The notes below the pieces were generated by a model. It was not told the DNA's origin and ran no database searches. It saw nothing but the letters and a program-made list of their open reading frames with translations. 64,000 nucleotides of DNA from Candidatus Altimarinota bacterium (GTDB taxonomy: Bacteria > Patescibacteriota > Gracilibacteria > UBA4473), in contig JAHDHX010000004.1 in the NCBI GenBank assembly GCA_020631075.1, positions 62,001-126,000 of the forward strand, given 5' to 3'. The position numbers were made by a program, and so were the translations under genes. The first letter of the stretch is position 1; every line of letters begins with the position of its first letter. Below, in pieces: positions 1 to 64,000 of this stretch.

Positions 1-784
1 CGAGGATGAAGATCAACCGCTGGGCGTCGGGGCTCAGGCACAGGTCACCCAGCTGGGCGGAGCGGTCGGCCGCATGGGCAACAAGGGCGTCGTGCCAGGG
101 CTGGTCGGTGAAGTCTTCTATCAACCCACACTGGGTAAACTGCCAGTCGGTGAAGTGCTGGCGAGTGCGGGCGACGAGGGCGACCATCTCGGCCCGAGTG
201 AGTCGCTGCTGGGGGTCGACGAGTGAAGCGGGGAGGGTGATGCGGGCGTCGAGCTCCGTCGTGTAGGGGAGGTACCAGATGTCGGCGGTGCTGGGGTCGG
301 TGCCGAGGGGGAGGTCGTAGAGGCGGACGATGATCTTGGCGGCTTCGGCGTAGTTGATCGTGCGGTCGGGGCCAAACGATCCGTCGGGGTACCCCTGCAC
401 GATCTGACGGGCGGTGGCCAGCGCGACGTAGGGGCCGTACCAGCTCTGACGCGGCACGTCAGTGTACCACTCATCACCCGCGAAGGGCTGATGCGGGAGG
501 TCGACCGACTCGGACTCCGCCAGGGTGGAGCGGATGAGGATTTTGAGGAATTCGGCGCGGTTGACGGAGGCGTCGGGGCGGAAGGTGCCGTCGGGGTAGC
601 CGCTGGCGATGCCTTGCTCCGCTGCGTAGGTGACCTCGGCCCGTAGGGGGTGGTCACGCGGGACGTCGGGGAAGGTGGAGGCCGAGGCGGTAGTGGCGAG
701 CAGCACCGTGCTGAGCATGCTGCCCAAAAGAACACACAACGTGAGAGCGAGCAGGTGGCGACTGCGGGTAAAAATTGTATTCAT
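1..784 (-). CDS. Secreted S-layer-homology (SLH) protein, C-terminus beyond the left edge
   Basis: The minus-strand frame from the ATG at 784 stays open to the window edge, so the gene is partial. The product begins with a basic N-terminus and a hydrophobic segment (about residues 9-33), a signal peptide ending near TASAS. Two SLH repeats follow, each with the GYPDG(T/S)F.PD..(I/V)N.AE signature, and a third weaker one begins afterwards. SLH domains normally bind secondary cell-wall polymers, so this is a cell-surface protein. A TATACT -10 box lies 8 nt before the ATG, suggesting a leaderless mRNA. A frame offset by one gives a Pro/Arg/Ser-rich translation and is rejected. Confidence 0.85.
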   Translation of the reverse strand, partial: MNTIFTRSRHLLALTLCVLLGSMLSTVLLATTASASTFPDVPRDHPLRAEVTYAAEQGIASGYPDGTFRPDASVNRAEFLKILIRSTLAESESVDLPHQPFAGDEWYTDVPRQSWYGPYVALATARQIVQGYPDGSFGPDRTINYAEAAKIIVRLYDLPLGTDPSTADIWYLPYTTELDARITLPASLVDPQQRLTRAEMVALVARTRQHFTDWQFTQCGLIEDFTDQPWHDALVAHAADRSAQLGDLCLSPDAQRLIFIL

Positions 785-792
785 CGGGCGTG

Positions 793-798
793 AGTATA
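793..798 (-). promoter_or_regulatory. -10 box for the SLH gene
   Basis: On the minus strand GCTATACT is followed by 8 nt and then the ATG at 784. The transcription start would fall on or next to the start codon. Confidence 0.5.
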
Positions 799-832
799 GC
801 CCGAGTCGGCCCGAAGGGCAAGTGGGGGATGC

Positions 833-1195
833 TCAGCTTGATTTCACGCTGGGGGTGAGGTGAGACTCCAGCGCGGTGAGGCGGGACTCCAGCGCGGTCA
901 GGCGGGCGGTGACCAGCGGGCGGGGGGCGGGGCGACTCTGAGTGGCGGGTTGCAGCGTGAGGGTCGGTGGGATGGGGGCTGGGGCAGAGAGGTCAGTCGA
1001 TGCAGCCGCGGGCGCGGGGAGGGTGGTGAAGTCGATCTGCAGGTGGCCGGTGACGAGCTGGGCGTATTCGCCTGGGTCAATGGTGTAGGGCACAGCACCG
1101 ACAAAAAACTGGTCAGAGAAGCGAGACTGGTCAGGGTCGAGGTAGAGCAGCATACGGGAAAATGAGTCGAAAAAGCAGGCAACAGTCACAGCCAT
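833..1195 (-). CDS. Hypothetical protein with C-terminal heptad repeats
   Basis: A 120-residue product with no family I recognise. The N-terminal half (to about residue 55) is mixed hydrophobic, the middle is Ala/Pro/Thr-rich low complexity, and the last 30 residues hold two near-identical heptad blocks (TARLTALESR, TALESHL) that would form a short coiled coil. I chose the ATG at 1195 because the longer open frame upstream is Pro/Ser-rich and runs across the promoter of the divergent gene at 1279. The tail-tip protein at 11489-12598 also ends in a short heptad tail, so this could be a small virion or surface accessory, but that is only a resemblance. Confidence 0.5.
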   Translation of the reverse strand: MAVTVACFFDSFSRMLLYLDPDQSRFSDQFFVGAVPYTIDPGEYAQLVTGHLQIDFTTLPAPAAASTDLSAPAPIPPTLTLQPATQSRPAPRPLVTARLTALESRLTALESHLTPSVKSS

Positions 1196-1265
1196 AGCAT
1201 GAAGGGGGGATAAAATGGGAATGGATCTTCTGTGGGGAGCGGGTGTAAAATCCTCTGAAATAGGG

Positions 1266-1271
1266 TATAAT
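1266..1271 (+). promoter_or_regulatory. -10 box TATAAT, leaderless start
   Basis: A perfect TATAAT ends 7 nt before the ATG at 1279. There is no room for a Shine-Dalgarno sequence in the transcript. Confidence 0.6.
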
Positions 1272-1278
1272 AAACACG

Positions 1279-2847
1279 ATGAAGGAAAAACCACTGCAAG
1301 AAGATGGGCTGAAGCAGCCAGAGCGGACAGAAGAAGATCAAGAGCTAAGCCAAGAGCACATTCAAACTGCGGGGATAAACCAGCAGACGGAGACCGTGCA
1401 ACAAGATGTGGCTGACGTGCTACCTCCCCACGCGCTGGCCTGGCCCAAGCCCGAGCAATATGCCGCGGTGGTGGCGGAGATGAAGGCGATGAAGGAGAGA
1501 CTGAAGCAAGAAAGTGATCGGTCACACTGTCGTCGAACAGTCGAGAATTACTACCAAGGACTCACCCTCACGGTCGTGGTGTCCCAAAGTATGATTGATC
1601 TCTATCTGACTGACCCATGTGACGAACGCCAGACAAGGCGGGTGTATATGCACACTGAGGGGGTGCACGTCAGCCACCCTGTGGGCACACTGACCGACGT
1701 GGAGGGGGATGCCCATGTGTTGCATGACCTGATAGACGCGGTGCAGGGCGTCGTCGAGGGTGACTACGCCATGGTGCCGAGCCGCTTTCGGATGTATGTG
1801 TCGCGCTGTCAGCTGCCGTACGAAGTGGATGATTATAGCTATCTGAGTGATGAAACGTTGCTGCGCCCGACCATGGGGGAGCCAGTGGCAGCGATGGTAA
1901 AATATTATGAAGAGTACTATCGACCAGATCTGCCCATAGCCGAAAAGGTACGACTGTTGCAGCGAGGCCCTGCGGGGTTACAATACAAAGAAAATGGAGA
2001 ATGGGAGATGAATCAGCTGGTGAACTTCCGACGGCCGCGTGATACAACCGAGCTGGACATCCTGAACCAGTGGCGGGCGGTGTATGGCAAGCAGGCGCTG
2101 CGGGTGGACGAGTTACCCTTTGCGCTGGAGGAAGAACCTGAAGAGTCGCCCCCCCATGCGCTGGCCTGGCCCAAGCCCGAGCAATATGCCGCGGTGGTGG
2201 CGGAGCTGAAAGAAATGCAAGCGCTCAACGACACAGGCATTGAGCGGGTTGAAATATCACGAAAGAAATACTGGGGAGATTTTGATCTTTCGATCATCTA
2301 TAATGCGCAATTTTCAATCACCAGCTTCACGCTGCATAACCCACAAACAAATCAAGAAAAAACGTTGACTATTGGCCTAGCCAAGCACATTGCGCACCAT
2401 GCGTCTGCCGTCGATGGCACGGGGGCGGCGCACGTCTTGCATGACTTGATCGATGGAGGGTTTGGCGTGGTGGAGGGTGATTTTGTCCTAGTGCCCAGTC
2501 AGTTTCGGTTATATGTTTCACGATGTCAGATACCCACTAATCGTCAGGGCCCAGTGCAGGGGGAGCAGCAAGAGAAGATTGAGAAATTGTTGAAATTTTA
2601 TGAAGAGCACCACCGCAGAGACCTGACGGCGGCGGAAACGCAAGCGCTGCTGGGGCCGCTGAATGGTGCGCTGCGGCCGTATGGGAAATCGGAATGGCAA
2701 ATGAAAGAGATGGTAAGCTTCCGACGGCCGCGTGATGCAGCCGAGTTGGACATCCTCAACCAGTGGCGGGCGGTGTATGGCAAGCGGGCGCTGCGGGTGG
2801 AGGATTTACCCTTTGCGCTGGAGGAGACCCCCAAAATGGAAGCGTGA
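1279..2847 (+). CDS. Two-repeat protein (2 x about 240 aa), function unknown
   Basis: The product has 522 residues. After a charged, Gln-rich 48-residue N-terminus it holds two tandem copies of one domain, residues 51-292 and 293-522, offset by exactly 726 bp. Each copy opens with HALAWPKPEQYAAVVAE and closes with FRRPRD..ELDILNQWRAVYG, followed by a PFALEE linker. The opening and closing segments are nearly identical at DNA level, while the central part has diverged strongly. No signal peptide or membrane segment is visible, so it is probably cytoplasmic. I do not recognise the domain. The perfect TATAAT 7 nt before the ATG supports this start. Tyr/His-rich cores with short beta-like stretches are the only structural hint. 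Confidence 0.8.
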   Translation: MKEKPLQEDGLKQPERTEEDQELSQEHIQTAGINQQTETVQQDVADVLPPHALAWPKPEQYAAVVAEMKAMKERLKQESDRSHCRRTVENYYQGLTLTVVVSQSMIDLYLTDPCDERQTRRVYMHTEGVHVSHPVGTLTDVEGDAHVLHDLIDAVQGVVEGDYAMVPSRFRMYVSRCQLPYEVDDYSYLSDETLLRPTMGEPVAAMVKYYEEYYRPDLPIAEKVRLLQRGPAGLQYKENGEWEMNQLVNFRRPRDTTELDILNQWRAVYGKQALRVDELPFALEEEPEESPPHALAWPKPEQYAAVVAELKEMQALNDTGIERVEISRKKYWGDFDLSIIYNAQFSITSFTLHNPQTNQEKTLTIGLAKHIAHHASAVDGTGAAHVLHDLIDGGFGVVEGDFVLVPSQFRLYVSRCQIPTNRQGPVQGEQQEKIEKLLKFYEEHHRRDLTAAETQALLGPLNGALRPYGKSEWQMKEMVSFRRPRDAAELDILNQWRAVYGKRALRVEDLPFALEETPKMEA

Positions 2848-2892
2848 AAATAAGTTTGGCGTAGTGGCCATACTGGTGGTAGGGGGTGAAGT

Positions 2893-3069
2893 ATGCAAGA
2901 CATTACACACTGGTTTTATGAAGCGGGGCGAGAAGATGGCCCCACGATGGGTGAGAGTCCCCTCCTCTGGGTGCGGGGCTGGGTGCTGCGGGGTCTGGTG
3001 CTGGGGTGGCTGACATTTTGCAGCTTGGGGCCAGTGGCCGTGCTGGTGCTGGTGTTAAGGAATCACTGA
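2893..3069 (+). CDS. Small membrane protein, 58 aa
   Basis: This short frame begins MQDITHWFYEAG and carries one long hydrophobic stretch (about residues 28-56) ending just before the stop. It has one of the few clear Shine-Dalgarno-like sequences in the window, AGGGGGTGA, ending 3 nt before the ATG. It follows the two-repeat gene by 45 nt in the same direction and is followed by a hairpin terminator at 3113-3139, so the two may form one operon. A single-pass inner-membrane peptide is the likely topology. The family is not recognised. Confidence 0.55.
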   Translation: MQDITHWFYEAGREDGPTMGESPLLWVRGWVLRGLVLGWLTFCSLGPVAVLVLVLRNH

Positions 3070-3112
3070 TAAACTCCTAAATGACGTGAAAACTTGGCAA
3101 AGAATCACCATC

Positions 3113-3139
3113 AAAAAAGCATCTTTGGGGTGCTTTTTT
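3113..3139. terminator. Bidirectional intrinsic terminator
   Basis: A perfect 9-bp stem of AAAAAAGCA with TGCTTTTTT encloses a 9-nt loop. It closes the 1279-3069 unit. Confidence 0.75.
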
Positions 3140-3297
3140 ACTCCAGAACCGTCACGGGGTCGAGAGACCCCGTGAGAACCTGTCGTAAAAAATCATCCCC
3201 AAATCTTTCTTTTTGTGATTGGCGAGATTGTATCAGCGCTTCCTTGGAACTGTCTGGGGTTGATTTTCTAAAATATTTCAATATAAAGAACTTCGAT

Positions 3298-3699
3298 ATG
3301 ATTGCTCCTGAAATATTGACGTACTATGACCCGCGGGATGACCAAGACATCGAGCTGGGGCTCCCGAGGCAAGCCACTTCGGACGAAGAGATGAATTATG
3401 AGCGGACGCTCGTGCGGAAAATCAACGGCCGAGAGATCACGCTCCAGTTTGAGCTGACTGTGCGGGATGAGATAGAGAAGATTGTCTTGATCGACCCCAG
3501 CAGCCAGCAGCTGGTGCTTAACTTTAGCAAAGAGCCCGCGAATGCTGAGCAGCCAACTTTTGAAACGGGTCGAATTCTCCTCAATAGCACCACGCCGTCT
3601 CTGGGGGACTTCGTCGCGGATGACCTGCACGACCAGCTGCATCGGTTTGGGGTGATTGTCCGTGAGCGTGATACTTTACACCAATCAGCCTCGTCATAG
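3298..3699 (+). CDS. Hypothetical acidic protein, 133 aa
   Basis: The start at 3298 (MIAPEILTYYDPRDD) is preferred because the frame further upstream crosses the terminator at 3113-3139. A TATAAA box lies 10 nt before it. The product is soluble, acidic and probably beta-rich, with alternating hydrophobic strands such as REITLQFELTVRDE and EKIVLIDPSSQQLVLNF. Its ending, D..ADDLHDQLHRFGVIVRE, resembles AHVLHDLI....GVVEGD in both repeats of the protein encoded at 1279-2847. A distant relationship is possible but unproven. Confidence 0.6.
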   Translation: MIAPEILTYYDPRDDQDIELGLPRQATSDEEMNYERTLVRKINGREITLQFELTVRDEIEKIVLIDPSSQQLVLNFSKEPANAEQPTFETGRILLNSTTPSLGDFVADDLHDQLHRFGVIVRERDTLHQSASS

Positions 3700-3729
3700 A
3701 GAAGCAAAGCTGATAGAGTCAGTGCCTCT

Positions 3730-4653
3730 ATGCAAAAACTACTCGACTGGGTGCGAAGATATATGGGGTGGATCATGATGGTGGGGTTTGGGCTGGCGGT
3801 GGTGCGGCCTGAAACTTTTGGGTGGATTAAGGCGTACAGTACAGAGATCTTGATGGTGATCCTCTGGGCGGGGATGATGCAGATGAACATAAGCTGGGGG
3901 CAGCTGCGCGCGGTGCTGACGTGGCAGTTTGGTTGGCTCAACTTTGTCTATATGGTGGTGTTACCTGTGCTGGCGTACTCCGCCCTGTGGTGGGTGCCTG
4001 CGGAGCTGCAAGTGGCAGCGTTCCTTTTGGTGGGCACGACCGCCGCACTGGCCTCGGGCTTGCTGGCGGTGACGTATGGTCTGCGTGGGGAACTGGCCAT
4101 GGCGTTTAGCCTTACCAACCTCCTCATGATCCCCTTCACGTTGCCCCTGCTGAGCCACTGGCTGCTGGGCGCAGCGGTAGACATAGACCCGTGGGGTATG
4201 GGGCGGTACCTCCTGTGGCTGGTGGGGGTACCGCTGGGGGTGGCGGCGCTGTGGCGGGGGGTGGTGCCGAAGTCTGCCACGCAGCGCGCACTGCCCATGA
4301 TCGCCAATGTCGGACTGCTGGGGGTGATGACCTTCACCCCCGTGCTGGTGGCGCACAACGCAGTGATAGTGCAGGAGAAAATCATAACGCTGGAAACGAT
4401 CTGGGCGGTTGGCCTGCTGGGGGGGCTGACGGCGCTGCTCTATGGGCTCGGGTGGTGGCTGAGCTGGGGGGAAGCCGACGAAAGGGCCACTTATGGGCTG
4501 CTTTTTGGCGCGACCAATGCGGGGATGGCCACCGTGATAGCGCAGGATTTCTTTGCGGGGGGGACGGTGTTTGCGTTGATCTTAGTGCAGCTGTACTGGG
4601 GGCTGAGCATCAGCACCTATGCGGGGTGGGTGGGGCGAAGCCGAACAGTGTAA
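3730..4653 (+). CDS. BASS/SBF-like (bile acid:Na+ symporter family) membrane transporter
   Basis: The 307-residue product has about nine to ten hydrophobic segments with little between them, the size and topology expected of the bile acid:sodium symporter/ACR3 superfamily. Recognisable features are WAGMMQM in the second segment, the LVGTTAALASGLLAVTYGLRGE region (the family's central motif lies here) and the late LLFGATNAGMATVIAQ segment. The substrate cannot be inferred; family members carry bile acids, pantoate, pyruvate or arsenite. An extended -10 (TGATAGAGT) ends 10 nt before the ATG, leaving at most a few leader bases. It stands alone between its own promoter and the promoter at 4658. 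Confidence 0.75.
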   Translation: MQKLLDWVRRYMGWIMMVGFGLAVVRPETFGWIKAYSTEILMVILWAGMMQMNISWGQLRAVLTWQFGWLNFVYMVVLPVLAYSALWWVPAELQVAAFLLVGTTAALASGLLAVTYGLRGELAMAFSLTNLLMIPFTLPLLSHWLLGAAVDIDPWGMGRYLLWLVGVPLGVAALWRGVVPKSATQRALPMIANVGLLGVMTFTPVLVAHNAVIVQEKIITLETIWAVGLLGGLTALLYGLGWWLSWGEADERATYGLLFGATNAGMATVIAQDFFAGGTVFALILVQLYWGLSISTYAGWVGRSRTV

Positions 4654-4657
4654 TTTT

Positions 4658-4686
4658 TTGACAAGACTGAGCCTGCACCGTAGCCT
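4658..4686 (+). promoter_or_regulatory. Sigma70-type promoter TTGACA-17-TAGCCT
   Basis: A perfect -35 box is separated by 17 bp from TAGCCT. The predicted start leaves about 24 nt of leader before the ATG at 4717. Confidence 0.6.
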
Positions 4687-4716
4687 CAGTGTGTTCTTTA
4701 GTATTTAATTTTTCGT

Positions 4717-6066
4717 ATGAATAAGACTTCATTTTTTTTCAGTAGTTTTCTTATGGGGGCTTTGCTGACCCTGCCGTTGTCACCTGCGGTGCTGGTGGGG
4801 CAAGCGCCACTGACCCAAGCGAGCAACCAGATGGTTGCTGAGGCCCGCGGATGGTATGGGCCACGGGTTCGCCCCGGGGGAACGCTCGCCGAGCGGCAAG
4901 CCAAGTATGCGGGTGAGTACCAACCCAGCATGAACCGCGTGCGCATGGCCCCCACCATGCCCACCGTGCCAGCACAGACGGCGCAACGGTCACAACCAGC
5001 CCGCCGAGCGCCACTCGTGACACCACGGACACGCCTGACCCTGCCCAATGCGCTGTACGCCGCCCCCGCCGTGCAAGTCACCCCACCAGTGAGTGCTTCA
5101 GAGCCGCTGGCGAACGTAGCCAACAACGAAGGACGGGACGTCGTCGGGCGGTACTTTCAGTTTGATTACCCACAAGACTGGGATCTGCGGATCCTTACCC
5201 AAGACGCTTACGCCCTGCGCAGCCCCCAAGCAGATGAAACTGACCTGCAACGAGAGGTCGTGAACATTGTCCGACTGGAGCTGAGTGACGAAGCCGCTGC
5301 CCTGACCCCAGAGCAGCGAATAGCCAAAGCCAAGCAAGCCGCCAGTTTGGCGCCTTTCCCCGTGAGTATCGACCTGATAGAAATGCTGCCCACGGCGTCA
5401 GGTGACTTTTACCTCTTCCATGAAGCCATGGAGCGGCAAAGTGGCACGGTGTATCGGACCTTTGCGTTGCTGCAGATCGACGAATTTGAGTACATCGTCC
5501 AGGCGCGGTACACGTCGGAGTCAGACCAGCCACTGGAATACTACCAAAACATCGTGCGTGAGGTGACTAAAAGCCTCGTCGTGGACCACAGCGGTGAAAC
5601 CACCCTCCCCAGTCAGCAAGTGGAGAATGACAAAGCGAGACTGGTCAGCCCAGCGGGGTGGAGCGTAGGGGTGCAAGACGAACTGTTTGGCTTTGACGTG
5701 AATCCAAAAAATCCGGCCAAAAACAACGCTGGGTTTATGGTCGTGAGTGAAATGGAAGAAGATGCCCGTAAGCTGACCAATGAAGAGCTCGTGTCAGAAG
5801 CCTTGCTCGACACGCTGTACGAAATGGATGGAGCGGAAGTCCTCAGCCAAACCCAAACCACTGTCGGGGGGTACCCCGCCACGCAGGTGATAGCGAATTT
5901 TGATGAAGGTTTGGACAAGCTGTACAATGTGATGTACCTCGCCCGCATCGGGGAAGAGGACATGGTTATCATTGATATGACATTTGACAGAGACGACGCT
6001 GACCGTGCGCAGTATGAAGCTGAATTCTACCGCATGGTTGACTCGATTAATTTCATTGTCGACTAA
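4717..6066 (+). CDS. Secreted protein with two PsbP/LpqN-like domains
   Basis: The 449-residue product has a signal peptide (MNKTSFFFSSFLMGALLTLPLS), then a Pro/Arg-rich linker to about residue 145. Two related alpha/beta domains follow. The first begins at YFQFDYPQDWDLRI and the second at ARLVSPAGWSVGVQDE; both show the 'YP.DW' opening and a final ...F..MV.SI helix typical of PsbP-like and LpqN-type secreted domains. These usually bind partners or ligands at the cell surface rather than catalyse reactions. The gene has its own promoter and a strong terminator, so it is monocistronic. The specific role is unknown. Confidence 0.65.
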   Translation: MNKTSFFFSSFLMGALLTLPLSPAVLVGQAPLTQASNQMVAEARGWYGPRVRPGGTLAERQAKYAGEYQPSMNRVRMAPTMPTVPAQTAQRSQPARRAPLVTPRTRLTLPNALYAAPAVQVTPPVSASEPLANVANNEGRDVVGRYFQFDYPQDWDLRILTQDAYALRSPQADETDLQREVVNIVRLELSDEAAALTPEQRIAKAKQAASLAPFPVSIDLIEMLPTASGDFYLFHEAMERQSGTVYRTFALLQIDEFEYIVQARYTSESDQPLEYYQNIVREVTKSLVVDHSGETTLPSQQVENDKARLVSPAGWSVGVQDELFGFDVNPKNPAKNNAGFMVVSEMEEDARKLTNEELVSEALLDTLYEMDGAEVLSQTQTTVGGYPATQVIANFDEGLDKLYNVMYLARIGEEDMVIIDMTFDRDDADRAQYEAEFYRMVDSINFIVD

Positions 6067-6100
6067 TCAAGTGCATCAGTAAAAAGCACCTGTGAAGTGT

Positions 6101-6132
6101 ATCCCTTCAGTCCCTGACTGAAGGGATTTTTT
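6101..6132. terminator. Intrinsic terminator between convergent genes
   Basis: An 11-bp perfect stem ATCCCTTCAGT/ACTGAAGGGAT has a 5-nt loop and is followed by a T run. It serves the gene ending at 6066 and abuts the stop of the minus-strand gene at 6132. Confidence 0.85.
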
Positions 6133-6533
6133 TATTCCAGTCCAAAATCATCATAAAACTCTGAGGGGTGCTTGCCGCCTTGCATCAGCACCGTGGCCAC
6201 GTGGGTCGCGACGTCGGGTGAGGTGTCGGTGATGGTGGTGATGTGCGCGCTGAAATGCTGGGTGAAGTAGACCATCTGGGCGGTGGACATGGGCCGAGTG
6301 AGCAACTGGTCGATCTGCTGACGGTTGACGGTCAAAAAATGCGTGATGACGGCGGCCTCATGCGAGGGGGAGAGGTCCGCCCCAGCGGCCAGAGCAACCT
6401 GAAACACGAGGTGCTGGCGCATCAAACGGGCGACGGCCCGCGCCGCCCGCGGACGGTGGGGCGGTGGGGCGGTGGGGTTGCCAACGGCGCGCCTGGGGGC
6501 GACTGAGACTGAGGCGGGGGCAGTAAATGACAT
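6132..6533 (-). CDS. Hypothetical helical protein, 133 aa
   Basis: No family is recognised. The first 35 residues are Pro/Ala/Arg-rich and probably disordered, and the remainder is predicted mostly helical (for example ARAVARLMRQHLVFQVALAA and ATHVATVLMQGG). There is no signal peptide. It sits at the downstream end of the minus-strand virion-like genes, after the fibre gene and a 534-bp spacer. It could be a small virion accessory, but nothing in the sequence proves that. Confidence 0.5.
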   Translation of the reverse strand: MSFTAPASVSVAPRRAVGNPTAPPPHRPRAARAVARLMRQHLVFQVALAAGADLSPSHEAAVITHFLTVNRQQIDQLLTRPMSTAQMVYFTQHFSAHITTITDTSPDVATHVATVLMQGGKHPSEFYDDFGLE

Positions 6534-7010
6534 AGGAAGAAAAAATGAAGGAAACAGAAAAAAACCTCGGCTGGGTGAGCAGACGAGGGGCAGTGAAGGG
6601 AGTGGGAACAGGTGGGAAAATTATCTAGCCTGAAGCGACCCTGGGTGCGCGGCCTCGTCTGTGCCTAATGGTCAGGCACAGTAGGAGGAGGAGCGTAAGG
6701 GTCAGGGGGGTAGCTTTCACGTTTTGGTACTCTAAGGTAGGGGGCGGGAAAAGACAAGCTTGTTTATCTGTTTCTCTGGCTCTGTACGCTCTTACGGCGC
6801 ACTCAGGGTGCATATCAGGGCTGGGTGATTAGTATTGTTTTTATTTTGTTTTTATTATATAATTAAATAAATTATTATATTTTTATCCTCATAGGTGCAT
6901 GGTTCATATTGGTTTGTTTGCGGTCTGTACGGTGGTGTTTGTGCTGGCGTTGGCGTATGTGAAAGGGCACATGGTGGAGTAGATCTGGCTGCCTAGGCCT
7001 TAGCTATACA
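6534..7010. other. Gene-poor spacer with an AT-rich block
   Basis: Apart from a possible 27-codon frame (6899-6982), I see no gene here. An AT-rich block, unlike the GC-rich surroundings, spans about 6826-6890 and may hold promoters for that frame. Short minus-strand frames in 6625-6813 look incidental. Confidence 0.5.
6899..6982 (+). CDS. Possible 27-aa single-pass membrane peptide
   Basis: The frame MVHIGLFAVCTVVFVLALAYVKGHMVE consists of one hydrophobic helix with a charged tail. It follows an AT-rich promoter-like block and precedes the terminator at 7011, which fits a tiny transcription unit. The length is too short for statistical support, so it remains tentative. Confidence 0.3.
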   Translation: MVHIGLFAVCTVVFVLALAYVKGHMVE

Positions 7011-7048
7011 CCAAAAAACCGCTGAGCGGGAGCTCAGTGGTTTTTTGG
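7011..7048. terminator. Bidirectional intrinsic terminator
   Basis: CCAAAAAACC-G-CTGAGC pairs with GCTCAG-T-GGTTTTTTGG around a ggga loop. It lies 20 nt past the stop of the minus-strand fibre gene. Confidence 0.85.
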
Positions 7049-7067
7049 ATGGTAGAGAGGACTTGCT

Positions 7068-9395
7068 TTACACGGGGATGAGCTCCAGCGTGCCGGTCTG
7101 GCCATCGTCGCCGTCGTCACCAGCGTACCCAGACGGGGCGACCTGCGGGGTGCCGCAGCTGGGGGAATTGGACGAGCTGACCCCACCCGCTCCGTCGAGC
7201 CCGCCACTGCCCCCCACTCCGCCCTGCAGCTGCAAGATGGGCGTGGCCGTGGCGGTGTTGGCCGCGGGGTAGTAGACCAAAATGCGCGAGCCGTCGCCCC
7301 CTTGCCCGCCTGCGCCACCGCCGCCCCCCCCTGGGGCACCTTGGCCAAACGAATTAATGGCGCCGATGCCCCCCGCCCCCCCGTCACCCCCTCGCGCACC
7401 AAAGCCCACCAGCGTCGACGTGCTGTCGATGGTGACATTCCCCCCGACGATGAAGACAAGGTTGGCGCGGCACATCCCGTGGCCGCCCGCCCCACCGCCG
7501 CCAGGCGCACTCAGCGTGCCGTCCACCACGAAGGTTTGGGTGCCTGGTTGGCCGTCTTGCCCTGCGGGCACCCCCACCACCCCTGGGTTGCCTGCGGGGC
7601 CGCCCGCGTACCCTCCGTCGACTGACACATACCCCGCCTGCCCAACCATGCTGCGCACGGCGGACGTGTTGCCCCCCTTCCCCCCGCGCCGACCAACCGG
7701 CTGGCCAGGGCAGGCGGGCTGACCGCCCAGTCCCTCCAGACCGCCGACCTTGACCACCACGGGGGACTTCGCCAGTGAGCGCGTCGTGCCACAGACGTCG
7801 AGGGTGGGGAGGTTGACGGCGTTGGAGTAGTCGAGCGTGATGGCGCCCGAGAGGATATTCAGGTCGCCCTGGACGAGGATGATGGTGTCGCCCTGTCCAG
7901 TGATCTGGATCGAAGAGCTGAGGTCAAAAGTGGTGAACTGGTAGATCCGCCCCGCGAGGAGGTTGCCCCCGGTGTAGGCGCCGTCTGACCCCAGGCCATA
8001 CTCCCCACAGGCAAACTGGCCCAGGGTGCCGCCGCTGAACTGCACGATGTTTGACCAGGTGCTGACCCCAGTGGCGGGGTCGTAGGCCCGCACGCGGTAG
8101 CAGATGTCAGGCGAGGCGGACAGCGAACCGTCGGTGTAGGTGTTCGTAGTGGCGGAAACGGTCGCCAGCACCGTCCAGCTGGGGGTCAGTGACGTGTGGT
8201 CGAGGGTGAGGATCTCGTAGACGCCTGCGCCCGTGGTGAGGTAGTTGTCCCATTCGAGCTCCCGCGGGAGGCCCAGCCCGCCGCGTGTCCCCTCCAGATG
8301 CAAATTGCCGCCACCCCCTGACCCCAGCAGGGCCGTCACCTGGTCGAGGGTGACGGCGTCGGTGCCGTTGACCGCTGGGCAGAGATTACGGATGCAGCCC
8401 CCACCCATGTCGATCGACCCCCCGTCGAGGCAAATGCCCGACCCGCGGGTGCAGATCTTGGCCAAGGGCCCCTGAGTGATGCCCTCGGGGATGTCTTCAA
8501 ACAGGCGAATTTCTTGGATGATGAGGGTGGTGGGGTGGCCCGAGCCAGCCTTAAAAACAAACTGCCAGTATTGGCACGTCTGCGGGGGGAAGGTGCCCGT
8601 GGCTTGGCCGCCATTAAACCCCTGTATGTCGCCGCTGACCACGGGGGTGAAGGTGATGTTGTCCGTCGAGCAGCTGAGGTCGAAGAGATTGCTGGCGTAG
8701 GTGGCGTTGAGCCAGTCGACCTCAAACTGGTCGACGGTGACCGCTGACCCGAGGTCAATGGTGACGATGATGTCACTGGTGCCGAAGGGATCGGCGATGG
8801 GGTCATTGGTCCAGAAGTTATTGAGTCCGTCGGTCAACCGTGAGGGCACCCACAGGGGCGAGCTGCTGGACGCCGTCGCTGTGGCCCCCAGAGCGACATT
8901 GGGCGGGGTGGCCGCCCCCGTGGGGACAAAGTCGGCCACGCGTACCCAGAAGTCAGGGGCGCAGATGGCGTCGATGGCGGCGTCGGTGAGGTTGGCCCCC
9001 GGGACAAACTGCAGCTGCCCCTCGAGGTCGCCCGCTGTCGACGTGACCGCCCCTGGCTGCACGGGGGCATAAAACACTTTGGCGATGACGGTGCCCGCCA
9101 CGCCCCCCGTGGGGATGAGCTCCGCCGCCAGCACCTGAAAGGTGACGCGGAATTCTTCGTAGGCGCCGACGTTGCCGTCGCGGCGGACATCCACCAGCCA
9201 GGTGCTGGGGTTGATCTGCACGTCGGTGCCGACGAGCTCCACAACGCCGTTGGGGTAATCGTCGGCGTCGTGCTCGTCATGCGGGAGGCGCCCCTCACAC
9301 AGGTAGTGGGTGCGCATGACGTCGATCTCATGGTCGAAGGGTTTGGTGCCAGAGTGCGGCAGGGCGGAGTCAAGCGTGGTGACGCGGATGGTCAT
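7068..9395 (-). CDS. Tail-fibre-like protein: discoidin, FN3-like and Gly-rich regions
   Basis: The 775-residue product starts MTIRVTTLDSALPHSG. After about 165 N-terminal residues it has an F5/8 type C (discoidin) domain at roughly 165-305 (NVALGATATASSSS...LTDGL...WTND; IQEIRLFE at its end). A short spacer precedes an FN3-like beta domain (about 385-460). The C-terminal third is a Gly-rich, PGRS-like region made of repeats such as GGGGAGGHG and GGAGGIGAINSFGQGAPGGGGGG. Discoidin domains bind glycans or phospholipids, and Gly-rich tips are known in phage adhesins. Its place downstream of Dit- and tail-tip-like genes fits a receptor-binding fibre. A palindrome and -10 box precede the ATG. Confidence 0.65.
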   Translation of the reverse strand: MTIRVTTLDSALPHSGTKPFDHEIDVMRTHYLCEGRLPHDEHDADDYPNGVVELVGTDVQINPSTWLVDVRRDGNVGAYEEFRVTFQVLAAELIPTGGVAGTVIAKVFYAPVQPGAVTSTAGDLEGQLQFVPGANLTDAAIDAICAPDFWVRVADFVPTGAATPPNVALGATATASSSSPLWVPSRLTDGLNNFWTNDPIADPFGTSDIIVTIDLGSAVTVDQFEVDWLNATYASNLFDLSCSTDNITFTPVVSGDIQGFNGGQATGTFPPQTCQYWQFVFKAGSGHPTTLIIQEIRLFEDIPEGITQGPLAKICTRGSGICLDGGSIDMGGGCIRNLCPAVNGTDAVTLDQVTALLGSGGGGNLHLEGTRGGLGLPRELEWDNYLTTGAGVYEILTLDHTSLTPSWTVLATVSATTNTYTDGSLSASPDICYRVRAYDPATGVSTWSNIVQFSGGTLGQFACGEYGLGSDGAYTGGNLLAGRIYQFTTFDLSSSIQITGQGDTIILVQGDLNILSGAITLDYSNAVNLPTLDVCGTTRSLAKSPVVVKVGGLEGLGGQPACPGQPVGRRGGKGGNTSAVRSMVGQAGYVSVDGGYAGGPAGNPGVVGVPAGQDGQPGTQTFVVDGTLSAPGGGGAGGHGMCRANLVFIVGGNVTIDSTSTLVGFGARGGDGGAGGIGAINSFGQGAPGGGGGGAGGQGGDGSRILVYYPAANTATATPILQLQGGVGGSGGLDGAGGVSSSNSPSCGTPQVAPSGYAGDDGDDGQTGTLELIPV

Positions 9396-9405
9396 GGGCG
9401 GCGGT

Positions 9406-9433
9406 GGGTGAAGAAATATCACCCCAGTGCGTA
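9406..9433 (-). promoter_or_regulatory. Fibre gene upstream module: -10 TACGCA plus palindrome
   Basis: GGGTGA-7 nt-TCACCC (9406-9424) lies 10 nt before the ATG at 9395, next to a GCTACGCA -10 candidate. Nearly the same module precedes the Dit-like gene. Confidence 0.45.
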
Positions 9434-9561
9434 GCAGAGAGTGATGAATAAAGTGGAATAGTCACAGATAGCCACCGTAGAATTCTGAAATATCCTTGAA
9501 AATGTTTTATTATTACTAAGAACTCATTACTCTGCAAAAGTACTGTTTATGAAAATCACAG

Positions 9562-10692
9562 ATGGATAAGCCCCAAGAGCGTATCGCCATGAATAATGAG
9601 CGCACAATCTTTGACCGAAGAAATGTCTTGAAATGGCTCCTCACGGGTACGGCTGGTTTGGCACTGCCCACCATCGACCTACAGTCAAGCACCACTGACA
9701 CGGTTGACTCCGTCAACGAAGTTGTCACTCCGCCCGAACACATCACGCCTTTTGACCAGCTCTCACCTGACCAAAAAATCCAAGCCGAAAAGCTCATCAC
9801 TCAATTCAGCGAAATCCTACACAGTGTGCAAGACACCCCAGACGCGCCGTTTACCCTGACAGACGACCCAGTCGAACTCGTTCGCCGCACGAATGCGATA
9901 AACGAGCAATTTAACACACTGTTTGCAAACCTGCTCAACAATGATCAATTCACTTTCACAGAAGCCCAGCAGTACCTAGCTGCGTATGGTGTCTGTATGA
10001 CACCAGTCAACATCAACAACCAATATCACGCGTACATTTTAGGTAAAGTCAAGTCTGCTGAAGAGGTTACCGCGGCTGGGCCTTGGGGCGAACGAACTCA
10101 AACCGTGCATACGCTTTATCCAGACACTATAATTTTGAAGTACGATGGCATAAAATTCAAAGGATTTAATAACGGCGTGTATGGCTTCATATTTGAAGAG
10201 AATGACTTTATGAAAATCCAAGAAGCAACCTATATTGTCGGAAAAGACCTCGGTGTGGAGGAAAGTCACGGTGTCTGGGTCGGTGATAACTTTGTGACCG
10301 TTCATGAGTTTGGTGAGCTCTATTCCGAGCTCATGTCTACCGTCAACGCCAGCCCGCAGTACATTTATGACGACTACTGCCACCGTGGAAACATCTTGCA
10401 AGAGAACCCTGGCTATGATTCGATTTTCATCTGCTTCAACCGCACCCTGGCTACTTTTGGCAAACAGTTCGGCGACCTCGACAACAACATGGACAATGTA
10501 ACCCGAGTCTTGGGCGATAGAGAAGATCAAATCAACCCTAAAATGTTTAAGGCTGCACTCGAACAACACATGGCACAGGCGTTGTCTGATTCGTACGAGG
10601 CATTCACTGGTCAGTCAGTCGACCCACAGCAATGGTTCACCTGGGCAAAAAACATCCAGATAAAACCAATAGACAGCACCAAACGGAACTAA
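9562..10692 (+). CDS. Exported protein with Tat-like signal, function unknown
   Basis: The 376-residue product begins MDKPQERIAM and carries a twin-arginine-like signal (FDRRNVLKW at residues 17-25, followed by the hydrophobic LLTGTAGLALP). It is therefore probably exported, possibly folded, by the Tat route. The mature part is acidic and helical first (about 55-150), then alpha/beta. It contains TVHEFGEL, which superficially resembles part of a metallopeptidase HExxH motif but lacks the second His. No family is assigned. An internal ATG at 9589 is an alternative start that would keep the signal. Its lower GC and different amino-acid use contrast with the virion-like gene next door. Confidence 0.6.
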   Translation: MDKPQERIAMNNERTIFDRRNVLKWLLTGTAGLALPTIDLQSSTTDTVDSVNEVVTPPEHITPFDQLSPDQKIQAEKLITQFSEILHSVQDTPDAPFTLTDDPVELVRRTNAINEQFNTLFANLLNNDQFTFTEAQQYLAAYGVCMTPVNINNQYHAYILGKVKSAEEVTAAGPWGERTQTVHTLYPDTIILKYDGIKFKGFNNGVYGFIFEENDFMKIQEATYIVGKDLGVEESHGVWVGDNFVTVHEFGELYSELMSTVNASPQYIYDDYCHRGNILQENPGYDSIFICFNRTLATFGKQFGDLDNNMDNVTRVLGDREDQINPKMFKAALEQHMAQALSDSYEAFTGQSVDPQQWFTWAKNIQIKPIDSTKRN

Positions 10693-10708
10693 GCACAGCG
10701 TGGGTGGC

Positions 10709-10737
10709 TTGACGATAGCGTGCAGAAATAATACAAA
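10709..10737 (+). promoter_or_regulatory. Promoter TTGACG-17-TACAAA
   Basis: A near-consensus -35 is spaced 17 bp from TACAAA. The -10 ends 5 nt before the ATG of a five-codon frame at 10743. Confidence 0.6.
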
Positions 10738-10742
10738 TAATC

Positions 10743-10760
10743 ATGATTTACACCTCATGA
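10743..10760 (+). CDS. Five-codon leader frame (MIYTS) overlapping the next start
   Basis: The frame starts where transcription from the 10709 promoter should begin and ends in TGA that overlaps the next ATG as ATGA. It could couple translation of the following gene through a leaderless mini-frame. Too short to claim as a product. Confidence 0.35.
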   Translation: MIYTS

Positions 10761-11479
10761 CTATGAATAGCCTGCACGCGTATCTGCCAAAAGGCAAAAA
10801 GAATGTCCGCCAAGCACAAACGACCCTCCTGCAAGCGCTCGAAGAGCATGTGCCATCGGCGGAGTTTCACACTGACCCTGACATGGGGATGACTCTGACG
10901 ACAACGCTCAAGAAAAAAGCCAATCGGCAGATACTTCGCGTGATGCGCGCCCCACGGCGAAGGAGGAAAGAGGAAAAGTATGGCGCAGAGCTAGGGGACA
11001 GCTTTGCGGAGGCACTGGGGAGCTGGGAAGTGATGCGAGATCAGGCAACCGTGCCGAGCGGGAGTAAGTCTCAGCCCGAACCCACTGACCTGAGCACTGT
11101 GCTGACAGCGGGGGAAGCGTTGCCGCCCTTCTTGCTGCAGCAGTGGGTAGACGCTGAGACCAATGAGCGACAGCTGGTGCTGTATGTCGCCCACCACCAC
11201 CGCGCCGCGGTGCAGAGCGTGCTCAACGCGGTGTATGGCACGACGGAAGCCGACTGGTGCAATGACAAAAACCAGCTGGAGGTGATGGAGGAATATAAAG
11301 CGGTAGAGCGAGAAGAGCTGGAAGACGTGTCAGACACTGACGCTGACAACGAGTGGGAAGCCGAAGTGCAGGCGGAGCTGCCTGAGCGGGAAGCGGAAAA
11401 CATCATCAATGCCCGAGGAGATGTGCAAGAAGAAAGACGCCAAAGCGGCGGCACGCTGCACGAGTTGCGCTTTAAATAG
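10757..11479 (+). CDS. Hypothetical charged cytoplasmic protein, 240 aa
   Basis: The product starts MTMNSLHAYLPKGKKN. Residues up to about 80 are basic, including APRRRRKEEK, and could bind nucleic acid. The C-terminal 70 residues are strongly acidic (EEYKAVEREELEDVSDTDADNEWEAEVQAEL). A middle segment, LPPFLLQQWVDAETNERQLVLYVAHHHRAAVQSVLNAVYG, looks like a small folded core. No family is recognised. The start at 10757 is supported by the promoter at 10709 and the ATGA overlap with the leader frame. It converges on the tail-tip gene, whose stop lies 10 nt away. Confidence 0.55.
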   Translation: MTMNSLHAYLPKGKKNVRQAQTTLLQALEEHVPSAEFHTDPDMGMTLTTTLKKKANRQILRVMRAPRRRRKEEKYGAELGDSFAEALGSWEVMRDQATVPSGSKSQPEPTDLSTVLTAGEALPPFLLQQWVDAETNERQLVLYVAHHHRAAVQSVLNAVYGTTEADWCNDKNQLEVMEEYKAVEREELEDVSDTDADNEWEAEVQAELPEREAENIINARGDVQEERRQSGGTLHELRFK

Positions 11480-11488
11480 AGAGAGACT

Positions 11489-12598
11489 TCAGATCACATT
11501 GACTTCCAGCTGGGCGACGCGCTCGGCCAGGGTCAGCAACTGCACCTGACGGTGGGGCTGGCCCGCCAGGGTGACGCGCTGCTGGTGCCCCGCAGCGCCA
11601 AACTCCACCTGCTGCTCGATCACGCGGCGGGGCCCAGCGTAGTCAAAGCACGGCACCCCCGTGCGCACCAGCACGGTCACGTTGTCGCCCAGCCCCAGCG
11701 CCCCGACCGCCCAGCGGTCAGGGCGGAGCGCCAGCTGCAGGGTGCGGTCAGTCAGCGTGCCACGCGTCAGCCAGGTGTCCGCCCGAGCGGGCAGGTCAGA
11801 CGCGTCGGTGTGGGGATGGTGGTACGCCTCGCCCAGCTGGACGGTGTCGGTTGGCTGGGTGACGGTCTGGGCATAGGTGGGCGTGGTGCCCGTGAGTGGG
11901 TACGGCGCGCCCGTCAGCACCACCGAGGTGACGCGGTCACGTCCGTCGGTGCGGAGGCGCTCGGGCAGGCACACGGTGGCGGCGTCGGGGTCGATGGCGG
12001 TGAAGTTAAGGCCCTGAGCGATGGTCTGGCCGACTTGGTCACTGACGGTCAGCATCCCCTCGCGGTATCGCCACTCCGCCCCCGCGGTGGTGACCTCCGT
12101 CAGCAGGTCTGACAGGCTGGCCCCCACGGGCAGGTCGATCGCCACGGTCTGGGTGGTGGTGCAGCTGAGGGTCAACCCCTGGGCCCAGCGGGCGTCCACG
12201 TGTGCCCAGCCCGCCGTCAGCGCGGTGCAGGCGGGGCCGATGTGCGTCAGCGGGTCGTGCAGCAGCTGCCGCCGTGCGTAAGTGCGGTAGCCCCGACCGT
12301 GCAGGGTGAGGCTGGTCAAGGTGCAGTCGTAGTGTGTCAACCACCCTGACCACAGGTGCGTCAGCTGCCCCGTGGGGCCGACGTGGTGCAGGGTGAGGCG
12401 GTCCCACAGTTGCACCCCCGCGGTGAAAAAGGGGTGCAGGGTGCTGGTCGCTGACAGGGGCCCCGTGGTCAGCACGTCGAAGGTAAACTGGGCGGAGGCA
12501 GCGCCCAGCAGCACTTCGGAGTACCGCCCACAGAGCGGCGTGAGCTGCAGCCGCTGGCGGCCAAAGCGGTCGGTGATCATCAGGCGGTAGGCACTCAT
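11489..12598 (-). CDS. Siphovirus tail-tip (Tal/gp37-like) structural protein
   Basis: The 369-residue product starts MSAYRLMITDRFGRQRLQL. Its beta-rich N-terminal region, with sequences such as FDVLTTGPLSATSTLHPFFTAG and GWLTHYDCTLTSLTLHGRG, is followed by an ASLSDLLTEVTTAGAEWRYREG segment. This order is common in siphovirus tail-tip proteins (Tal, or ReqiPepy6 gp37-like), where an LxxLLxxV helix precedes 'w.i..dg.l.v'. The end carries a short coiled coil, LLTLAERVAQLEVNV. It lies directly downstream of the Dit-like gene, which is the usual phage order. The exact family needs a profile search. Confidence 0.6.
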   Translation of the reverse strand: MSAYRLMITDRFGRQRLQLTPLCGRYSEVLLGAASAQFTFDVLTTGPLSATSTLHPFFTAGVQLWDRLTLHHVGPTGQLTHLWSGWLTHYDCTLTSLTLHGRGYRTYARRQLLHDPLTHIGPACTALTAGWAHVDARWAQGLTLSCTTTQTVAIDLPVGASLSDLLTEVTTAGAEWRYREGMLTVSDQVGQTIAQGLNFTAIDPDAATVCLPERLRTDGRDRVTSVVLTGAPYPLTGTTPTYAQTVTQPTDTVQLGEAYHHPHTDASDLPARADTWLTRGTLTDRTLQLALRPDRWAVGALGLGDNVTVLVRTGVPCFDYAGPRRVIEQQVEFGAAGHQQRVTLAGQPHRQVQLLTLAERVAQLEVNVI

Positions 12599-12703
12599 AG
12601 GGGTTAAGGTTTAAGGGGGGGAGGTGCTGGGGGGGGAGATGGGAGTGGGGAGGGCAAATTTAAGAATAAAATTTATGTACAAGAATAAATTAAATACTCG
12701 CTT

Positions 12704-13747
12704 CTACACTATCGCGGGGTAGTACTCCAGCTGGGCACACAGGGCCTGCCCATGGCGAAAAAAGTCAGTCAGGTCGGTCACGACCCAGACGTTTTCGCCC
12801 GCGACGAGGCTGGGGAAGGCATTATAGGGGAAGCCCGCGGCCACGGGCACGCCGTTGTGGGTGACGGTCTGGGTGAAGCCGTCGATGACCACTGTGTCGC
12901 CCAGCTGCATGGTGACGGGCACGGTGTAGGCCGTGCCCGTGGTGGCGTTGACCACGGTGGGGTTGACCGCGGGGTCGACCGACGTGTATAGCCCCGGGGG
13001 GTGGGGCGGCTGGGTCAAGGGGTCGACCCAGGTGGGGTCGATGGTGAGGGTGATGCGTACGGGGGTCTTGACGGTGGAGAGTGACTCGATTGTGAAGCAG
13101 TTAAACAAGTCGTCGAGCGGCGTGTTGCAATAACTCACCCCCCCCTCACCCAGGTCAATCCCCCCGACGTACCCCTCCGCACAGACCTCCGTCGACTGCA
13201 GGTCGTCGATGTATACCCGATCATCCGCCGTGCGCAGCTTGACTGACCAGCGCGTGCAAAAGGGCTGCTGACAGTCCTCCGCCCACACCGTCAGCGACTC
13301 GGCCAGCTGGGCCATCACAAACCGTTCCTGCGTGCAGTCCTCACAGGCGGACTTCCACCGCAGCTCATAGAGGCTGCGGTCTGTCGGGGTCGGACAGTCC
13401 GCCACGCGCCAGATTTCTCTGAGGGCCCGCAGGGCTTTCTCGCGGCCTTCGGGGTGGGTGGCGTGCACCCGCCCCTTGATGGTTACCTCCCGCCCACCGC
13501 GCAGCACGGGGCCCAGCGTCGCCCCGTGCGCTAGCCCAGGGCAGCTGCGGGGGGTGGGGGTCAGCAAGGGCACGGCCTCGGGGTCAAAGTGGTCAATGGT
13601 GACAAAAAACTCCGTCTGGTCGAGGGTGCTGAGGTCAGCCGGCACGACCGTGGCGGACAAAGGGTCGCCGTCGGTGGGTTCTGGGGGCAGGGTGGTGGGG
13701 CTCTCGGCGAGGCGACCGTCAAAGGTGACCGAGTGACAACAGTGCAT
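12704..13747 (-). CDS. Distal-tail (Dit)-like phage protein, Cys-rich
   Basis: The 347-residue product starts MHCCHSVTFDGRL. I chose the ATG at 13747 because a palindrome and -10 box lie just upstream; an in-frame ATG at 13828 would extend it by 27 residues. The N-terminal half has GGREVTIKGRVHATHPEGREKALRALREIW, the pattern of siphovirus Dit/tail proteins in which a beta strand is followed by a long helix. The C-terminal half resembles the galectin-like Dit domain, ending VVTDLTDFFRHGQALCAQLEYYPA. It has 12 cysteines, including CEDC and HCC pairs, unusual for a tail protein. It is 105 nt upstream of the tail-tip gene. Confidence 0.6.
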   Translation of the reverse strand: MHCCHSVTFDGRLAESPTTLPPEPTDGDPLSATVVPADLSTLDQTEFFVTIDHFDPEAVPLLTPTPRSCPGLAHGATLGPVLRGGREVTIKGRVHATHPEGREKALRALREIWRVADCPTPTDRSLYELRWKSACEDCTQERFVMAQLAESLTVWAEDCQQPFCTRWSVKLRTADDRVYIDDLQSTEVCAEGYVGGIDLGEGGVSYCNTPLDDLFNCFTIESLSTVKTPVRITLTIDPTWVDPLTQPPHPPGLYTSVDPAVNPTVVNATTGTAYTVPVTMQLGDTVVIDGFTQTVTHNGVPVAAGFPYNAFPSLVAGENVWVVTDLTDFFRHGQALCAQLEYYPAIV

Positions 13748-13756
13748 AGGGAAACT

Positions 13757-13781
13757 GGGTGAGAAATCACCCCGAGCCATA
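13757..13781 (-). promoter_or_regulatory. Dit gene upstream module: -10 TATGGC plus GGGTGA-TTTC-TCACCC palindrome
   Basis: A perfect 6-bp palindrome with a 4-nt loop ends 9 nt before the ATG at 13747. It lies beside CTGCTATGGCTC, a match to the module upstream of the fibre gene. Confidence 0.45.
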
Positions 13782-13872
13782 GCAGGTGGGTAGGCAATAG
13801 ACCAAGACTGTTTGGAGGGGGCAAACACCCTTAGGCACTGCTCCAGTCATTTTTTACCTGCTGCTTTGGGTG

Positions 13873-16197
13873 TCATTCGTCAGACGCACTGTCCGCCCGT
13901 CGGCGATAGAGCACCCCCGTGCCCAAAAACACCACCCCCAGCAGCCCGAAGGCAACGATCCGCAGGGCGGCCTGCCACTGCCAGACATCGACGAGGTAGA
14001 GCTTCAGCGCGACCAGACACAAAGTGGTGATGCCCAGCAACCGCCAGGTGCGGTCGTCGAGCAGTAGGCCATAGGTCAGCGCCGCCCCCGCACACAGCCC
14101 CCACAGGGTCGTGCGCAGGGGGTCGACGGTCGTCTGGTCGACCAGCACGGCCGTCAGCACAGCTGTCAGGAGGAGCAAGAACAACGTCGGCCAATCGTGC
14201 TGGGCTAGGCGCGCCGCCACGGGCGGGAGGGTCAAGTAGACCACCTGGGCCGTCACCAGCAGGATGATCGCCAGCACGGGGGCCAGCCCCAGCGGCGTGT
14301 CGAAGATCAGCAGGCCCTCTGGCAGGCACACGAGCGGGATCACCACCCCGACTAGCCCCACAAAAGTCGCCAGGTGTGAGCGGGGCTGCCACCAGTGCGC
14401 CGCCAGCGTGCCCACCGCCCACAAGCCAAAGGGCACCCACCCCAGCACGGTCGGCAGGGTGTCGAGCAAGGGGCCAAAGGCCCAAAAGGTCGCCATGAGG
14501 GTCAGGGCGGTACCCGTCAGGAGCTTCAGGTCAGGGCTGACCACGCGGCTGGACCACAGGCAGGCGAGCATAAGCCCCCCCAGCACGAGGTGCACCAAGG
14601 AAGTAACCACCTGCAGATGACTGAAGTAGTAGCCCACCGACAGCCCCGCCACCACCAGCGCCGCGAAGGGCAGCAACGTGAGCCGCGTGGCGGGGTGCGT
14701 TCCGAAGCGGTGCACCGCAGCCACCAGCAGAGACAAGAGCATGAGCCCGACCCCGAGGAGGTGGGCGGCGTCCGCGTGGAACTGGTAAAACAGGCCCAAC
14801 ACCAGCAGGGTAAGGAGCCCGCCGAGGAGGGCATTGTGGCGGTAGGGGGTCTGGGCGCGGGGGATCATGACCACTAGGCCAGCCGCGGGCAGCAGCGCCA
14901 ACCAAAAGTGCGTGCGGAGCTGCAAGTCACCCGTGTGGGCGAAGACGTAGGCCAAAAAGGACGAAAACACGCTGATGACACTCAGCAGGATGAACGCCAA
15001 GTCGGTGAGCTGGGTCTGTCGGGGGCTCGGGTGGGCAGCGTCCGACTGGCGCAGCTGGGGCGCAGACACCAGCAGGTAGGCAAAGAGCGGCAACTGGGGC
15101 GTGAGGGTCAGCAGGGCTGCCACGGCGTAGTGCTCCAGCGGGGAGCTGGGGCGGAGGTCCCCCACGGCGGCCAGCACATAGCTGACCCCGACCGTCAACC
15201 CCAGCAAGAGCATCGGGAGCCAGCTGCGCCGCCCCGCCAGGCCCCCCGCCACCACCGACAGGCCCATGCCATAAGCCAAAAAGAACGCCAGCCCTGAGTC
15301 AGACTCCGGCAGGACAAAGGGCGTGACTGCCGCCGCCAACACGGCCGAAAACGCCAACGGCTGGGAGTCATAGCGTAGGGAGAGCCCCACTCCGACAATG
15401 CCGATGAGGATCATCAAGCTAAGGGTGAGGTCAGCCGTCAAGTAGCCATAGAGCGCGTGGGCCAAGAAGGTCGTAATCATCAAACCCCCGAGCCCAATGC
15501 CCGAAAGAAACGGATAGAGCCGCGGCCAAGCGTGACGCTGCACGTCCGCCACCCCCACCAGCACGAAGCTCGTCAAAGCGGCCAGACCGATCTGCAACGG
15601 AGGGGTGAGGAGCCCCGAGGTGATCGTCCAGCTGACGAAAAAGCCCAGCGCCACCACCACACTCAGCACCCCCAGCACGGGCAGCAGCGTCCGCCCGATG
15701 AAGGACTCAAAGTCAAAAGTGCCCCGCGTGTGGGGCTCGACGGTGTCGGGGCTGACGACGGGCACCTGACTGGTGCGTTCGACGGTGTCGGTCAGGGGGG
15801 CGCGGTGCTGGCGGAGGATAGCCCGGTCAACGGGCGCCACCACGGGCACTTGACTGGTGCGCTCGACCTCGGGGGTGAGGGGCGCGCTGAGCCGACGGCT
15901 GGCCGCGGGGTCGACGGGTTCGACCACGGGCACTTGACTGGTGCGTTCGACCTCGGGGGTGAGGTGCGCACTGCGGCGGGTGACATCAGGGCGCCTGGGC
16001 GACTCCACGAGCGGGAGCTGGCTCTGGCGTTCGTTGGTGGGGGTGAGAGCTGACTGAGGCTCGGCAGCCCCTTTTACTCGCTGCTGACTACTCAGCCGTT
16101 GCTCTAGTTCGCGGATGCGCGAATCTTTGCCATTGTCTGTTGTCACCTGCCAATACAGGAAACCGCCAATACCGAGTAATAGGAGCAGAGCAAGCAT
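13873..16197 (-). CDS. DUF2339-family polytopic membrane protein with 27-aa repeats
   Basis: The 774-residue product has one N-terminal membrane helix (MLALLLLLGIGGFLYWQV), a short coiled coil and then a hydrophilic region to about residue 160. That region has three close tandem copies and diverged flanks of an APLTPEVERTSQVPVVEPVD-type unit. The rest is more than 20 consecutive membrane segments starting at FDFESFIGRTLLPVLG, with GLGGLMITTFLAHALYGYL, which is the DUF2339 pattern. The function of the family is unknown; an envelope role is usual. It separates the tail-tube and Dit genes where a phage would have its tape measure and chaperones. TACTAA lies 9 nt before the ATG. Confidence 0.75.
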   Translation of the reverse strand: MLALLLLLGIGGFLYWQVTTDNGKDSRIRELEQRLSSQQRVKGAAEPQSALTPTNERQSQLPLVESPRRPDVTRRSAHLTPEVERTSQVPVVEPVDPAASRRLSAPLTPEVERTSQVPVVAPVDRAILRQHRAPLTDTVERTSQVPVVSPDTVEPHTRGTFDFESFIGRTLLPVLGVLSVVVALGFFVSWTITSGLLTPPLQIGLAALTSFVLVGVADVQRHAWPRLYPFLSGIGLGGLMITTFLAHALYGYLTADLTLSLMILIGIVGVGLSLRYDSQPLAFSAVLAAAVTPFVLPESDSGLAFFLAYGMGLSVVAGGLAGRRSWLPMLLLGLTVGVSYVLAAVGDLRPSSPLEHYAVAALLTLTPQLPLFAYLLVSAPQLRQSDAAHPSPRQTQLTDLAFILLSVISVFSSFLAYVFAHTGDLQLRTHFWLALLPAAGLVVMIPRAQTPYRHNALLGGLLTLLVLGLFYQFHADAAHLLGVGLMLLSLLVAAVHRFGTHPATRLTLLPFAALVVAGLSVGYYFSHLQVVTSLVHLVLGGLMLACLWSSRVVSPDLKLLTGTALTLMATFWAFGPLLDTLPTVLGWVPFGLWAVGTLAAHWWQPRSHLATFVGLVGVVIPLVCLPEGLLIFDTPLGLAPVLAIILLVTAQVVYLTLPPVAARLAQHDWPTLFLLLLTAVLTAVLVDQTTVDPLRTTLWGLCAGAALTYGLLLDDRTWRLLGITTLCLVALKLYLVDVWQWQAALRIVAFGLLGVVFLGTGVLYRRRADSASDE
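15725..15985 (-). repeat. Tandem in-gene repeat of about 81 bp
   Basis: Three clear units encoding (T/D)xVERTSQVPVV(E/A/S)P, with a weaker fourth toward 16050, lie in the hydrophilic linker of the DUF2339 gene. The DNA is conserved enough for slippage. Confidence 0.65.
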
Positions 16198-16237
16198 GAG
16201 AAATTTTTAGTAAGTTTGGCGGAAGCAAAAAAATAAT

Positions 16238-17317
16238 TTAGTCGAGTCGTCGAACTGAAGGTCTGGGGCTCGTGATTTTTCCCTCAGTAGTTGCACCAGA
16301 GAGAAGCCGCTCTACCGCCTTCTCTTGCTTTGATTTAACCGCACAGAGTTCTCTGCGTTCGGGGGTACAGACTGGTACTTCACGTTTATAGTTTGAATCA
16401 AGCCCATGAAAACAAGTAAAAACCTGGCCCAGTGGGGAACCAGACAAGATGTTTGTATTTACGTGACGAATGTGGCTGCGCCAGCTTGTGTTCGCCTCTT
16501 CGCATTCTGACGGGCTGGCTTCATATTTTTTGATTAATTGCACAAAGTGCCACTGTTGCAGGTTTTCAATATCGGTTTTGCAATCGGGCAAAAGGTCTGA
16601 GGCTTGGCGGCACCAACTCTGCATGTCTCTGCTCGCGCAACCGCGGGACTGATACATTTTTGAGTCTGGTGATGTGCACGATGATTGCTGCCATGACTTT
16701 TGGAATTTCAAAGCTGCCTGTTGCTTGGTTTGCCGTTGCACACAGTCATTGAAACTTTGCCGAAATTGTCGCTTCAGACGGGAACGAACCGTTTGCCACG
16801 ACATGAGCTGCAAGAGTGGTCGCTCTAGCAAATTCAGCTCTCCCTTTAGGGTAGAGTTTAGGTTAGATTCAGTCAGAGAAAGACAGTTAAGTGTGCCTTC
16901 CTTAAGGGCACGCTCTATTACTGTTTCGTGGCGGGTTAATATGTAGTCAATTGTGGCTTTATCGGTTTCCTTATACACCCACAAAAACACAGGCAGCACC
17001 ACCAAAAGCTGTGGGCCATAAAACACAGCTCGCAGGTAGTTTGTCCGTGACCGAGGCGCCGCAAAGCGCGGCTTGCCCCACTGAAAAAGATTATACAAAA
17101 CGTACACACTGACAATGAGTACAAACAGCCCTGCAATGACGAGAGTAAGTTCTTGTGCATTTGTCAGCTCATACAAGATGTAGGCTAAACCAAGTGCAAA
17201 AATCGATACAAGTGGGACAACCCAAATGGCCGACAACGCAACAAAGAGACCCAGCGCTCCGCGACTATAGGTTGGCTGTGGTGAAGCAATTTGTGGACTC
17301 GAAACAGTACCAGTCAT
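16238..17317 (-). CDS. Membrane protein with a Cys-rich extracytoplasmic domain
   Basis: The 359-residue product has three hydrophobic segments (about residues 19-50, 56-76 and 100-115). A long soluble domain with about 17 cysteines follows (for example CTSPDSKMYQSRGCASRDMQSWC). It is lower in GC than the neighbours. A perfect TATAAT (17334-17339) sits 16 nt before the ATG at 17317. The in-frame ATG at 17335 overlaps that box, so I prefer 17317. The Cys-rich domain is likely outside the cell. No family is recognised. Confidence 0.6.
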   Translation of the reverse strand: MTGTVSSPQIASPQPTYSRGALGLFVALSAIWVVPLVSIFALGLAYILYELTNAQELTLVIAGLFVLIVSVYVLYNLFQWGKPRFAAPRSRTNYLRAVFYGPQLLVVLPVFLWVYKETDKATIDYILTRHETVIERALKEGTLNCLSLTESNLNSTLKGELNLLERPLLQLMSWQTVRSRLKRQFRQSFNDCVQRQTKQQAALKFQKSWQQSSCTSPDSKMYQSRGCASRDMQSWCRQASDLLPDCKTDIENLQQWHFVQLIKKYEASPSECEEANTSWRSHIRHVNTNILSGSPLGQVFTCFHGLDSNYKREVPVCTPERRELCAVKSKQEKAVERLLSGATTEGKITSPRPSVRRLD

Positions 17318-17404
17318 TTTTTTGTTTTTTTTCATTATAGCAGAAGACTGGTTCAAACTCACGCAAATAACACACCTGAACTCCCCTCTTCCCCCACTCT
17401 CTGC

Positions 17405-17410
17405 TACCCT
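17405..17410 (+). promoter_or_regulatory. -10 box TACCCT, leaderless start
   Basis: GCTACCCT ends 8 nt before the ATG at 17419, and 5 nt before an in-frame GTG. The same octamer precedes the DCC gene at 34002. Confidence 0.45.
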
Positions 17411-17418
17411 CTTGGGTG

Positions 17419-17937
17419 ATGTCCCACCCATGGCCCCACTTTCGTCGTCTGTTGGCTGGTCTGCTGCTCCTGCTGCTGGCCCTCGGCCTGACGGCCTGCA
17501 CCGAGGACGGCGAAGAGCTGTCCTTTGACCACTGGGTGATGAGCCGCATGACCACGCAGCAGATATTTGAGCACAAGGGCGAGGTGATCTATGAAGAGAA
17601 CCTGGCGGAGATCGTCGACCTGCACGAAGATGTCGGCCGTGTGCCCGAGCGGGCGCTGGTGCCGCTCTACTTCACGGCGGAGGGTGACCTAATGCCCGTG
17701 GCGACGCTGCAGGGGCTCACGGGTGACCAGCGCCGCGCCACCATGCACCTCTTCACCTGGGCGTCCCACTACGAAGACAGCATGGAGCTGCTCGTCCGCC
17801 ATGGGCGTGACCTGGCGGGTTTGCCCGTGCTGGTGCCGACCGATCGGGTCGAATCGATGACCATCAGCGAAGAAATCATCTGGCTCTGGAACCCCTACAC
17901 CGTGGGGGTAGAGATAGAAACGATTGAGAAGATCTAA
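17419..17937 (+). CDS. Putative lipoprotein, 172 aa
   Basis: The N-terminus is basic (HFRR), followed by LLAGLLLLLLALGLTAC. LTAC is a good lipobox and would make Cys27 the lipidated residue. The mature part has 146 mostly acidic residues. Segments such as VPERALVPLYFTAEGDLMPVATLQGLTG and VPVLVPTDRVESMTISEEIIWLWNPY suggest a small alpha/beta domain. No family is recognised. It is divergent from the Cys-rich membrane protein gene, with starts about 100 nt apart. An in-frame GTG at 17416 is an alternative start. Confidence 0.65.
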   Translation: MSHPWPHFRRLLAGLLLLLLALGLTACTEDGEELSFDHWVMSRMTTQQIFEHKGEVIYEENLAEIVDLHEDVGRVPERALVPLYFTAEGDLMPVATLQGLTGDQRRATMHLFTWASHYEDSMELLVRHGRDLAGLPVLVPTDRVESMTISEEIIWLWNPYTVGVEIETIEKI

Positions 17938-18353
17938 GTTATTACAGAGTGAAAATAGTTCTCTCAAGAGTTTATTTCATCACTGTTTGACTCCTCTTGC
18001 CTGAAAATAGGCTGAAGCCCTGCCCTCGACGCCCTGTCGATTTCATTAAATCATGGCCGTGATGATGTACACGGCGCTTCCTCCTCCGAGATTTTTTGGC
18101 CGAGTGAAAACACCCGCAATATCCGGCGCTTCACTTCCAGGGTATTTGACAGGTGTTTTCGCCTATTTTATATAAAACCTCTCCTCATATTGCAAATGCA
18201 AAATTCACGCTTTTTTCAGGTTGGTCTGTTTTCGTACCCCAGTTTCGTTTTCCCTTTGGCCCTATTGCTGGGCTTGGGGTAAGGCAAAACTACCCCTCTT
18301 CCTCACTCGGTTTTCTTGGTTCTCTCTTTCATTTTCATTTCTTTTTTTCACTC
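17938..18353. other. Noncoding spacer with a strong promoter and long leader
   Basis: No gene is visible. It holds short palindromes near 18050 (for example CCGTG...CACGG) and the promoter at 18146, which would give the gene at 18354 a leader of about 170 nt. A regulatory role for that leader is possible but no known riboswitch is recognised. Confidence 0.5.
18146..18174 (+). promoter_or_regulatory. Consensus promoter TTGACA-17-TATATA
   Basis: Both hexamers are near consensus with the ideal 17-bp spacer. Transcription would start near 18181. Confidence 0.7.
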
Positions 18354-18614
18354 ATGACTACGCCCACACTCGCCACCGTCACCACCCCCCAGCCAGAGTC
18401 CCCTTGCCTGGCCCCCGCCCAGACGGACTTCCGCACGCTGACGCACCTGCACGACGAGCCCGTCGACCTGCGCGACTTGACCCACTTGGAGCTCATAGCT
18501 GTCTTCTGGGCGGAGCGACGGGCCTACCTCGCGCTGGAGTCGGAAATGATGCAGCTGGCCGAAGGCACCCACCCAGAGCTGATCGCCCAGACGCAGGACA
18601 TCGAGGTCGAATAG
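18354..18614 (+). CDS. Small hypothetical protein, 86 aa
   Basis: The product begins MTTPTLATVTTPQPES. Its C-terminal half is acidic and helical: DLTHLELIAVFWAERRAYLALESEMMQLAEG. An in-frame upstream ATG exists at 18153, but it lies within the promoter, so 18354 is preferred. No family is recognised. Its size, hydrophilicity and location among virion-like genes would fit a small phage accessory or chaperone, but it is on the opposite strand. The terminator at 18649 ends its transcript. Confidence 0.5.
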   Translation: MTTPTLATVTTPQPESPCLAPAQTDFRTLTHLHDEPVDLRDLTHLELIAVFWAERRAYLALESEMMQLAEGTHPELIAQTQDIEVE

Positions 18615-18648
18615 GAATTCCCTCATACATTCCCCGAAACGGGCGAAC

Positions 18649-18682
18649 AAAAAAACCTCTGCACCGTGTGCAGAGGCTTTTT
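18649..18682. terminator. Bidirectional terminator between convergent small genes
   Basis: A perfect 9-bp stem CCTCTGCAC/GTGCAGAGG with a CGT loop is flanked by A and T runs on both sides. It serves the genes ending at 18614 and 18718. Confidence 0.9.
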
Positions 18683-18717
18683 GGGGTTTCACAATAGTTG
18701 TGAAAGGTTTGGTTGGC

Positions 18718-18867
18718 TTAGCTGCACGTGCCGCCACCGCAACCACCACCAACGTAGCCGCATGAGCCACCACCGCAGCATCCGCCGCCGTGTCGACCAC
18801 AAGTGCCACCACCACAACCACCGAAGTTTTTACCGCAACCGCAACCGCCGCCTGAGAGAGTAGTCAT
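18718..18867 (-). CDS. 49-aa Gly/Cys microprotein
   Basis: The frame reads MTTLSGGGCGCGKNFGG and continues with CGGG, GGGCC and GGGCGGGTC blocks to a terminal Ser. By my count about half the residues are Gly and ten are Cys. It has no hydrophobic leader. A near-consensus promoter lies upstream (18902-18929), and a strong terminator lies 36 nt past its stop, so it has the parts of a real transcription unit. Possible roles are a metal-binding or disulfide-linked structural peptide, or a modified-peptide precursor; no modifying enzyme is recognisable nearby. The complementary strand also has a His/Arg-rich frame, which I take as its shadow. Confidence 0.6.
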   Translation of the reverse strand: MTTLSGGGCGCGKNFGGCGGGTCGRHGGGCCGGGSCGYVGGGCGGGTCS

Positions 18868-18901
18868 CAGAAATGTGAGAAAGAAAATACTGACACTGTG
18901 G

Positions 18902-18929
18902 AGTATAGAGTGCTAAAAGCGAGAGTCAA
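18902..18929 (-). promoter_or_regulatory. Promoter TTGACT-16-TATACT for the Gly/Cys microprotein
   Basis: On the minus strand TTGACT (18924-18929) is 16 bp from TATACT (18902-18907). The leader would be about 28 nt. Confidence 0.7.
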
Positions 18930-18985
18930 TAGCGGGTGGGTCGATGGTGTAGGCTGGGCTACGAAGAGCGTATATTACAACACTA

Positions 18986-19176
18986 GGGAGTGTGCACAAA
19001 TTGGAAAAAGAAGATTGATCCTGAAGTCTGAGGAGGGATTTGAGTGAAAAAAGGATCTTTTTGGCTGCAAAATGGTTGCGCATTTTTGCCTTGATCCATC
19101 AAGGCTGCAAATACGCGCCCATTTTTCGCTCAAAAATCTCTCTTTTTTCTCCTCAAACCAATTTGTTCACACTCCC
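18986..19176. mobile_element. MITE-like foldback repeat, copy 1 (191 bp)
   Basis: The terminal inverted repeats are GGGAGTGTGCACAAATTGG and CCAATTTGTTCACACTCCC. The interior is itself a long imperfect hairpin, with GAGTGAAAAA facing TTTTTCGCTC and a central CCTTGATCCATCAAGG palindrome. The dinucleotide TA flanks both ends, as in Tc1/mariner-IS630 target duplications. There is no internal gene. Its right end supplies the first base of the stop codon of the tail-tube gene (19176-19178). Confidence 0.75.
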
Positions 19177-19997
19177 TACAACGGATAGCGCCGCTGCCAC
19201 TGCGCGCACCAGCGGCTGCCGGGCGCCGCCGTGACGGTAACGGGCACCCCGTCGGGCAGCTCCGCCCCAGGGCAGCAGCTGGGCCAGGCCCACGCCACCC
19301 CACTGGTGACGGCCCCCTGGTCGAGGGTGAGGGTCAGCAAGTCGGCCTGGGACTGACCGGCTGTCAACGCTGGCACAACCTCGCACAGCTGCCACGCCCG
19401 CGTGGGGGCCAGCCCCGTGGTCGGGGGGCTGAGTTTGATCTCATTGGCGGGGGTAAACGCGTAGTCAACCAGCAGCTCGTCGCCCTGCGCCAGGCCACTG
19501 CCGGGCAGGGGCACCACGACTGTGTACCCGCCCCAGACCCCCACAGTGTAATGCACCCCCTCCACCAGCAACGCCCCCGCCGCCGTGCTGATGCTCAGGG
19601 CCGTCACCGTGGGCGCAGCGTGGTTTTGGTGGGTGATCACCCCCGCATATTGCTCCGACGTCAGCAGATGGTCGAGCGTGACCACCTCCGCCGCCACGGT
19701 CAGACTGGGCCCGAGGTCGAGGGTGGTCGGCTCCCAGCCATAGAGCGTCTGGTACAGCCACGGGCTGCGCACCGCGTGCAAGGTGAAGCGCACCCGCGGC
19801 GACTGCGTGACGATGGTCGGGGCGGGGGCACAGGGGGTGCACGGCCCGCAGTCGTGCATGGTGGTGTCGGTCAGCCACGTCACGTCGCACACTCCCGCCA
19901 CGGTGGCGAAGTCGTCGAGGGCGGGGTCAAAGACCTTGAGGACGGCCTGACTGAAAAGGTGGTCCGTGCGAAGAGGCGAAAGGACAGGGGCAGACAT
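19176..19997 (-). CDS. Tail-tube (major tail) protein candidate
   Basis: The 273-residue product (MSAPVLSPLRTDHLFSQAV) is beta-rich. It includes a segment typical of viral tube/Ig-like proteins: ALSISTAAGALLVEGVHYTVGVWGGYTVVVPLPGSGLAQGDELLVDYAFTPA. The assignment rests mainly on position, next after the DUF3168-like tail terminator. It has 8 cysteines including CGPCTPC. The C-terminus WCAQWQRRYPL ends at a TAG formed at the junction with the copy 1 repeat, so the original C-terminus may have been slightly different. A GGGTG...CACCC hairpin precedes the start. Confidence 0.5.
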   Translation of the reverse strand: MSAPVLSPLRTDHLFSQAVLKVFDPALDDFATVAGVCDVTWLTDTTMHDCGPCTPCAPAPTIVTQSPRVRFTLHAVRSPWLYQTLYGWEPTTLDLGPSLTVAAEVVTLDHLLTSEQYAGVITHQNHAAPTVTALSISTAAGALLVEGVHYTVGVWGGYTVVVPLPGSGLAQGDELLVDYAFTPANEIKLSPPTTGLAPTRAWQLCEVVPALTAGQSQADLLTLTLDQGAVTSGVAWAWPSCCPGAELPDGVPVTVTAAPGSRWCAQWQRRYPL

Positions 19998-20006
19998 GGG
20001 CAGGGG

Positions 20007-20037
20007 GGGTGCTTAGGAAACAACACCCTGAGGGGTA
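20007..20037 (-). promoter_or_regulatory. Tail-tube gene upstream module: -10 TACCCC plus GGGTG/CACCC hairpin
   Basis: The hairpin ends 9 nt before the ATG at 19997, beside TGCTACCCCT. The arrangement matches the fibre and Dit genes. Confidence 0.4.
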
Positions 20038-20096
20038 GCAGAGGGGGGGGATATAGCTGAAATGTTCTCGCCACACACCCCACACACAGTCCCCCC

Positions 20097-20507
20097 TCAC
20101 ACCGTCCGCCGCCACAGCACGTCATAGTGCAGCGTGCGGGTGGCGGTCTGGGCTTTACAGTCAAAGGCCAGCTCGCAGCTGCCCCGGGGGCACACTCGCC
20201 CCACCGTGCAGCGACTGACCCGCCCCGGCAGGCGGTCGGTGAGGGTAGTCAGCTCCGCCGCCAGCTGGTCACCCAGCTGCGTCGGGTCGCCCAGTGGGGT
20301 GATGATGTGGTAGGTCAGACGGTCAGCGTGGAGCGTGACATCATCGACCCGACGGGCCGACTGGGGCGTGAGGTCAATGATGACCAACGGCAAGCTGGCG
20401 GACTCGGGCGCGGCCCCCACCAGCAACTGGTCCGCGGACCCCAGCAGCGCCACGAGGTCTGGCTGGGCCCGCAGATGGGTGAGCAAATGAGCAGCGAGGG
20501 AAGACAT
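20097..20507 (-). CDS. Tail-completion/terminator protein, DUF3168-like
   Basis: The 136-residue product (MSSLAAHLLTHLRAQPDL) has an N-terminal helix, then VALLGSADQLLVGAAPESASLPLVIIDL, a pattern typical of DUF3168 (HK97 gp10-type tail completion proteins). A later QLGDQLAAELTTLTDRL helix and a C-terminal beta pair complete the fold. These proteins cap the tail tube and join it to the head. The gene lies between head-closure and tail-tube candidates, the expected order. CATAAT lies 9 nt before the ATG, suggesting its own near-leaderless promoter. The late Cys cluster (RCTVGRVCPRGSCELAFDC) is not typical of the family. Confidence 0.6.
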   Translation of the reverse strand: MSSLAAHLLTHLRAQPDLVALLGSADQLLVGAAPESASLPLVIIDLTPQSARRVDDVTLHADRLTYHIITPLGDPTQLGDQLAAELTTLTDRLPGRVSRCTVGRVCPRGSCELAFDCKAQTATRTLHYDVLWRRTV

Positions 20508-20590
20508 AGGGTGTGGATTATGAATAAAAAATTTATACAGAAGAAGTCCCCCACTTTGGCGACTCTGGTGACTGTGACGGTGCGGGGGCA

Positions 20591-21001
20591 CTAGGGTGTG
20601 ACCTCGAGGGTGGGGGCAGGGCAGGCCGTGACCTTGAGGTAACTGCACTGTGGCCCACCCGGCAGGGCGCCACTGGGGGCTTCGACGGCGATGACCTCAT
20701 AGCAGGTGTCGCCGACGTGCAGCTGGTCGGTGGTGGCGTCGAGGATGATGTCGGTGCCCTGCCACTGAGCGGGGAGGTAGAGGCACACAGTCTGCTGGAG
20801 GGTCTTGTGCCCGCTGGGGGCAGTGCGCTGGCGGCCAGCCCCTGTCACCAGCCGCACAGGGATGTCCGACAGAAGGCGTTCGAGGACGTGAGCGTACTCC
20901 GCGGAGTCAGGCACATACACCCGCGGGCGCAGGCGCAGCCAGCTGGCCGTGCGGCCACTGCTGGTGAGGGTACATTCGATGATGTCTTTGAGGCTTGGCA
21001 T
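20591..21001 (-). CDS. Head-closure/head-tail adaptor candidate
   Basis: The 136-residue product begins MPSLKDIIECTLTSSG. Its C-terminal part, DQLHVGDTCYEVIAVEAP...YLKVTA, resembles small SPP1 gp16/HK97 gp9-type closure proteins, which have a conserved 'd.i.vgg..Y.V..v' strand pair. Position between the gp6-like connector and the tail terminator supports the role. TAATAT lies exactly 8 nt before the ATG and overlaps the stop codon of the upstream gene, so this gene seems to have a leaderless promoter of its own instead of being read only from an operon. Confidence 0.5.
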   Translation of the reverse strand: MPSLKDIIECTLTSSGRTASWLRLRPRVYVPDSAEYAHVLERLLSDIPVRLVTGAGRQRTAPSGHKTLQQTVCLYLPAQWQGTDIILDATTDQLHVGDTCYEVIAVEAPSGALPGGPQCSYLKVTACPAPTLEVTP

Positions 21002-21009
21002 AGTGAAAA

Positions 21010-21015
21010 ATATTA
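21010..21015 (-). promoter_or_regulatory. -10 box TAATAT, leaderless, overlapping the connector stop
   Basis: GCTAATAT is followed by 8 nt and the ATG at 21001. Confidence 0.45.
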
Positions 21016-21687
21016 GCAGATGCCCCACGTCAGGCAGCGGTAGTCTTCGAGCAGGGTCATGAAGGTGCGCCCCGCAGCTGAACCCCCCAACCACTGGCGA
21101 AGGTACGCCCCGCCCGTGCTGAAGGCCACACTGCAGCACGGGTCGACCACCGTGCGGCTGACGCTCGTGCGGGTGCTGGTGGTGGTCGGGTCACCGCAGC
21201 ACCCCCGGCTGTAGGTAAAGTCACCCAGCGTCACGCGGTCACCTGGGGCGAGGCAGTCGAGCAGCGACTGGTCGCTGCCACTGGTGGTGCTGATGTCGGT
21301 GTCGTCGGTGTCACCTGTGCTGTCACTGTCGTCGTCAGTGGGGTCGTCTGGGGCGGGGGTGGGCTTGCGTTCGAGGCTCAGCAAATACGCCGCCGCCAGC
21401 GTCGCCTGCTGCACCGCGTGGGGGATGCCCAGCTGCTGGGTTGTCTGCCCCGTGTCAGGGTCAGTGACACACACCGTGTCACACGCCCGCGGGAAGAGCG
21501 TCGACTGCTGACACGGGTCGCAGCTGGCGGGCGTGGCAAATCCAACATAGTGGTCGACATAGCCCTGCGCGGTCAGCAGCAGGTCAGTCAGTTGCGCCTC
21601 GGGCCAGGGCGCGAGTTCAGGGCACTGGGCCAGCAGGTCCGCCACAGTGGCGTAGCAAAGCGTCGGGGTCTGGGTGGGGTAGGTCAT
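21013..21687 (-). CDS. gp6-like head-tail connector candidate, very Cys-rich
   Basis: The 224-residue product starts MTYPTQTPTLCYATVADLLAQCPEL. The N-terminal helices (VADLLAQCPELAPWPEAQLTDLLLTAQGYVDHYVG) fit the HK97 gp6/'phage head-tail connector' pattern, in which positions and a helix bundle of this kind recur. An Asp/Ser/Thr-rich loop (about 125-155) is an insertion. It contains 13 cysteines by my count, including CDPC, GCCG and PCCS. I chose the ATG at 21687, which is downstream of a perfect hairpin; the longer frame to 21759 would cross that hairpin. Confidence 0.5.
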   Translation of the reverse strand: MTYPTQTPTLCYATVADLLAQCPELAPWPEAQLTDLLLTAQGYVDHYVGFATPASCDPCQQSTLFPRACDTVCVTDPDTGQTTQQLGIPHAVQQATLAAAYLLSLERKPTPAPDDPTDDDSDSTGDTDDTDISTTSGSDQSLLDCLAPGDRVTLGDFTYSRGCCGDPTTTSTRTSVSRTVVDPCCSVAFSTGGAYLRQWLGGSAAGRTFMTLLEDYRCLTWGIC

Positions 21688-21701
21688 GGCAACGGCAAAA
21701 A

Positions 21702-21721
21702 GGGAAGTGCTATCACTTCCC
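21702..21721 (-). terminator. Perfect hairpin GGGAAGTG-ATAG-CACTTCCC with T run
   Basis: On the minus strand the 8-bp stem is followed by TTTTTG, like an intrinsic terminator for the gene ending at 21766. It also ends 14 nt before the next ATG (21687), so it could be a leader hairpin. Confidence 0.6.
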
Positions 21722-21765
21722 TCATAGGGCACACAGCGCCATTTCCCCAAGGAAAACACTCTCCC

Positions 21766-22053
21766 CTACCACCCGAGGTCTGACTCCACCTGCGTGATGA
21801 GGTCTTCGGCTTCACGTTCACGCTCGCGCTCTTCGGCTTGGTCACGCCCCTGCTGGACGATCCGCGTCAGCGTATGGTCAAACTCATCCCGCAGCTGGGC
21901 CGTCTCTTCGAGGAAGGTGCCGACGAGCTCATACATCGTGTCGGGGTCGGCCCCCTCGGGCAGATCGTCTAGGCTCATTTCGAGTATTTCGAGCGCCTCG
22001 TCGAGGTGCGTGCGGTAATGGTCGAGCGCGTGCTGGAGGTGTTGGCGGGTCAT
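21766..22053 (-). CDS. Small acidic coiled-coil protein, 95 aa
   Basis: The product is almost entirely helical and acidic: EALEILEMSLDDLPEGAD, then ETAQLRDEFDHTLTRIVQQGRDQAEERERERE. It starts 11 nt after the stop of the 1957-residue protein and so is probably co-transcribed with it. In a phage context a protein of this size next to connectors could be a chaperone or minor structural protein. The sequence itself only supports a small coiled coil. No family is recognised. Confidence 0.5.
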   Translation of the reverse strand: MTRQHLQHALDHYRTHLDEALEILEMSLDDLPEGADPDTMYELVGTFLEETAQLRDEFDHTLTRIVQQGRDQAEEREREREAEDLITQVESDLGW

Positions 22054-22064
22054 GGTGCGGGGGG

Positions 22065-25000
22065 TTAGGCAGACTTGGGTGACTGGTCATAAATGTCATT
22101 GTTGTTGATTTGGTAGCCGTCTCGGAGGATGAAGCTGGTTTCACCGTTCACGGTTTCAATTTTTAGATTAGGCGGAATTTTGACGTAATTGACTCCAGAT
22201 CTTCTTTCTGATTCCAGTTCAATTCTGTTTCTGACGCCATTTTGCTTAAACTGTATGAAATATTTTGAGCTACCCCAGCCTATGTCGTAACCGATGGGAG
22301 CAGTTTCTCCTTCGATTATGATGTTAAGACTTGCCCATGTGCTATACGCTATCCACCCCCCTTTTTCAGGGTGTTCAGGGTCAAATTCTTGAGTTGTATC
22401 GCTCACCTCTACATTATCAACGGGCCTAGTCCCCTCTTCTTTCACCCCCGTTATTACGTTTATGTCGCCGACCTCCTGAGTCTCCAAAACTTTGTCACCA
22501 TCGTTTGCCGTAAAATTTTTATAACCAATATCAATTACAACACCCTCAGGTAAGATCAATTTATTATCAGTTCCGATTGCCACTCTGTCATTTCCCAGTA
22601 CGAAATATCGCTTGCCATTCACCGTTTCGACCGTTGCCATGAGGTCTGCGTCGTCGGAGAATTCAACCGTTGTGATGTCAGCGCCGATGGTCCGTGGGGT
22701 GCCTGCGTTGAGGTCACATGAATCAACCGATATTGTCTTCACGACAGATGTAACTTCTGGGGATTTTAGTTCTGTAAAAAATAATGTTCCACCCATATTC
22801 GTTGGTGCGCCATTCACGGTCATGTTTTTCCCATTCGCGTCTTCAAATTGACCATTTGTCTGCCACGTTACCCCAGCAGGCAGTGTCACGGATTCATTGT
22901 TGATTTTCACCCCAAAGCGGTTGCCATTCACCTCAGCGAAGACCAAATATCGGTCACTCTCATCCTGCACTACGTCAGTCGTTTTCCCACCTGGCAGATA
23001 TACCTTTTCGACACCCTCCCCTAGGCCAGTCAACGCACTCGCACCGTCCCAGCTCATTTGCACAGACTCAGTTGGGTTGGGGGCTGTTTTGAGTTCTGAC
23101 AGAGTCATACCACTGAGCGATGTCGTACCAGCATCACTGGCAGCCATATAGCCAGGCATGAGAGCAATATTCGCGCTGCCATTTTCATCAGGGGTGATTT
23201 TTACTCCTTCGGGCAGAGTAATTTTATCATCAACCACTGGCAGATAGTAATCATTCCCGAGCATGGCAATCGTTAGTGGCGTCGGCGCTGTCACTTCTTT
23301 GATGTACATATTTATCCCTGCATATTTCACCTCCTTCGCGTCCGCCGCCACAGGGATGACATTTCGACCTGCCGTTGTTTCAAGAGTGGTATCGATATAC
23401 CCACTAGAAACAGTCGGAGATAGGGCAGAATTTACAACTTTTTCTCGGCTATTTACTAGGGCCGTTTTTGTATTATCCACTTTTATGGGCTCTGTATTGC
23501 CCCCACTCCCACTATTTCTATCCACCACAGGATTCCCCGTCCCAGTCGGGCTGGCGAGGGGAGCGTTCATTTGCAGATAACGCTCAAAAGCACTGATCGT
23601 CCCTGGCCCCATCAAACCATCCTGCGCGAGATTTGGAGACGGATTGCTTAAGTTTCCATTCAAAAATCCTTGCAATGCGTTCGTAAAGGCTCCACCTGCA
23701 GCAATAGCTCTTCCACTCATTGTTGTTCCTGCAACTCGCGCATACTGGTGTTGATTCGCGAGATCAGTAATCGCCTGCGGAAAGGTAATTCCTTGGGCAG
23801 GGTTCAAGATCGCTTTCACGATTAAGTCATTATTTGCAACGCCTCCCGCAATGCTCATCGCACGCTCATCAACTCCAGCAATTTTTGCCATCCAGTCTGG
23901 CCAGTTTTCACAATCACAGTTCATACTATCCGCCCCTCCATCTCCACTTCCATCACCATTCGTTCCGTCTCCACCCCCATCACCATTATTCCCTCCCCCA
24001 TTCCCATCACTTCCGTTGCCACTGTTATCATCATCACTGCCTCTATCGCTGTCGTTGTCAGGCTTTGGTTCGTCTTCTTTCGGGATCTGATCAAGGAAGC
24101 AGATCATTTTATCCAGTGCCTCTGCATACAGCTGTAATCGCTCTTTGGCTTGGTCGGTGCATGGGCATTCATCTCCCGCTATTTTTCCGAGTAATTCATT
24201 GATCTTATTAAGCAACGTCTGTGACCGTGGCACGCCGTCCACCAGTGCACTGAAGTACCTAAACTCTGCGGTGGTTGGATCACACGGATCATCGAGTTTG
24301 ATCAACGCTTCCAATTTCTGTAACGCCTCTGGGTTCCCTCTCAGCCCCAGTAATAATTCTAGCTGCGCTTCTGTTTTCTCGTCCATCTCCTCCACCTCGA
24401 CCGTCTCCGTCTCACTTGTCGGCTCATTCTCTGACACCTCTTGCTGATTGTCTTCACTCAGAAATTCATTGAGCTGCGTTGCGTAGTCCGCTGTAGACAA
24501 CTCTTTGAGAGACGCGTCACTGTGCAGGTCGTTGAAGTCGTCAATAAATGTCTGTAATTGATTCGCGTCGAAGTCTGCCAGTGATTTAACATATTCACTG
24601 ATAGTTTTCATTTGCAAATTCCCATCTTGATCAATGTATTTCAGACTAAATCCTAATGGGGTATTACGATCACTCCGACTGTGGTAGGTTCCAAACTCTA
24701 ACTCAGGCGTCACCATATTCATATCCGTGATTGCCAGCGCCTCCCCGAGGATTTTCAAATTCGCCCGCATCTTCGCCTCAGGCGAGAGCTCTATGCCATT
24801 CTCATTCTTATCTTCATCATTGTTTTGTTCATCTGGCTTCTCATCATCACTTTCATCATCATCTTTATCTACAACCACTTCACTGTCTGGCACGGGGTCG
24901 ATGTCGGTCAAGGTCAGGTCCAGCACGGCGGCCTGGCCGTTGATCAAGTCAATCTTTTGCTGGAGGGTGTCACGCTCGGCGCGGTACGCATAAAATTGCT

Positions 25001-27938
25001 CCAGCTCGGGCTTGATCGCGTCCATATCCACCACAAATCCACCCTCGACCAGGTCGAGATTGAGCTCGGTGTTGTCGTTGAGCAGCGCGTCACGCACCAG
25101 CTCAAAGTACTCACTGTTGACCCCCGCATCAATGTGATCGTGTAACCAGTCTTCTATCAGCTGCTGCTGCCCCACGACCCGCCTGTCAGCGGCTTGCTTG
25201 TCGGTTTGGGTTTTTTCCAGCTCAGCCTGCAGTTCGGCTTGTTTTTTCGCTATCGCTTCGGTCAGCTGCTCTTGCAGCGTCGTCATCTTCTCGGCCAGCT
25301 GGTCATACGCCTCTTTCGCCGCCGCTTGCTGCTGCTCGGCTTGCTTATGGTCTATTTTTGCTGTTTCCACATCTTTTCGAGCTGTCTCCACGATCCCCTC
25401 CGTCTTTTCGTCTAGGTCATGCGCCTCACTCGTCTTTTCCGCGCGGGCCAGCGCGTCCCTCTCTTCGCGCAGGTTCGTCTTCGCCACCATCAGGTTTTCC
25501 TTGGCCACGTTCAGCTCCCCCAGCTTCACCGCCAGCTCCGACTGCTGGTCCATCAGCTGCTCTTTCAGCTGCCAGATCTGGCTCCCTTTCAGCGCCTCCC
25601 GCCCGAGGCTCTCCCGCGCGACATCGCTCAGTGGCTGGTGCTCGGCCGTCGGGTCATAGCCGTCAGCTTTCATCCGCTCAGTGATGCTCTGGCTGGCGGC
25701 ATACCGTTGGTAATACGTCGCCGCCTCGACCAGCAGCCGATACACATCATCTGGGGTATCCCCCGCTTGAATTCGCGCGTCAAACTGCGTCTCGACCAGC
25801 AGGCGTGACGCTGGGTCGAGGTCATTGAGAAGTTTGTTATACCGCGCACTATAATCCCCACTGCCGTCATCATACGGCTCCAAGCTCAGCCCCCGCCCTG
25901 TTGGCTGGCGCAGCTGCGCTTCCATCTGGCTGATGGCTTCCGCCGCCAGCACCCCCTCGTCACTCAGCATGGCTTCGTTGCTCAGGGTACGGTCCACTGC
26001 TTCCAGCAGGTCGCCTTTCACCTCTGCCAGTCGCACCCGCATCCCTTCCAGGTGCGCTCGCACCCGCGAGCTCAGCTCATCATATTTGGTCTGGTTTTTC
26101 ACCTCCAGTGTCTGTGGGTCGACGGCGGCTCGCAGCGGCCGCGAACGATCCCCTGTACTATTCCCCACCTGTTTAAGGTCTCGCCATAGCTGCTCGACGC
26201 GACTTTCCAGCTGGGTGTCATACCACTCTTGCACGGCTTTCTGAGCATTGCTGTCCATGGTGTGCTTGGCGGTTATCTCGCTCCAGCTGGTGCGCTCGGG
26301 CGTGAAGCCCGCAAACCGCGTCTGGTCAAACAGTTCCATCAGGTTGTCATACACCCCCAGCTTCAGGAAGCTATTCTGATACAAGATTTCCAGATTTTTA
26401 TTCAGCTGCTCCACATCGACACTACTCGGGTCGATCTCCTCCACCCCGGGCACGATGGCCGCCGTGCGGTTCATCAGGCGGATATACTCCGTCATATCAC
26501 CGTTATACTCCGCCACACTCAGGGCCAAGGGCAGCGACTGCAGCTCCGCCAGGGTGGCTTGCACCGCCTGCGCAGTGTCTTCGAGGATCAACTGCTTGAT
26601 CTCCCCCACCATCTTGACGGCTCGGCGCCAGGCCTCTCGGTCGTCATCCGCTTGCAAGATCACCATCCCCGCCTCGTCACTATACAGCCGATCGTGCAGG
26701 TCCATTACCAGTGCTTCATATTCGGTGTATTTCGCCCGCGTGTCGCTGAAGTCCCCCTCCTCGAGCAAGTCGGTAAACACACTACTGGGCTGGGCCTGAC
26801 TCGGCCCCCCCTGCAGGCGAAAGATGGGGTCACGCACCAGCGCCCCCAGCAGGCTGTCGTGGTGGTGCACGACGTCATTGGCTCGTTGATTGACGGCCTC
26901 AAACTGGTCAGTCATGGTCGTCAGGTGCTGGTGGTACAACCCGTCTGACTGGTGGTCGGCCCGCTTGTCTGCAAACTGCTTGGCGATGGCGTCAAAGTGC
27001 TCGGTAAACTCCTTGAGTTTGGCCGTGCTGACATCGGTGGCGGTCAGGGCTTCGAGGTTTTGGGCCGTGGGGGCCTGCGCCGCGGCGATCAGCTCAGCGT
27101 AGTTTTCGTTTTCATACGGCGTCTCTTGCAGCTCAAACTCCCGCTCAAGGATAGCCGCCGTGCTGGCGTCTGGTGCGGCTTTGGTGTGCGCGCGCTGGCG
27201 CGCGCTGGTGTTGGCTTGGTCGGCTTCGTCCAGGGCGGCTGCCACGTCACCGCCCATGCGACTCACGCGGTTAGCTTTGGGGAAATACTCCCGCACGGTC
27301 TCCCCCGTCAGGCGCTGCAACAGCTCACTTTTCCCCGCTTGCTCATTTGATAAGTACACCGACTTCTTCAGGAGTTTTTTCGCTGCCGCCATCTCCGACT
27401 CCACCATCTGCAGGGCCGCCTCATAGCTGTCTTTGGCTGTCTGCTTGTCGACCCCTTGGTCGAGCTGTTGTTTATACTCCGCCTCCACCTGCCGCTGCTG
27501 CTCTTTCCCGTGCAGCTTGACGGCCTCTTTCTTGCCTTTGCGCTCCATATTTTTCTCTTTCCGCGCACGGAACCCCACATTGACCGTCCCCGCAGCGATA
27601 GCGTCCAGTTTCTGCTGGGTGGTGGTGGCGGCGTCCCCAGCGGCAGCTTTTAGGTTGGCCGTGTGCTTGCGTGCTTTGCGCTTGGCGCTCTTGCGCAATT
27701 TTTTGGTTTCGTACCCCGTCACGTCACCCGCCTCATTTGTGACCGCTGTCAGCTCCAGTCGTCCCTTCTTTTCTTGTTTATTCAGCCATTTCTCGGCTCT
27801 TTTCACCTTGCGTGATTTCTTGTCTGGGGTCGCGCCAGGGGCGCCACTGGCGGTACTCGAAGGCTGGTTCTTTTTCATTTGCCAGACATATCTGTCCAGC
27901 TCTGGGCCGAGGCCTGTCTCGCGCAGCAAACGTTTCAT
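22065..27938 (-). CDS. Giant 1957-aa coiled-coil protein with peptidoglycan-binding-like segment
   Basis: The start at 27938 (MKRLLRETGLGPELDRYVWQ) lies downstream of an extended -10, TGATATAAT, with about 25 nt of leader. Residues 1-170 are very basic. Residues about 170-1250 are long helices and coiled coils, and 1250-1420 are acidic with Asp/Gly/Asn repeats. A peptidoglycan-binding-like stretch (QDGLMGPGTISAFERYL) falls near residue 1490. The C-terminal 500 residues contain about four beta-rich units with an NG.(R/Y)(Y/F).V....V.LP.GV pattern. There is no signal peptide. A tape-measure role is conceivable from length, coiled coils and context, but the C-terminal domains and position between capsid and connector genes argue against it. 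The protein encoded at 57847 is a smaller relative in layout. Confidence 0.7.
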   Translation of the reverse strand: MKRLLRETGLGPELDRYVWQMKKNQPSSTASGAPGATPDKKSRKVKRAEKWLNKQEKKGRLELTAVTNEAGDVTGYETKKLRKSAKRKARKHTANLKAAAGDAATTTQQKLDAIAAGTVNVGFRARKEKNMERKGKKEAVKLHGKEQQRQVEAEYKQQLDQGVDKQTAKDSYEAALQMVESEMAAAKKLLKKSVYLSNEQAGKSELLQRLTGETVREYFPKANRVSRMGGDVAAALDEADQANTSARQRAHTKAAPDASTAAILEREFELQETPYENENYAELIAAAQAPTAQNLEALTATDVSTAKLKEFTEHFDAIAKQFADKRADHQSDGLYHQHLTTMTDQFEAVNQRANDVVHHHDSLLGALVRDPIFRLQGGPSQAQPSSVFTDLLEEGDFSDTRAKYTEYEALVMDLHDRLYSDEAGMVILQADDDREAWRRAVKMVGEIKQLILEDTAQAVQATLAELQSLPLALSVAEYNGDMTEYIRLMNRTAAIVPGVEEIDPSSVDVEQLNKNLEILYQNSFLKLGVYDNLMELFDQTRFAGFTPERTSWSEITAKHTMDSNAQKAVQEWYDTQLESRVEQLWRDLKQVGNSTGDRSRPLRAAVDPQTLEVKNQTKYDELSSRVRAHLEGMRVRLAEVKGDLLEAVDRTLSNEAMLSDEGVLAAEAISQMEAQLRQPTGRGLSLEPYDDGSGDYSARYNKLLNDLDPASRLLVETQFDARIQAGDTPDDVYRLLVEAATYYQRYAASQSITERMKADGYDPTAEHQPLSDVARESLGREALKGSQIWQLKEQLMDQQSELAVKLGELNVAKENLMVAKTNLREERDALARAEKTSEAHDLDEKTEGIVETARKDVETAKIDHKQAEQQQAAAKEAYDQLAEKMTTLQEQLTEAIAKKQAELQAELEKTQTDKQAADRRVVGQQQLIEDWLHDHIDAGVNSEYFELVRDALLNDNTELNLDLVEGGFVVDMDAIKPELEQFYAYRAERDTLQQKIDLINGQAAVLDLTLTDIDPVPDSEVVVDKDDDESDDEKPDEQNNDEDKNENGIELSPEAKMRANLKILGEALAITDMNMVTPELEFGTYHSRSDRNTPLGFSLKYIDQDGNLQMKTISEYVKSLADFDANQLQTFIDDFNDLHSDASLKELSTADYATQLNEFLSEDNQQEVSENEPTSETETVEVEEMDEKTEAQLELLLGLRGNPEALQKLEALIKLDDPCDPTTAEFRYFSALVDGVPRSQTLLNKINELLGKIAGDECPCTDQAKERLQLYAEALDKMICFLDQIPKEDEPKPDNDSDRGSDDDNSGNGSDGNGGGNNGDGGGDGTNGDGSGDGGADSMNCDCENWPDWMAKIAGVDERAMSIAGGVANNDLIVKAILNPAQGITFPQAITDLANQHQYARVAGTTMSGRAIAAGGAFTNALQGFLNGNLSNPSPNLAQDGLMGPGTISAFERYLQMNAPLASPTGTGNPVVDRNSGSGGNTEPIKVDNTKTALVNSREKVVNSALSPTVSSGYIDTTLETTAGRNVIPVAADAKEVKYAGINMYIKEVTAPTPLTIAMLGNDYYLPVVDDKITLPEGVKITPDENGSANIALMPGYMAASDAGTTSLSGMTLSELKTAPNPTESVQMSWDGASALTGLGEGVEKVYLPGGKTTDVVQDESDRYLVFAEVNGNRFGVKINNESVTLPAGVTWQTNGQFEDANGKNMTVNGAPTNMGGTLFFTELKSPEVTSVVKTISVDSCDLNAGTPRTIGADITTVEFSDDADLMATVETVNGKRYFVLGNDRVAIGTDNKLILPEGVVIDIGYKNFTANDGDKVLETQEVGDINVITGVKEEGTRPVDNVEVSDTTQEFDPEHPEKGGWIAYSTWASLNIIIEGETAPIGYDIGWGSSKYFIQFKQNGVRNRIELESERRSGVNYVKIPPNLKIETVNGETSFILRDGYQINNNDIYDQSPKSA

Positions 27939-27969
27939 GTGGGGCGATTTCCAAGTGATAAATCCCGTG

Positions 27970-27978
27970 ATTATATCA
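27970..27978 (-). promoter_or_regulatory. Extended -10 TGATATAAT for the giant coiled-coil gene
   Basis: TGATATAATCAC is identical to the sequence just upstream of the gene at 57847, in a similar protein class. Confidence 0.6.
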
Positions 27979-28052
27979 TGAAATTTGCCCGCAGAGCAAC
28001 TGCAGCTACGACTCGATTGACATATTGCTACTGATTTATTATCAATAAAAAG

Positions 28053-28754
28053 ATGAACGAAAATCCCCTGGTGTACGTCCACGCCCCTGACCCAAACACT
28101 AAAGCCCTGCTCGAGCTAGCCGCCGAAGAGTTGAGCGAAGACCTCCCCGACGCTCGGGTGCAGCTGATCAAGCAGCTCTCACCCCCCGCCGACCATGCCC
28201 CTGACACGCCCACCGTGCTGGTGCTCAGTGGCCAGCTGGCCTTGTCGGAGCTCCCCGAATGGACCCGCACCAACGTCCAACTGGTGATCTTCCAGCCCGA
28301 AGACCTCGAAGACGTGCCCCTCTGGGCCAACGAAACCCCCTGCTTCGCCCCCTATGACGGGCTTAACCCCCGCGGCTCACTGCAGAGCGCCATCATTGAC
28401 AAAGTAAAAGAAACCATCGAAACCTTACTCACCACCGACGCTGACACCACTCTCACTCCCCACGCTGACACTACACCAGATCCCCTCCCCCACCCTGACC
28501 AGTCGCTCCGCCTCCCCCAGCCCGCCGCCCAGCAGCTGCTCGACGCATTGGCCGACCGTTACCGCACGCTGGGCCCTGACGCGTTCCGCGTGTCGGGTGG
28601 CTTCCGCCTGCCCAACGGCTGGTCGCTCGGGGTGGCCCAGCCGCAGTACATCCTGCGGCAGCTGCTCGCCCACACGGCTGACGACCTCCCCACCAGCATG
28701 GCCGCCTGGCAGCGGGTACTAGGCAGTGTTAACAAATTGGAAAAAACAGGTTGA
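28053..28754 (+). CDS. Hypothetical protein whose C-terminus runs into a MITE-like repeat
   Basis: The 233-residue product has an N-terminal alpha/beta region (LVYVHAPDPNTKALLELAAEEL...TVLVLSGQLAL...NVQLVIFQPEDLEDVPLWA) whose strand-helix rhythm suggests a Rossmann or receiver-like fold. A Thr/Pro-rich linker follows, then a second helical domain (AAQQLLDALADRYRTLGPDAFRVSGGFRLPNGWSLGVAQPQYILRQLLAHT). The last 11 codons and the TGA lie inside repeat copy 2, so the native C-terminus has been replaced. TATTAT lies 10 nt before the ATG. It diverges from the giant coiled-coil gene. Confidence 0.6.
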   Translation: MNENPLVYVHAPDPNTKALLELAAEELSEDLPDARVQLIKQLSPPADHAPDTPTVLVLSGQLALSELPEWTRTNVQLVIFQPEDLEDVPLWANETPCFAPYDGLNPRGSLQSAIIDKVKETIETLLTTDADTTLTPHADTTPDPLPHPDQSLRLPQPAAQQLLDALADRYRTLGPDAFRVSGGFRLPNGWSLGVAQPQYILRQLLAHTADDLPTSMAAWQRVLGSVNKLEKTG

Positions 28755-28910
28755 TCCTAAAATATGGAGAGATTTGAGTGAAAAAAGAATCTTTTTGGCT
28801 GCAAAATGGTTGCGTATTTTTGCCTTGATCCATCAAGGCTGCAAATACGCGCCCATTTTTCGCTCAAAAATCTCTCTTTTTTCTCCTCAAACCAATTTGT
28901 GAACACTCCC
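28722..28910. mobile_element. MITE-like foldback repeat, copy 2 (189 bp)
   Basis: The ends are GGCAGTGTTAACAAATTGG and CCAATTTGTGAACACTCCC, and the interior is nearly identical to copies 1 and 3. TA precedes the left end but TG follows the right end, so a target duplication is incomplete. It supplies the last codons and stop of the gene at 28053. Confidence 0.75.
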
Positions 28911-28944
28911 TGGGCCTGAGTTATTAACCAGCTGCGAAATCCCC

Positions 28945-29334
28945 TCACGGACAGTTGGGCCGACGGCCCCGCTTGCGTTTGCCGTCAATGATGATGTCAT
29001 GCGGATCCTCTATCAGCGGCGGTTTGCGCAGCAGCGACTCCACGTCGCCCCAGACATAGCGCCAGCACTGCTGGTACAGGGTCAAGATGGCGTCTCGCAC
29101 GCGGTGGGGCAGCGCCGTGGTGACAAAGGTCTGGTACTGGTACAGTCGCACCCCCGACCCAACATAGTCACGCATGACCAGCACGCGGTCACGCGTCCCC
29201 CCACGGATGAAATCCCTTACCGCCCCGTGCAGCGGGGTCGGTTCGGGTTGCTTGGCTTTGCGTCTGCGACGACGGCGCTTGGGTTTGGGCTGGGCACGGC
29301 GGACGGGTTGGGCAGGGGCGAGGGGGCTTTCCAT
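28945..29334 (-). CDS. Basic, probably nucleic-acid-binding protein
   Basis: The 129-residue product begins MESPLAPAQPVRRAQPKPKRRRRRRK, a Pro/Arg/Lys tail that would bind nucleic acid. A helical core follows (RVRDAILTLYQQCWRYVWGDVESLL), and it ends in a second basic cluster (GKRKRGRRPN). TTACAG 7 nt before the ATG at 29334 supports a leaderless start there over the ATG at 29352. It lies directly downstream of the major capsid gene. DNA packaging or condensation is one guess; there is no recognisable family. Confidence 0.5.
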   Translation of the reverse strand: MESPLAPAQPVRRAQPKPKRRRRRRKAKQPEPTPLHGAVRDFIRGGTRDRVLVMRDYVGSGVRLYQYQTFVTTALPHRVRDAILTLYQQCWRYVWGDVESLLRKPPLIEDPHDIIIDGKRKRGRRPNCP

Positions 29335-29658
29335 GTGACTGCTGTAAGACAAGAAATAGAAACTGGAGAGCTACCCCCCGACAGGCCAATGTGTAAAACT
29401 TATTGATAACTTTTGTATTCGTGAGCGAGAAATGAGCGGTGCACGCAATGTGGAAAACTTTTGCATAACTCTTGAAAAACTCTGAGGACACGCTCCTACA
29501 GCAATCTCTCACCACACTGCTAGGGCGTGACTCTCCTTCTGGCTGAATACATCTGACGAACACGTCCGCGAAATTGCTTCACGGGCGGGCCGTCCCCCCG
29601 CCGTGAGATATGCACACTCGCCCCCCCGAGTGTGCAAAACCCCACGGCAAGCCTCCCG
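29335..29658. other. Spacer downstream of the capsid gene
   Basis: No gene is visible. It contains the promoter of the basic protein gene, AT-rich short direct repeats near 29400-29480 (aacttttg-type), and the hairpin at 29611. Confidence 0.5.
29611..29636 (-). terminator. 10-bp hairpin after the major capsid gene
   Basis: A perfect stem TGCACACTCG/CGAGTGTGCA with a C6 loop lies 23 nt past the stop of the capsid gene. There is no T run, so it may protect the 3' end or terminate inefficiently. Confidence 0.5.
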
Positions 29659-30711
29659 CTAGGCCGTAAACACCTGCTGCGACGCAAACGCCTGCGGCGA
29701 GGTGAAGACGGGCGCCCCCACCCACGAGTGGTAGACACACTGGGTTTTGGGGTTTGACTCGGTCAACAGTTCGACGTGCGAGCCATAGGTCTGGCCCGTG
29801 CAGTCGTCGACATTCAGGCAGTCATAGCAATTGACCCCCGTGGTGGTGCCGTTGCAGCCGCGGTACACCACCACCCCGTCTGGGACGTACGGCGTCCAGA
29901 CCCCCGTGGCGTCGGTGTACCCCGCGTCATACACCCGCACGCCCATCCCGCGCACTTTGGGAATGTCAGTGCCCATCACGAGGCAAGAGCGCAGACACTC
30001 GCCGAGCTCTTCACGCACACTGTCCGCTTGGACAAATTTTGTGTACGTTTCTTGGTTCATGACCATCTCACACGGGGTGAAGCACGTCCCGCGGAAGCTC
30101 AGCCGCGCGTCGTCGATGTCTTGGAGCGGGGTCGAGTTGACCTCGTCGGTCCAGACGTCGGTGCCCGTCAGGCTGGGCAGCACGGTCGTGCCTGTGTTGA
30201 TGGTGATGGGCCCCGCCCCTGGGTCAGCGGTGTCGACATTCATCTGGCCCATCACCCCCTCCCAGAATGATTTTTCTTTCAGCTGGGCGGCCCGCTGGGC
30301 CAGCACGTCAAAGGCCCGCTGCACTGCCCCCGCAATCGCGCCCAGCTGGGCGTCGGTGGCGCAGCCGTTCTTGGCGGCATAGATGTGCGTCAGCAGCTCG
30401 TGGTCAAAGCAGCACGTCTCCTTGGTGACGATCGCCCCAAAGATCTCTGTGGCGAGGTCGCCTTTGGGCACCTCGGTGGCGGCGTCACCCAGCTCGACGG
30501 CTTGAGCGATGCCTTTGTTGGGCTCGAAGGCCGTGAAACGGATGTGGATGCCGTCGTGCTTGATCGGCTCCCCCATGATCTGGTGCCCGAGGAGGTTTTC
30601 GGCCTGGGCGCACATCGCCGTGGGGAAGAGGACGTTGGCGGCGTCGTTGGTCAACAGGAAGTTGGGGCCGCACTCGCGCATGATCTGCGCAATGGTCGTA
30701 GTCGTAGGCAT
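29659..30711 (-). CDS. Phage major capsid protein, lambda gpE-like
   Basis: The 350-residue length matches the gpE family (about 340). The N-terminal region has the A.NLLGHQIMGEPIKHDGIHIRF...GIAQAVELGD..TEV pattern, and a central helix region is followed by a conserved late part: FTPCEMVMNQETYTKFVQ, IPKVRGMGVRVYDAGY and TPYVPDGVVVYRG. These match the HK97-fold capsid E family, in which 'V.vwvYd..y......pylPdg.v' recurs. It has 14 cysteines, about 4 percent of residues, including CC, CFTPC, CLRSC and CYDC..DDC groups. TGTATAAT upstream is one of the strongest -10 boxes in the window. Confidence 0.8.
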   Translation of the reverse strand: MPTTTTIAQIMRECGPNFLLTNDAANVLFPTAMCAQAENLLGHQIMGEPIKHDGIHIRFTAFEPNKGIAQAVELGDAATEVPKGDLATEIFGAIVTKETCCFDHELLTHIYAAKNGCATDAQLGAIAGAVQRAFDVLAQRAAQLKEKSFWEGVMGQMNVDTADPGAGPITINTGTTVLPSLTGTDVWTDEVNSTPLQDIDDARLSFRGTCFTPCEMVMNQETYTKFVQADSVREELGECLRSCLVMGTDIPKVRGMGVRVYDAGYTDATGVWTPYVPDGVVVYRGCNGTTTGVNCYDCLNVDDCTGQTYGSHVELLTESNPKTQCVYHSWVGAPVFTSPQAFASQQVFTA

Positions 30712-31113
30712 GGAAAAGGTGAGTAATTATACAGCGGAGGGCTGGAACTTACACACACAGGAGGAGGGAGGGCTGGAGGGCTGGGGGTTTGAGAGGATAA
30801 AGAGAGAATTACTGAAGGAAACAGAAGCCAGTGGAGCAGAGAAACCGTGGCAGATAGAGCGGCGTCAGCGTGGCTCTGTGCCAGTAGTGGGGGCGAAAAG
30901 GTGAGACGACAATGGGACAGGGCCACAGATTTTTGTGACGATTGCGCGACCGCGCCGTCAAAGTAATTGAAACCACAATGTAATACTTCATTCAAATTTT
31001 CATCTGACTGGCCCCCCTCTGGCGGCCACCCCGTGACTGACCGAGCCTCCCACTCGCAGCACGACTGCTTTTTGTGGTGTTCCGATTTTTTTGTCATTTC
31101 ATGCCTTCTCATT
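30712..31113. other. Divergent spacer upstream of the capsid gene
   Basis: No gene is visible. It holds the capsid promoter on the minus side. A palindrome near 30930-30960 (TGACG...CGTCA enclosing GCGCG/GCGC) could be an operator or a weak hairpin. Confidence 0.45.
30726..30733 (-). promoter_or_regulatory. Extended -10 TGTATAAT for the capsid gene
   Basis: TGTATAAT lies 14 nt before the ATG at 30711. No clear -35 is seen at the usual distance. Confidence 0.6.
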
Positions 31114-32121
31114 ATGGCTTCGCTTTCCGCCCCGTCCTCATTGGCTTCACTGCCTGACCTTTACACACCCGCTGACATCGACCCCACTGGCACCACCGCC
31201 GTGGCGCAGACCCACCCGATGCTCACCCAGGCTGACCTCTACCGCGAGGTGACTGACCTCGCCCCCACCTCCGCCAGCACGCCCCACGCGCTGGGGCCCG
31301 ACGCACCGTTGACCCTGACCGCCAGCGAGGTGCAAATGCTGATCGAGGAGGTGATGGCCGAAGAGTCAAAGTATATGAGTTACCTCGTGCCCGACGCCGC
31401 CCCAGACGACCCACTCCGCAGTCCAGCGGCCAAGCTGATCGCACTGGGCACGCTGGCCGAGGAAGCCCAGACCCGACTCGACCAGCTGCAGGGCCTTGAC
31501 CTGCAGGCCATCATGGCCACGGGGGTGGACTACCCCACGGCCAGCACACTGACCGAGCGACTCGGGCGGGAACGATACCGACTGGAGGCCAACCTTGTGC
31601 AGATCGACCTGCTGCAGAAATCGCTCGACCCTGACGCGTATGCGGAGAACCGCACGGACCTCCAGCCGAATGAATTCACTGAGGTGGAGGCGGACTGCAT
31701 CACCCAGCTGGTGAGCTATATGCGACACACCAAGCAAAAACTGGAGCAATTTGTCCCGCTGGGGCCCGACCACGCCCTGATGGAGGGGCTGGCATATGAC
31801 CCTCGGGTCAACGGCCTCATTAAGCAAACGGAAGACGCACTGGCGCAGCTGGCCCGCCTGCAGGAAATCCTCAAGCAGCCGTCGATCAGCTGTGCGCATT
31901 TCACGTGGATGGTGCGGGATGAAATCAAGAATCTGGTCGAGTACCGAGCGGGGCGATATGCCTATGGGCAGGCACCCACGGACGGCGAGCACGGCAGCAC
32001 GCCTATCGGGAAGGGGCTGGGGAGATGGCGGATGCTTCGCCAGAGACAGAGCAAATCAGGGCCAATCAAACCCGTGCACGCGGATGCTGTGAAAGAGCGG
32101 ATCGAAGTACTCTCGCAGTAG
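31114..32121 (+). CDS. Hypothetical helical protein, 335 aa
   Basis: The product starts MASLSAPSSLASLPDLYTPAD and is predicted largely helical after residue 60, with amphipathic helices such as LTASEVQMLIEEVMAEESKYMSYLV and LVQIDLLQKSLDPDAY. The C-terminus is basic (GRWRMLRQRQSKSG). It is encoded opposite to the head genes and converges with the decoration gene 26 nt away. No family is recognised. A minor head protein or packaging accessory is possible, but only from location. Confidence 0.55.
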   Translation: MASLSAPSSLASLPDLYTPADIDPTGTTAVAQTHPMLTQADLYREVTDLAPTSASTPHALGPDAPLTLTASEVQMLIEEVMAEESKYMSYLVPDAAPDDPLRSPAAKLIALGTLAEEAQTRLDQLQGLDLQAIMATGVDYPTASTLTERLGRERYRLEANLVQIDLLQKSLDPDAYAENRTDLQPNEFTEVEADCITQLVSYMRHTKQKLEQFVPLGPDHALMEGLAYDPRVNGLIKQTEDALAQLARLQEILKQPSISCAHFTWMVRDEIKNLVEYRAGRYAYGQAPTDGEHGSTPIGKGLGRWRMLRQRQSKSGPIKPVHADAVKERIEVLSQ

Positions 32122-32147
32122 GCCCTCACAGGGCTTAAATTGGCGCT

Positions 32148-32558
32148 TTAGAACTCGGCGCCGATGACCAGCACGCCCTTGACGATGCGGCCGCGGAGGT
32201 GGTCTATGGCGTCGGGGTCGAGCCCTGTCAGTAGTCGACTGTGGAAGTAGCCCCCGCGGTAGACCAGCACGCCTGCGCCGTCGAGGTGGTCAGACACTGT
32301 TAGTGACTGGGCGAGGAGGCACCGCGCGGTGCCCTGCCCGTTGGGCGCGGAGGGCACATAGGGCGCGAGGGAGCCGCCGTCTGGGCCCGCGACGAGCATG
32401 GCCATGACCTGCCCCGCGGGGAGGGTGCCCTGTGGGCAATGACTGACCGCCAAGGGCAGCCGCGCCCAGTGGTAGAGCGGGTCCGTCAGTGCCGCGGTGC
32501 AGATGTGCCGGTCGGGGGGGGCGATGCACTGGGGGGAAAAGTGGGCTTCGAGAGTCAT
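32148..32558 (-). CDS. Head decoration protein, lambda gpD-like
   Basis: The 136-residue product aligns by eye with the gpD family: TLPAGQVMAMLV (the 'l..GtvLg.it' element), APYVPSAPNGQGTARCLLAQSLT ('y......dG...a.gIL...') and GVLVYRGGYFHSRLLTGL near the C-terminus. Such proteins trimerise on the outside of expanded capsids and stabilise them. In lambda it precedes the major capsid gene, and here it also lies upstream of that gene, although a plus-strand gene intervenes. Together with the gpE-like capsid this gives the strongest evidence for a lambda-type head. Confidence 0.8.
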   Translation of the reverse strand: MTLEAHFSPQCIAPPDRHICTAALTDPLYHWARLPLAVSHCPQGTLPAGQVMAMLVAGPDGGSLAPYVPSAPNGQGTARCLLAQSLTVSDHLDGAGVLVYRGGYFHSRLLTGLDPDAIDHLRGRIVKGVLVIGAEF

Positions 32559-32639
32559 GGTGCGGGCGAGAAAAAGTGGCGGGAGAGCCGTGAGGAAGCG
32601 AAAAGGTGACCGACTGGGTGGACTGGCGAAGGCGGGAAA

Positions 32640-33236
32640 TCAGCTGCTGGGGGACTGGCCCAGGGCACTGCGGAGGCGGTCGAGGGGGGAGATGGGATCG
32701 GGGGTGACCATGCTGCCGTGCAGCGGTGGCGGGACTGGCCTTTGAGCGGTCCTTTTAGCGGACGGTTTAGCGAACCATAGTTCGCTGAGCAAGTCCAGCT
32801 CGGCCTCGGCGGTGAGGGGGTCGAGGTGACTGAGTTTTTCCTCTATCCGTGCAAACAGAGCGGGTTGCTGGGGTGAGACCTCCTGACGGAGCTGGTCAAG
32901 GGTGTGCGCGTTGTGAGCGGACCACTTTGAGACCATTTGGGACAACTCGGCCTGTTGCTGCTCGATGATGGCTTGCTGGGCGGTGATCTCCGCGGTGAGG
33001 GCCTCGGTGGTGGCTTGGCTTTCGGCTTTGATCTTGGCCTTCAGCTCGCCCCGCACACTGGCCCACTCGCGCCCGCGGGCGGCGCGGTCGTCATTGATGA
33101 GCTTCTGCACTTCGGCGGGGGTGTAGGCCTCGGCCCGCAGGGCGTCGAGCTGGGCGGCGGAATCTGGCCCCTTCGGGATGGGGGCAGGGGGGCTGACCGT
33201 GTCAGCGCTGGCGGACGATGAAGTGGGAACACTCAT
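32640..33236 (-). CDS. Capsid scaffold candidate (coiled-coil protein)
   Basis: The 198-residue product (MSVPTSSSASADTVSPPAP) has a Pro-rich N-terminus and the EAYTPAEVQKLINDDRAARGREWASVR segment. A long coiled coil follows (KAKIKAESQATTEALTAEITAQQAIIEQQQAELSQM). It ends in a short C-terminal region after a Pro-rich linker. This composition and its place just upstream of decoration and capsid genes fit a GP20/scaffold-type protein. A TTTATT box lies shortly before the ATG at 33236. A huge inverted repeat (33247-33593) lies immediately upstream. Confidence 0.55.
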   Translation of the reverse strand: MSVPTSSSASADTVSPPAPIPKGPDSAAQLDALRAEAYTPAEVQKLINDDRAARGREWASVRGELKAKIKAESQATTEALTAEITAQQAIIEQQQAELSQMVSKWSAHNAHTLDQLRQEVSPQQPALFARIEEKLSHLDPLTAEAELDLLSELWFAKPSAKRTAQRPVPPPLHGSMVTPDPISPLDRLRSALGQSPSS

Positions 33237-33246
33237 GCGTATGAAT

Positions 33247-33593
33247 AAAGTTAAGAAATACCTTAAAAAAACCCTCTGCCCCCCAAGGTCGTGTGTGTGG
33301 GCAACTGAACCAAACCCCACGAACCAACAGCGCCCAGCGCTGTGGCCCGTGGCCGCGGCGAGCCAGAAGTGCTGACCGAGAACCGCCACCCGTGCCTGAC
33401 CAGCATGCGCGGTGTGAGTCAGCCCTCCAAAACTTCTCACACCAGCCAAGTCAAACGAGGATGCGTCTCGGTCAGCAGCTCTGGCCCAGCGACCACGGGG
33501 GCCCGTGGAGCCGACCAGCCACCCACCACGACAAAGAGCCCACTGTTTATAGAGGAGGGGGGAAGTTTTGTAAATATTTTTCTTAACTTTTTG
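33247..33593. repeat. 347-bp imperfect inverted repeat / possible structured RNA
   Basis: The outer arms are AAAGTTAAGAAATA (33247-33260) and TATTTTTCTTAACTTT (33578-33593 region). A 20-nt inner arm at 33362-33381 (GCCAGAAGTGCTGACCGAGA) faces 33466-33485 with 18 of 20 matching positions. The apex pairs GGTGTGAG (33411-33418) with CTCACACC (33436-33443). The whole intergenic space between the scaffold start and the DCC stop can therefore fold on itself. No gene is recognisable inside, although the minus frame of the scaffold gene stays open across it. Confidence 0.65.
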
Positions 33594-33597
33594 CTGA

Positions 33598-34002
33598 TCA
33601 CGGCAGCAGTCGCTCGCCGAAGGCGTCGGCGAGGAGCTGGGCCCCTGTCCGCACGCCAAACAGCCGATGGCGGTGGCGGGCGACCAGCCGATAAGCTGCG
33701 TCACGCACCGAGGGGGGCACCCACAGCAACCCCGCAAACACGCGGCGCCAGCCGCCTGTGTCCGCCAGGGCGCGCAGCACGGCGCTGCTGTGGGTGAGGG
33801 TGTGGCCGCCGTGCTGGTAGACGATGGTGTCGAGCGTGGTGGTCAGCGCGTGGGGCAGGCGCGCCGCCGCCGTGGCCCCCTGCAGCGGGGCGAATTGCAG
33901 CCGTCGGTGACGGTCGACACTGGCCAGCAGCCGCACCCAGCCGTGGCAGAGCCCGCACTGGCCGTCAAAGAAGAGGACGCGGGCGGGGGGGGAGGGGGGC
34001 AT
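33598..34002 (-). CDS. DCC-family (DUF393) thiol-disulfide oxidoreductase-like protein
   Basis: The 134-residue product begins MPPSPPARVLFFDGQCGLCHGWV. The [FY]DG.C.[LF]C motif, with cysteines 16 and 19, defines the DCC family, which has a thioredoxin-like fold. The later LTHSSAVLRAL.....WR and a C-terminal RLFG element are also typical. The length is usual for the family. Direct biochemical functions are poorly known; a thiol-redox role is inferred. It starts 7 nt after GCTACCCT, so a leaderless mRNA is likely. It sits between LRR and scaffold genes in the Cys-rich virion region. Confidence 0.75.
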   Translation of the reverse strand: MPPSPPARVLFFDGQCGLCHGWVRLLASVDRHRRLQFAPLQGATAAARLPHALTTTLDTIVYQHGGHTLTHSSAVLRALADTGGWRRVFAGLLWVPPSVRDAAYRLVARHRHRLFGVRTGAQLLADAFGERLLP

Positions 34003-34009
34003 CGGGGGG

Positions 34010-34015
34010 AGGGTA
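34010..34015 (-). promoter_or_regulatory. -10 box TACCCT, leaderless start of the DCC gene
   Basis: GCTACCCT is followed by 7 nt and then the ATG at 34002. Confidence 0.5.
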
Positions 34016-34020
34016 GCAGA

Positions 34021-36969
34021 CTAGGGGGTCGGAGGCGAGACTTCCTCGTAGTCGTAGGAGAGCGTGAGCGTGCCGTTCTCAAACCTATCTTGCAGGACGG
34101 GCGGGAGAGCGGCGCCGCTGGTGAGGGTGCCGTTATCGTCGTAGACTGGGCGGAAGCGCTTGGGGAGGTTAAGGTCCGTGAGTTGGGTGAAGTTGGCGAG
34201 GGTCGTGGTGGTTGTTTCAAGATCAAGGTTGGGGTTATATGTTAAGTCTAAATGTTCAAGCTGAGTGAGTTTAGTGAGGGCGCTGATGTCTTCTATTAGG
34301 TTATAGTCTAAATATAATTCCTTCATTTTGGTCATACCAGCCAGGGAATTGATGTGTTTAATATTGTTACTGGTCAAATGGAGACTCGTCAGGTTGGTGA
34401 GATTTTCAAGAACGTTTATGCTTCCTATGTTGTTATATTCCAAATTCAAATTCGTCAGGTTGGTGAGATTTTTCAGATGTCTGAGATTTGTCAGATAATT
34501 AAAGTTCAAATCTATATCTGAAAAACCATTCAACCCTTCCAATGCGGAAGCACTTGTCACTTTCATATCACTATTGAAATACTCAAAGCTAGCTGAAGAT
34601 TCATTAACAGCGGTTAATACCTTTTTCGTGAAGGCTAATTTCGCTTCGAAGGCGGTTTTCTTTTCTGAATCTGTCTCATTTTTAATTAAAGTTTCTAAAT
34701 CTGTCACTTTTTGCTCGAGGGCATCAATTTGGGCTTGCGTGAAGGTGATAGACAGTTCTTGCTCGATGGTTTGCTCTGCCCCGTCAGCGTCAGTGAAGGG
34801 GACAATGATGGTGTGTATGCCCACTGGCAACAATGCGGTGTCGAGGGTTTGGTTGCCTGCAGCGTCAGTCGTGATGAGGTCGGGGCGGTCAAATCCGTCA
34901 ATGCTGATGGGACCATATGAACTGGCTGACAGATGCTCAGCGAAGTTGACCTTCGTGCCGATCTCGACTGCCTCGGGGAAGTCTATAAATTCAGGGGTGG
35001 TGGGGGCTGGGGGGGCCTCGACGGTGAACGATTTGTCGACTGTTTTTTCTGAACCGTCTGTGTCTGTGTAGTGGAGCTGGATGATATAATCCCCTGCCTT
35101 CGCAATTGGTATTTGGTAGGTAACTTCTGGGTCAGTACTCTCTGCAAAGAGATCTTGACCGTCTTCTTTTATAGACCACTTCACAAATGTCTGGCCAGCC
35201 GCGAGGGCGTCGTTGGCGTTGAGGTCTACTTCTTGGCCTTGGCTAACGGTTGCGGGGAAAGTGAAATCGGGGGTGGTGGGGGTTTCTGTGGCCTCGGTGA
35301 CGGTGAGGGTGACTTTATGGCTTAGAAGTGTGTCGTCGTTGGCTGGGTCGAGGTAGATAAGGGTGATGGTGTAGGTGCCGGGGGTGAGAGAGGAGGTGGT
35401 GAGATCCTTAAATTCTGTAAATTGTCCGTCGGTGGTGGTGATGTTGCCGATTGCAATTTCTGTGCCCTTTGGAAGGCCTTCAAAGGTAACATTTTTCACG
35501 TCAAATTCTGCTGGGGCGTCTGCTGTGGCTGAGAGGGTCGGGAGGGTGAAGGTGACTTCTGCGGGGGTTTCGGCGGTTTCGGTGACGGTGAGGGTGATGT
35601 CTTTCACTTTGCTTTCCCCATTTTGATCGTAGTGTATTTTCAAAGTGTACTCCCCTGCCCCGAGGTCGTAATTCCCTTTGCTGTTGGGGGTGACTGAATT
35701 TCCTTCGTGGTCATACACCATCGTTGTCATGCTGATAGCGTTGTTGCTGGGCTCTATTTCGTTTGGGTTGAATTCTACGGTTTGGCCTGCGGCGACTTCG
35801 TAGTCGGTTATGACGTCGAAGGTGACTTCGTCGGGGGTTTCGGCCTCTTCTATTTCTTTAATCTTATCTGCAAACTTGGTAACTTTCGTCTCATCGGGGG
35901 TGTACGCGTTGTCTGCAGCTTTGGATTCTTTAATGGCAGTTTTGGCAGCTTCGAGTTTCGTTTTGGCGACATCGAGGTTGTCTTTTGTGACGGTGCTAGG
36001 GTCGAGGTCGGCGATGGCCTTGTCGGCGGCCTCCTTCAGGCGGGTGGCTTTCTCTGCGGGGGTTTCGGAGGCACTCGTGGTTTCTTTTATCACTCCATAT
36101 TTTTTCTCGCCTACTTTCTCGCTGGCGATCCATTTGTCTTGACCGTTGACTATCACGGGCACCCACGTGTAGCCGTCGGCCTCGTGGAAGGGGACCCTAG
36201 GGCGGATTTCCAGCACGGTGCCGTTGTCTATGCCCGTAGGGTTGTTTTTGTCCTTCGTGGTGGGGGTGTCGCGGTAGCGGAGGCCGTCGACGCTGATGGT
36301 GAAGGTTTCGCCAGCTTTGCCCAAGCGGTCGGTGGCGGTTTGGGGGTTGGGTTTGGGGGCGTTGGGGTCTTTGTCGGGGCCAGGAGCAACAGGTTTAGGT
36401 TTTGGTTGCACAGTGTTGCCGCCAGTGGGGGTCGGCTTGGGGCCGACGACGATGAGGGGCTGGCCGTCATTTTTGGGGTCGGGCTCGATCCAGACGTATT
36501 CGCCTGGGTGCACGAAGTGCTGCTGACTGTCAGACATATGCAGCTGGATGTAGGTGTCGGTTTGTCCTGGGCGGGCGAATTTCACCATGGTGCCCCAGTT
36601 GATCTTTTCGACCAGTCGCTCGTGGGTGGTGGTAGTGTCTGTGTTCTCCTTCCCGCTGGCGAAGCCCTCCATGCCAAAGACAATGTGCCCAAGGCTGCCG
36701 AGTTTATGCACTTTGACGGCGTGGCCCTCGACGGTGCCAATCTTGTCAAAGTGCTCTTTGACGGCTTGCTCCATCTCTTTGTAGAATTTTCCAATCTCGC
36801 CTTTGTATTTCACTTTGGCGAGCTCGGTCTCTTCACCAGCGACGAGGTCGAGGTCAGAGCCAGGGCTGACTTCCGCTTTTTGGTAGTGGGTGTCTTTCTG
36901 AGGGGAACTCTGCCACACCCATCTGGTGTCTCCTCCTCTTTGTCGGTCACTGGCCCACAGTCGTTGCAT
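34021..36969 (-). CDS. Large multi-domain protein: SH3b-like, Ig-like repeats, internalin-type LRRs
   Basis: The 982-residue product starts MQRLWASDRQRGG. It has no signal peptide. After about 200 residues it shows an SH3b-like domain (GLRYRDTPTTKD...W.PVIVNGQDKWIASEKV, about 225-300), then a helical region and four or five Ig/cadherin-like beta domains ending in (K)V(T)LTVTE. The C-terminal 200 residues form five or six LRRs of the L..L..L....N.I..I..L type. The LRRs are lower in GC. SH3b plus LRR suggests a cell-wall adhesin or virion-attached receptor-binding protein. TATACT lies about 30 nt upstream. Location among capsid genes makes a virion role possible. Confidence 0.65.
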   Translation of the reverse strand: MQRLWASDRQRGGDTRWVWQSSPQKDTHYQKAEVSPGSDLDLVAGEETELAKVKYKGEIGKFYKEMEQAVKEHFDKIGTVEGHAVKVHKLGSLGHIVFGMEGFASGKENTDTTTTHERLVEKINWGTMVKFARPGQTDTYIQLHMSDSQQHFVHPGEYVWIEPDPKNDGQPLIVVGPKPTPTGGNTVQPKPKPVAPGPDKDPNAPKPNPQTATDRLGKAGETFTISVDGLRYRDTPTTKDKNNPTGIDNGTVLEIRPRVPFHEADGYTWVPVIVNGQDKWIASEKVGEKKYGVIKETTSASETPAEKATRLKEAADKAIADLDPSTVTKDNLDVAKTKLEAAKTAIKESKAADNAYTPDETKVTKFADKIKEIEEAETPDEVTFDVITDYEVAAGQTVEFNPNEIEPSNNAISMTTMVYDHEGNSVTPNSKGNYDLGAGEYTLKIHYDQNGESKVKDITLTVTETAETPAEVTFTLPTLSATADAPAEFDVKNVTFEGLPKGTEIAIGNITTTDGQFTEFKDLTTSSLTPGTYTITLIYLDPANDDTLLSHKVTLTVTEATETPTTPDFTFPATVSQGQEVDLNANDALAAGQTFVKWSIKEDGQDLFAESTDPEVTYQIPIAKAGDYIIQLHYTDTDGSEKTVDKSFTVEAPPAPTTPEFIDFPEAVEIGTKVNFAEHLSASSYGPISIDGFDRPDLITTDAAGNQTLDTALLPVGIHTIIVPFTDADGAEQTIEQELSITFTQAQIDALEQKVTDLETLIKNETDSEKKTAFEAKLAFTKKVLTAVNESSASFEYFNSDMKVTSASALEGLNGFSDIDLNFNYLTNLRHLKNLTNLTNLNLEYNNIGSINVLENLTNLTSLHLTSNNIKHINSLAGMTKMKELYLDYNLIEDISALTKLTQLEHLDLTYNPNLDLETTTTTLANFTQLTDLNLPKRFRPVYDDNGTLTSGAALPPVLQDRFENGTLTLSYDYEEVSPPTP

Positions 36970-37000
36970 GGTGGTGATGTTTTTGAAAAGCAATCACCTG

Positions 37001-37006
37001 AGTATA
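37001..37006 (-). promoter_or_regulatory. -10 box TATACT for the LRR gene
   Basis: AGCGTATACT occurs here and again near 51100 upstream of the giant Cys-rich gene. Confidence 0.45.
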
Positions 37007-37037
37007 CGCTGAAAAGGCAAAGGACACAATAGCGAAG

Positions 37038-37652
37038 CTAGTTGTGGTAGACGGTCCAGCCCAAGGAGTTGAGCGTGAGGATGGCGGGGTGGCTGGCGCC
37101 GCCCGTGGGGGCGGCGTTGGGGTTGGCGGGGCCCCAGTTGGTCAGATAGAGGCGTTTGCCGCTGCCATACGCACTGCCCAGCCCCGCCGTGGCCGCGGCG
37201 GCGAAGCTGCTGAGCCAGGTGTCGACCTGGGAGGTGGACCACCCCATCGACCGCAGGTAGGCAAACTGCAGACGAGACATGCCTGACCAGCTGGCCGGCA
37301 CCGTGGGCGCCACCCCCAGCTGACGGTCGAGGTGCAGGTAGCGCAAACTGCCCAGACTGCCCCACGCGGCGGGCAATGTGCCTGTCAGCCCTGTGTTGCG
37401 GTTGATGTAGATGCGGATGAGCGACGAGATGCTGCCCAGGCCGTCGAAGATCGACCACGGGGTGCCTGTGGGGAAGTTGCAGTTGAAGACGTAAAAAAAG
37501 CGCAGGCCACTGAGGTTGCTGAGGGTGGACCATTCGCTGGTGTCGGTGAAGGTTTCGTTGACGTAGTAGACGCGGTCGAGCGCGGCGGGGTAGGGCACGA
37601 GTCGGTCAGAGATGTCAGCGGTGGTGAGTGGGGCGTAGGTGGGGTTTTTCAT
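37038..37652 (-). CDS. Short LRR protein of phage-tail type
   Basis: The 204-residue product (MKNPTYAPLTTADISDRLV) has degenerate leucine-rich repeats (LSNLSGLRFFYVFNCNFP, LGSISSLIRIYINRNTGLTGTLPAAWGSLGSLRYLHLD). The C-terminal part shows YGSGKRLYLTNWGPANPNAAPTGG, then LNSLGWTVYHN. That ending, where a 'lD..gN.ap' loop leads to '...L...GWtV', is frequent in LRR proteins attached to phage tails and surface proteins. It has no signal peptide. An imperfect hairpin ends 7 nt before the ATG. It and the upstream 982-residue LRR protein could be alternative adhesins. Confidence 0.55.
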   Translation of the reverse strand: MKNPTYAPLTTADISDRLVPYPAALDRVYYVNETFTDTSEWSTLSNLSGLRFFYVFNCNFPTGTPWSIFDGLGSISSLIRIYINRNTGLTGTLPAAWGSLGSLRYLHLDRQLGVAPTVPASWSGMSRLQFAYLRSMGWSTSQVDTWLSSFAAAATAGLGSAYGSGKRLYLTNWGPANPNAAPTGGASHPAILTLNSLGWTVYHN

Positions 37653-37659
37653 AAATAAG

Positions 37660-37687
37660 GGGGAAGAGAGAAAGGTCTCTTCTCCCC
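37660..37687 (-). promoter_or_regulatory. Leader hairpin of the short LRR gene
   Basis: GGGGAAGAGA faces TCTCTTCTCCCC with one two-base bulge, ending 7 nt before the ATG at 37652. Confidence 0.45.
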
Positions 37688-37732
37688 TACCTCAGGGTGG
37701 GGGTTTGGGTGAAATGAATTTGGGGGGATAAC

Positions 37733-38194
37733 CTATAGCTGGAGCGACTCAAGGTCACTCAGCGTGGCGGAAAGAGAGTCGAAGAGCTCGACCTGGGCGC
37801 GGGTGAGGGCACCTTGCTGGTCCTGCGCGATGGAGCGCCGACAAACGGCGATGTACGTCTGAGTGATCACCAGCAAACTGGCCGCGACGGTGCCTGACTC
37901 GTCGGCTAAGATTTCTCTGATAAAACCTTCGGCGCCGATTCGGAGCTTCAGCACGCGGCGGAGTTGCTGGTCAAAATCACTCAAATGGGACGTTTGGCCC
38001 TGCTCGGGCACGTCTAGCAATTGACTGGCGTATTGCTCGATGCCCTTGTCCGCCCGATGCCAAGGATGGGTGGTGAGGGGATCTGGCGCTTCTGCGTCAG
38101 TGTCTGCTTCGAGGTCTGGGGAAAGGTGGTCGGGAGTGGGGGTTGGATCGTGCGAGGGCTCTTCGCGGTCGCTCCTTAGTGGTGATAACTTCAT
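37733..38194 (-). CDS. Hypothetical helical protein, 153 aa
   Basis: The product starts MKLSPLRSDREEPSHDP. The first 55 residues are Asp/Glu/Pro-rich and probably disordered. The rest is helical (DFDQQLRRVLKLRIGAEGFIREIL, TVAASLLVITQTYIAVCRRSIAQDQQGALTRAQVELFDSLSATLSDLESLQL). TACAAA lies 5 nt before the ATG at 38194, so a leaderless start is likely. No family is recognised. A terminase-small-subunit-like size is noted, but no helix-turn-helix is visible. Confidence 0.5.
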   Translation of the reverse strand: MKLSPLRSDREEPSHDPTPTPDHLSPDLEADTDAEAPDPLTTHPWHRADKGIEQYASQLLDVPEQGQTSHLSDFDQQLRRVLKLRIGAEGFIREILADESGTVAASLLVITQTYIAVCRRSIAQDQQGALTRAQVELFDSLSATLSDLESLQL

Positions 38195-38230
38195 AATTCT
38201 TTTGTATTTATTTAATACTGTAAGGCAACC

Positions 38231-38268
38231 AAAAAATCTCTCACCCTGTGTCGGCAAGAGATTTTTTT
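38231..38268. terminator. Intrinsic terminator after the PKD-domain gene
   Basis: AAAAAATCTCT pairs with AGAGATTTTTT (11 bp) around a 15-nt loop. Confidence 0.85.
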
Positions 38269-38323
38269 GGGGGAGATGTTTGAGCGGCTCACGCGCTCCT
38301 CACTGAATTTTTACACTCAGCTT

Positions 38324-40141
38324 TTACGTCGACAGGGCGTGGTTGAAGTATTCGACATAAATGGCGCCGCTCTGCCCTGCCTGGCCGATGGCTTGCCAGC
38401 CGAGGAGCTCGTCGCGGGACTCAAGCTCGGGTGAGGTGCCGTCGCTCAGGCGTATCCCCCCACCGGGGGCGTCGACGGGCAAGGCGCCGTCGGTGGTGAT
38501 GACAATATTGCCACCCCAGATGTGGTACTCGGCATACGTCGCGAAAGGCGGCACCGCCGCCAGGCTGACCGCTGCACCCGCGGTGAAGTTGACCACTTCG
38601 CTGCCCAAGCGACGCCGCTGTGGGGTGTGGTGGTCGTCGCCCGCGACGGTGTAGGGCGTGAGGCCGTCAACCGCGGTGTCGACAACGCTGAGCGTCGTGC
38701 CGGTGCTGTCCTTGACCATCGTGCGCCAAAACTCGACCCGCTCACCCGTGGGGAGGTAGTCCCACATTCGCTCTTGCTCAATGTGCTCAGGGCTGGCGGT
38801 CACGCACGGGGTGATGGTGCCCGCGGCGGGCGGGGCGATGATCGCCCCCGTGAGGAGGTCGTACCAGACGTGGGTGCCGTCGTCCTTGGTCAGGCGCTTG
38901 ACGGAGGTGGCGGTGCCACCGCTGGTGCCCGTGAGGGTGCCGCTGTCGGTGACGGTGGTGTCGTTGGCGTAGGTGAGCACTGACTGGCTGCCGTCGGGGC
39001 AGGTGAGGGTGACGGTGATGGTGTAGACCCCTGCGGTGGCGTAGGTGTAGGTGGCCGCGGTGGCGGGGGGCACCGACACGGCGGGGGTGCCGTCGCCCCA
39101 GTCGACGGTGACCGCCGTGGGCACGGTGCTGGTGGCCGTGTCGCAGAGGTAGTTGCCGAGGGCGGCTTCTTGCTTGCTGACTTTATAACGCACGGAGCTG
39201 ACACTGCCCCCCGTGGTGACGTCGAAGCACTCCACCCCGTAGCACGGGGACGGCGGCGCCACGCACGGCACCGTGTCGTCCGCGGCGGGGGTGACGACGG
39301 CGCCAGTGGCGTCGGCGCGGGTGACCTGCCCCAGCAGAGTCTGGGTGGCGGCGTCGTAGAAACTGACGGTCGTTAGGCGGTCGCCCACGGCGTAGCCTGG
39401 GCCTGCGTTGACGGCCTCACGGCAGGTGGTGACGACCTCGTAGTCGCGGGGCAGCACCGGCACTGGGTCGGCGGGGGCGGGCACGGGGGCGCCGCTCATG
39501 TCATAATACACCAGCGTGGCGGCGCTGCCGTCGTCGGCGTATTCCCACACGGCGTAGTAGTAGTTGCCTGAGCCGCTGGTGTCTTCGACGAGGGTGGGCT
39601 CGAAGTCGGTCCGTGGGGTGGCGAGCAGGGTGGCGATGTCGGTGAGGGTGTCAGCGACGGCGGTGTCGTCTGTCAGGTAGCCAGGACGGTTGCCGACCTC
39701 TTGGGTGAGCTCGACGTGGAGGGTGGTGGCGGCCACGGCCGTGACGCGCAGCTGGCTGACGGAGCTGACGTCGACTTTGGCGAAGTCGCTGGCGGGGGCG
39801 CCGATGTCTGTCCAGACGGTGTCGGGGTTGGGCGCGACAAACTGCTGCTGCGGGAGCGTGCCGTCGGTGGGGTTGGCCACGGCGGCGGGGTTTGGCTGGA
39901 GGGCGTAGTCGTTGGTGGTGGTGACGTCGGGCTGGCGGTAGTCGTAGTTGCTCAGCGCGACGGTGATGTCGGCGGCGGCGGTGGAAACTTGCAAAGAGGC
40001 GGTGTTGGCGTGTTGGACGTCGAGCAGGAGGGCTTCGCCCGCGGCGAGCTCAACCCAGTAGCACGACGACTCACTGCGACTGAAGGGCTTGGGGATGGCC
40101 CCAGCGGGCAGCACGGCACCGTTGGCGTATTTGTCGATCAT
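38324..40141 (-). CDS. Virion/surface protein with PKD-like domain
   Basis: The 605-residue product (MIDKYANGAVLPAGAIPKPF) has an N-terminal beta-rich region to about residue 170. A PKD-type domain follows in the middle: PTAVTVDWGDGTPAVSVPPATAATYTYATAGVYTITVTLTC, with the WGDG and Y..AG.YT.T.T motifs. The remaining parts resemble repeated 'xYxVG(D)' and 'VRYKVSKQE' beta strands often seen in phage-associated decorations. There is no signal peptide. A TGCTACGCC -10 candidate precedes a leader of about 20 nt. Its lack of export signal and its position upstream of the head genes suggest a virion-attached protein. Confidence 0.5.
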   Translation of the reverse strand: MIDKYANGAVLPAGAIPKPFSRSESSCYWVELAAGEALLLDVQHANTASLQVSTAAADITVALSNYDYRQPDVTTTNDYALQPNPAAVANPTDGTLPQQQFVAPNPDTVWTDIGAPASDFAKVDVSSVSQLRVTAVAATTLHVELTQEVGNRPGYLTDDTAVADTLTDIATLLATPRTDFEPTLVEDTSGSGNYYYAVWEYADDGSAATLVYYDMSGAPVPAPADPVPVLPRDYEVVTTCREAVNAGPGYAVGDRLTTVSFYDAATQTLLGQVTRADATGAVVTPAADDTVPCVAPPSPCYGVECFDVTTGGSVSSVRYKVSKQEAALGNYLCDTATSTVPTAVTVDWGDGTPAVSVPPATAATYTYATAGVYTITVTLTCPDGSQSVLTYANDTTVTDSGTLTGTSGGTATSVKRLTKDDGTHVWYDLLTGAIIAPPAAGTITPCVTASPEHIEQERMWDYLPTGERVEFWRTMVKDSTGTTLSVVDTAVDGLTPYTVAGDDHHTPQRRRLGSEVVNFTAGAAVSLAAVPPFATYAEYHIWGGNIVITTDGALPVDAPGGGIRLSDGTSPELESRDELLGWQAIGQAGQSGAIYVEYFNHALST

Positions 40142-40313
40142 AAATGAGGGGGATAAAGAAACAGCCACGGCGTAGCACAGGGGGGGGAATAAAGCGGAAA
40201 ACTCTGACGGGAATGGGGGGAGGGGGGGGAAGGAGTGGGAACTGTATTTCAGGGGGCAAGCGGGGTGTGGTATCGTCTGGCTGTGAAGCAAACGCACACC
40301 AAAACCACCCGCC

Positions 40314-40712
40314 ATGAGTGATGAGGAAAAGCTGTATCGGTCGAAGAAGCACGCCTATATCTTTGCCAAAGGGGAAATCCTCAAGCAAATAGCGGAATTC
40401 GTAGCGAAAAATCCAAAAATCAATGTGCGCTGCCTGCGACGGAAGGCTTCGCTGCTGAAATTTGAAAAAATCTTGCTGAGTCGTGGCCCAAAATGGAAGC
40501 AAAGAGCCAGAGTGTTTTTTGTTGCGCTGGACATACTCCGCAGGGCGTCAGCGGTACACAGCACCTGCACCGACAAAAATGGTTTTCGATGCTACGCTAT
40601 CAAAGGAATGGCCGCGGACGGAACCGTGGTTGAAATTCACCTGCGGGAAGAGGTTTCCATCCACAAAGATAGAGTGCTCTTTTTTGTTTCTTGCTTTCCT
40701 GTTAAAAAATAA
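40314..40712 (+). CDS. Small basic protein, paralogue A (possible BECR-fold nuclease)
   Basis: The 132-residue product shares its C-terminal two thirds with the protein at 41901: FFVALDILRRxxAV, CYAI.G..A.G..(I/V)EIHLREE and R.LFF(I/V)SCFP. The N-terminus is Lys/Arg-rich. The order helix-loop-strand with a final LFFVSCFP strand resembles the Barnase-EndoU-ColicinE5-RelE (BECR) nuclease fold of small toxins, but this is a visual comparison only. No antitoxin protein gene is next to it. A hairpin with an ACTTTCA loop follows the gene at 40762. Lower GC than the neighbouring genes hints at transfer. Confidence 0.55.
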   Translation: MSDEEKLYRSKKHAYIFAKGEILKQIAEFVAKNPKINVRCLRRKASLLKFEKILLSRGPKWKQRARVFFVALDILRRASAVHSTCTDKNGFRCYAIKGMAADGTVVEIHLREEVSIHKDRVLFFVSCFPVKK

Positions 40713-40761
40713 AGCCTCATCTACATTGGGCAGACCTAGGCTTTGCGAACTGGGACTATCA

Positions 40762-40797
40762 CTCACGTCTGATGGAGGACTTTCACCTCTGCGTGAG
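40762..40797 (+). other. Conserved downstream hairpin 1, ACTTTCA loop
   Basis: CTCACG pairs with CGTGAG, and inside GAGG pairs with CCTC around ACTTTCA. A related hairpin follows paralogue B at 42372. Confidence 0.45.
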
Positions 40798-40952
40798 CAA
40801 TATTATGCCAGTGTGGTTTCAGTATAGAGCAACTGCGGACGAGAAAGCAACTGTTTGGGGGTGTGTTTGTAAGGGATGTTGTAGCCGTCCCCTCCTGTGC
40901 CCGCTACACTGCCATCGAAGTCCTTCTCTGCCCCCTTGCCCCCCTCCACACC

Positions 40953-41873
40953 ATGCTTGCCCCGCTGCGTCACCTCTTTCGGCCTGACTTCCTGCCCCGA
41001 CACGTCACCCCGACCGCGCGGGGGCTGTGGAGGTATTGGTTTGGGTGGATGACGCTGCTGTCGCTGGTTTTTAGTGGGATGCTGGCGTGGAGCTGGCAGT
41101 ACGAAGCGTTGCCTGAGATCCGCCAGGCGTTGAGTGAATTTGAGGAGGGGAATGCCGATGTGCTGGCCTATAGCCTGACGGTGACCGACGGCCAGCTGAC
41201 CACCACCCTGCCCCAGCCATTCGTGCTGGCGGTGGGCGAAGAGTCGGGCATGGTCGTCACGCCTGCGTCCCCCACCCCGCTGGCGGAGCAGCTGGCCCCG
41301 CTGGCCGACGGCCCTGCGCCTGACTTGCTGCTGGTGGTGGACCCAACGGCTGACTTCGCCACACCAGACGAAGACGCGCCCGCCCTGCCCGCGGCCACCA
41401 CCCAAGTGCTGCTGGGGGGGGCGGCGGGGGTGATCGTCCACTCGGAGCGGGACGGCCACCGTGAAACCCAACTCGTGCCTTACAGCGAGCTGCCAGACGG
41501 CACGCTGGACTACCCCACTGTCAAGAGCTGGGCCCAGACGGCTATTGCCTACGCGGGGCCAGCGATCGCGGTGGGGGTGTTTGTGGGGGTGTTTTTCTAC
41601 TACGCGCTGCTGCGGATTGTCTTCTGGGCGTTTTTGACCAGTCTGGTGCTGTGGGTGGTGGCGCGCCTGTGGGGGAAGGCCGTCACCTATGGCCAGACAT
41701 ACACAGCGGTGCTGTTTTACACCGTGCCGCAGACCGTGGTCAGCCTACTGCTGTGGTGGGGGGGCGTGTGGGTGCCGCTGCATGGCTTCGTGCTGATGGC
41801 CACCCTGTGGGTCTGGCACCTGTGGGGGTGGGAGGCAGGCGGGGAAGCGGGGGAAGAGGTGGAAATGCGGTAG
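40953..41873 (+). CDS. DUF1189-family membrane protein
   Basis: The 306-residue product (MLAPLRHLFRPDFLPRHV) has one membrane helix near residues 28-50, an extracytoplasmic domain of about 150 residues (ALPEIRQALSEFEEGNADVLAYSLTVTDGQLTTTLPQPFVLAV...) and four closely spaced membrane helices at the C-terminus. This is the layout of DUF1189 proteins, whose function is unknown but which sit in the envelope. It lies between the two paralogous small basic proteins. The start at 40953 removes 30 N-terminal residues of low plausibility from the longest frame. Confidence 0.7.
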   Translation: MLAPLRHLFRPDFLPRHVTPTARGLWRYWFGWMTLLSLVFSGMLAWSWQYEALPEIRQALSEFEEGNADVLAYSLTVTDGQLTTTLPQPFVLAVGEESGMVVTPASPTPLAEQLAPLADGPAPDLLLVVDPTADFATPDEDAPALPAATTQVLLGGAAGVIVHSERDGHRETQLVPYSELPDGTLDYPTVKSWAQTAIAYAGPAIAVGVFVGVFFYYALLRIVFWAFLTSLVLWVVARLWGKAVTYGQTYTAVLFYTVPQTVVSLLLWWGGVWVPLHGFVLMATLWVWHLWGWEAGGEAGEEVEMR

Positions 41874-41900
41874 GCAGTATTTCTTCAAACACAATCATGC

Positions 41901-42269
41901 ATGTACCGCTCTAAAAAACTGCCTTCTCGCAAAGGTCGACAGGCTCTGCAGCGAGAAATCAAAACCTACACAGATCTCCACACGGTGCAGTACTGCAAGG
42001 CTTTGAAGCGAAAGGTCAACTTAACAAAAGCATTAGAGTGTCTTGAGTCGAGACATAATGCGAAAACGAGACTTCAATACTTTTTTGTGGCCCTGGACAT
42101 ATTGCGTAGATCTAGAGCCGTGCAACAGTGTTACATAAATGGTTCTACTTGCTACGCAATTTTGGGGCAAGATGCTGCCGGCAAAACGATTGAAATACAC
42201 CTGCGTGAAGAAATGACCAGCATGCATAATCGAACGCTGTTTTTTATTAGCTGTTTTCCGCGCGATTAA
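41901..42269 (+). CDS. Small basic protein, paralogue B (possible BECR-fold nuclease)
   Basis: The 122-residue product begins MYRSKKLPSRKGRQALQRE. It is basic and shares the FFVALDILRRS.AV..., CYAILG.DAAGKTIEIHLREE and RTLFFISCFP segments with the protein at 40314. The two differ in their N-terminal 45 residues. No known toxin family is assigned; a small nuclease or RNA-binding protein would fit the basic N-terminus and BECR-like ending. A hairpin with AGTTTCA in the loop and then a promoter at 42397 follow. Confidence 0.55.
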   Translation: MYRSKKLPSRKGRQALQREIKTYTDLHTVQYCKALKRKVNLTKALECLESRHNAKTRLQYFFVALDILRRSRAVQQCYINGSTCYAILGQDAAGKTIEIHLREEMTSMHNRTLFFISCFPRD

Positions 42270-42371
42270 ATACAGACGTTTTAGGTAAAAATCCCTAAAA
42301 AAGCTCCTCCTTACACTGAGTAAAACAGAGCTTGTAGGTTGGTTGATGACTCTCAGGAACAGTGCGCTTAC

Positions 42372-42388
42372 GAAGGAGTTTCACCTTC
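42372..42388 (+). other. Conserved downstream hairpin 2, AGTTTCA loop
   Basis: GAAGG pairs with CCTTC around AGTTTCA, and is followed by TGC as in hairpin 1. Confidence 0.4.
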
Positions 42389-42396
42389 TGCCTTAC

Positions 42397-42425
42397 TTGT
42401 CAGTATCCCAACGTATTCCTATACT
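42397..42425 (+). promoter_or_regulatory. Promoter TTGTCA-17-TATACT
   Basis: Both hexamers are near consensus with an ideal spacer, but no credible gene lies downstream before 42720. Confidence 0.65.
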
Positions 42426-42431
42426 ACTTCA

Positions 42432-42720
42432 TTTCTCTGTGTTTGGGCAAAATTTTTCTGAAAAGTGTGAGAGTGGTGACTAGCTGGGAGGACTTTGTCT
42501 GTCGTTTTGGATGGTCAACCTCGTTTGTCCCAAGAAAATCGCGAAAAACTTGGGACAAAGTGGTTTGTGTACAGTTTTGTGGGGACAAACCATGCCGTCA
42601 AAGCACAGACCGTCGGGGGGCTCTGCGCTAGGGCTATCCTTGCCTCTGCCATCCCCCCTCCCCATCTGTTCACAAAAATTATACAAAAAAAATACCCCAG
42701 AGCATTTTTACTCTGGGGGA
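42432..42720 (+). ncRNA. Candidate structured noncoding RNA
   Basis: Transcription from 42397 would produce an RNA with a perfect 11-bp hairpin (TTTGTCCCAAG/CTTGGGACAAA, 42524-42559), followed after 2 nt by GGTTTGT/ACAAACC (42562-42591). GTTTGTCCC (42523-42531) can instead pair with GGGACAAAC (42582-42590), giving mutually exclusive folds. The 3' end is guessed to be near the hairpin at 42695. Confidence 0.4.
42682..42718 (-). terminator. Terminator of the giant Cys-rich gene
   Basis: On the minus strand CCCCAGAG/CTCTGGGG with an 8-nt loop is followed by TATTTTTTTT. Confidence 0.85.
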
Positions 42721-42823
42721 TCTCTTTCCCTCTTCACTGACTGTCACTCCCCCCCCCCAGAGCCTGCCACTCGCCACAGCCATGAGGGGCGCTGGGGCGG
42801 GGCAGAGAGGAAGGGGGTGAGGC

Positions 42824-45800
42824 TTAGCGCCAGGTGACTTCGAGTCGTTTGGCACCCAGCACCCAGCGGCGGTCAAACTCACCGCTGCCGTCGATGTCAC
42901 AGGTGATGACGGTCATCTCGGCGTGGGGGTCGATCTCGGTAATGGGGTCGGTGTGGGTTTTATTGATCAGTTCTTTGCCCGTCACAATGTAGGTTTCGAT
43001 GCGGTTGTCGACTTCGAGGGTGTATTCGTCACCGACGTTGAGGCCGCTCTCGACCCAAGAGAAGACTTGGGTGTAGGGCTCGTCCGCGGGGCCAGTGGCG
43101 TGCCCCAGCACGATGTAGCGATCTTCGTCCGCGCGAGGATCTTCGTAGAAGACAGCCCCTTTGCTGAGGTCGTAGGCCCATGAGCCACTCTCCGACAGGG
43201 TCGTGCGGTGGACAGGCACACTGTCTTGGCTGAAGTGGAGGGTCATCTGGTCGAAGTAGCGGTCGTTGTCGCCGTCGAGCATGTGGATGATGCGGTACAG
43301 CACGTGGTAGTACTCACCCACGGTCACCCGCGTGTCGGCGTCGGCCTCCCACAGGAGGTACGGCGTAGCGAGGTCTTTGTCACGGAGGACGTCGACCAGA
43401 TAGTCGTAGCCGAGCTCGGCGTAGACCGATTCGTCGTGGAGGTCGAAGGCGAAGTTGACCATGTAGACGAGCTCTTGCCAGGTGAGCTCCTGCGTGGCAC
43501 CGAAGGTGTGCTGGTCGATGGGGTTCATGAGGCCCGCTCGGACAACACCCTGCACGACTTGCTCGTCCCAGGTGTCATACACGTCGTGGAACTGACCGTG
43601 GTTGACTTGCTCGTAGGGGATCTCCGCCGCGTTGAGGAGCACTTGGGCGGCCTCGACACGGGTCACCGCGCGGGTGAGGCTGTCGACGGAGCGTGAGTCG
43701 ATCACCTCGTGGAGGCTGAGCGTCACAGCGGCTTCGTAGTATTCGTCTTCGATGTCGAGCTCAGGGAACATGACGTCGAGGCCGAAATTAGCGATGAGGT
43801 CTTCGGCGAAGCCCGTCTGCGGGATGACCGCAATGTCGGTGATCGGTCGCTCGCGGTAGCGCACCGGTTGCACGACGGGGGCTTGGTAGACTGGCGGGAC
43901 GTAGGCCGAAAGTGGCACGTAGCTGTCGTCGATGGTCACGATGGTGGCTGGGGTGCCAGTGGGTCGGTAGCTGCCGCCCCAGTATTGGCTCGGGCCACTG
44001 CCGCCCCCGCCGCCCGAAGTGGAGCTGCCACTGCCGCCGCTGGTGCCACCAGTGCTGGTGCTGCTGGTGAAGACACCGTTGGTGTTGGTGACGGTGCCGC
44101 TGAGGTCACCGTTGGTGGTGGGCTCGACGGTACACACGCCCCCGATGACGATGAGGGCTTCGTCACAGCCGTAGGGGTTACAGACGCCGTCGGCGTCGTC
44201 ACAGTCTGTCAGGTCGTCACACGGGGCTTGGCCATACCCACCACAGCTGATGAGGGTACAAATGCCAGCGATGTTTTCGTAGGGGTCTTCACAGCCGTCG
44301 TCGTTACAGGTCTCGACTACCGTCGTGTCGGGGTCGTCACAGTGGTTGGGGTTGTCACAGGCGGGTTGGCCGTAGTCACCACACTGGGGGTCGCTACACA
44401 CACCGTCGATGTCGACGTAGAAGTCGTCACAACCGTCGGCGTTACAGACGCCGTCTGAGTCGTCACAGTCGGTGACGTCGTCACAGGTGCTGGCTCCCAG
44501 GTCACCACACTCGGGCGTCTGGCAGATGCCGTCGCTGTCCATGATCAGGCCTTCGTCACAGCCTGTCTCGCCGCAGGTTTCGACCTCAGTGGTGTCGGGG
44601 TCGTCACAGGCGGTGTCGTCACAGGTCTCGACTTCGTCGGTCATGGGGTCGTCACACTCGTCGCCCGTGGGGCAGTGGGGTTGGCCCACACCGCCACAGC
44701 TGACACAGATCTCAAGGTCGGCGTCATACACAGTGCCTGTTTCACACCCGTCATTGTCACAGGTTTCCACTACCGTAGTGTCAGGGTCGTCACAGTCACC
44801 GCCGTTGTCACACGGGGGTTGACCGTCCGCACCACAGGCCACACACACCTCAGGGGTGGCGGGGTTGGCGTCGTGGTCGTGCGGGGCGAGGCCTGCGTCA
44901 CACCCAGTGTCACACGTTTCGACTACGTCTGGGGTAGCAGGGTCGTCACAGAGGGTACACATCGGGTCGCTCAGTGGGTCACACGGGCATTGCTCTTGCC
45001 CGACGCCGCCACAGGTGCCTGTTTGGCAGAGTTCTGTCACGGGGTCGTACACAGCCGGGGCTTCACAGCCGTCGTCTTCACAGGTTTCGACCACGGTAGT
45101 GTCAGGGTCGTCACAGTCGCCGCCGTTGTCACACGGGGGTTGACCGTCCGCGCCACAGGCCACACACACCTCAGGGGTGGCGGGGTTGGCGTCGTGGTCG
45201 TGCGGGGCGAGGCCTGCGTCACACCCAGTGTCACACGTCTCGACTACGTCTAGGGTAGCAGGGTCGTCACAGAGGGTACACATCGGGTCACTCAGCGGGT
45301 CACACGGGCACTGCTCTTGCCCGACGCCGCCACAGGTGCCTGGGCAGGGTACTTCAACTCCGACTGCGGCGTCACCACCGATCATCCCGCCGACGGCCAC
45401 ACCAGAGTCAAATAGCTCCACTGAGCCCGGCTGGATGCTGCTGTAGGCAAAGCCTTCTGCGTCGTAAATAGACTGGATGCACGCGGCCAGACCAGCGTCA
45501 TTAATTTCACCAACATAGATTCCATTCGCACAATAATCAGCGAAGTTGAAGTCGTAACCACCGAGAGTAATGCCAGTGTATTCGGCGCGGGCCGTGTCAA
45601 TGCGGTAACAGAGCTCGTCGTCGAGGGTTTCGACTTCACAGAGTTCTGTCTCTGGGTTATAGATCAACCCTTCGTCACAGTCGGTCACGGGGTCACAGAT
45701 CTCTACTTCAGCGGTGTCAGGGTCGTCACACAGGTCACAGTCGTCACCACTTAGTGGGTCACACGGGCACTGGGGTTGACCGATGCCGCCACAAGTGCCT

Positions 45801-48800
45801 GTTTGGCAGAGTTCTGTCACGGGGTCGTACACAGCCGGGGCTTCACAGCCGTCGTCTTCACAGGTTTCGACCACGGTAGTGTCAGGGTCGTCACAGTCAC
45901 CGCCGTTGTCACACGGGGGTTGACCGTCCGCGCCACAGGCCACACACACCTCGGGGGTGGCGGGGTTGGCGTCGTGGTCGTGCGGGGCGAGCCCTGCGTC
46001 ACACCCAGTGTCACACGTTTCGACTACGTCTGGGGTAGCAGGGTCGTCACAGAGGGTACACATCGGGTCGCTCAGTGGGTCACACGGGCATTGCTCTTGC
46101 CCGACGCCGCCACAGGTGCCTGTTTGGCAGAGTTCTGTCACGGGGTCGTACACAGCCGGGGCTTCACAGCCGTCGTCTTCACAGGTTTCGACCACGGTAG
46201 TGTCAGGGTCGTCACAGTCGCCGCCGTTGTCACACGGGGGTTGACCGTCCGCGCCACAGGCCACACACACCTCGGGGGTGGCGGGGTTGGCGTCGTGGTC
46301 GTGCGGGGCGAGCCCTGCGTCACACCCAGTGTCACACGTTTCGACTTCAGGGGTAGCAGGGTCGTCACAGAGGGTACACATGGGGTCTGTCAGCGGGTCA
46401 CACGGACACTGGGGTTGACCAGGGCCGCCGCATTCGTCAGGACAGTCATTGCTGAAGATTCCAATAAATCTTGCCCAGAGCCTTCCACCTGTACTACTCG
46501 CAGTAAAGATTGATTGGAAATCAGTGCTACTGCCTGTCACTACATACGTGATGTTGGGGAAATTTAAGCCGACGGTGATTTCACCGACACCGTAGGTGGT
46601 GTCAAACCATGACTGGATAGCCGCCACAAACACTGTTGCACTTGGGTCAGCTACTTTGTCCCATTCAATGGTCGCGGTAGTAGAAACTCCCCCCTTTGTC
46701 GCTCCACCAAAACGGAAACGATTACTCGTATCACCATTCAAAATCCCTTGCACAGTGTCCGCACACTCCGCGGCACAGATGCCATTGGTGTCGACGAGTG
46801 GATCTTCACACGCTGGGCCATCTGGGCAGGTCGGCTGACCGAGCTGGCCGCATTCGTCAGGACAGTCATTTGTAAATTCTCTATCTACAATTCTGGGGAA
46901 ACTTCCTTCACGTCTTACTCTTAACTGCTCGAAATCTTCAGCTGTTCCTGTCACAATTACTGTCAAACTTGGTTGATTCCAAGCCAATGTTAGCTCTCCA
47001 ACTCCATAAGTGGTATCAAGCCACGTTTGAACATCAGTGATAAACTGCGTTCCTAATGGATCGGTCCCTGTCCGATCCCAGACAATATCCGCTATAGATT
47101 CTACACCACCTTTGGTAATTGAATAGAAATAGGCTGTGTCAGTACCGAAATCAAGATCAGGGAAAGTGACAAGGTCTGCACACTCCGCGGCACAGATGCC
47201 ATTGGTGTCGACGAGTGGATCTTCACAGCCCGTGTCTGGGCAGGTCGGCTGACCGAGCTGGCCACAGGCCGTGTCACACTCGCTGAAAGTAAAGAAGTCA
47301 GCGGGGACAGGGACGGCGGCTTGGTAGCCGTCCATTTGTGTCCAGGTGGCTCCACCGTCAAATGAAACTTGGTGTTGCATTGCAGGCTCGTCTTCGATCA
47401 AACCACATTCGTGGAAGTAGAAGTAGATTTCTTTGGCTACGCTGGTGGCGGTGTCGGTGACCGTCAAACGCAGGTAATTATTCAGGCCGTTACTGAGTGG
47501 AGAAGCGTCGCAGTTGTCGTTGTAATTTCCGAGATTCCCGGTCAGTGGTGTCGTCAGGAAGCCCGCAGTGTCAGGAGCGACTGTCGGCACTGCGGGGGGG
47601 GCTGCTGTCGTGACGCCATCACTCCAGACGTCCCAGCTGTAGGTAAAGCTAGTGGTCGGCATGCCGATCAAACCAATGTTGTTTACGTCTGGTTTGTTTA
47701 GGTCAGTGGGAAAGTCCAGGTCATGCATAAAGTATGGGCCGTACGGACAGACGGCTTCGGGTTCGCAGTACCCCGTGGCTGGGTTGGTCACGAAAGGGGC
47801 GGTACAACTGTCGTCAGGACAAACGGGCTGGCCGACGTCACCACACTCGGCGACGGGCTCGGCCACACACAGGCCTGAGACTGGGTCGACATTGTACCCT
47901 GCGTCACAGCAGGGCTCTGGTGACTCTGGTGTACACTCTGTCGACACGTCACAGGCTGGTTGCCCCTCCGCACCACAGGCCACACAATATGTATTGCCGT
48001 CGTCGGCGACGTCTGGCACGAGGCCCTGGTCACAGAGATTGTGGCAGGTTTCACCCAGTGGATTGGCTTCACAGTCAGTCGGTTCGTCACATTGCAGTTG
48101 GCCTTCCTCACCACACGGGTAACAGACACCATCGTTTAGGACTTCGCCTGGGTCACAGGTCACGCCACAGCCAGCGGTGGCTTCGAAGGTGACTGGAGGG
48201 TTAACCGCATTGTTTGTACTTACATCATCTACATACTCTTTTGTACCTCCGTATATACCCGCAACCGCTTGCTCATATTCCTTAGAAGTCACCAAATACG
48301 CAGTGTTTGAAACCGTGCCACACGCATCAGTTTCTTCGGTGAAACTTATCCCTAAACTACACTGTTGACCAGGTTCCAAGGAACAATAAAATGCTGCATC
48401 ATGTGTCACATCATTGTAAGCACTGCCCAAAACTGGGCCCGTTTCACTCAGGGTTACATTGGTAATCTCCCCCGGCAGATCGTCGTACGCAAATGCTGTG
48501 CCGGCTGTATTGCCCTCATTTTTGATCGTCAGCACATAGTATCCAGAACCTTTCAAAAACTTATCTATCGAGAAGTCAGTTACATCAGTTGTACAACCGT
48601 TGGTACCACTCAGGTTTGAGTCCGTACTGCTGTTATTACTGTTATTGCCGTCGGTGTAGATGGTTTCGAGTGTCGCGGTCGGGGTCGCTCGCACTGATTC
48701 AAATTCATCGCCGGTAATTAACATAGCCGTGTTGACTACTGGGTCACCACAGACATTTGATTCGTTATATTGCAATCGAATCACACAAACATCTGTCCCA

Positions 48801-51001
48801 TCTGCACTCCCCGCACCTTGCAGCTTACACCCCCCCCAGGCAGCATTCACCGTTGTGTCCACTTCAGGGCTGATCAGATAAGGGTAAGTCGAGGAAATGC
48901 TCGTCAACTCCAAGCCACTGGGGGCGGCGTCGTACCAGTAAGCTGCAACACCAGCACTATCAAAATTTTGAAGCGTAATTATGTATTCTCCACTAACCCA
49001 TTCTTTGGTAATGCTCACATCAGGGGCAGCGGCTTCACAGCTTTCTGAAGCTGTCATTGTATTTGTAATGGGGTCAGTGTTGGCAAATATCTGAGTAATC
49101 TCAACGGTGGGTGGCGTCGTGCCGAGTCCTTCAACGATTATGTCAAAAAAATGTGCTTCTGGATTACTTGGGTAAGAATAGACCGTAAATCCACTGTACC
49201 CAGCTAAGATGAGGGCATTGGTCAGTTGTGCTTCATAGGCATCACCCCCGACTGTACCATCCGTGTTGTAGACCGTTTCCGTTCCGTCAGGTGCCGTGAT
49301 GGTAATGGTCTGGATACCACGATTATTGCGATCAGTTGGTATTATGGCTTGTAAATAACATGCAGAACTCGTGTATGCACAGTAGCCGTTTTCATCAGCT
49401 GCCCCAGGGGCCAGGCAATCATAGCCTTCATCGTCACAGATACGCTCCCCGAGTTCACCACACGGGGCACAATTTCCACCAGTAATCTCGACTTCACCTT
49501 CGGCACAGCTCGCTGGGCAATCGTTAGGGTTAAACCCTTCAGGGAAAGAGTTTACATCTGTACATTCTGCCGGGCACAATGACCCAGAAAATCTAGGACA
49601 CGGTGGATTTTTACACAATGTCACCGGATTACAGGCATTGTTGGCTTCACAAGATTCATAGAGGTCACAGGCCCCTCCATTGTCTGCTACACACACACCA
49701 CCACTCTCTACCAGACCTGCATCACAGCCAAACTCATTACACTGTTCAATAGTCTTCGTACCTAAGTCGTCGCACCCTGCTGGGTCAGTACAGACTGGCT
49801 GGCCCTCGCCGCCACAGGCTGTTGCTAGCTCACACAAACCACTGGTAGTGTTAAACACTGTTCCAGCGTCACAACATGAAGATTTTAAGTCTGGGTCACC
49901 TGGCGCTGCAGGTTCTACACACGCATCATTTGAGCTACACGCTGGCTGGCCGTCAGCCCCACACGCTACACTCGCTGTACAGAGTCCACCAACGATAGAA
50001 AAGCCAGGGTTGCAGTAGTCCGTACAACCATTGATTCGATCACACGATTGACACGGCACTTCGCCTTCCGCCCCGCAGGACGCCTCGACACACAGGCCTC
50101 CTTCCAGCACGAGCAAGGTATCACAGCCGTCTGCCGTACACGCTTGGTCGTTGGTGCTGCCACAGTAGTTCCCGGTCGTACACGGAGCTTCATTGTTGCC
50201 ACCACAAATCGGGGTGGGTTCACAGGTGGCAGTGTCAACGTCATACTCTAGACCCGCGTCACAACACGAATCAGGAACCGCGGGGTCTCCTGCTCCCGCT
50301 GGAGCAATACAACCTTCTGGGGCACTCGCACCCACACATGGGTCAGCGCCTTCACCACCACAGGTCACACTCACTTCACAAGTTCCACCGATTACTTCGA
50401 GGATTTCATCACAACCATTTACAAAACATGGCTGGTCATTGGTGTCACCACAATTGTCATACTCACAAGCTGTCTCCCCGACACCACCACAGATTACATT
50501 CTCGCAAAATCCTTCATTGACTGGGTTATTGGCGGAGAGAGTGTTTCCATCGGCGTAATATGCCGTTGAGGTATAAGCATCAAATACTTCAGCAGAATCA
50601 TCTACTTTCAAATTTGATGATGGAGCTGACGTAATAGCTGAAATAGCATTTCCTGACGGCATCTTGGACGCCAGAAACGCATTCACATTCGCCATAAAGG
50701 TCGCTCCGCCTGGGTCAGCCGCTACGTCATACGTCAGCGGGAAAACACTCGGATCAGTCGTCGCGTCGTACGTCACTCCTTCAATAGTGAAAGAATTATA
50801 CTCAAAAACGGTGAGGGGGCTGCCCGTGTTGAAGTGCGGCCCAATGTTGGTAGTAAAATTATAATCACACTGCTGGAGGGTGTTGCCAACGAGCTTCCCC
50901 TGCAGCTGCTCGCCCAGGTTTTGCTGGCTGATATACATCCCGCCCAGAGCCATCAGCAGGCCCAGACAGCAAAATGATAGATACTTTTTCCACTGTTTCA
51001 T
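42824..51001 (-). CDS. 2725-aa secreted Cys-rich surface protein with degenerate SLH region
   Basis: The N-terminus (MKQWKKYLSFCCLGLLMALGG) is a signal peptide or anchor. Most of the protein consists of short Cys modules, CG..GQP.C..., C...GC(D/E)..L and ..C.CDP, of a roughly EGF-like or metal-binding flavour. Beta-rich domains of about 100 residues are inserted between them, and there are two DUF11-like segments (FSIDKFLKGSGYYVLTIKNEGN). A 107-residue unit is repeated nearly identically (see the repeat entry). After a Gly/Ser linker the last 330 residues contain SLH-like helices (TRVEAAQVLLNAAEIP, ELTWQELVYMVNFAF, TVGEYYHVLYRII) without the canonical motif, then a beta domain. It is likely a wall-anchored stalk or adhesin. 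Its own terminator follows. Confidence 0.8.
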   Translation of the reverse strand: MKQWKKYLSFCCLGLLMALGGMYISQQNLGEQLQGKLVGNTLQQCDYNFTTNIGPHFNTGSPLTVFEYNSFTIEGVTYDATTDPSVFPLTYDVAADPGGATFMANVNAFLASKMPSGNAISAITSAPSSNLKVDDSAEVFDAYTSTAYYADGNTLSANNPVNEGFCENVICGGVGETACEYDNCGDTNDQPCFVNGCDEILEVIGGTCEVSVTCGGEGADPCVGASAPEGCIAPAGAGDPAVPDSCCDAGLEYDVDTATCEPTPICGGNNEAPCTTGNYCGSTNDQACTADGCDTLLVLEGGLCVEASCGAEGEVPCQSCDRINGCTDYCNPGFSIVGGLCTASVACGADGQPACSSNDACVEPAAPGDPDLKSSCCDAGTVFNTTSGLCELATACGGEGQPVCTDPAGCDDLGTKTIEQCNEFGCDAGLVESGGVCVADNGGACDLYESCEANNACNPVTLCKNPPCPRFSGSLCPAECTDVNSFPEGFNPNDCPASCAEGEVEITGGNCAPCGELGERICDDEGYDCLAPGAADENGYCAYTSSACYLQAIIPTDRNNRGIQTITITAPDGTETVYNTDGTVGGDAYEAQLTNALILAGYSGFTVYSYPSNPEAHFFDIIVEGLGTTPPTVEITQIFANTDPITNTMTASESCEAAAPDVSITKEWVSGEYIITLQNFDSAGVAAYWYDAAPSGLELTSISSTYPYLISPEVDTTVNAAWGGCKLQGAGSADGTDVCVIRLQYNESNVCGDPVVNTAMLITGDEFESVRATPTATLETIYTDGNNSNNSSTDSNLSGTNGCTTDVTDFSIDKFLKGSGYYVLTIKNEGNTAGTAFAYDDLPGEITNVTLSETGPVLGSAYNDVTHDAAFYCSLEPGQQCSLGISFTEETDACGTVSNTAYLVTSKEYEQAVAGIYGGTKEYVDDVSTNNAVNPPVTFEATAGCGVTCDPGEVLNDGVCYPCGEEGQLQCDEPTDCEANPLGETCHNLCDQGLVPDVADDGNTYCVACGAEGQPACDVSTECTPESPEPCCDAGYNVDPVSGLCVAEPVAECGDVGQPVCPDDSCTAPFVTNPATGYCEPEAVCPYGPYFMHDLDFPTDLNKPDVNNIGLIGMPTTSFTYSWDVWSDGVTTAAPPAVPTVAPDTAGFLTTPLTGNLGNYNDNCDASPLSNGLNNYLRLTVTDTATSVAKEIYFYFHECGLIEDEPAMQHQVSFDGGATWTQMDGYQAAVPVPADFFTFSECDTACGQLGQPTCPDTGCEDPLVDTNGICAAECADLVTFPDLDFGTDTAYFYSITKGGVESIADIVWDRTGTDPLGTQFITDVQTWLDTTYGVGELTLAWNQPSLTVIVTGTAEDFEQLRVRREGSFPRIVDREFTNDCPDECGQLGQPTCPDGPACEDPLVDTNGICAAECADTVQGILNGDTSNRFRFGGATKGGVSTTATIEWDKVADPSATVFVAAIQSWFDTTYGVGEITVGLNFPNITYVVTGSSTDFQSIFTASSTGGRLWARFIGIFSNDCPDECGGPGQPQCPCDPLTDPMCTLCDDPATPEVETCDTGCDAGLAPHDHDANPATPEVCVACGADGQPPCDNGGDCDDPDTTVVETCEDDGCEAPAVYDPVTELCQTGTCGGVGQEQCPCDPLSDPMCTLCDDPATPDVVETCDTGCDAGLAPHDHDANPATPEVCVACGADGQPPCDNGGDCDDPDTTVVETCEDDGCEAPAVYDPVTELCQTGTCGGIGQPQCPCDPLSGDDCDLCDDPDTAEVEICDPVTDCDEGLIYNPETELCEVETLDDELCYRIDTARAEYTGITLGGYDFNFADYCANGIYVGEINDAGLAACIQSIYDAEGFAYSSIQPGSVELFDSGVAVGGMIGGDAAVGVEVPCPGTCGGVGQEQCPCDPLSDPMCTLCDDPATLDVVETCDTGCDAGLAPHDHDANPATPEVCVACGADGQPPCDNGGDCDDPDTTVVETCEDDGCEAPAVYDPVTELCQTGTCGGVGQEQCPCDPLSDPMCTLCDDPATPDVVETCDTGCDAGLAPHDHDANPATPEVCVACGADGQPPCDNGGDCDDPDTTVVETCDNDGCETGTVYDADLEICVSCGGVGQPHCPTGDECDDPMTDEVETCDDTACDDPDTTEVETCGETGCDEGLIMDSDGICQTPECGDLGASTCDDVTDCDDSDGVCNADGCDDFYVDIDGVCSDPQCGDYGQPACDNPNHCDDPDTTVVETCNDDGCEDPYENIAGICTLISCGGYGQAPCDDLTDCDDADGVCNPYGCDEALIVIGGVCTVEPTTNGDLSGTVTNTNGVFTSSTSTGGTSGGSGSSTSGGGGGSGPSQYWGGSYRPTGTPATIVTIDDSYVPLSAYVPPVYQAPVVQPVRYRERPITDIAVIPQTGFAEDLIANFGLDVMFPELDIEDEYYEAAVTLSLHEVIDSRSVDSLTRAVTRVEAAQVLLNAAEIPYEQVNHGQFHDVYDTWDEQVVQGVVRAGLMNPIDQHTFGATQELTWQELVYMVNFAFDLHDESVYAELGYDYLVDVLRDKDLATPYLLWEADADTRVTVGEYYHVLYRIIHMLDGDNDRYFDQMTLHFSQDSVPVHRTTLSESGSWAYDLSKGAVFYEDPRADEDRYIVLGHATGPADEPYTQVFSWVESGLNVGDEYTLEVDNRIETYIVTGKELINKTHTDPITEIDPHAEMTVITCDIDGSGEFDRRWVLGAKRLEVTWR
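44768..46434 (-). repeat. 321-bp coding repeats, four copies
   Basis: Copies lie at about 44768-45020 (partial), 45021-45341, 45801-46121 and 46122-46434. Each encodes 107 residues with 13 or so cysteines (HDHDANPATPEVCVACG in every copy). They are almost identical at DNA level, pointing to recent duplication or homogenisation. A unique beta domain splits the two pairs. Confidence 0.9.
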
Positions 51002-51255
51002 GTGTCGGTGTGTGTAAGAGAATTAATGAAGTGAAGTGGTGACCTGCTGGGCCTTTTGCGGTGGGTTTTGACCCACAAGCGTGACTCAGGAAATCCAAGT
51101 AGTATACGCTAAAACCGCCCTACTATCACGCAAGTCAAATACTCAGTGTCTATTATTTATTTTTTTATACAAAAAAAGACTAACTTCCCTTCCAGTCAGT
51201 CTGCCTCATTTTTCGATTTTCCCAACTCTGCAGTACTGCTCACTTGCTCACTGCG

Positions 51256-52374
51256 CTAGGCCCCCTCCGCCGAAAACAAGTGCGCCACATGGGGCGGGAT
51301 GTCTACGTTCTCACCCCTGTCATATCGCTCCAGCAAGTCTTGCAGCTCGGGGCTGAGGACTGGGCCCAGCTGCCCCAACTCCACCGCCAGCTGCTGCAAC
51401 TGCGTCTGGGCTGCTGCCTGCTGCTCGGGCGCAAAGAACTTTTCAATAAACATTCGTCCACACTTCAGCAGGTGCTCCAGCTGGTCATGGTCATGACTAA
51501 CGACACTGGGTGCCCCAAAGTCAATCGGGGCCACTCGTGTCAGGGCGTAGTGCCCAGTGGCGGCATCCTGCGCGGTGACTTGCAGGAGGAACACATCCTC
51601 GTCGAAGTACTTGCCTTGGTCAAACTGCAGCGTGGGGTCGACCCGCAGGGTGCGCAGCGCACGGTACACCCCGCGTAGTGCGTCCACCCAACCGTCGAGT
51701 TGCTTGATCTTACCTTCCAGCGCGCGGGCGTCCGGGCTGTCGTTGCCGACCGTCACACAGTGCTGCCCTGGTTCGGCGTTGAGGCTTGGCATCAGTACCA
51801 TTTTATCTTCCCACTCTTTCGCTGGCTGAAAGAATTCTATGTCTAGCGATGACTTCCCCTGCAGATTATTTTTATACTGCATGGGCTCAGCGCGTGAGGT
51901 GGCCAAACAGGAATACACCTTCAGGATCGCTGGCACCTCACGCACCACGTCTCCGACGGCATTTTTGTGGTTGATCGTCACGGCGTAAATTTTATTCGAC
52001 CCGACCGACAGCAGGTTTTTCTCTTCATCATACTTCACGACCCCGGCTTGCTCTTCTACCACCTCTTGCAGGTGTGGTGCGATCTTCCCCTTTGGCTTAC
52101 TAGTCTCATTACGAATGATCATCTGCAAAAAACTTGTTGCTCCGTCGGTCATATCGACTGGCTGGTTGTCTAGATCGTCTATAATGTGCGAAAAAGTACC
52201 GCGCAAACCAGCCAAATACTCGCCCAAGGCCTGCTCTGCCGCACTCTCTGGCTCATCCGCGTCGGTAAAGGTGGTCAGCTGTCGTGGTCGGTCATTAAAG
52301 TGGTCAGCCAGTCGGGTGAGGTCGTCCTGCGTGATGCGACTGTCAGCGAATTCGTCGGGGGTGAGTTTGGCCAT
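51256..52374 (-). CDS. Hypothetical protein, 372 aa
   Basis: The product begins MAKLTPDEFADSRITQDDL. It has no signal peptide and is mixed alpha/beta: an N-terminal helical region, strands such as NKIYAVTINHKNAVGDVVREVPAILKVYSC, and C-terminal helices (QLEHLLKCGRMFIEKFFAPEQQAAAQTQLQQLAVELGQLG). TAGATT lies 6 nt before the ATG, giving a leaderless start. It is divergent from the portal gene. No family is recognised. A relation to host or phage cannot be decided from the sequence. Confidence 0.6.
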   Translation of the reverse strand: MAKLTPDEFADSRITQDDLTRLADHFNDRPRQLTTFTDADEPESAAEQALGEYLAGLRGTFSHIIDDLDNQPVDMTDGATSFLQMIIRNETSKPKGKIAPHLQEVVEEQAGVVKYDEEKNLLSVGSNKIYAVTINHKNAVGDVVREVPAILKVYSCLATSRAEPMQYKNNLQGKSSLDIEFFQPAKEWEDKMVLMPSLNAEPGQHCVTVGNDSPDARALEGKIKQLDGWVDALRGVYRALRTLRVDPTLQFDQGKYFDEDVFLLQVTAQDAATGHYALTRVAPIDFGAPSVVSHDHDQLEHLLKCGRMFIEKFFAPEQQAAAQTQLQQLAVELGQLGPVLSPELQDLLERYDRGENVDIPPHVAHLFSAEGA

Positions 52375-52380
52375 GGCTAC

Positions 52381-52386
52381 AATCTA
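52381..52386 (-). promoter_or_regulatory. -10 box TAGATT, leaderless start
   Basis: TAGATT is followed by GTAGCC and then the ATG at 52374. Confidence 0.4.
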
Positions 52387-52617
52387 CATTAAAATAAATA
52401 TTTTATTTCATTTTGCTCTGTCGACATATTTCTTACCTATTTTTTGTCTTTCTGCAAGTTAATCTGCTGCCCAGCTCTTCATCTGTACTTCAGGAGTGTG
52501 TCAGAGACAGGCTCCTTTCACGCATGGCAATGGCAGTCAGCTCACTCACGCCCGATTCCCTTTTTTGGCGAAGGGTGTGTTACAGGGTGGAGCGATAGCT
52601 CTTTTTCCCTTTGCCCT

Positions 52618-53949
52618 ATGTCGCACCCCACGCCCGACTCCCCCACCGCCACATTGCCCCTGCCGCACCCCTACTTGCACCAGACCCACACCCAGCGCGC
52701 CCGCTACGCGCGGATGCTCCAAGGCGACTTTGGTGGGTTTTTTGACAGTTTGTCGGCTGGCACCGGCACCAGCGCCACCACGGGTGCGCTCTTCCCGCGG
52801 TTGGAAGCCATGCTCAAAGCCAAAAAAGCCGACTGGTCCACCGCCCTGCCCACCTTCCCCAACTACTTCCGCGCCATCGCCAACCTCATTTCGGACTTCA
52901 CCATCGGGTCGGGGGTTGACTTCCATTGGCGGTCATACGGCGACGCGGAGGCAGGGTTTCAGCAATGGTGGCGCACGCACGGCCTGGACGAGCTCCTCCT
53001 ACGGCAGTTGTCGCTCACCATCGCGACGGGGGTCAGCGGCCTGCGCCTAACGTGGCACGACGGGCAGCTCCTCCCCACACCGCTGGGCTTCGCCAACTTC
53101 CTCCCGCTGGGCTCGCCCGAGCACGGCTTTGACCAGCGCTCCCCCCGGGTGGGCTGGGTGCTGGGCGCGAGTGAATTTGACCAGTTTGCCCAGCAGCACG
53201 ACCTGCTGCCCGTCACGGGGGCGGTGCTCTACACCATCACATACCAGCAGGGGCCAGACGGATACCACGCCACGCACCAGCTGACCCAGCACGCCACCCC
53301 CACCGCCAGCGGCCAGTCCCCCACCCTGCGGCCAGACCTCCTCCCCATGGTTGACCCGTCACAGTCGCTGCACCCTGACGGATCTGAACAATTTTTTTAT
53401 TCTCACTCCCCCGTCACTTGGCTCCACTCCCCCCTGCGTGACCCCTACGGCCTGGGGCAGTCGGCTTTCACCGACATCGTTTCGGAGGTGCAGACCCTCG
53501 CCTTCCTCGAAACCGTCACCACCATCGAGATGCAAACTCACTTCTTGTCCAAGCTGGCCGTGCCCCGCTCGATGGTCAGTCGGCGGGCGGGGCGACCGCA
53601 GCTCAAACCGATGGAGTTCCTCGCCTTTGAGGATGACGGCCAGCTCCCGCGGTACATCCAGAAGGACAACAAGTTTTTCACCGACCTGTGGCGATATATG
53701 GCGCAGCTGCGCACTGACATCGCGCTGGAGACGTCTGTCCCCTATGAGCTGCTGGCCAAAGACCACATCACCGGCAACGAACGCGTCGAGCTCGCCCGCA
53801 TCCGCACCCAGCCCTTCCGTCGGCTGATCGGGAAGTACCAACGGGCCGTCCGTCAGCACATCTACCAGCTGGCCGAGAGCTACTGGACGCAAACCCACGG
53901 CGAAGTCGCCCCACGGTTTCGGATCGAGCTGCCGAGTTTGGAGCTGTGA
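52618..53949 (+). CDS. Phage portal protein, SPP1 gp6-like
   Basis: The 443-residue product starts MSHPTPDSPTATLPLPHPYL; upstream in-frame codons are less plausible. It has the portal layout: an N-terminal helical part (FRAIANLISDFTIGSGVDFHWRS), a central wing (GYHATHQLTQHATPT) and the conserved segment PVTWLHSPLRDPYGLGQSAFTDIVSEVQTLAFLETVTTIEMQTHFLSKLAVP, then RYIQKDNKFFTDLWRYMAQLRTDIALETSVPYELLAKD. Portals form the dodecameric DNA gate at one capsid vertex. It is on the opposite strand and 20 kb from the capsid gene, which is unusual. No terminase gene adjoins it. Confidence 0.7.
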   Translation: MSHPTPDSPTATLPLPHPYLHQTHTQRARYARMLQGDFGGFFDSLSAGTGTSATTGALFPRLEAMLKAKKADWSTALPTFPNYFRAIANLISDFTIGSGVDFHWRSYGDAEAGFQQWWRTHGLDELLLRQLSLTIATGVSGLRLTWHDGQLLPTPLGFANFLPLGSPEHGFDQRSPRVGWVLGASEFDQFAQQHDLLPVTGAVLYTITYQQGPDGYHATHQLTQHATPTASGQSPTLRPDLLPMVDPSQSLHPDGSEQFFYSHSPVTWLHSPLRDPYGLGQSAFTDIVSEVQTLAFLETVTTIEMQTHFLSKLAVPRSMVSRRAGRPQLKPMEFLAFEDDGQLPRYIQKDNKFFTDLWRYMAQLRTDIALETSVPYELLAKDHITGNERVELARIRTQPFRRLIGKYQRAVRQHIYQLAESYWTQTHGEVAPRFRIELPSLEL

Positions 53950-54078
53950 TTTTTTTTGGGGGGGGGAATTTTTTCCAGACAGTGTTTGGGCTTTTTTTTG
54001 CTGCTTGGTGCCTTCATCTGTCATCCTGAAAGGCTGTCACTGCGATTTATCCTTGTTCTTCATTCCCAGATAATGTTT

Positions 54079-54213
54079 GTACTTTTGACAGCAAAAGTAC
54101 CAAAACTGCTGGGGGGGGGCAGCTGGGCAATCTTCAGGCGGGTCGCTACCGCTCCCTGCTCTTCAGATTCCCGCTGCTCTTTCCTCGGCGACCGCTATGC
54201 CATGAGCCAGGTA
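54079..54213. repeat. REP-like foldback sequence
   Basis: It starts with the 9-bp palindrome at 54079-54100, then a G9 run, then a roughly 65-nt segment closed by CGCTACC and GGTAGCG. Only one copy is present in this window. Confidence 0.4.
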
Positions 54214-54408
54214 GCGCTATCACCTCGGATATCTGCAACCAGAAAAGAATGACTACTATCTTTGATAAGGCAGGCCACAAAAACAGCTCATCACTCTGGA
54301 TTTTAGCAAAGTGATTTCTATTTTTTCATACTAAATACAAATACTCCTATTTCACCTTAAATTAAATTATTCAACCCCTTTCCCTCCGCCTATCCCCAGC
54401 CCCTGTGC

Positions 54409-54414
54409 TACCCC
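54409..54414 (+). promoter_or_regulatory. -10 box TACCCC, leaderless start
   Basis: TGTGCTACCCC leaves 6 nt before the ATG at 54421. Confidence 0.4.
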
Positions 54415-54420
54415 CGCGGT

Positions 54421-54978
54421 ATGAAACACTCCCCCCTCGCCGGCTTCGTCAAACTCCCCCGCCAGCTGTTTTTTAGTGATCTCTGGCTCCGCAAGCCCCG
54501 CTGGTGGGTGCGGGTCTGGCTCTACATCCTGCAAGGGGTCGAGTGGCGACCCGACGCGCCCGCTCACCGGGGGGTGGGGCACTTCACGGTGAAGGAAATC
54601 CACCGGATGTGTCGGCTGGACGAAGTGCCCGTGCGCCCCAGCACCGTGCGCAATGTGCTGGCCTGGCTGCGTCGCCACCAGTGGGTGCTGTCACGCAAGA
54701 GTCAAAACGGAGTCTACCTCGGGGTAGTGGGGGTGTGTGACGCGCAGGCCTTCACACGGCGGTCGGGGTACAGTCTGGCGGGGTGTCGGCGGGCGGACTC
54801 ACAGTCGACTCGCACGCCCTGTCCTTATACACAAGAAAGAACAACCAACGCCAACCCAGTCGACGCACCGTCGCCCCAGACACCCAGCCCCACCCACCAG
54901 ACACCGCCTCCGCACCGCTATGACCCGACGCTGCAGGCGCTGCTGGCCCAGCCGTGGGACGCCCCCACGACTGAGTAG
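54421..54978 (+). CDS. Winged-helix protein resembling phage replisome organisers
   Basis: The 185-residue product begins MKHSPLAGFVKLPRQLFFSDLWLRKPRWWVRVWLYIL. This matches the N-terminal winged-helix of phage replication initiators and replisome organisers ('f.kl.r.l..s.lw......w...yll..a') and is followed by HFTVKEIHRMCRLDEVPVRPSTVRNVLAWLRRHQWVLSRKS, a typical wing-and-recognition-helix part. The C-terminal 70 residues are Pro/Thr-rich and disordered. No ATPase or DnaD-like domain follows, so it may be a truncated or stand-alone DNA-binding protein. It lies 470 nt after the portal gene. Confidence 0.6.
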   Translation: MKHSPLAGFVKLPRQLFFSDLWLRKPRWWVRVWLYILQGVEWRPDAPAHRGVGHFTVKEIHRMCRLDEVPVRPSTVRNVLAWLRRHQWVLSRKSQNGVYLGVVGVCDAQAFTRRSGYSLAGCRRADSQSTRTPCPYTQERTTNANPVDAPSPQTPSPTHQTPPPHRYDPTLQALLAQPWDAPTTE

Positions 54979-55016
54979 TCACTCGCTAAAATCTGCTCTT
55001 TCACATTTTAATTTCT

Positions 55017-55430
55017 CTATTGCTCCACGGTGTCTGCCACCCCGCGACTAACCTGCGGGATCACCGCCCCAATGCCGTACGGTGAAAACCCTTCCGCCAG
55101 CACGGCATCGGTCAGCTCGTGGCTGTACAGCGGGGTATACCCTTCGCCACGAGCGCGGAACCCCACCAGCGGCGAGTCCGCCCCCAAGTTCGTTTTGGCG
55201 TGGGTGCGACCGTGGGCACTGTTGTACTGCACACTCGGGGTGGTGTAGTAGTCCTCATACTTCGCGCGATTGCCTGGGTCGCTCAGCAGGACCTGCACCT
55301 CGGCCAGGGTCACCTGCGTTGTCTGGGCGGTCGCTTCTGCCCCGAGGTTGTCGGTCACAGTGTCAACGGTCTGGGGTTGCGGGGTGTTTGTCTCTTCACC
55401 AGTGGGAAGGTAATCTTGTTCGAGCGCCAT
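55017..55430 (-). CDS. Hypothetical protein, 137 aa
   Basis: The product starts MALEQDYLPTGEETNTPQPQ. A Thr/Gln-rich first third is followed by TLAEVQVLLSDPGNRAKYEDYYTTPSVQYNSAHGRTHAK and a Gly-rich region. Segments like YTPLYSHELTDAVLAEGFSPYG suggest a small folded domain. No family is recognised. It converges with the winged-helix gene and is divergent from the peptidase gene. Confidence 0.45.
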   Translation of the reverse strand: MALEQDYLPTGEETNTPQPQTVDTVTDNLGAEATAQTTQVTLAEVQVLLSDPGNRAKYEDYYTTPSVQYNSAHGRTHAKTNLGADSPLVGFRARGEGYTPLYSHELTDAVLAEGFSPYGIGAVIPQVSRGVADTVEQ

Positions 55431-55616
55431 TTGTGTAATTGATTATGAAAACATATTTTTTTTATCTGAATGTGGGCCGAGGTCTATTAAACGGGCAAAA
55501 ATGTTAAAAAACACTTGCCTGTGTTTTATATGAAACAAAGTGAGGTGTAGCCTCGGTTTTGAAACAACTGGGGAAAGATAGGACATCTTATTTATACATT
55601 AAAACCTATCAACCTA

Positions 55617-55644
55617 TTTACAACCATGACTCAATCGCTATAAG
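55617..55644 (+). promoter_or_regulatory. Promoter TTTACA-16-TATAAG, leaderless
   Basis: Both boxes match well, and TATAAG ends 6 nt before the ATG at 55651. Confidence 0.6.
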
Positions 55645-55650
55645 CAAGTC

Positions 55651-57570
55651 ATGAAATCAATCGCACTCTCTACTGCCCTGACATTTTTGACCCCGACGGC
55701 CGAAAGCCACAACACCCCTCGCAGTGCTGACATTCCCCCCGATCCGAAATTTTCCCAGTTCCTCCCTGAAACTCTCAGTACAGTGGAGCAAGTTTTGACC
55801 AGCGCTGTCGACCCAAACACACCGCAGATCTACACCACGGCCTCCCCCGACACCCTCACCATGGCTGACACCACCGCCCTGGCTGTGGCTGAAGCGTGTG
55901 GCCTTGACCTGAGTGATATTTCAGACCCTGATTTATTAATAGAGGTGACCAAGGGACTCCCCACCACACCAGCTGAGCAATTGGCTTTTCGAGCGGTGTG
56001 TCGCGAAGCAGACCATTCCACCCAGTGGTCAGACCTTCTGCGTCTGACCGAAGAAGCTGAATGGACCAACTGGGCTGAATATTGGGCAGAGCTGGCTGTC
56101 ATCCTTACAGAGAAATACTCCAACTATATGCGAATCAGGGCAGATGGTTGTTTATTATCGATAGAGTTTTTAGACCAGGCAGAGTCCGCTCTTACTCCTT
56201 GGCAAACTGCGCTCAACGCCCAAGCCTGTGATGTGTATCTCGAGGCAGTTTTGAGTCAGTTAGAAAGCTGGGACATCTCACAACCATCGTGGTACAACCC
56301 CAATATGCGCTTCAAATTACAGCTAAAAATTAGTCTGCTCAACAAGGATATCCATAGTCTTTATGCAGATAACACCACGATTGCTATTAGTCCTCAATCT
56401 CGTGTCGCGGACCTGACCTCGTGGCTGCAAAAATGCCTAACAGTGAGTGATATTGAATTTTATGCTTTGTTTACCCGAAACATTTCCCCACAACCAGGCC
56501 TTCTGAAACCTGAGGAAGTGCCAATCGCCGAGTGGGCTCACAAAATGCTGGAAAAACATCCCGAGCTTTCAATTCAGCTTCAGGAAGCAGGCATCGAACG
56601 CTATCGTGCTCCAGTAATCATCGCCAATAACTTTTGGCTGCAAGAGAACCTAAAACCGACACTGGCTGATCTGCAGCACCTTGTAGGGATGATGATCACT
56701 GGGCGTGAAAAAATAAATGATGTACGCCCCTATCACAAACGACACATTACCTTGGTCGGTGCCGATGAAATAAACGAACATTATTCCTGTGACAGTTTAC
56801 GCTTCGCCAATAAATGTACTACTGAACTTTTGCAGACCATCGCCCATGACCAAGGACGCACTTTTCACCAGTGGGAATGGCCTGACTACCACTTTGACTT
56901 CCCTGACTCGATCGGTAATGGATTAGCAAACATCCATATGGCAGAATCCGATGAACTAGAAGCTCTGAAACGTCGTCCGCAAAACGAGTTAGTCATCTGG
57001 AGTGGACATGGGAAAGAGTATGGTGTCTATATGCTCGATAGAGAACAAATCAACCAAAGACTCACTCAAGCGTTTGCCGAGTCAGCTCGCCAAGACCAAA
57101 ACCTAGATACAATTTTATACAAAGTAAATGAATTGATTAATGACTCAGGATTAGATGTCATCACTTATGATGAGATGGGGAGAATCGGCATTTGGGCCTC
57201 TCACCGTAAAAAAACTGACCTCTGGCTGATTTCTGCTTGTCATTCAAAAGGCTTAAGTGACTACATAATGAAGTACACTGAAGAAATTCTGCATGAACAC
57301 TACCCACGTGGGAGGCACAATCCACCAGATATCGTCGTTAGTTCTGATTTCAATCAATATTCATGGAGCTCTCCCTACTCTCAATACAGCGATAAAATGC
57401 TTGAGAACACTTGGCAGTGGGGTGATATAGGTGACGGAAAAGTAGACCCCAGTGAAATCACGTTGCAGGACATCATCCTTCGGGGCCGTAGGGGGAAGTC
57501 AACCCAGCGCGTCGCCACGTGGGTCGTGGACCCTGTGACCAAAAAGGGGTGTTACCTGTATGTTGAATGA
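55651..57570 (+). CDS. Caspase/CHAT-like (clan CD) cysteine peptidase-like protein
   Basis: The 639-residue product has a possible weak signal peptide (MKSIALSTALTFLTPTAES), then about 400 helical residues. The C-terminal domain shows the two clan CD motifs. The first is a hydrophobic strand followed by His-Gly (ELVIWSGHGKEYG, His453), and the second is a hydrophobic strand ending in the catalytic Cys (DLWLISACHSKGL, Cys530). The 77-residue spacing fits caspase, CHAT and related peptidases. The substrate is unknown. A consensus leaderless promoter is present. The stop codon overlaps the start of a 43-residue hydrophobic frame truncated by a repeat element. Confidence 0.65.
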   Translation: MKSIALSTALTFLTPTAESHNTPRSADIPPDPKFSQFLPETLSTVEQVLTSAVDPNTPQIYTTASPDTLTMADTTALAVAEACGLDLSDISDPDLLIEVTKGLPTTPAEQLAFRAVCREADHSTQWSDLLRLTEEAEWTNWAEYWAELAVILTEKYSNYMRIRADGCLLSIEFLDQAESALTPWQTALNAQACDVYLEAVLSQLESWDISQPSWYNPNMRFKLQLKISLLNKDIHSLYADNTTIAISPQSRVADLTSWLQKCLTVSDIEFYALFTRNISPQPGLLKPEEVPIAEWAHKMLEKHPELSIQLQEAGIERYRAPVIIANNFWLQENLKPTLADLQHLVGMMITGREKINDVRPYHKRHITLVGADEINEHYSCDSLRFANKCTTELLQTIAHDQGRTFHQWEWPDYHFDFPDSIGNGLANIHMAESDELEALKRRPQNELVIWSGHGKEYGVYMLDREQINQRLTQAFAESARQDQNLDTILYKVNELINDSGLDVITYDEMGRIGIWASHRKKTDLWLISACHSKGLSDYIMKYTEEILHEHYPRGRHNPPDIVVSSDFNQYSWSSPYSQYSDKMLENTWQWGDIGDGKVDPSEITLQDIILRGRRGKSTQRVATWVVDPVTKKGCYLYVE

Positions 57571-57691
57571 TATTGCTGCAGACCAACTATTGATCGTGCT
57601 TGCAGGGCTGCTTGCTCTTGCCCTTGGGACTCGGAAGTGTTCACAAATTTGGAATAAGGAGATTGAGCTTGAAGTATCAAGTAAGATTTGA
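57560..57691 (+). CDS. 43-aa hydrophobic frame coupled to the peptidase, cut by a MITE-like repeat
   Basis: The frame MLNDIAADQLLIVLAGLLALALGTRK overlaps the peptidase gene by 11 bp and holds one membrane helix. The last 18 or so codons and the stop come from repeat copy 3. This may be the remnant of a longer membrane partner of the peptidase, or a membrane anchor still expressed in short form. Confidence 0.4.
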   Translation: MLNDIAADQLLIVLAGLLALALGTRKCSQIWNKEIELEVSSKI

Positions 57692-57824
57692 GTGAAAAAA
57701 GGATCTTTTTGGCTGCAAAATGGTTGCGCATTTTTGCCTTGATTCATCAAGGCTGCAAATACGCTCCCATTTTTCGCTCAAAATTCTCTCTTTTTTCGCC
57801 TCAAACCAATTTCTGAACACTCCC
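57633..57824. mobile_element. MITE-like foldback repeat, copy 3 (192 bp)
   Basis: The ends are GGAAGTGTTCACAAATTTGG and CCAATTTCTGAACACTCCC. The interior hairpin differs from copy 1 at only a few positions. No target duplication is visible. Its right end abuts the promoter of the gene at 57847. Confidence 0.75.
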
Positions 57825-57831
57825 CAGCGTG

Positions 57832-57840
57832 TGATATAAT
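57832..57840 (+). promoter_or_regulatory. Extended -10 TGATATAAT, leaderless start
   Basis: The box ends 6 nt before the ATG at 57847. The -35 region would fall inside the end of repeat copy 3. Confidence 0.6.
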
Positions 57841-57846
57841 CACCCG

Positions 57847-59316
57847 ATGAAACACCTGCCCCACTGGCCCCAGACCGACCACTGCCACCGCTGGGTGTGG
57901 TTGAGTGTAGAAGACACAAAAAACCACGAGGCAGAGAAAACCGCCATGGACGCTGAGTATGCCCGAGAGCTGACAGAAGCGCAAAACTCCACCCACCACG
58001 AGCTGCAAGGACTGATGGATAGCCTCAACGGGGTGGAAGACGCCCCCGACGCCGTCACCGCCATGCGGGAGTATGTGCAGGCCTTTGCCACCGACAACGG
58101 GACCTTCACGGGGGGGGCGGAGGGCCTGCTGCGGAAGTACGACAGCGGGGGGTCGTCGGGCATGGGGCAAGCCAACGCCGCCGCGCTGCGGAGCTTCGTC
58201 CGCACGAAGGCGGGCCTGGACGGGCGACAGGCCATCGGGCTGCAAGGAGAGCTCGGCTCCGACACCCAGACCCAGATCGAAAGCCTGCTCACCGACCGTG
58301 TGGTAACTTATGGTGGGGTGTCATACACCGTGCCGAGGGTCATCGCCGATATGTTTGAGGACGACGGTGGCGGGGGGACGGCGGTGCAGAGTGAGAAGGT
58401 GGAGGAGGTTGAAGAGGTAACAGAGGAAATAGTAGAAGAGGTGGTGGAAGAGGTGGAGGAGCCAGAGCCTACCACTGCGCAGTCGCTGCAGGCCTTACAG
58501 ACAAACTATGCCAACGAAACCAGCCCAGAGGCAGAAAATGTCCAGAATCTTCTCAAAGAATTCGCTGAATTTTATGACTTCTTTTTAAGCCGTCAAAGTA
58601 CCTATGCGATTGACCAATTAGAAAATGATCTACAGATTTTCCAGACAGCCGTTTCAGCGACAGTGGCAGGGGCACCAGCTGAAATACGAAATGTCTACAA
58701 TGCCATAGTGGTGGAAGTGCAAAGTAAGATCACGGAGCTAGAGACTGAAAAGACTACAGACATTCGCTCTGAAAGATCAGACAGTCTCTCCACATACTCC
58801 TCCCTCAACCAAGCCCTTGAAAAAACCGAAAATAGACTCAAAAAATTTATAGACTGGAAGATGGTGGGGTCAGAAGCAGAGGCACTAGCGCTCCTTAACG
58901 GGGAAACGGTAAAAACTGAGCAGCAGATAAACATCCGAAATATAGTGAAAACTGCTATACGGACACTGGAATATGATCGAGAAAAGGCTGTTTTGAAGGT
59001 TGACAGTGACCAAACTGGTGGTAATGGTATGAGTTTGCGGATTCAATTTGAACCTACTGAAGACGCTCCCAGATTTAATCGAACTACGAAAATAGGGAAG
59101 CAGTATCCACCTGTATCTTTAAATGGGCCCAGTCGTGGAAAAAAGTTTTTTCCAAATATGCGTCTGAAAAATATCAAGAACCCTGATACTGATCTCGCTC
59201 AGGCAAAATTCCAAAACATGATCAACACAACGACGATCAGAAAGCTCGGTGTGAAGCTCTTTACAGAGCAAGAGACTGAAAGCAGCGAGACTGCCAATTC
59301 AGGCGCTGCAGAGTAA
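57847..59316 (+). CDS. Coiled-coil protein with peptidoglycan-binding-like N-terminal domain
   Basis: The 489-residue product starts MKHLPHWPQTDHCHRW. Residues about 40-170 look like a peptidoglycan-binding domain variant (NAAALRSFVRTKAGLDGRQAIGLQGELGSDTQTQIESLL). A Glu/Val-rich acidic stretch follows (EKVEEVEEVTEEIVEEVVEEVEE), then a long coiled coil. The C-terminal region ends KLGVKLFTEQETESSETANSGAAE. No signal peptide is clear. The domain order and the identical TGATATAATCAC promoter link it to the giant protein at 22065. It converges with the 667-residue gene. Confidence 0.6.
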   Translation: MKHLPHWPQTDHCHRWVWLSVEDTKNHEAEKTAMDAEYARELTEAQNSTHHELQGLMDSLNGVEDAPDAVTAMREYVQAFATDNGTFTGGAEGLLRKYDSGGSSGMGQANAAALRSFVRTKAGLDGRQAIGLQGELGSDTQTQIESLLTDRVVTYGGVSYTVPRVIADMFEDDGGGGTAVQSEKVEEVEEVTEEIVEEVVEEVEEPEPTTAQSLQALQTNYANETSPEAENVQNLLKEFAEFYDFFLSRQSTYAIDQLENDLQIFQTAVSATVAGAPAEIRNVYNAIVVEVQSKITELETEKTTDIRSERSDSLSTYSSLNQALEKTENRLKKFIDWKMVGSEAEALALLNGETVKTEQQINIRNIVKTAIRTLEYDREKAVLKVDSDQTGGNGMSLRIQFEPTEDAPRFNRTTKIGKQYPPVSLNGPSRGKKFFPNMRLKNIKNPDTDLAQAKFQNMINTTTIRKLGVKLFTEQETESSETANSGAAE

Positions 59317-59331
59317 CCCATTCAGCCCCCC

Positions 59332-61335
59332 TCACACCGCAAACTCCGCCAGACTTTCGGCCACCTCGGGGAGGGCTATGGTTTGGTCTGGGGGGAGGCT
59401 GAGCACGAAGCTGAGGTCTTGCAGGGCTTGGTGATACGCTTCGATGGTGCTGGACGCGGTAGGAACATAGCGCCCCGCCAGCCAGGTGGGGTCAGCCGCT
59501 AGCTGCTGGCGCAGCAGCGCCACCCAGCGGTCAGACACCGCCGCGGGCAGGTGCGCCACCTGACCAAAGATGTCCGCGCGGAGGTCACGCGTGTGGCGCA
59601 GGGCCGTCGACAGCAGCATATCAGTCAAGCTGGGGGCGTGGGCGGCCCACCAGTCGGTGATGGCTTGGGTTTCGAAATCAGACAGGGGGCGCCCCGCGTG
59701 CGCCGTGGCCGCCACCAGCCACGGCGTGGGGCGAGCCAGCGCGGACAGGGGCAACTCGGTGACGTCCGCCAGCAGGGGCTGACCGTCCTCGAGGTGGTCA
59801 AACAGGCGGCGGCCCCACGCGGGGGCCAGCACGGTGCTGAGTGAGTGCAGCAGGTGCAGGGGGTGCTGGGGGAATTCGATATCGCCCGTGATGCGATCTT
59901 GCAGCTCGCGCTCGCGCCAGTCGAGCTGCTCGACTATCCGCTGCCAGATGGCCCGCTGCTGGGCTAGCGCCGCGGGGTGTAGCGGAGGAGTCGCATGGGG
60001 TGAGGAAAAAGTGGCTTCTTTCAGATCTGTGACTGCCAGGGCGGCCAGCTGCTGCGTGACAAACGCACGGAAGGCCCGCACGTCTGACCGTGACCCCACC
60101 AGCCGCCAGACAAGAGTCGGCAAGGGGACGTCAGGTGCGGCTTCGGCCCCCCAGGCCGCCAGCAGGGTGGTGAGTTCATGCTGGGCCTGCGGGTGCAGGG
60201 GGTGCTCACCCAAGCGGTAGTGCGACGCGAGGGGCGCAACCAGCGCGGGGGTCAGGCCCCCTTTATGCAGCACGTCATAGCCCGTGTCAGCCGTGGTGAG
60301 GTCAGTGCGGTCTGCGGTGTCTGCGGGGGGGGATTCAGGGGTGTCAGCAGTGTCGGTGTCTGTCGGGGTGGGGGTCTCGTCCCCCGCGATGGTCAGGGTG
60401 GTGGTCTGGTGCCAGTCGAAGCTCTCAGCGGGGGCATATTGCTGGTTGGCCGCCGTGGCGATGACCGACGGCACAGCCCCCGCCCCGCGCATGACCGCGT
60501 GGAGCAGCTGGTCGTACTCATATGGCGTGAAGAAGGGCTCCTGGCGGAGCTGGGTGAAGTAGGCCGAGCGGACGTTGACGGGCAGGGCTAGCAGCTGGTC
60601 GGATAAAATCTGCAAAAGGCCGCCACGGGTCAGCAGCGGGTGGGGCTGGGCCTTGACGAGCGGGGCCATAACGCGCTGCACCGCGGGCACCGTCAGGGCG
60701 TGCTGGGGGCGGAGCTCCGCCCGCAGCCAGTGGCCGAAGAGCTCAGGCGTGGTGCGGGGATCCACCGGCACCAGCGGGGCAATGGGCTGCCCGTGGTCAA
60801 AGACTCGACTGGGGGAAGAGATCTTGAGCTCGTGGAGGGTGGCGGCGGGGTCGAGCCCCATCTGGGCCTCATAGTCTGGCTGATAACGAATATCTTCGTG
60901 CAGAGCCTCCAAAAACTGGCCCACGTCACCGCACTGGGCCAGACGGTCGGCCCAGGCCTGACACTGGGTGAGGCGCTCGGCGTGGGCGGGGGTGAGCCAG
61001 TCTTCGAGCAGCTGCCCCAGCGTGTGCCCGAGGGCCTGCGCCGTGTGGGCGCTGGGGGCGTGGTCACGGGGGAACTCGGCGTCTGCCAGCTGCTGGCGAA
61101 AGACCGTCGCGTCGCCGATGTCACGGTGGGTCAGGCGCACGGCCGAGGGCGGCAGAGGCCCCGCAGACAGCCCCACACTCACCCGCCAGCGGACGTCCGC
61201 CGACAACGTGGCCAGGTGCGCCTGTGCGTAGTGGTGGGCAAAGTCGGGGTCAGACAGCTGGTGCTGCAGCCGCACGAAGTCCGTCACCACGGCGGAGGCG
61301 GGGCGTTCGGGCACGGGGGCTGACTGAGGAGGCAT
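59332..61335 (-). CDS. Large hypothetical protein, 667 aa
   Basis: The product starts MPPQSAPVPERPASAVVTDFVRLQHQLSD. It is helical throughout, with many Leu/Ala/His/Arg-rich helices, and has a Thr/Asp/Pro-rich linker in the middle (about residues 315-345). There is no signal peptide or membrane segment. The two halves each contain a similar size of helical bundle, but I see no clear internal repeat. A perfect TATAAT lies about 35 nt upstream (61370-61375). No family is recognised. Its position outside the virion cluster gives no functional clue. Confidence 0.6.
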   Translation of the reverse strand: MPPQSAPVPERPASAVVTDFVRLQHQLSDPDFAHHYAQAHLATLSADVRWRVSVGLSAGPLPPSAVRLTHRDIGDATVFRQQLADAEFPRDHAPSAHTAQALGHTLGQLLEDWLTPAHAERLTQCQAWADRLAQCGDVGQFLEALHEDIRYQPDYEAQMGLDPAATLHELKISSPSRVFDHGQPIAPLVPVDPRTTPELFGHWLRAELRPQHALTVPAVQRVMAPLVKAQPHPLLTRGGLLQILSDQLLALPVNVRSAYFTQLRQEPFFTPYEYDQLLHAVMRGAGAVPSVIATAANQQYAPAESFDWHQTTTLTIAGDETPTPTDTDTADTPESPPADTADRTDLTTADTGYDVLHKGGLTPALVAPLASHYRLGEHPLHPQAQHELTTLLAAWGAEAAPDVPLPTLVWRLVGSRSDVRAFRAFVTQQLAALAVTDLKEATFSSPHATPPLHPAALAQQRAIWQRIVEQLDWRERELQDRITGDIEFPQHPLHLLHSLSTVLAPAWGRRLFDHLEDGQPLLADVTELPLSALARPTPWLVAATAHAGRPLSDFETQAITDWWAAHAPSLTDMLLSTALRHTRDLRADIFGQVAHLPAAVSDRWVALLRQQLAADPTWLAGRYVPTASSTIEAYHQALQDLSFVLSLPPDQTIALPEVAESLAEFAV

Positions 61336-61369
61336 AGTGACTGTGTTTTGGTTTTTGGCTTACAGTGGC

Positions 61370-61375
61370 ATTATA
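61370..61375 (-). promoter_or_regulatory. -10 box TATAAT for the 667-aa gene
   Basis: GGTATAAT on the minus strand leaves about 28 nt of leader before the ATG at 61335. Confidence 0.5.
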
Positions 61376-61456
61376 CCGTGAAAAAATGCGGAAGGGAAAT
61401 GGAGGGGGCAGTAGCCCACACTACTCCCCTCCCCTTTCCACATGGGCGCTAATTCT

Positions 61457-61462
61457 TACACT
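61457..61462 (+). promoter_or_regulatory. -10 box TACACT, leaderless start
   Basis: TACACT ends 6 nt before the ATG at 61469 and decides that start over the in-frame ATG at 61442. Confidence 0.5.
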
Positions 61463-61468
61463 CGCGGC

Positions 61469-62404
61469 ATGAAAAACTATCTCTTCGCTTCCATCCTCCT
61501 CACGCTGGGCCTGACGGCCGTGGCGGGGGCCCAGTTTGCTGACGTGGCCCCCAGCCACCCCCACGCGTCAGCGATCACCTATGTGCAAGACCAAGGCATC
61601 GTCAGTGGGTATGGGGATGGTTCGTTTCGCCCTGACAACGCGATCAATCGGGCCGAATTTACCAAGATTATGATCGAAAGTGCCTTCAGTGACGCGGCCA
61701 TTGCCCGCTGTGGCGTGGGGGGGATAGGGCTGAGTGACGTGCAGGCCAGTGACTGGTTTGCGCCCTATGTGTGCGTCGCCAAGCAAAACGGCGTCGTGGG
61801 GGGGTACCCTGACGGTACCTTCAAGGGGGGCAACAATGTCAACTACGCCGAGGCCGCCAAGATCGTGGCCGAGACCTTTGACGTGGGAGGTGGCACCGCC
61901 GGCAACCAGTGGTATGACGTGTATGTCAGCGCCCTGGCCGCGGCCAGCGCCACGCCCCGCACAGGCATCGCCCCCACGGCGCAGGTGACCCGCGGGGAAG
62001 TGGCGGAGATGATTTATCAGGTGAAAGGTACGCCGACACCCGCGCCCACAGCCAGCAGCAACACGGCCAACGTGCCTGCGCTGCCTGCCTTGCCTGCCTA
62101 CACGGAGTACACCCCAGCGCTGCTGGCTGACCTGCAGGCGGCGGGCGTGCCCTTCGTGCTTAATTTCTCGGCCTCATGGTGCCCCAACTGCCTCGCCCTG
62201 GACAAAAAACTGCAAGCCAACCTCAGCCAGCTGCCCCCCAGCACCCTCGTGCTGCAGGCGGACTATGACGCGGAGGGGGACCTCCGCGCGGAGTACGGCG
62301 TGACCCGCCAGACCAGTGGGGTGCTGTTTGCCGCGGACGGCACGACCCAGACGCTCAACGGCCGTCTGAGCTACGACGCGATCAATGATTTTTTTTTACA
62401 ATGA
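61469..62404 (+). CDS. Secreted SLH protein with C-terminal thioredoxin-like domain
   Basis: The 311-residue product has a signal peptide (MKNYLFASILLTLGLTAVAGA), then two SLH repeats (GYGDGSFRPDNAINRAEF; GYPDGTFKGGNNVNYAEA) and a third partial one. An Ala/Pro/Thr linker leads to a thioredoxin-like domain (about 215-311) with the WCPNC active site, Cys238 and Cys241. It would be a wall-anchored thiol reductant or oxidant. Its TGA overlaps the ATG of msrAB as ATGA, so the two genes are translationally coupled. The thioredoxin domain lacks an obvious cis-proline motif of the standard form, and its partner is unproven. Confidence 0.8.
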   Translation: MKNYLFASILLTLGLTAVAGAQFADVAPSHPHASAITYVQDQGIVSGYGDGSFRPDNAINRAEFTKIMIESAFSDAAIARCGVGGIGLSDVQASDWFAPYVCVAKQNGVVGGYPDGTFKGGNNVNYAEAAKIVAETFDVGGGTAGNQWYDVYVSALAAASATPRTGIAPTAQVTRGEVAEMIYQVKGTPTPAPTASSNTANVPALPALPAYTEYTPALLADLQAAGVPFVLNFSASWCPNCLALDKKLQANLSQLPPSTLVLQADYDAEGDLRAEYGVTRQTSGVLFAADGTTQTLNGRLSYDAINDFFLQ

Positions 62405-63501
62405 GTGACACCGCTGACACCAACCCCACACAAATGACCACCAACACGGCTGACCAGCCAGACACCCCGCTGACTGCGCTGCGGGTGGCGACCTTTGCGG
62501 GGGGTTGCTTCTGGTGCATGGAGCCTGCGTACCAAGAGACAGACGGCGTGGTCGACGCGGTGGTCGGGTTTGCGGGGGGGGCGGCCGACACGGCCGACTA
62601 CCTGACCGTGACGCAGGGCACCACCCAGCACCGCGAAGCCGTGCAGGTGACCTATGACCCGAGCGTGATCAGCTATGACGAGCTGCTGGACATTTATTGG
62701 CGGCAGATCGACCCGACCGACGCGGGCGGGCAATTCGCTGACCGAGGGGCGCACTACACCACGGCGATCTATGTGCATGACGACGCCCAGCGCGCCCTGG
62801 CTGAAGCGTCCCGCCAGGGGCTGGCCGACAGTGCGAAATTTGCCGAGCCGATCGTGACCGCGGTGGTCGACTACACGGGGTTTTACCTGGCGGATGAGTA
62901 TCATCAGGATTTTTACCTAAAAAGTGCCCAGCGGTATGAGCAGTATAAACAAGGCAGTGGGCGGGCGGATTTCATCAGTGAGAACTGGGCCAAGGACGCT
63001 GCCCTCGAGTACGAAAAAAGCAAGCAAGAAGCCGCGTCTGCCGTCGCGCCGCGGGGTGACTACAACTACACCCCAGAAGAGATAGAGGCCCTGCTGGCGG
63101 ACCTCGACCCGCTGGCGTACCACGTGGTGGCGGAGGACGGCACGGAGGAACCCTTCAACAACGCGTACTGGGACCACAAAGCCGAGGGGATCTATGTCGA
63201 CACGGTAACACGCCGACCGCTGTTTTCCTCCACGCATAAGTATGACAGCGGCACGGGTTGGCCCAGCTTTTGGCGGACGATCGACGACGACAGCGTCACC
63301 CTGCACGAAGACAATAGTCTGAGCATGACCCGCACAGAGGTGCGGTCAGACGCGGGGCACGTGGGCCATGTGTTTGACGATGGGCCCGAAGCGGAGGGCG
63401 GCCGCCGCTTCTGCACCAACTCCGCCTCGCTGCTGTTCATCCCGCGGGAGGCGATGCCGGCCGAAGGGTATGAGGAGTACTTGTATCTGTTTGACGAGTA
63501 G
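62401..63501 (+). CDS. msrAB: Fused peptide-methionine sulfoxide reductase MsrA-MsrB
   Basis: Residues about 28-190 are MsrA, with GGCFWCMEPAYQ (Cys36, Cys39) and the conserved GFAGG, VTYDP and DEYHQDFYL motifs. Residues about 225-366 are MsrB, with HKYDSGTGWPSFW and RRFCTNSASLLF, in which Cys338 is catalytic. The protein repairs oxidised methionine, S- and R-forms respectively. The protein contains only these three cysteines. It thus lacks the usual C-terminal resolving Cys of MsrA and the zinc CxxC pairs of MsrB. No signal peptide is visible. The start overlaps the stop of the SLH-thioredoxin gene by 4 bp. A hairpin terminator follows at 63739. Confidence 0.9.
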   Translation: MSDTADTNPTQMTTNTADQPDTPLTALRVATFAGGCFWCMEPAYQETDGVVDAVVGFAGGAADTADYLTVTQGTTQHREAVQVTYDPSVISYDELLDIYWRQIDPTDAGGQFADRGAHYTTAIYVHDDAQRALAEASRQGLADSAKFAEPIVTAVVDYTGFYLADEYHQDFYLKSAQRYEQYKQGSGRADFISENWAKDAALEYEKSKQEAASAVAPRGDYNYTPEEIEALLADLDPLAYHVVAEDGTEEPFNNAYWDHKAEGIYVDTVTRRPLFSSTHKYDSGTGWPSFWRTIDDDSVTLHEDNSLSMTRTEVRSDAGHVGHVFDDGPEAEGGRRFCTNSASLLFIPREAMPAEGYEEYLYLFDE

Positions 63502-63816
63502 GGACGGGGCGTGACTGGGGGGGAAACTGGGGAGCATACCTTCAGCGTCAGGGCAGACTGATGTTGAGGGTATTTTTTTGTGTGGTGACTCCCCCACCCT
63601 GCTACGGGGGCAAACTGGAGGGAGAAGCAGCATTTACTTGCAATCTTATTCAAAATGAAATAAAAAATGCAACGTACCGCTGACGAGGGGCGGGCAGTGG
63701 TCACTGGTTCTTTTCGGCTTTCAGGAGTGATGACACGTAAAAATGGTTCGCCTGAGGGGGGTGACGGGGGGCTCGGGTGAACCATTTTTATTTAACCAAA
63801 CTAAAATTTTTTTATT
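63502..63816. other. Spacer with the msrAB terminator
   Basis: No gene is visible. It includes the hairpin at 63739-63789 and a TAAAAT box close to the ATG at 63817. Confidence 0.5.
63739..63789. terminator. Intrinsic terminator after msrAB
   Basis: AAAAATGGTTC pairs with GAACCATTTTT (11 bp); a second, imperfect inner stem (GCCTGAG/CTCGGGT) extends it. Confidence 0.8.
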
Positions 63817-64000
63817 ATGGCATTTTTTATTTGTATTTCAGCTGTTTCACTATTTCTTTATTCTTGTGCTTTCTTCTTTGGGGAAGACAAAAAATACGTC
63901 TACCCAGACGAGATAGAGGGAAAGTGGAGGCGCACCGACATGGTGCACACACCTCAGAATACGAGGTGGATACCAATTTTGGCGCTCATGGGGGCGCCGA
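63817..64000 (+). CDS. Partial gene at the right edge: small membrane or lipoprotein
   Basis: The frame is open from the ATG at 63817 to the edge. It reads MAFFICISAVSLFLYSCAFFFGED, an N-terminal hydrophobic segment with a possible lipobox-like LYSC, then a charged region (KKYVYPDEIEGKWRRTD). The low GC of its first 60 nt contrasts with its neighbours. Product unknown because the rest is missing. Confidence 0.5.
   Translation, partial: MAFFICISAVSLFLYSCAFFFGEDKKYVYPDEIEGKWRRTDMVHTPQNTRWIPILALMGAP

Follow-up and report, generated by a model that had tools for sequence, protein, structure and literature searches.

Does a very short reading frame dominated by glycine and cysteine codons encode a working peptide, or is it repetitive DNA that stays open by accident? 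The question is raised by a locus within the window, a 64,000-nucleotide stretch covering positions 62001-126000 of one contig of a Candidatus Altimarinota genome, assembled as 1.46 Mb in 50 contigs and 95.9% complete. An initial annotation described a 49-residue Gly/Cys microprotein with its own promoter and terminator, set among Cys-rich virion genes, and offered metal binding, crosslinking or peptide modification as possible roles.

The reading frame and its transcription signals

The frame itself is borne out. It occupies 49 codons of the minus strand, from ATG to TAA (Table 1), and reads MTTLSGGGCGCGKNFGGCGGGTCGRHGGGCCGGGSCGYVGGGCGGGTCS. Gly (24 residues) and Cys (9 residues) together account for 67% of the peptide; the "about ten" Cys first reported are in fact nine. 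At 0.67, its Gly+Cys fraction ranks first of the 667 window ORFs of at least 30 aa, where the runner-up reaches 0.37. In the ORF core the fraction is 0.75, a composition far beyond chance: it was equalled in 0 of 5000 dinucleotide shuffles (maximum 0.51), a null that leaves triplet repeats outside what it models. The span originally given for the locus, 18718-18929, takes in the ORF and its promoter but leaves the terminator outside and names no strand.

Table 1. Sequence features at and around the Gly/Cys ORF, in window coordinates.
Feature	Position	Strand	Basis or remark
49-aa Gly/Cys ORF	18718..18867	-	translation; top Gly+Cys fraction of 667 ORFs
Repeat unit 1, C-G-G-G-T-C	18799..18816	-	in-frame motif reading
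Repeat unit 2, C-G-G-G-S-C, extra Cys just before	18760..18777	-	in-frame motif reading
Repeat unit 3, C-G-G-G-T-C	18724..18741	-	4 base differences from unit 1, all at synonymous third positions
Sigma-70-like promoter, TTGACT-16-TATACT	18902..18929	-	10/12 matches
-10-to-ATG stretch, 34 nt, pyrimidine-rich 5' leader without Shine-Dalgarno	18868..18901	-	sequence
9-bp terminator hairpin, T tracts on both strands	18656..18676	.	common to ORF and convergent gene
Convergent 86-aa gene	18354..18614	+	no family (NCBIfam E ≤ 1, PHROGs E ≤ 0.001; one sub-threshold Pfam match), searched as 18348-18614, two codons longer
Neighbour gene, 273 aa, 2.9% Cys	19176..19997	-	present in one other Gracilibacteria MAG
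MITE-like element, 21-bp terminal inverted repeats	18984..19178	.	between promoter and next gene

Upstream, the promoter is present as described, on the same strand as the ORF and ending 34 nt before the ATG. By count alone the match is not above chance, since one site was found in the surrounding 2.1 kb against 0.5 expected, and since sites with at least 9/12 matches occur upstream of 4/27 gene starts in the sense and 3/27 in the antisense orientation. By place and strength it is suggestive: this is the sole 10/12 site among the 27 upstream regions, and both its distance and its strand are right. Downstream, the perfect 9-bp terminator was likewise recovered; it is bidirectional and shared with the convergent gene. 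Transcription would start about 7 nt past 18902, continue through the ORF and stop at this shared hairpin. At the level of sequence, the support for a microprotein equipped with transcription signals of its own is good.

The last 20 nt before the ATG are 85% pyrimidine and lack a Shine-Dalgarno motif, which was flagged at none of the 32 starts examined (the ORF and 31 others). Leaders of at least 75% pyrimidine precede 10 of the 31 other starts, as against 3.5% of random 20-mers; the count includes faulty rows, in that 20097, 20591 and 22065 are out of frame or not starts, and the row at 52620, which starts at a non-start codon, is itself among the 10. Translation would begin at the ATG without a Shine-Dalgarno motif, behind a pyrimidine-rich leader of the kind present at several neighbours.

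The same promoter-to-terminator layout could instead yield a regulatory sRNA some 230 nt long, in which the ORF is incidental. The whole transcript, including the terminator, gives z = -2.53 against shuffles, as such an RNA might. Folded by itself, the ORF comes out at z = +0.28, which places most of the excess structure in the terminator. Because the ORF RNA carries no excess fold, a structured regulatory RNA is improbable; in addition, no Rfam family was found within the window at the gathering threshold.

Coding signal and the search for relatives

Three C-G-G-G-[T/S]-C units lie in frame and can be compared over eight aligned codons. Sites that vary among them number 2, 0 and 6 at codon positions one, two and three, respectively (third-position P = 0.02), in a comparison comprising only eight variable sites and units picked by eye; between units 1 and 3, 4/4 differences are synonymous. 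This third-position variation weakly suggests selection on the protein. Where the second codon position is G and the first is not, the first is T (Cys) in 9/11 codons (P = 0.0014), and the TGN codons are 9/9 TGY, with neither TGA nor TGG. Code 25, in which TGA encodes Gly, was considered for this genome and rejected: 9/29 listed ORFs end in TGA, a count from ORFs called under table 11 and hence not independent, and translation with that table leaves long frames open.

These patterns bear on a further explanation, a neutral or decayed GGT-type triplet repeat whose frame is open by accident and which has no functional product. The 24 Gly codons of the ORF comprise 14 GGT, 9 GGC, 1 GGA and 0 GGG, unlike those of minus-strand genes in the window (GGT 19%, GGG 27%) and unlike those of ribosomal-protein genes. 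Given this codon use, the ORF may have originated as a GGT triplet repeat, an origin compatible with function. Strong codon adaptation was rejected, as GGT is not preferred in ribosomal-protein genes, and strong expression is thus not indicated. Besides the GGT-heavy Gly codons, the neutral explanation draws on the V/A reading of the same strand, which is also open through the core, and on the lack of relatives in class genomes, the phylum sample and GTDB contigs. It is opposed by: the third-position bias among units, the first-position T bias and the missing TGA and TGG; the ATG and promoter standing ahead of the frame; and the shuffle result, though its null has no triplet-repeat model. A neutral repeat is unlikely on these grounds, if a serious contender; were it correct, the locus would advise caution in reading Gly-rich frames as genes.

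A search for conserved small Gly/Cys frames in related genomes had been put forward as a check, and it returned none but the ORF itself in the class, phylum-sample, viral and phage sets. The peptide matched only its own genome among 353 class genomes (1/353) and in a 379-genome phylum sample that overlaps the class set (1/379). Against 60 relatives, 2/60 matched at E ≤ 0.1, its own genome and G053; the latter was rejected as a relative, neither strand reading as a Gly/Cys protein. Pattern scans of IMG/VR and of GTDB contigs gave 42 and 593 stretches, respectively, with 0 confirmed in either, and no relative was found in GenBank phages or the PDB. At E ≤ 1, the peptide matched 0 Pfam families, metallothioneins included, and no NCBIfam family. 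The pattern C-GGG-[TS]-C occurs in 24 of the 353 class genomes; frames were read at those loci and in 36 IMG/VR stretches, and only the ORF itself resembles the ORF. The genus is represented by this genome alone in the sets searched. No homologue was found in any set searched, so no conservation between genomes is seen, and on present data the ORF appears to be a lineage-specific orphan. A limited literature search found no description of such a peptide.

Taken in aggregate, a real, separately transcribed small gene is probable. Counted for it is the independent occurrence of Cys-rich short tails in the same class. Counted against it are the lack of a homologue, a contig in another genome (G004, discussed below) that is without the ORF, the atypical Gly codons, and a promoter count at chance level.

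A different Cys/Gly-bearing protein was encountered in the same class. The product of L033:1453-1788 (minus strand) is small, has two TM segments and is rich in Cys at its ends; it is matched in 57/353 class genomes. Across 12 loci read (L098-L109), the tails of this family are Cys/Gly and fast-changing, one of them with CGGGSC. The family resembles the ORF in its short Cys/Gly tails, but the L033 protein is set apart by a pair of hydrophobic segments and by its conserved core, and no homology to the ORF was seen; nor did the genome that contains the window give a match to it at E ≤ 0.001. It was rejected as a relative, being a different family, possibly an uncharacterised membrane family that binds metal.

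Candidate function of the peptide

The favoured explanation of the orphan gene is a flexible, disordered, cytoplasmic peptide that may act as a soft-metal or thiol buffer, a candidate function proposed tentatively. By inspection, the peptide has neither a signal peptide nor a hydrophobic stretch, and its Cys residues are spaced as CX4C and CC within flexible Gly, together with one His. The reduced peptide might remain in the cytoplasm, where the CX4C and CC thiolates and the single His are predicted ligands for the soft metal ions Zn, Cu(I) and Cd; it might then act like a metallothionein, buffering metal stress or redox stress. Metal binding is putative but plausible from the residues present.

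Bacterial metallothioneins of the SmtA/NmtA type are also small, Cys-rich and, by appearance, cytoplasmic, and space their Cys as CXC/CXH. The ORF peptide differs from these in being far richer in Gly, in its one His and its CX4C/CC spacing, and in having no Pfam match at E ≤ 1. The original observation is confirmed and its first interpretation partly supported; the peptide is interesting, but its mechanism is not demonstrably new. If the peptide is translated, the streamlined genomes of CPR bacteria include thiol peptides that are very short, of low complexity and invisible to homology methods, and this one would be a candidate buffer of metals or redox state in cells whose metabolism is limited.

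The composition also invites comparison with precursors of modified peptides, such as a microcin B17-like azole RiPP, a sactipeptide or similar. The core of microcin B17 (McbA), a YcaO azole peptide, is Gly-rich and contains Cys, as does that of the ORF. However, YcaO had 0 matches in this 95.9%-complete genome, in a search whose control was positive in 5/14 genomes, which makes a YcaO-modified peptide unlikely. Only MTTLS stands ahead of the Gly/Cys region, which begins at residue 6, so no recognisable leader peptide is present, and NCBIfam gave no match at E ≤ 1. The suggestion of a modified peptide is weakened accordingly and is very improbable.

Virion genes, Cys-rich proteins and flanking elements

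At the level of sequence, an MCP-like gene (29659-30711; Phage_cap_E, E = 2e-12; 4.0% Cys) and a Dit-like gene (12704-13828; 3.2% Cys) show virion ancestry, and the product of 21013-21687 contains 5.8% Cys. The MCP-like and Dit-like genes are about 16 kb apart with unrelated genes between them; virion genes appear scattered, with no compact prophage. Neither query found anything in IMG/VR. No recognisable virion domain was found in either direct neighbour of the ORF (PHROGs, Pfam, NCBIfam), so a position "among Cys-rich virion genes" holds for the wider region but not for the genes next to it. At seven IMG/VR loci (L041, L043, L044, L046, L048, L052 and L053) the encoded viral proteins are alike and share a conserved segment of the CHLLKGCGGGSCGC type; they look like Cys-rich head-tail adaptors.

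Predicted proteins of Peribacteria average 1.67% Cys, and large Cys-rich extracellular proteins, mostly with signal peptides, are described there (PMC4736985). With such Cys-rich proteomes in related Peribacteria, high Cys would be partly a lineage trait, and the Cys-rich virion setting only partly special. The ORF shares with these large proteins its broad lineage and its richness in Cys, but is 49 aa long and without a signal peptide (PMC4736985). A 2725-aa protein encoded in the window (42824-51001, minus strand; 193 Cys, 7.1%) resembles them (PMC4736985).

The virion genes raise the possibility that the peptide is a crosslinker or moron-type cargo, with disulfides joining it to Cys-rich structural proteins after lysis. 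A moron has its own promoter and terminator between virion genes, and such signals are present at the ORF; the 3-4% Cys of the MCP-like and Dit-like products and the 5.8% Cys of 21013-21687 are consistent with such a partner. Yet the virion genes are spread over 64 kb amid non-phage genes, neither direct neighbour is recognisable as virion, VKOR was not found in the genome, and IMG/VR and GenBank phages held no phage relative. The crosslinking first suggested is favoured by the neighbourhood alone, and the proteomes of related Peribacteria are Cys-rich in any case, at 1.67% (PMC4736985). A virion role of this kind is doubtful, ranking below the neutral repeat and above the regulatory RNA, with the modified peptide last. 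Most speculatively, the peptide could cement a Cys-rich virion, or particle-like element, of this ultra-small Gracilibacterium or carry a metal cofactor for it. This is improbable, and if true would make it a thiol-based virion or metal-buffer peptide of a new kind.

A moron would be expected to be absent from the same place in a related phage. Gene 19176-19997 has, among 99 genomes, one relative besides itself, in G004 (35% identical), and a scan of GTDB contigs for this gene likewise gave one locus. The G004 contig is without the Gly/Cys ORF, but it is only 4.2 kb long and its flanks differ. An AlphaFold model of the 19176-19997 protein, from a 2-row alignment, gave a pLDDT of 27.

The stop codon of this gene overlaps one end of the MITE-like element, which is about 195 bp long with inverted ends that are 95% complementary. 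Near-full copies of this family number 21 across the genome, including the one here, the other 20 being 89-95% identical to it, and six partial matches besides. Further copies lie in the window at 28718-28911 and 57629-57824.

Follow-up and report, generated by a model that had tools for sequence, protein, structure and literature searches.

In lambdoid phages, the late-gene leader pR'-tR' (the lambda '6S' RNA) consists of a promoter followed by 200-300 nt of untranslated RNA and a U-tract, after which come the late or head genes. The packaging RNA (pRNA) of phage phi29 is a short multi-helix RNA and not a rod, and the RNAs GOLLD, ROOL and OLE are multi-branched and widely conserved.

The window analysed here, a 64,000-nt stretch of a Candidatus Altimarinota genome, holds an intergenic spacer that can be likened in its layout to the lambdoid leader: a promoter-like site, a presumably untranslated RNA and a U-tract stand before phage-type head genes. 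The spacer is, however, far more structured, it adjoins a presumed scaffold gene rather than lysis genes, and no antiterminator gene was identified. With 6S RNA (RF00013) its predicted RNA shares a rod with paired ends, but this rod is nearly continuous over ~280 nt, whereas 6S RNA measures ~185 nt (160-220) and has an open central bubble. Like phi29 pRNA, it would be a structured RNA adjoining phage head genes, though rod-shaped and longer. MITE-A and MITE-B, two foldback families of the same genome, are also long imperfect inverted repeats with terminal arms (at the spacer ends, 26 nt with 12 exact); the spacer foldback differs from them in being single-copy, in having no target duplication, in its length (347 versus 193-194 bp) and in its strand-skewed mismatches. 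GOLLD, ROOL and OLE (PMC12286853) resemble it as large structured bacterial or phage RNAs; the spacer RNA differs from them as one rod and as an orphan.

Results

A giant foldback fills the spacer

Between the DCC1-like and presumed scaffold genes lies a spacer that is, over its entire length, a genuine giant foldback (Table 1). The original prediction had recognised a spacer-wide inverted repeat and placed it at 33247-33593; the repeat is real, and its span reaches beyond these limits to the full 361 nt. A 20-nt inner arm with 18 matches, an 8-bp apex stem (GGTGTGAG/CTCACACC) and an arm ending 10 nt ahead of the scaffold ATG at 33236 were all recovered as predicted. The outer arms also exist, with an exact core shorter than the 14 nt claimed for them. 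When the spacer was dinucleotide-shuffled 1500 times, no 18/20 inverted repeat appeared; among shuffled ends, 0.4% gave an outer match of 12 exact nt. Genome-wide, the exact outer 12-mer is confined to these two sites; its copies with one mismatch occur at control level, and we rejected it as a genome-wide motif.

Table 1. Features of the spacer and of the neighbouring genes (window coordinates).
Feature	Position	Strand	Evidence
Whole spacer, predicted rod-shaped foldback RNA	33237..33597	-	fold -184.4 kcal/mol, z -10.3; single copy; no Rfam family
Outer arm, AAAGTTAAGAAA core	33247..33272	+	26 nt, 81% complementary, 12 exact (repeat finder)
Outer arm partner, TTTCTTAACTTT core	33565..33590	+	pairs with 33247-33272 (repeat finder)
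Inner arm	33362..33381	+	18/20 complementary, 90% (repeat finder)
Inner arm partner	33466..33485	+	pairs with 33362-33381, 20 nt at 90%
Promoter-like TTTACA-N17-TATAAA inside left arm, directed at scaffold gene	33546..33574	-	10/12 consensus
Inferred core of the transcript, from its start to the U7 tract; closed rod, both ends paired	33262..33541	-	-164.2 kcal/mol by itself; closed by an 11-bp stem, GGCUCUUUGUC
G-rich 3' arm GGGGGGCAGAGGG, three competing partners	33269..33284	-	duplex energies -16.3, -14.5, -25.6 kcal/mol
Presumed scaffold gene, 198 aa, downstream of spacer	32640..33236	-	position before decoration and capsid genes
Head decoration protein D-like (lambda D-like) gene	32148..32558	-	PF02924 2.4e-6, just below curated cut-off; phrog_49 3e-8
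Major capsid protein E-like gene	29659..30711	-	PF03864 2e-12; phrog_29 1.3e-9
DCC1-like thiol oxidoreductase gene, upstream of spacer	33598..34002	-	PF04134 1.5e-23

Genomic setting

The name scaffold, given to the downstream gene in the original prediction, fits its position before the decoration and capsid genes, while Pfam and PHROG gave no match for its protein. A Dit/minor-tail-like gene lies farther downstream. Since Hsp70, sulfate permease and S-layer genes share the contig, we regard it as chromosomal, and the head cluster is either a prophage or a remnant, or else a phage-type module that was domesticated. Phage-type head and tail genes with interspersed plus-strand ORFs occupy 12704-33236 of the window, and a search of the whole genome for one terminase family, TerL_ATPase (PF03354), gave no match; the region may be a phage module that has been domesticated or has degraded. 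The genome measures 1.46 Mb (relatives 0.6-1.7 Mb) and encodes RNase III. The scaffold reading frame stays open upstream to 33737. A protein-coding spacer was rejected on coding scores of about zero or below in all six frames.

Predicted fold of the spacer RNA

The folding check proposed in the original prediction yielded the long structured RNA that it had anticipated. As minus-strand RNA, the spacer is predicted to form one rod whose energy was equalled by none of 100 shuffles; the plus-strand RNA reaches -145.1 kcal/mol (z -6.1). Of 260 segments of 280 nt placed at random in the window, those below z -5 all came from this spacer or from one MITE-A copy; with dispersed-repeat copies set aside, few parts of the window are as structured as the spacer. 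Taken alone, the 280-nt core scores nearly equally on the two strands (z -7.5 versus -6.8), so that the strand call is only moderate.

The predicted rod is a series of 10-13-bp helices with small bulges between them. In the transcript that would run from the promoter to the U7 tract, the 5' end pairs beside U7, and in the predicted read-through RNA the outer stem has a pairing probability near 1. The G-rich 3' arm could pair with the promoter spacer, in read-through RNA only (-16.3 kcal/mol), with the 5' end of the promoter transcript (-14.5 kcal/mol) or with scaffold codons 33176-33195 (-25.6 kcal/mol), values to be read with the caution that G- and C-rich tracts readily pair by chance. A scan for a standard intrinsic terminator, in which a compact stem-loop is followed at once by a run of U, found none; it is only the giant rod that abuts the U7 tract.

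Promoter-like site and mismatch polarity

The promoter-like site is present on the minus strand only, with none on the plus strand, and arises in 0.3-0.9% of shuffles. It had been passed over by the general scan, which demands a final T. Because the outer arms flank this site, the upstream outer arm would be missing from a transcript started there.

When the arms of the rod were aligned without credit for G-U pairs, we counted 110 identities, 22 mismatches of the G-T type, 2 of the A-C type and 31 others. The 22:2 skew has a probability of 4e-5 under symmetry and of 0.002 once the strand's own composition is granted; MITE-A, the foldback family of the same genome that served as control, does not share the skew, its copies totalling 63 G-T versus 43 A-C mismatches. 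An equally large G-T/A-C difference was found in 29 of 738 tiled segments, where composition skew is probably the cause. Given these segments and the similar z scores of the 280-nt core on both strands, the G-T skew is supporting evidence and not proof. Aligned globally with G-U pairs ignored, the core has a score that is by itself unremarkable, since 229 of the 738 segments reach it. Altogether, the G-T skew, the minus-only promoter-like site and the lack of a target duplication or second copy probably favour a minus-strand RNA over a DNA element.

Other foldbacks and structured spacers

MITE-A, a foldback repeat of 194 bp, has ends TAGGGAGTGTTCACAAATTGG and apparently a TA duplication. It is present at window positions 18985-19181, 28720-28911 and 57633-57824, and the genome has about 21 near-full copies, the others being 89-95% identical to the first. 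MITE-B (193 bp, ends GGAAACACTGATAAATT) occurs in several copies at 88-92% identity, including window positions 3055-3245, L012 14173-14366 and L013 15002-15195.

The search for further rods covered the window plus 40 kb of flanking sequence, and a few other spacers of the same contig proved to be very structured too. One of them, at window 6534-7067, is single-copy and folds on the plus strand to -206 kcal/mol (z -8.4), with 43 G-U pairs versus 4 on the other strand; it lies just upstream of a possible ORF for a 27-aa membrane peptide (~6900-6983) and a strong terminator-like hairpin. Two more, L013 3667-4285 and 10223-10772, are highly structured on the minus strand (z -8.5 and -7.2), and both have a promoter close to consensus and an ORF of ~62-65 aa resembling a small membrane protein; from the second of them, a 59-nt stretch is directly repeated nearby (97%).

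Copies and relatives

The search for copies elsewhere, also proposed in the original prediction, returned nothing besides the spacer itself in the whole 1.46-Mb genome. A candidate second copy at C3:12025 was rejected as a 41-nt match of low complexity within an open coding frame. The spacer has no Rfam match, and searches of phages, viral contigs and 353 genomes of the class brought up no relatives. Run over those 353 genomes, a covariance model built from the apical 130 nt of this one sequence matched only itself. Literature searches returned nothing on such a rod-shaped element. The 6S RNA model gave no match at the locus or anywhere in the genome at E up to 10, a search in which 8 of 14 controls were detected. 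SRP RNA was rejected, as no SRP-like apical motif was seen by eye and the small-SRP model has no match genome-wide. That neither the small-SRP nor the 6S model matches in the whole genome, though controls do, means either that these RNAs are divergent or that they are located in absent parts of the genome.

Relatives were also sought through the neighbouring genes. No usable capsid relatives were found in the class, the phylum sample, viral contigs or genome contigs, and viral contigs gave no relatives of five other cluster proteins (scaffold, decoration, 2005-aa, Dit and 384-aa). Two Lactobacillus phages match the capsid protein with 28% identity over 45% of its length, too distant for a comparison of spacers. 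Relatives of the DCC gene share only 32% and 40% identity, and a scan of the short locus of one of them (G013) found no qualifying spacer. The rod is thus an orphan, strongly structured and with no relatives detected.

Discussion

We tentatively favour, at somewhat less than an even chance, a reading in which the spacer encodes a minus-strand rod RNA that acts in cis as a leader for the scaffold and decoration genes. Of the three options raised in the original prediction (a foldback element, a packaging-type RNA and a translation-control leader), the strand-biased G-U pairs, the minus-only promoter and the absence of a second copy agree best with a leader-type RNA. RNA polymerase would start just past TATAAA, at about 33541, and the RNA would collapse into the rod, its ends meeting beside the U7 tract at about 33262. 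The junction of the rod could then end transcription, be cut by RNase III, or mask or free the scaffold start region. Processing by RNase III is plausible, since the enzyme is encoded and the predicted rod offers 10-13-bp helices with small bulges; a translation switch is possible because the duplex between the 3' arm and the scaffold codons would loop out the start codon. In this way the junction may set the amount of head protein and insulate the scaffold gene from the upstream DCC transcript. The outer arms are the feature that this leader model explains least, unless read-through from the DCC gene matters too.

The same promoter and U-tract could instead delimit a small RNA gene in its own right, about 280 nt long and acting in trans, for instance on RNA polymerase as 6S RNA does. 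Its paired 5' and 3' ends and rightly placed promoter would suit such a gene, as would a genome with no recognisable 6S RNA elsewhere, but the rod exceeds 6S RNA in length, has no open central bubble, has neither an Rfam match nor a scanned terminator, and ends only about 25 nt before the scaffold start; we regard this as unlikely. The main rival, given that the genome carries two MITE-like foldback families of 193-194 bp, is a foldback DNA element, either MITE-like or a solo inverted repeat, that entered between the DCC and scaffold genes and then decayed. Such elements do abound in this genome, and the outer arms are exact at the extreme ends. Against an insertion, the rod is single-copy and resembles neither family, its flanks (ATGAAT and TTGCTG) contain no target duplication, and its arms are only about two-thirds identical, with mismatches skewed to G-T on one strand. 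An origin of this kind is likewise unlikely.

If the 12-mer, exact at both ends and unique to the spacer, were a DNA operator pair for a looping regulator, the inner complementarity would be secondary; the 20-nt inner arm and the continuous rod would then go unexplained, and one-mismatch copies in the genome are no commoner than in controls, which makes this account very doubtful. A packaging RNA serving a phage motor, as in phi29, is most improbable: the locus does adjoin head genes, but nothing positive speaks for this part of the original prediction, PF03354 and Rfam searches were negative, and a rod is not the shape of pRNA. A bolder reading, which we think improbable, is that the rod represents a new RNA class, encoded by a small-genome bacterium within head genes of phage origin, with the long duplex-like fold itself the working part, for example by binding, much as dsRNA would, a head, polymerase or RNase III protein.

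In such small-genome bacteria, little work has been done on phage-type head genes and on how they are controlled. In a genome rich in foldbacks, mismatch polarity and promoter placement can help to separate RNA from DNA hairpins, and the exceptionally stable RNA predicted directly ahead of the head genes is a concrete candidate regulatory element.
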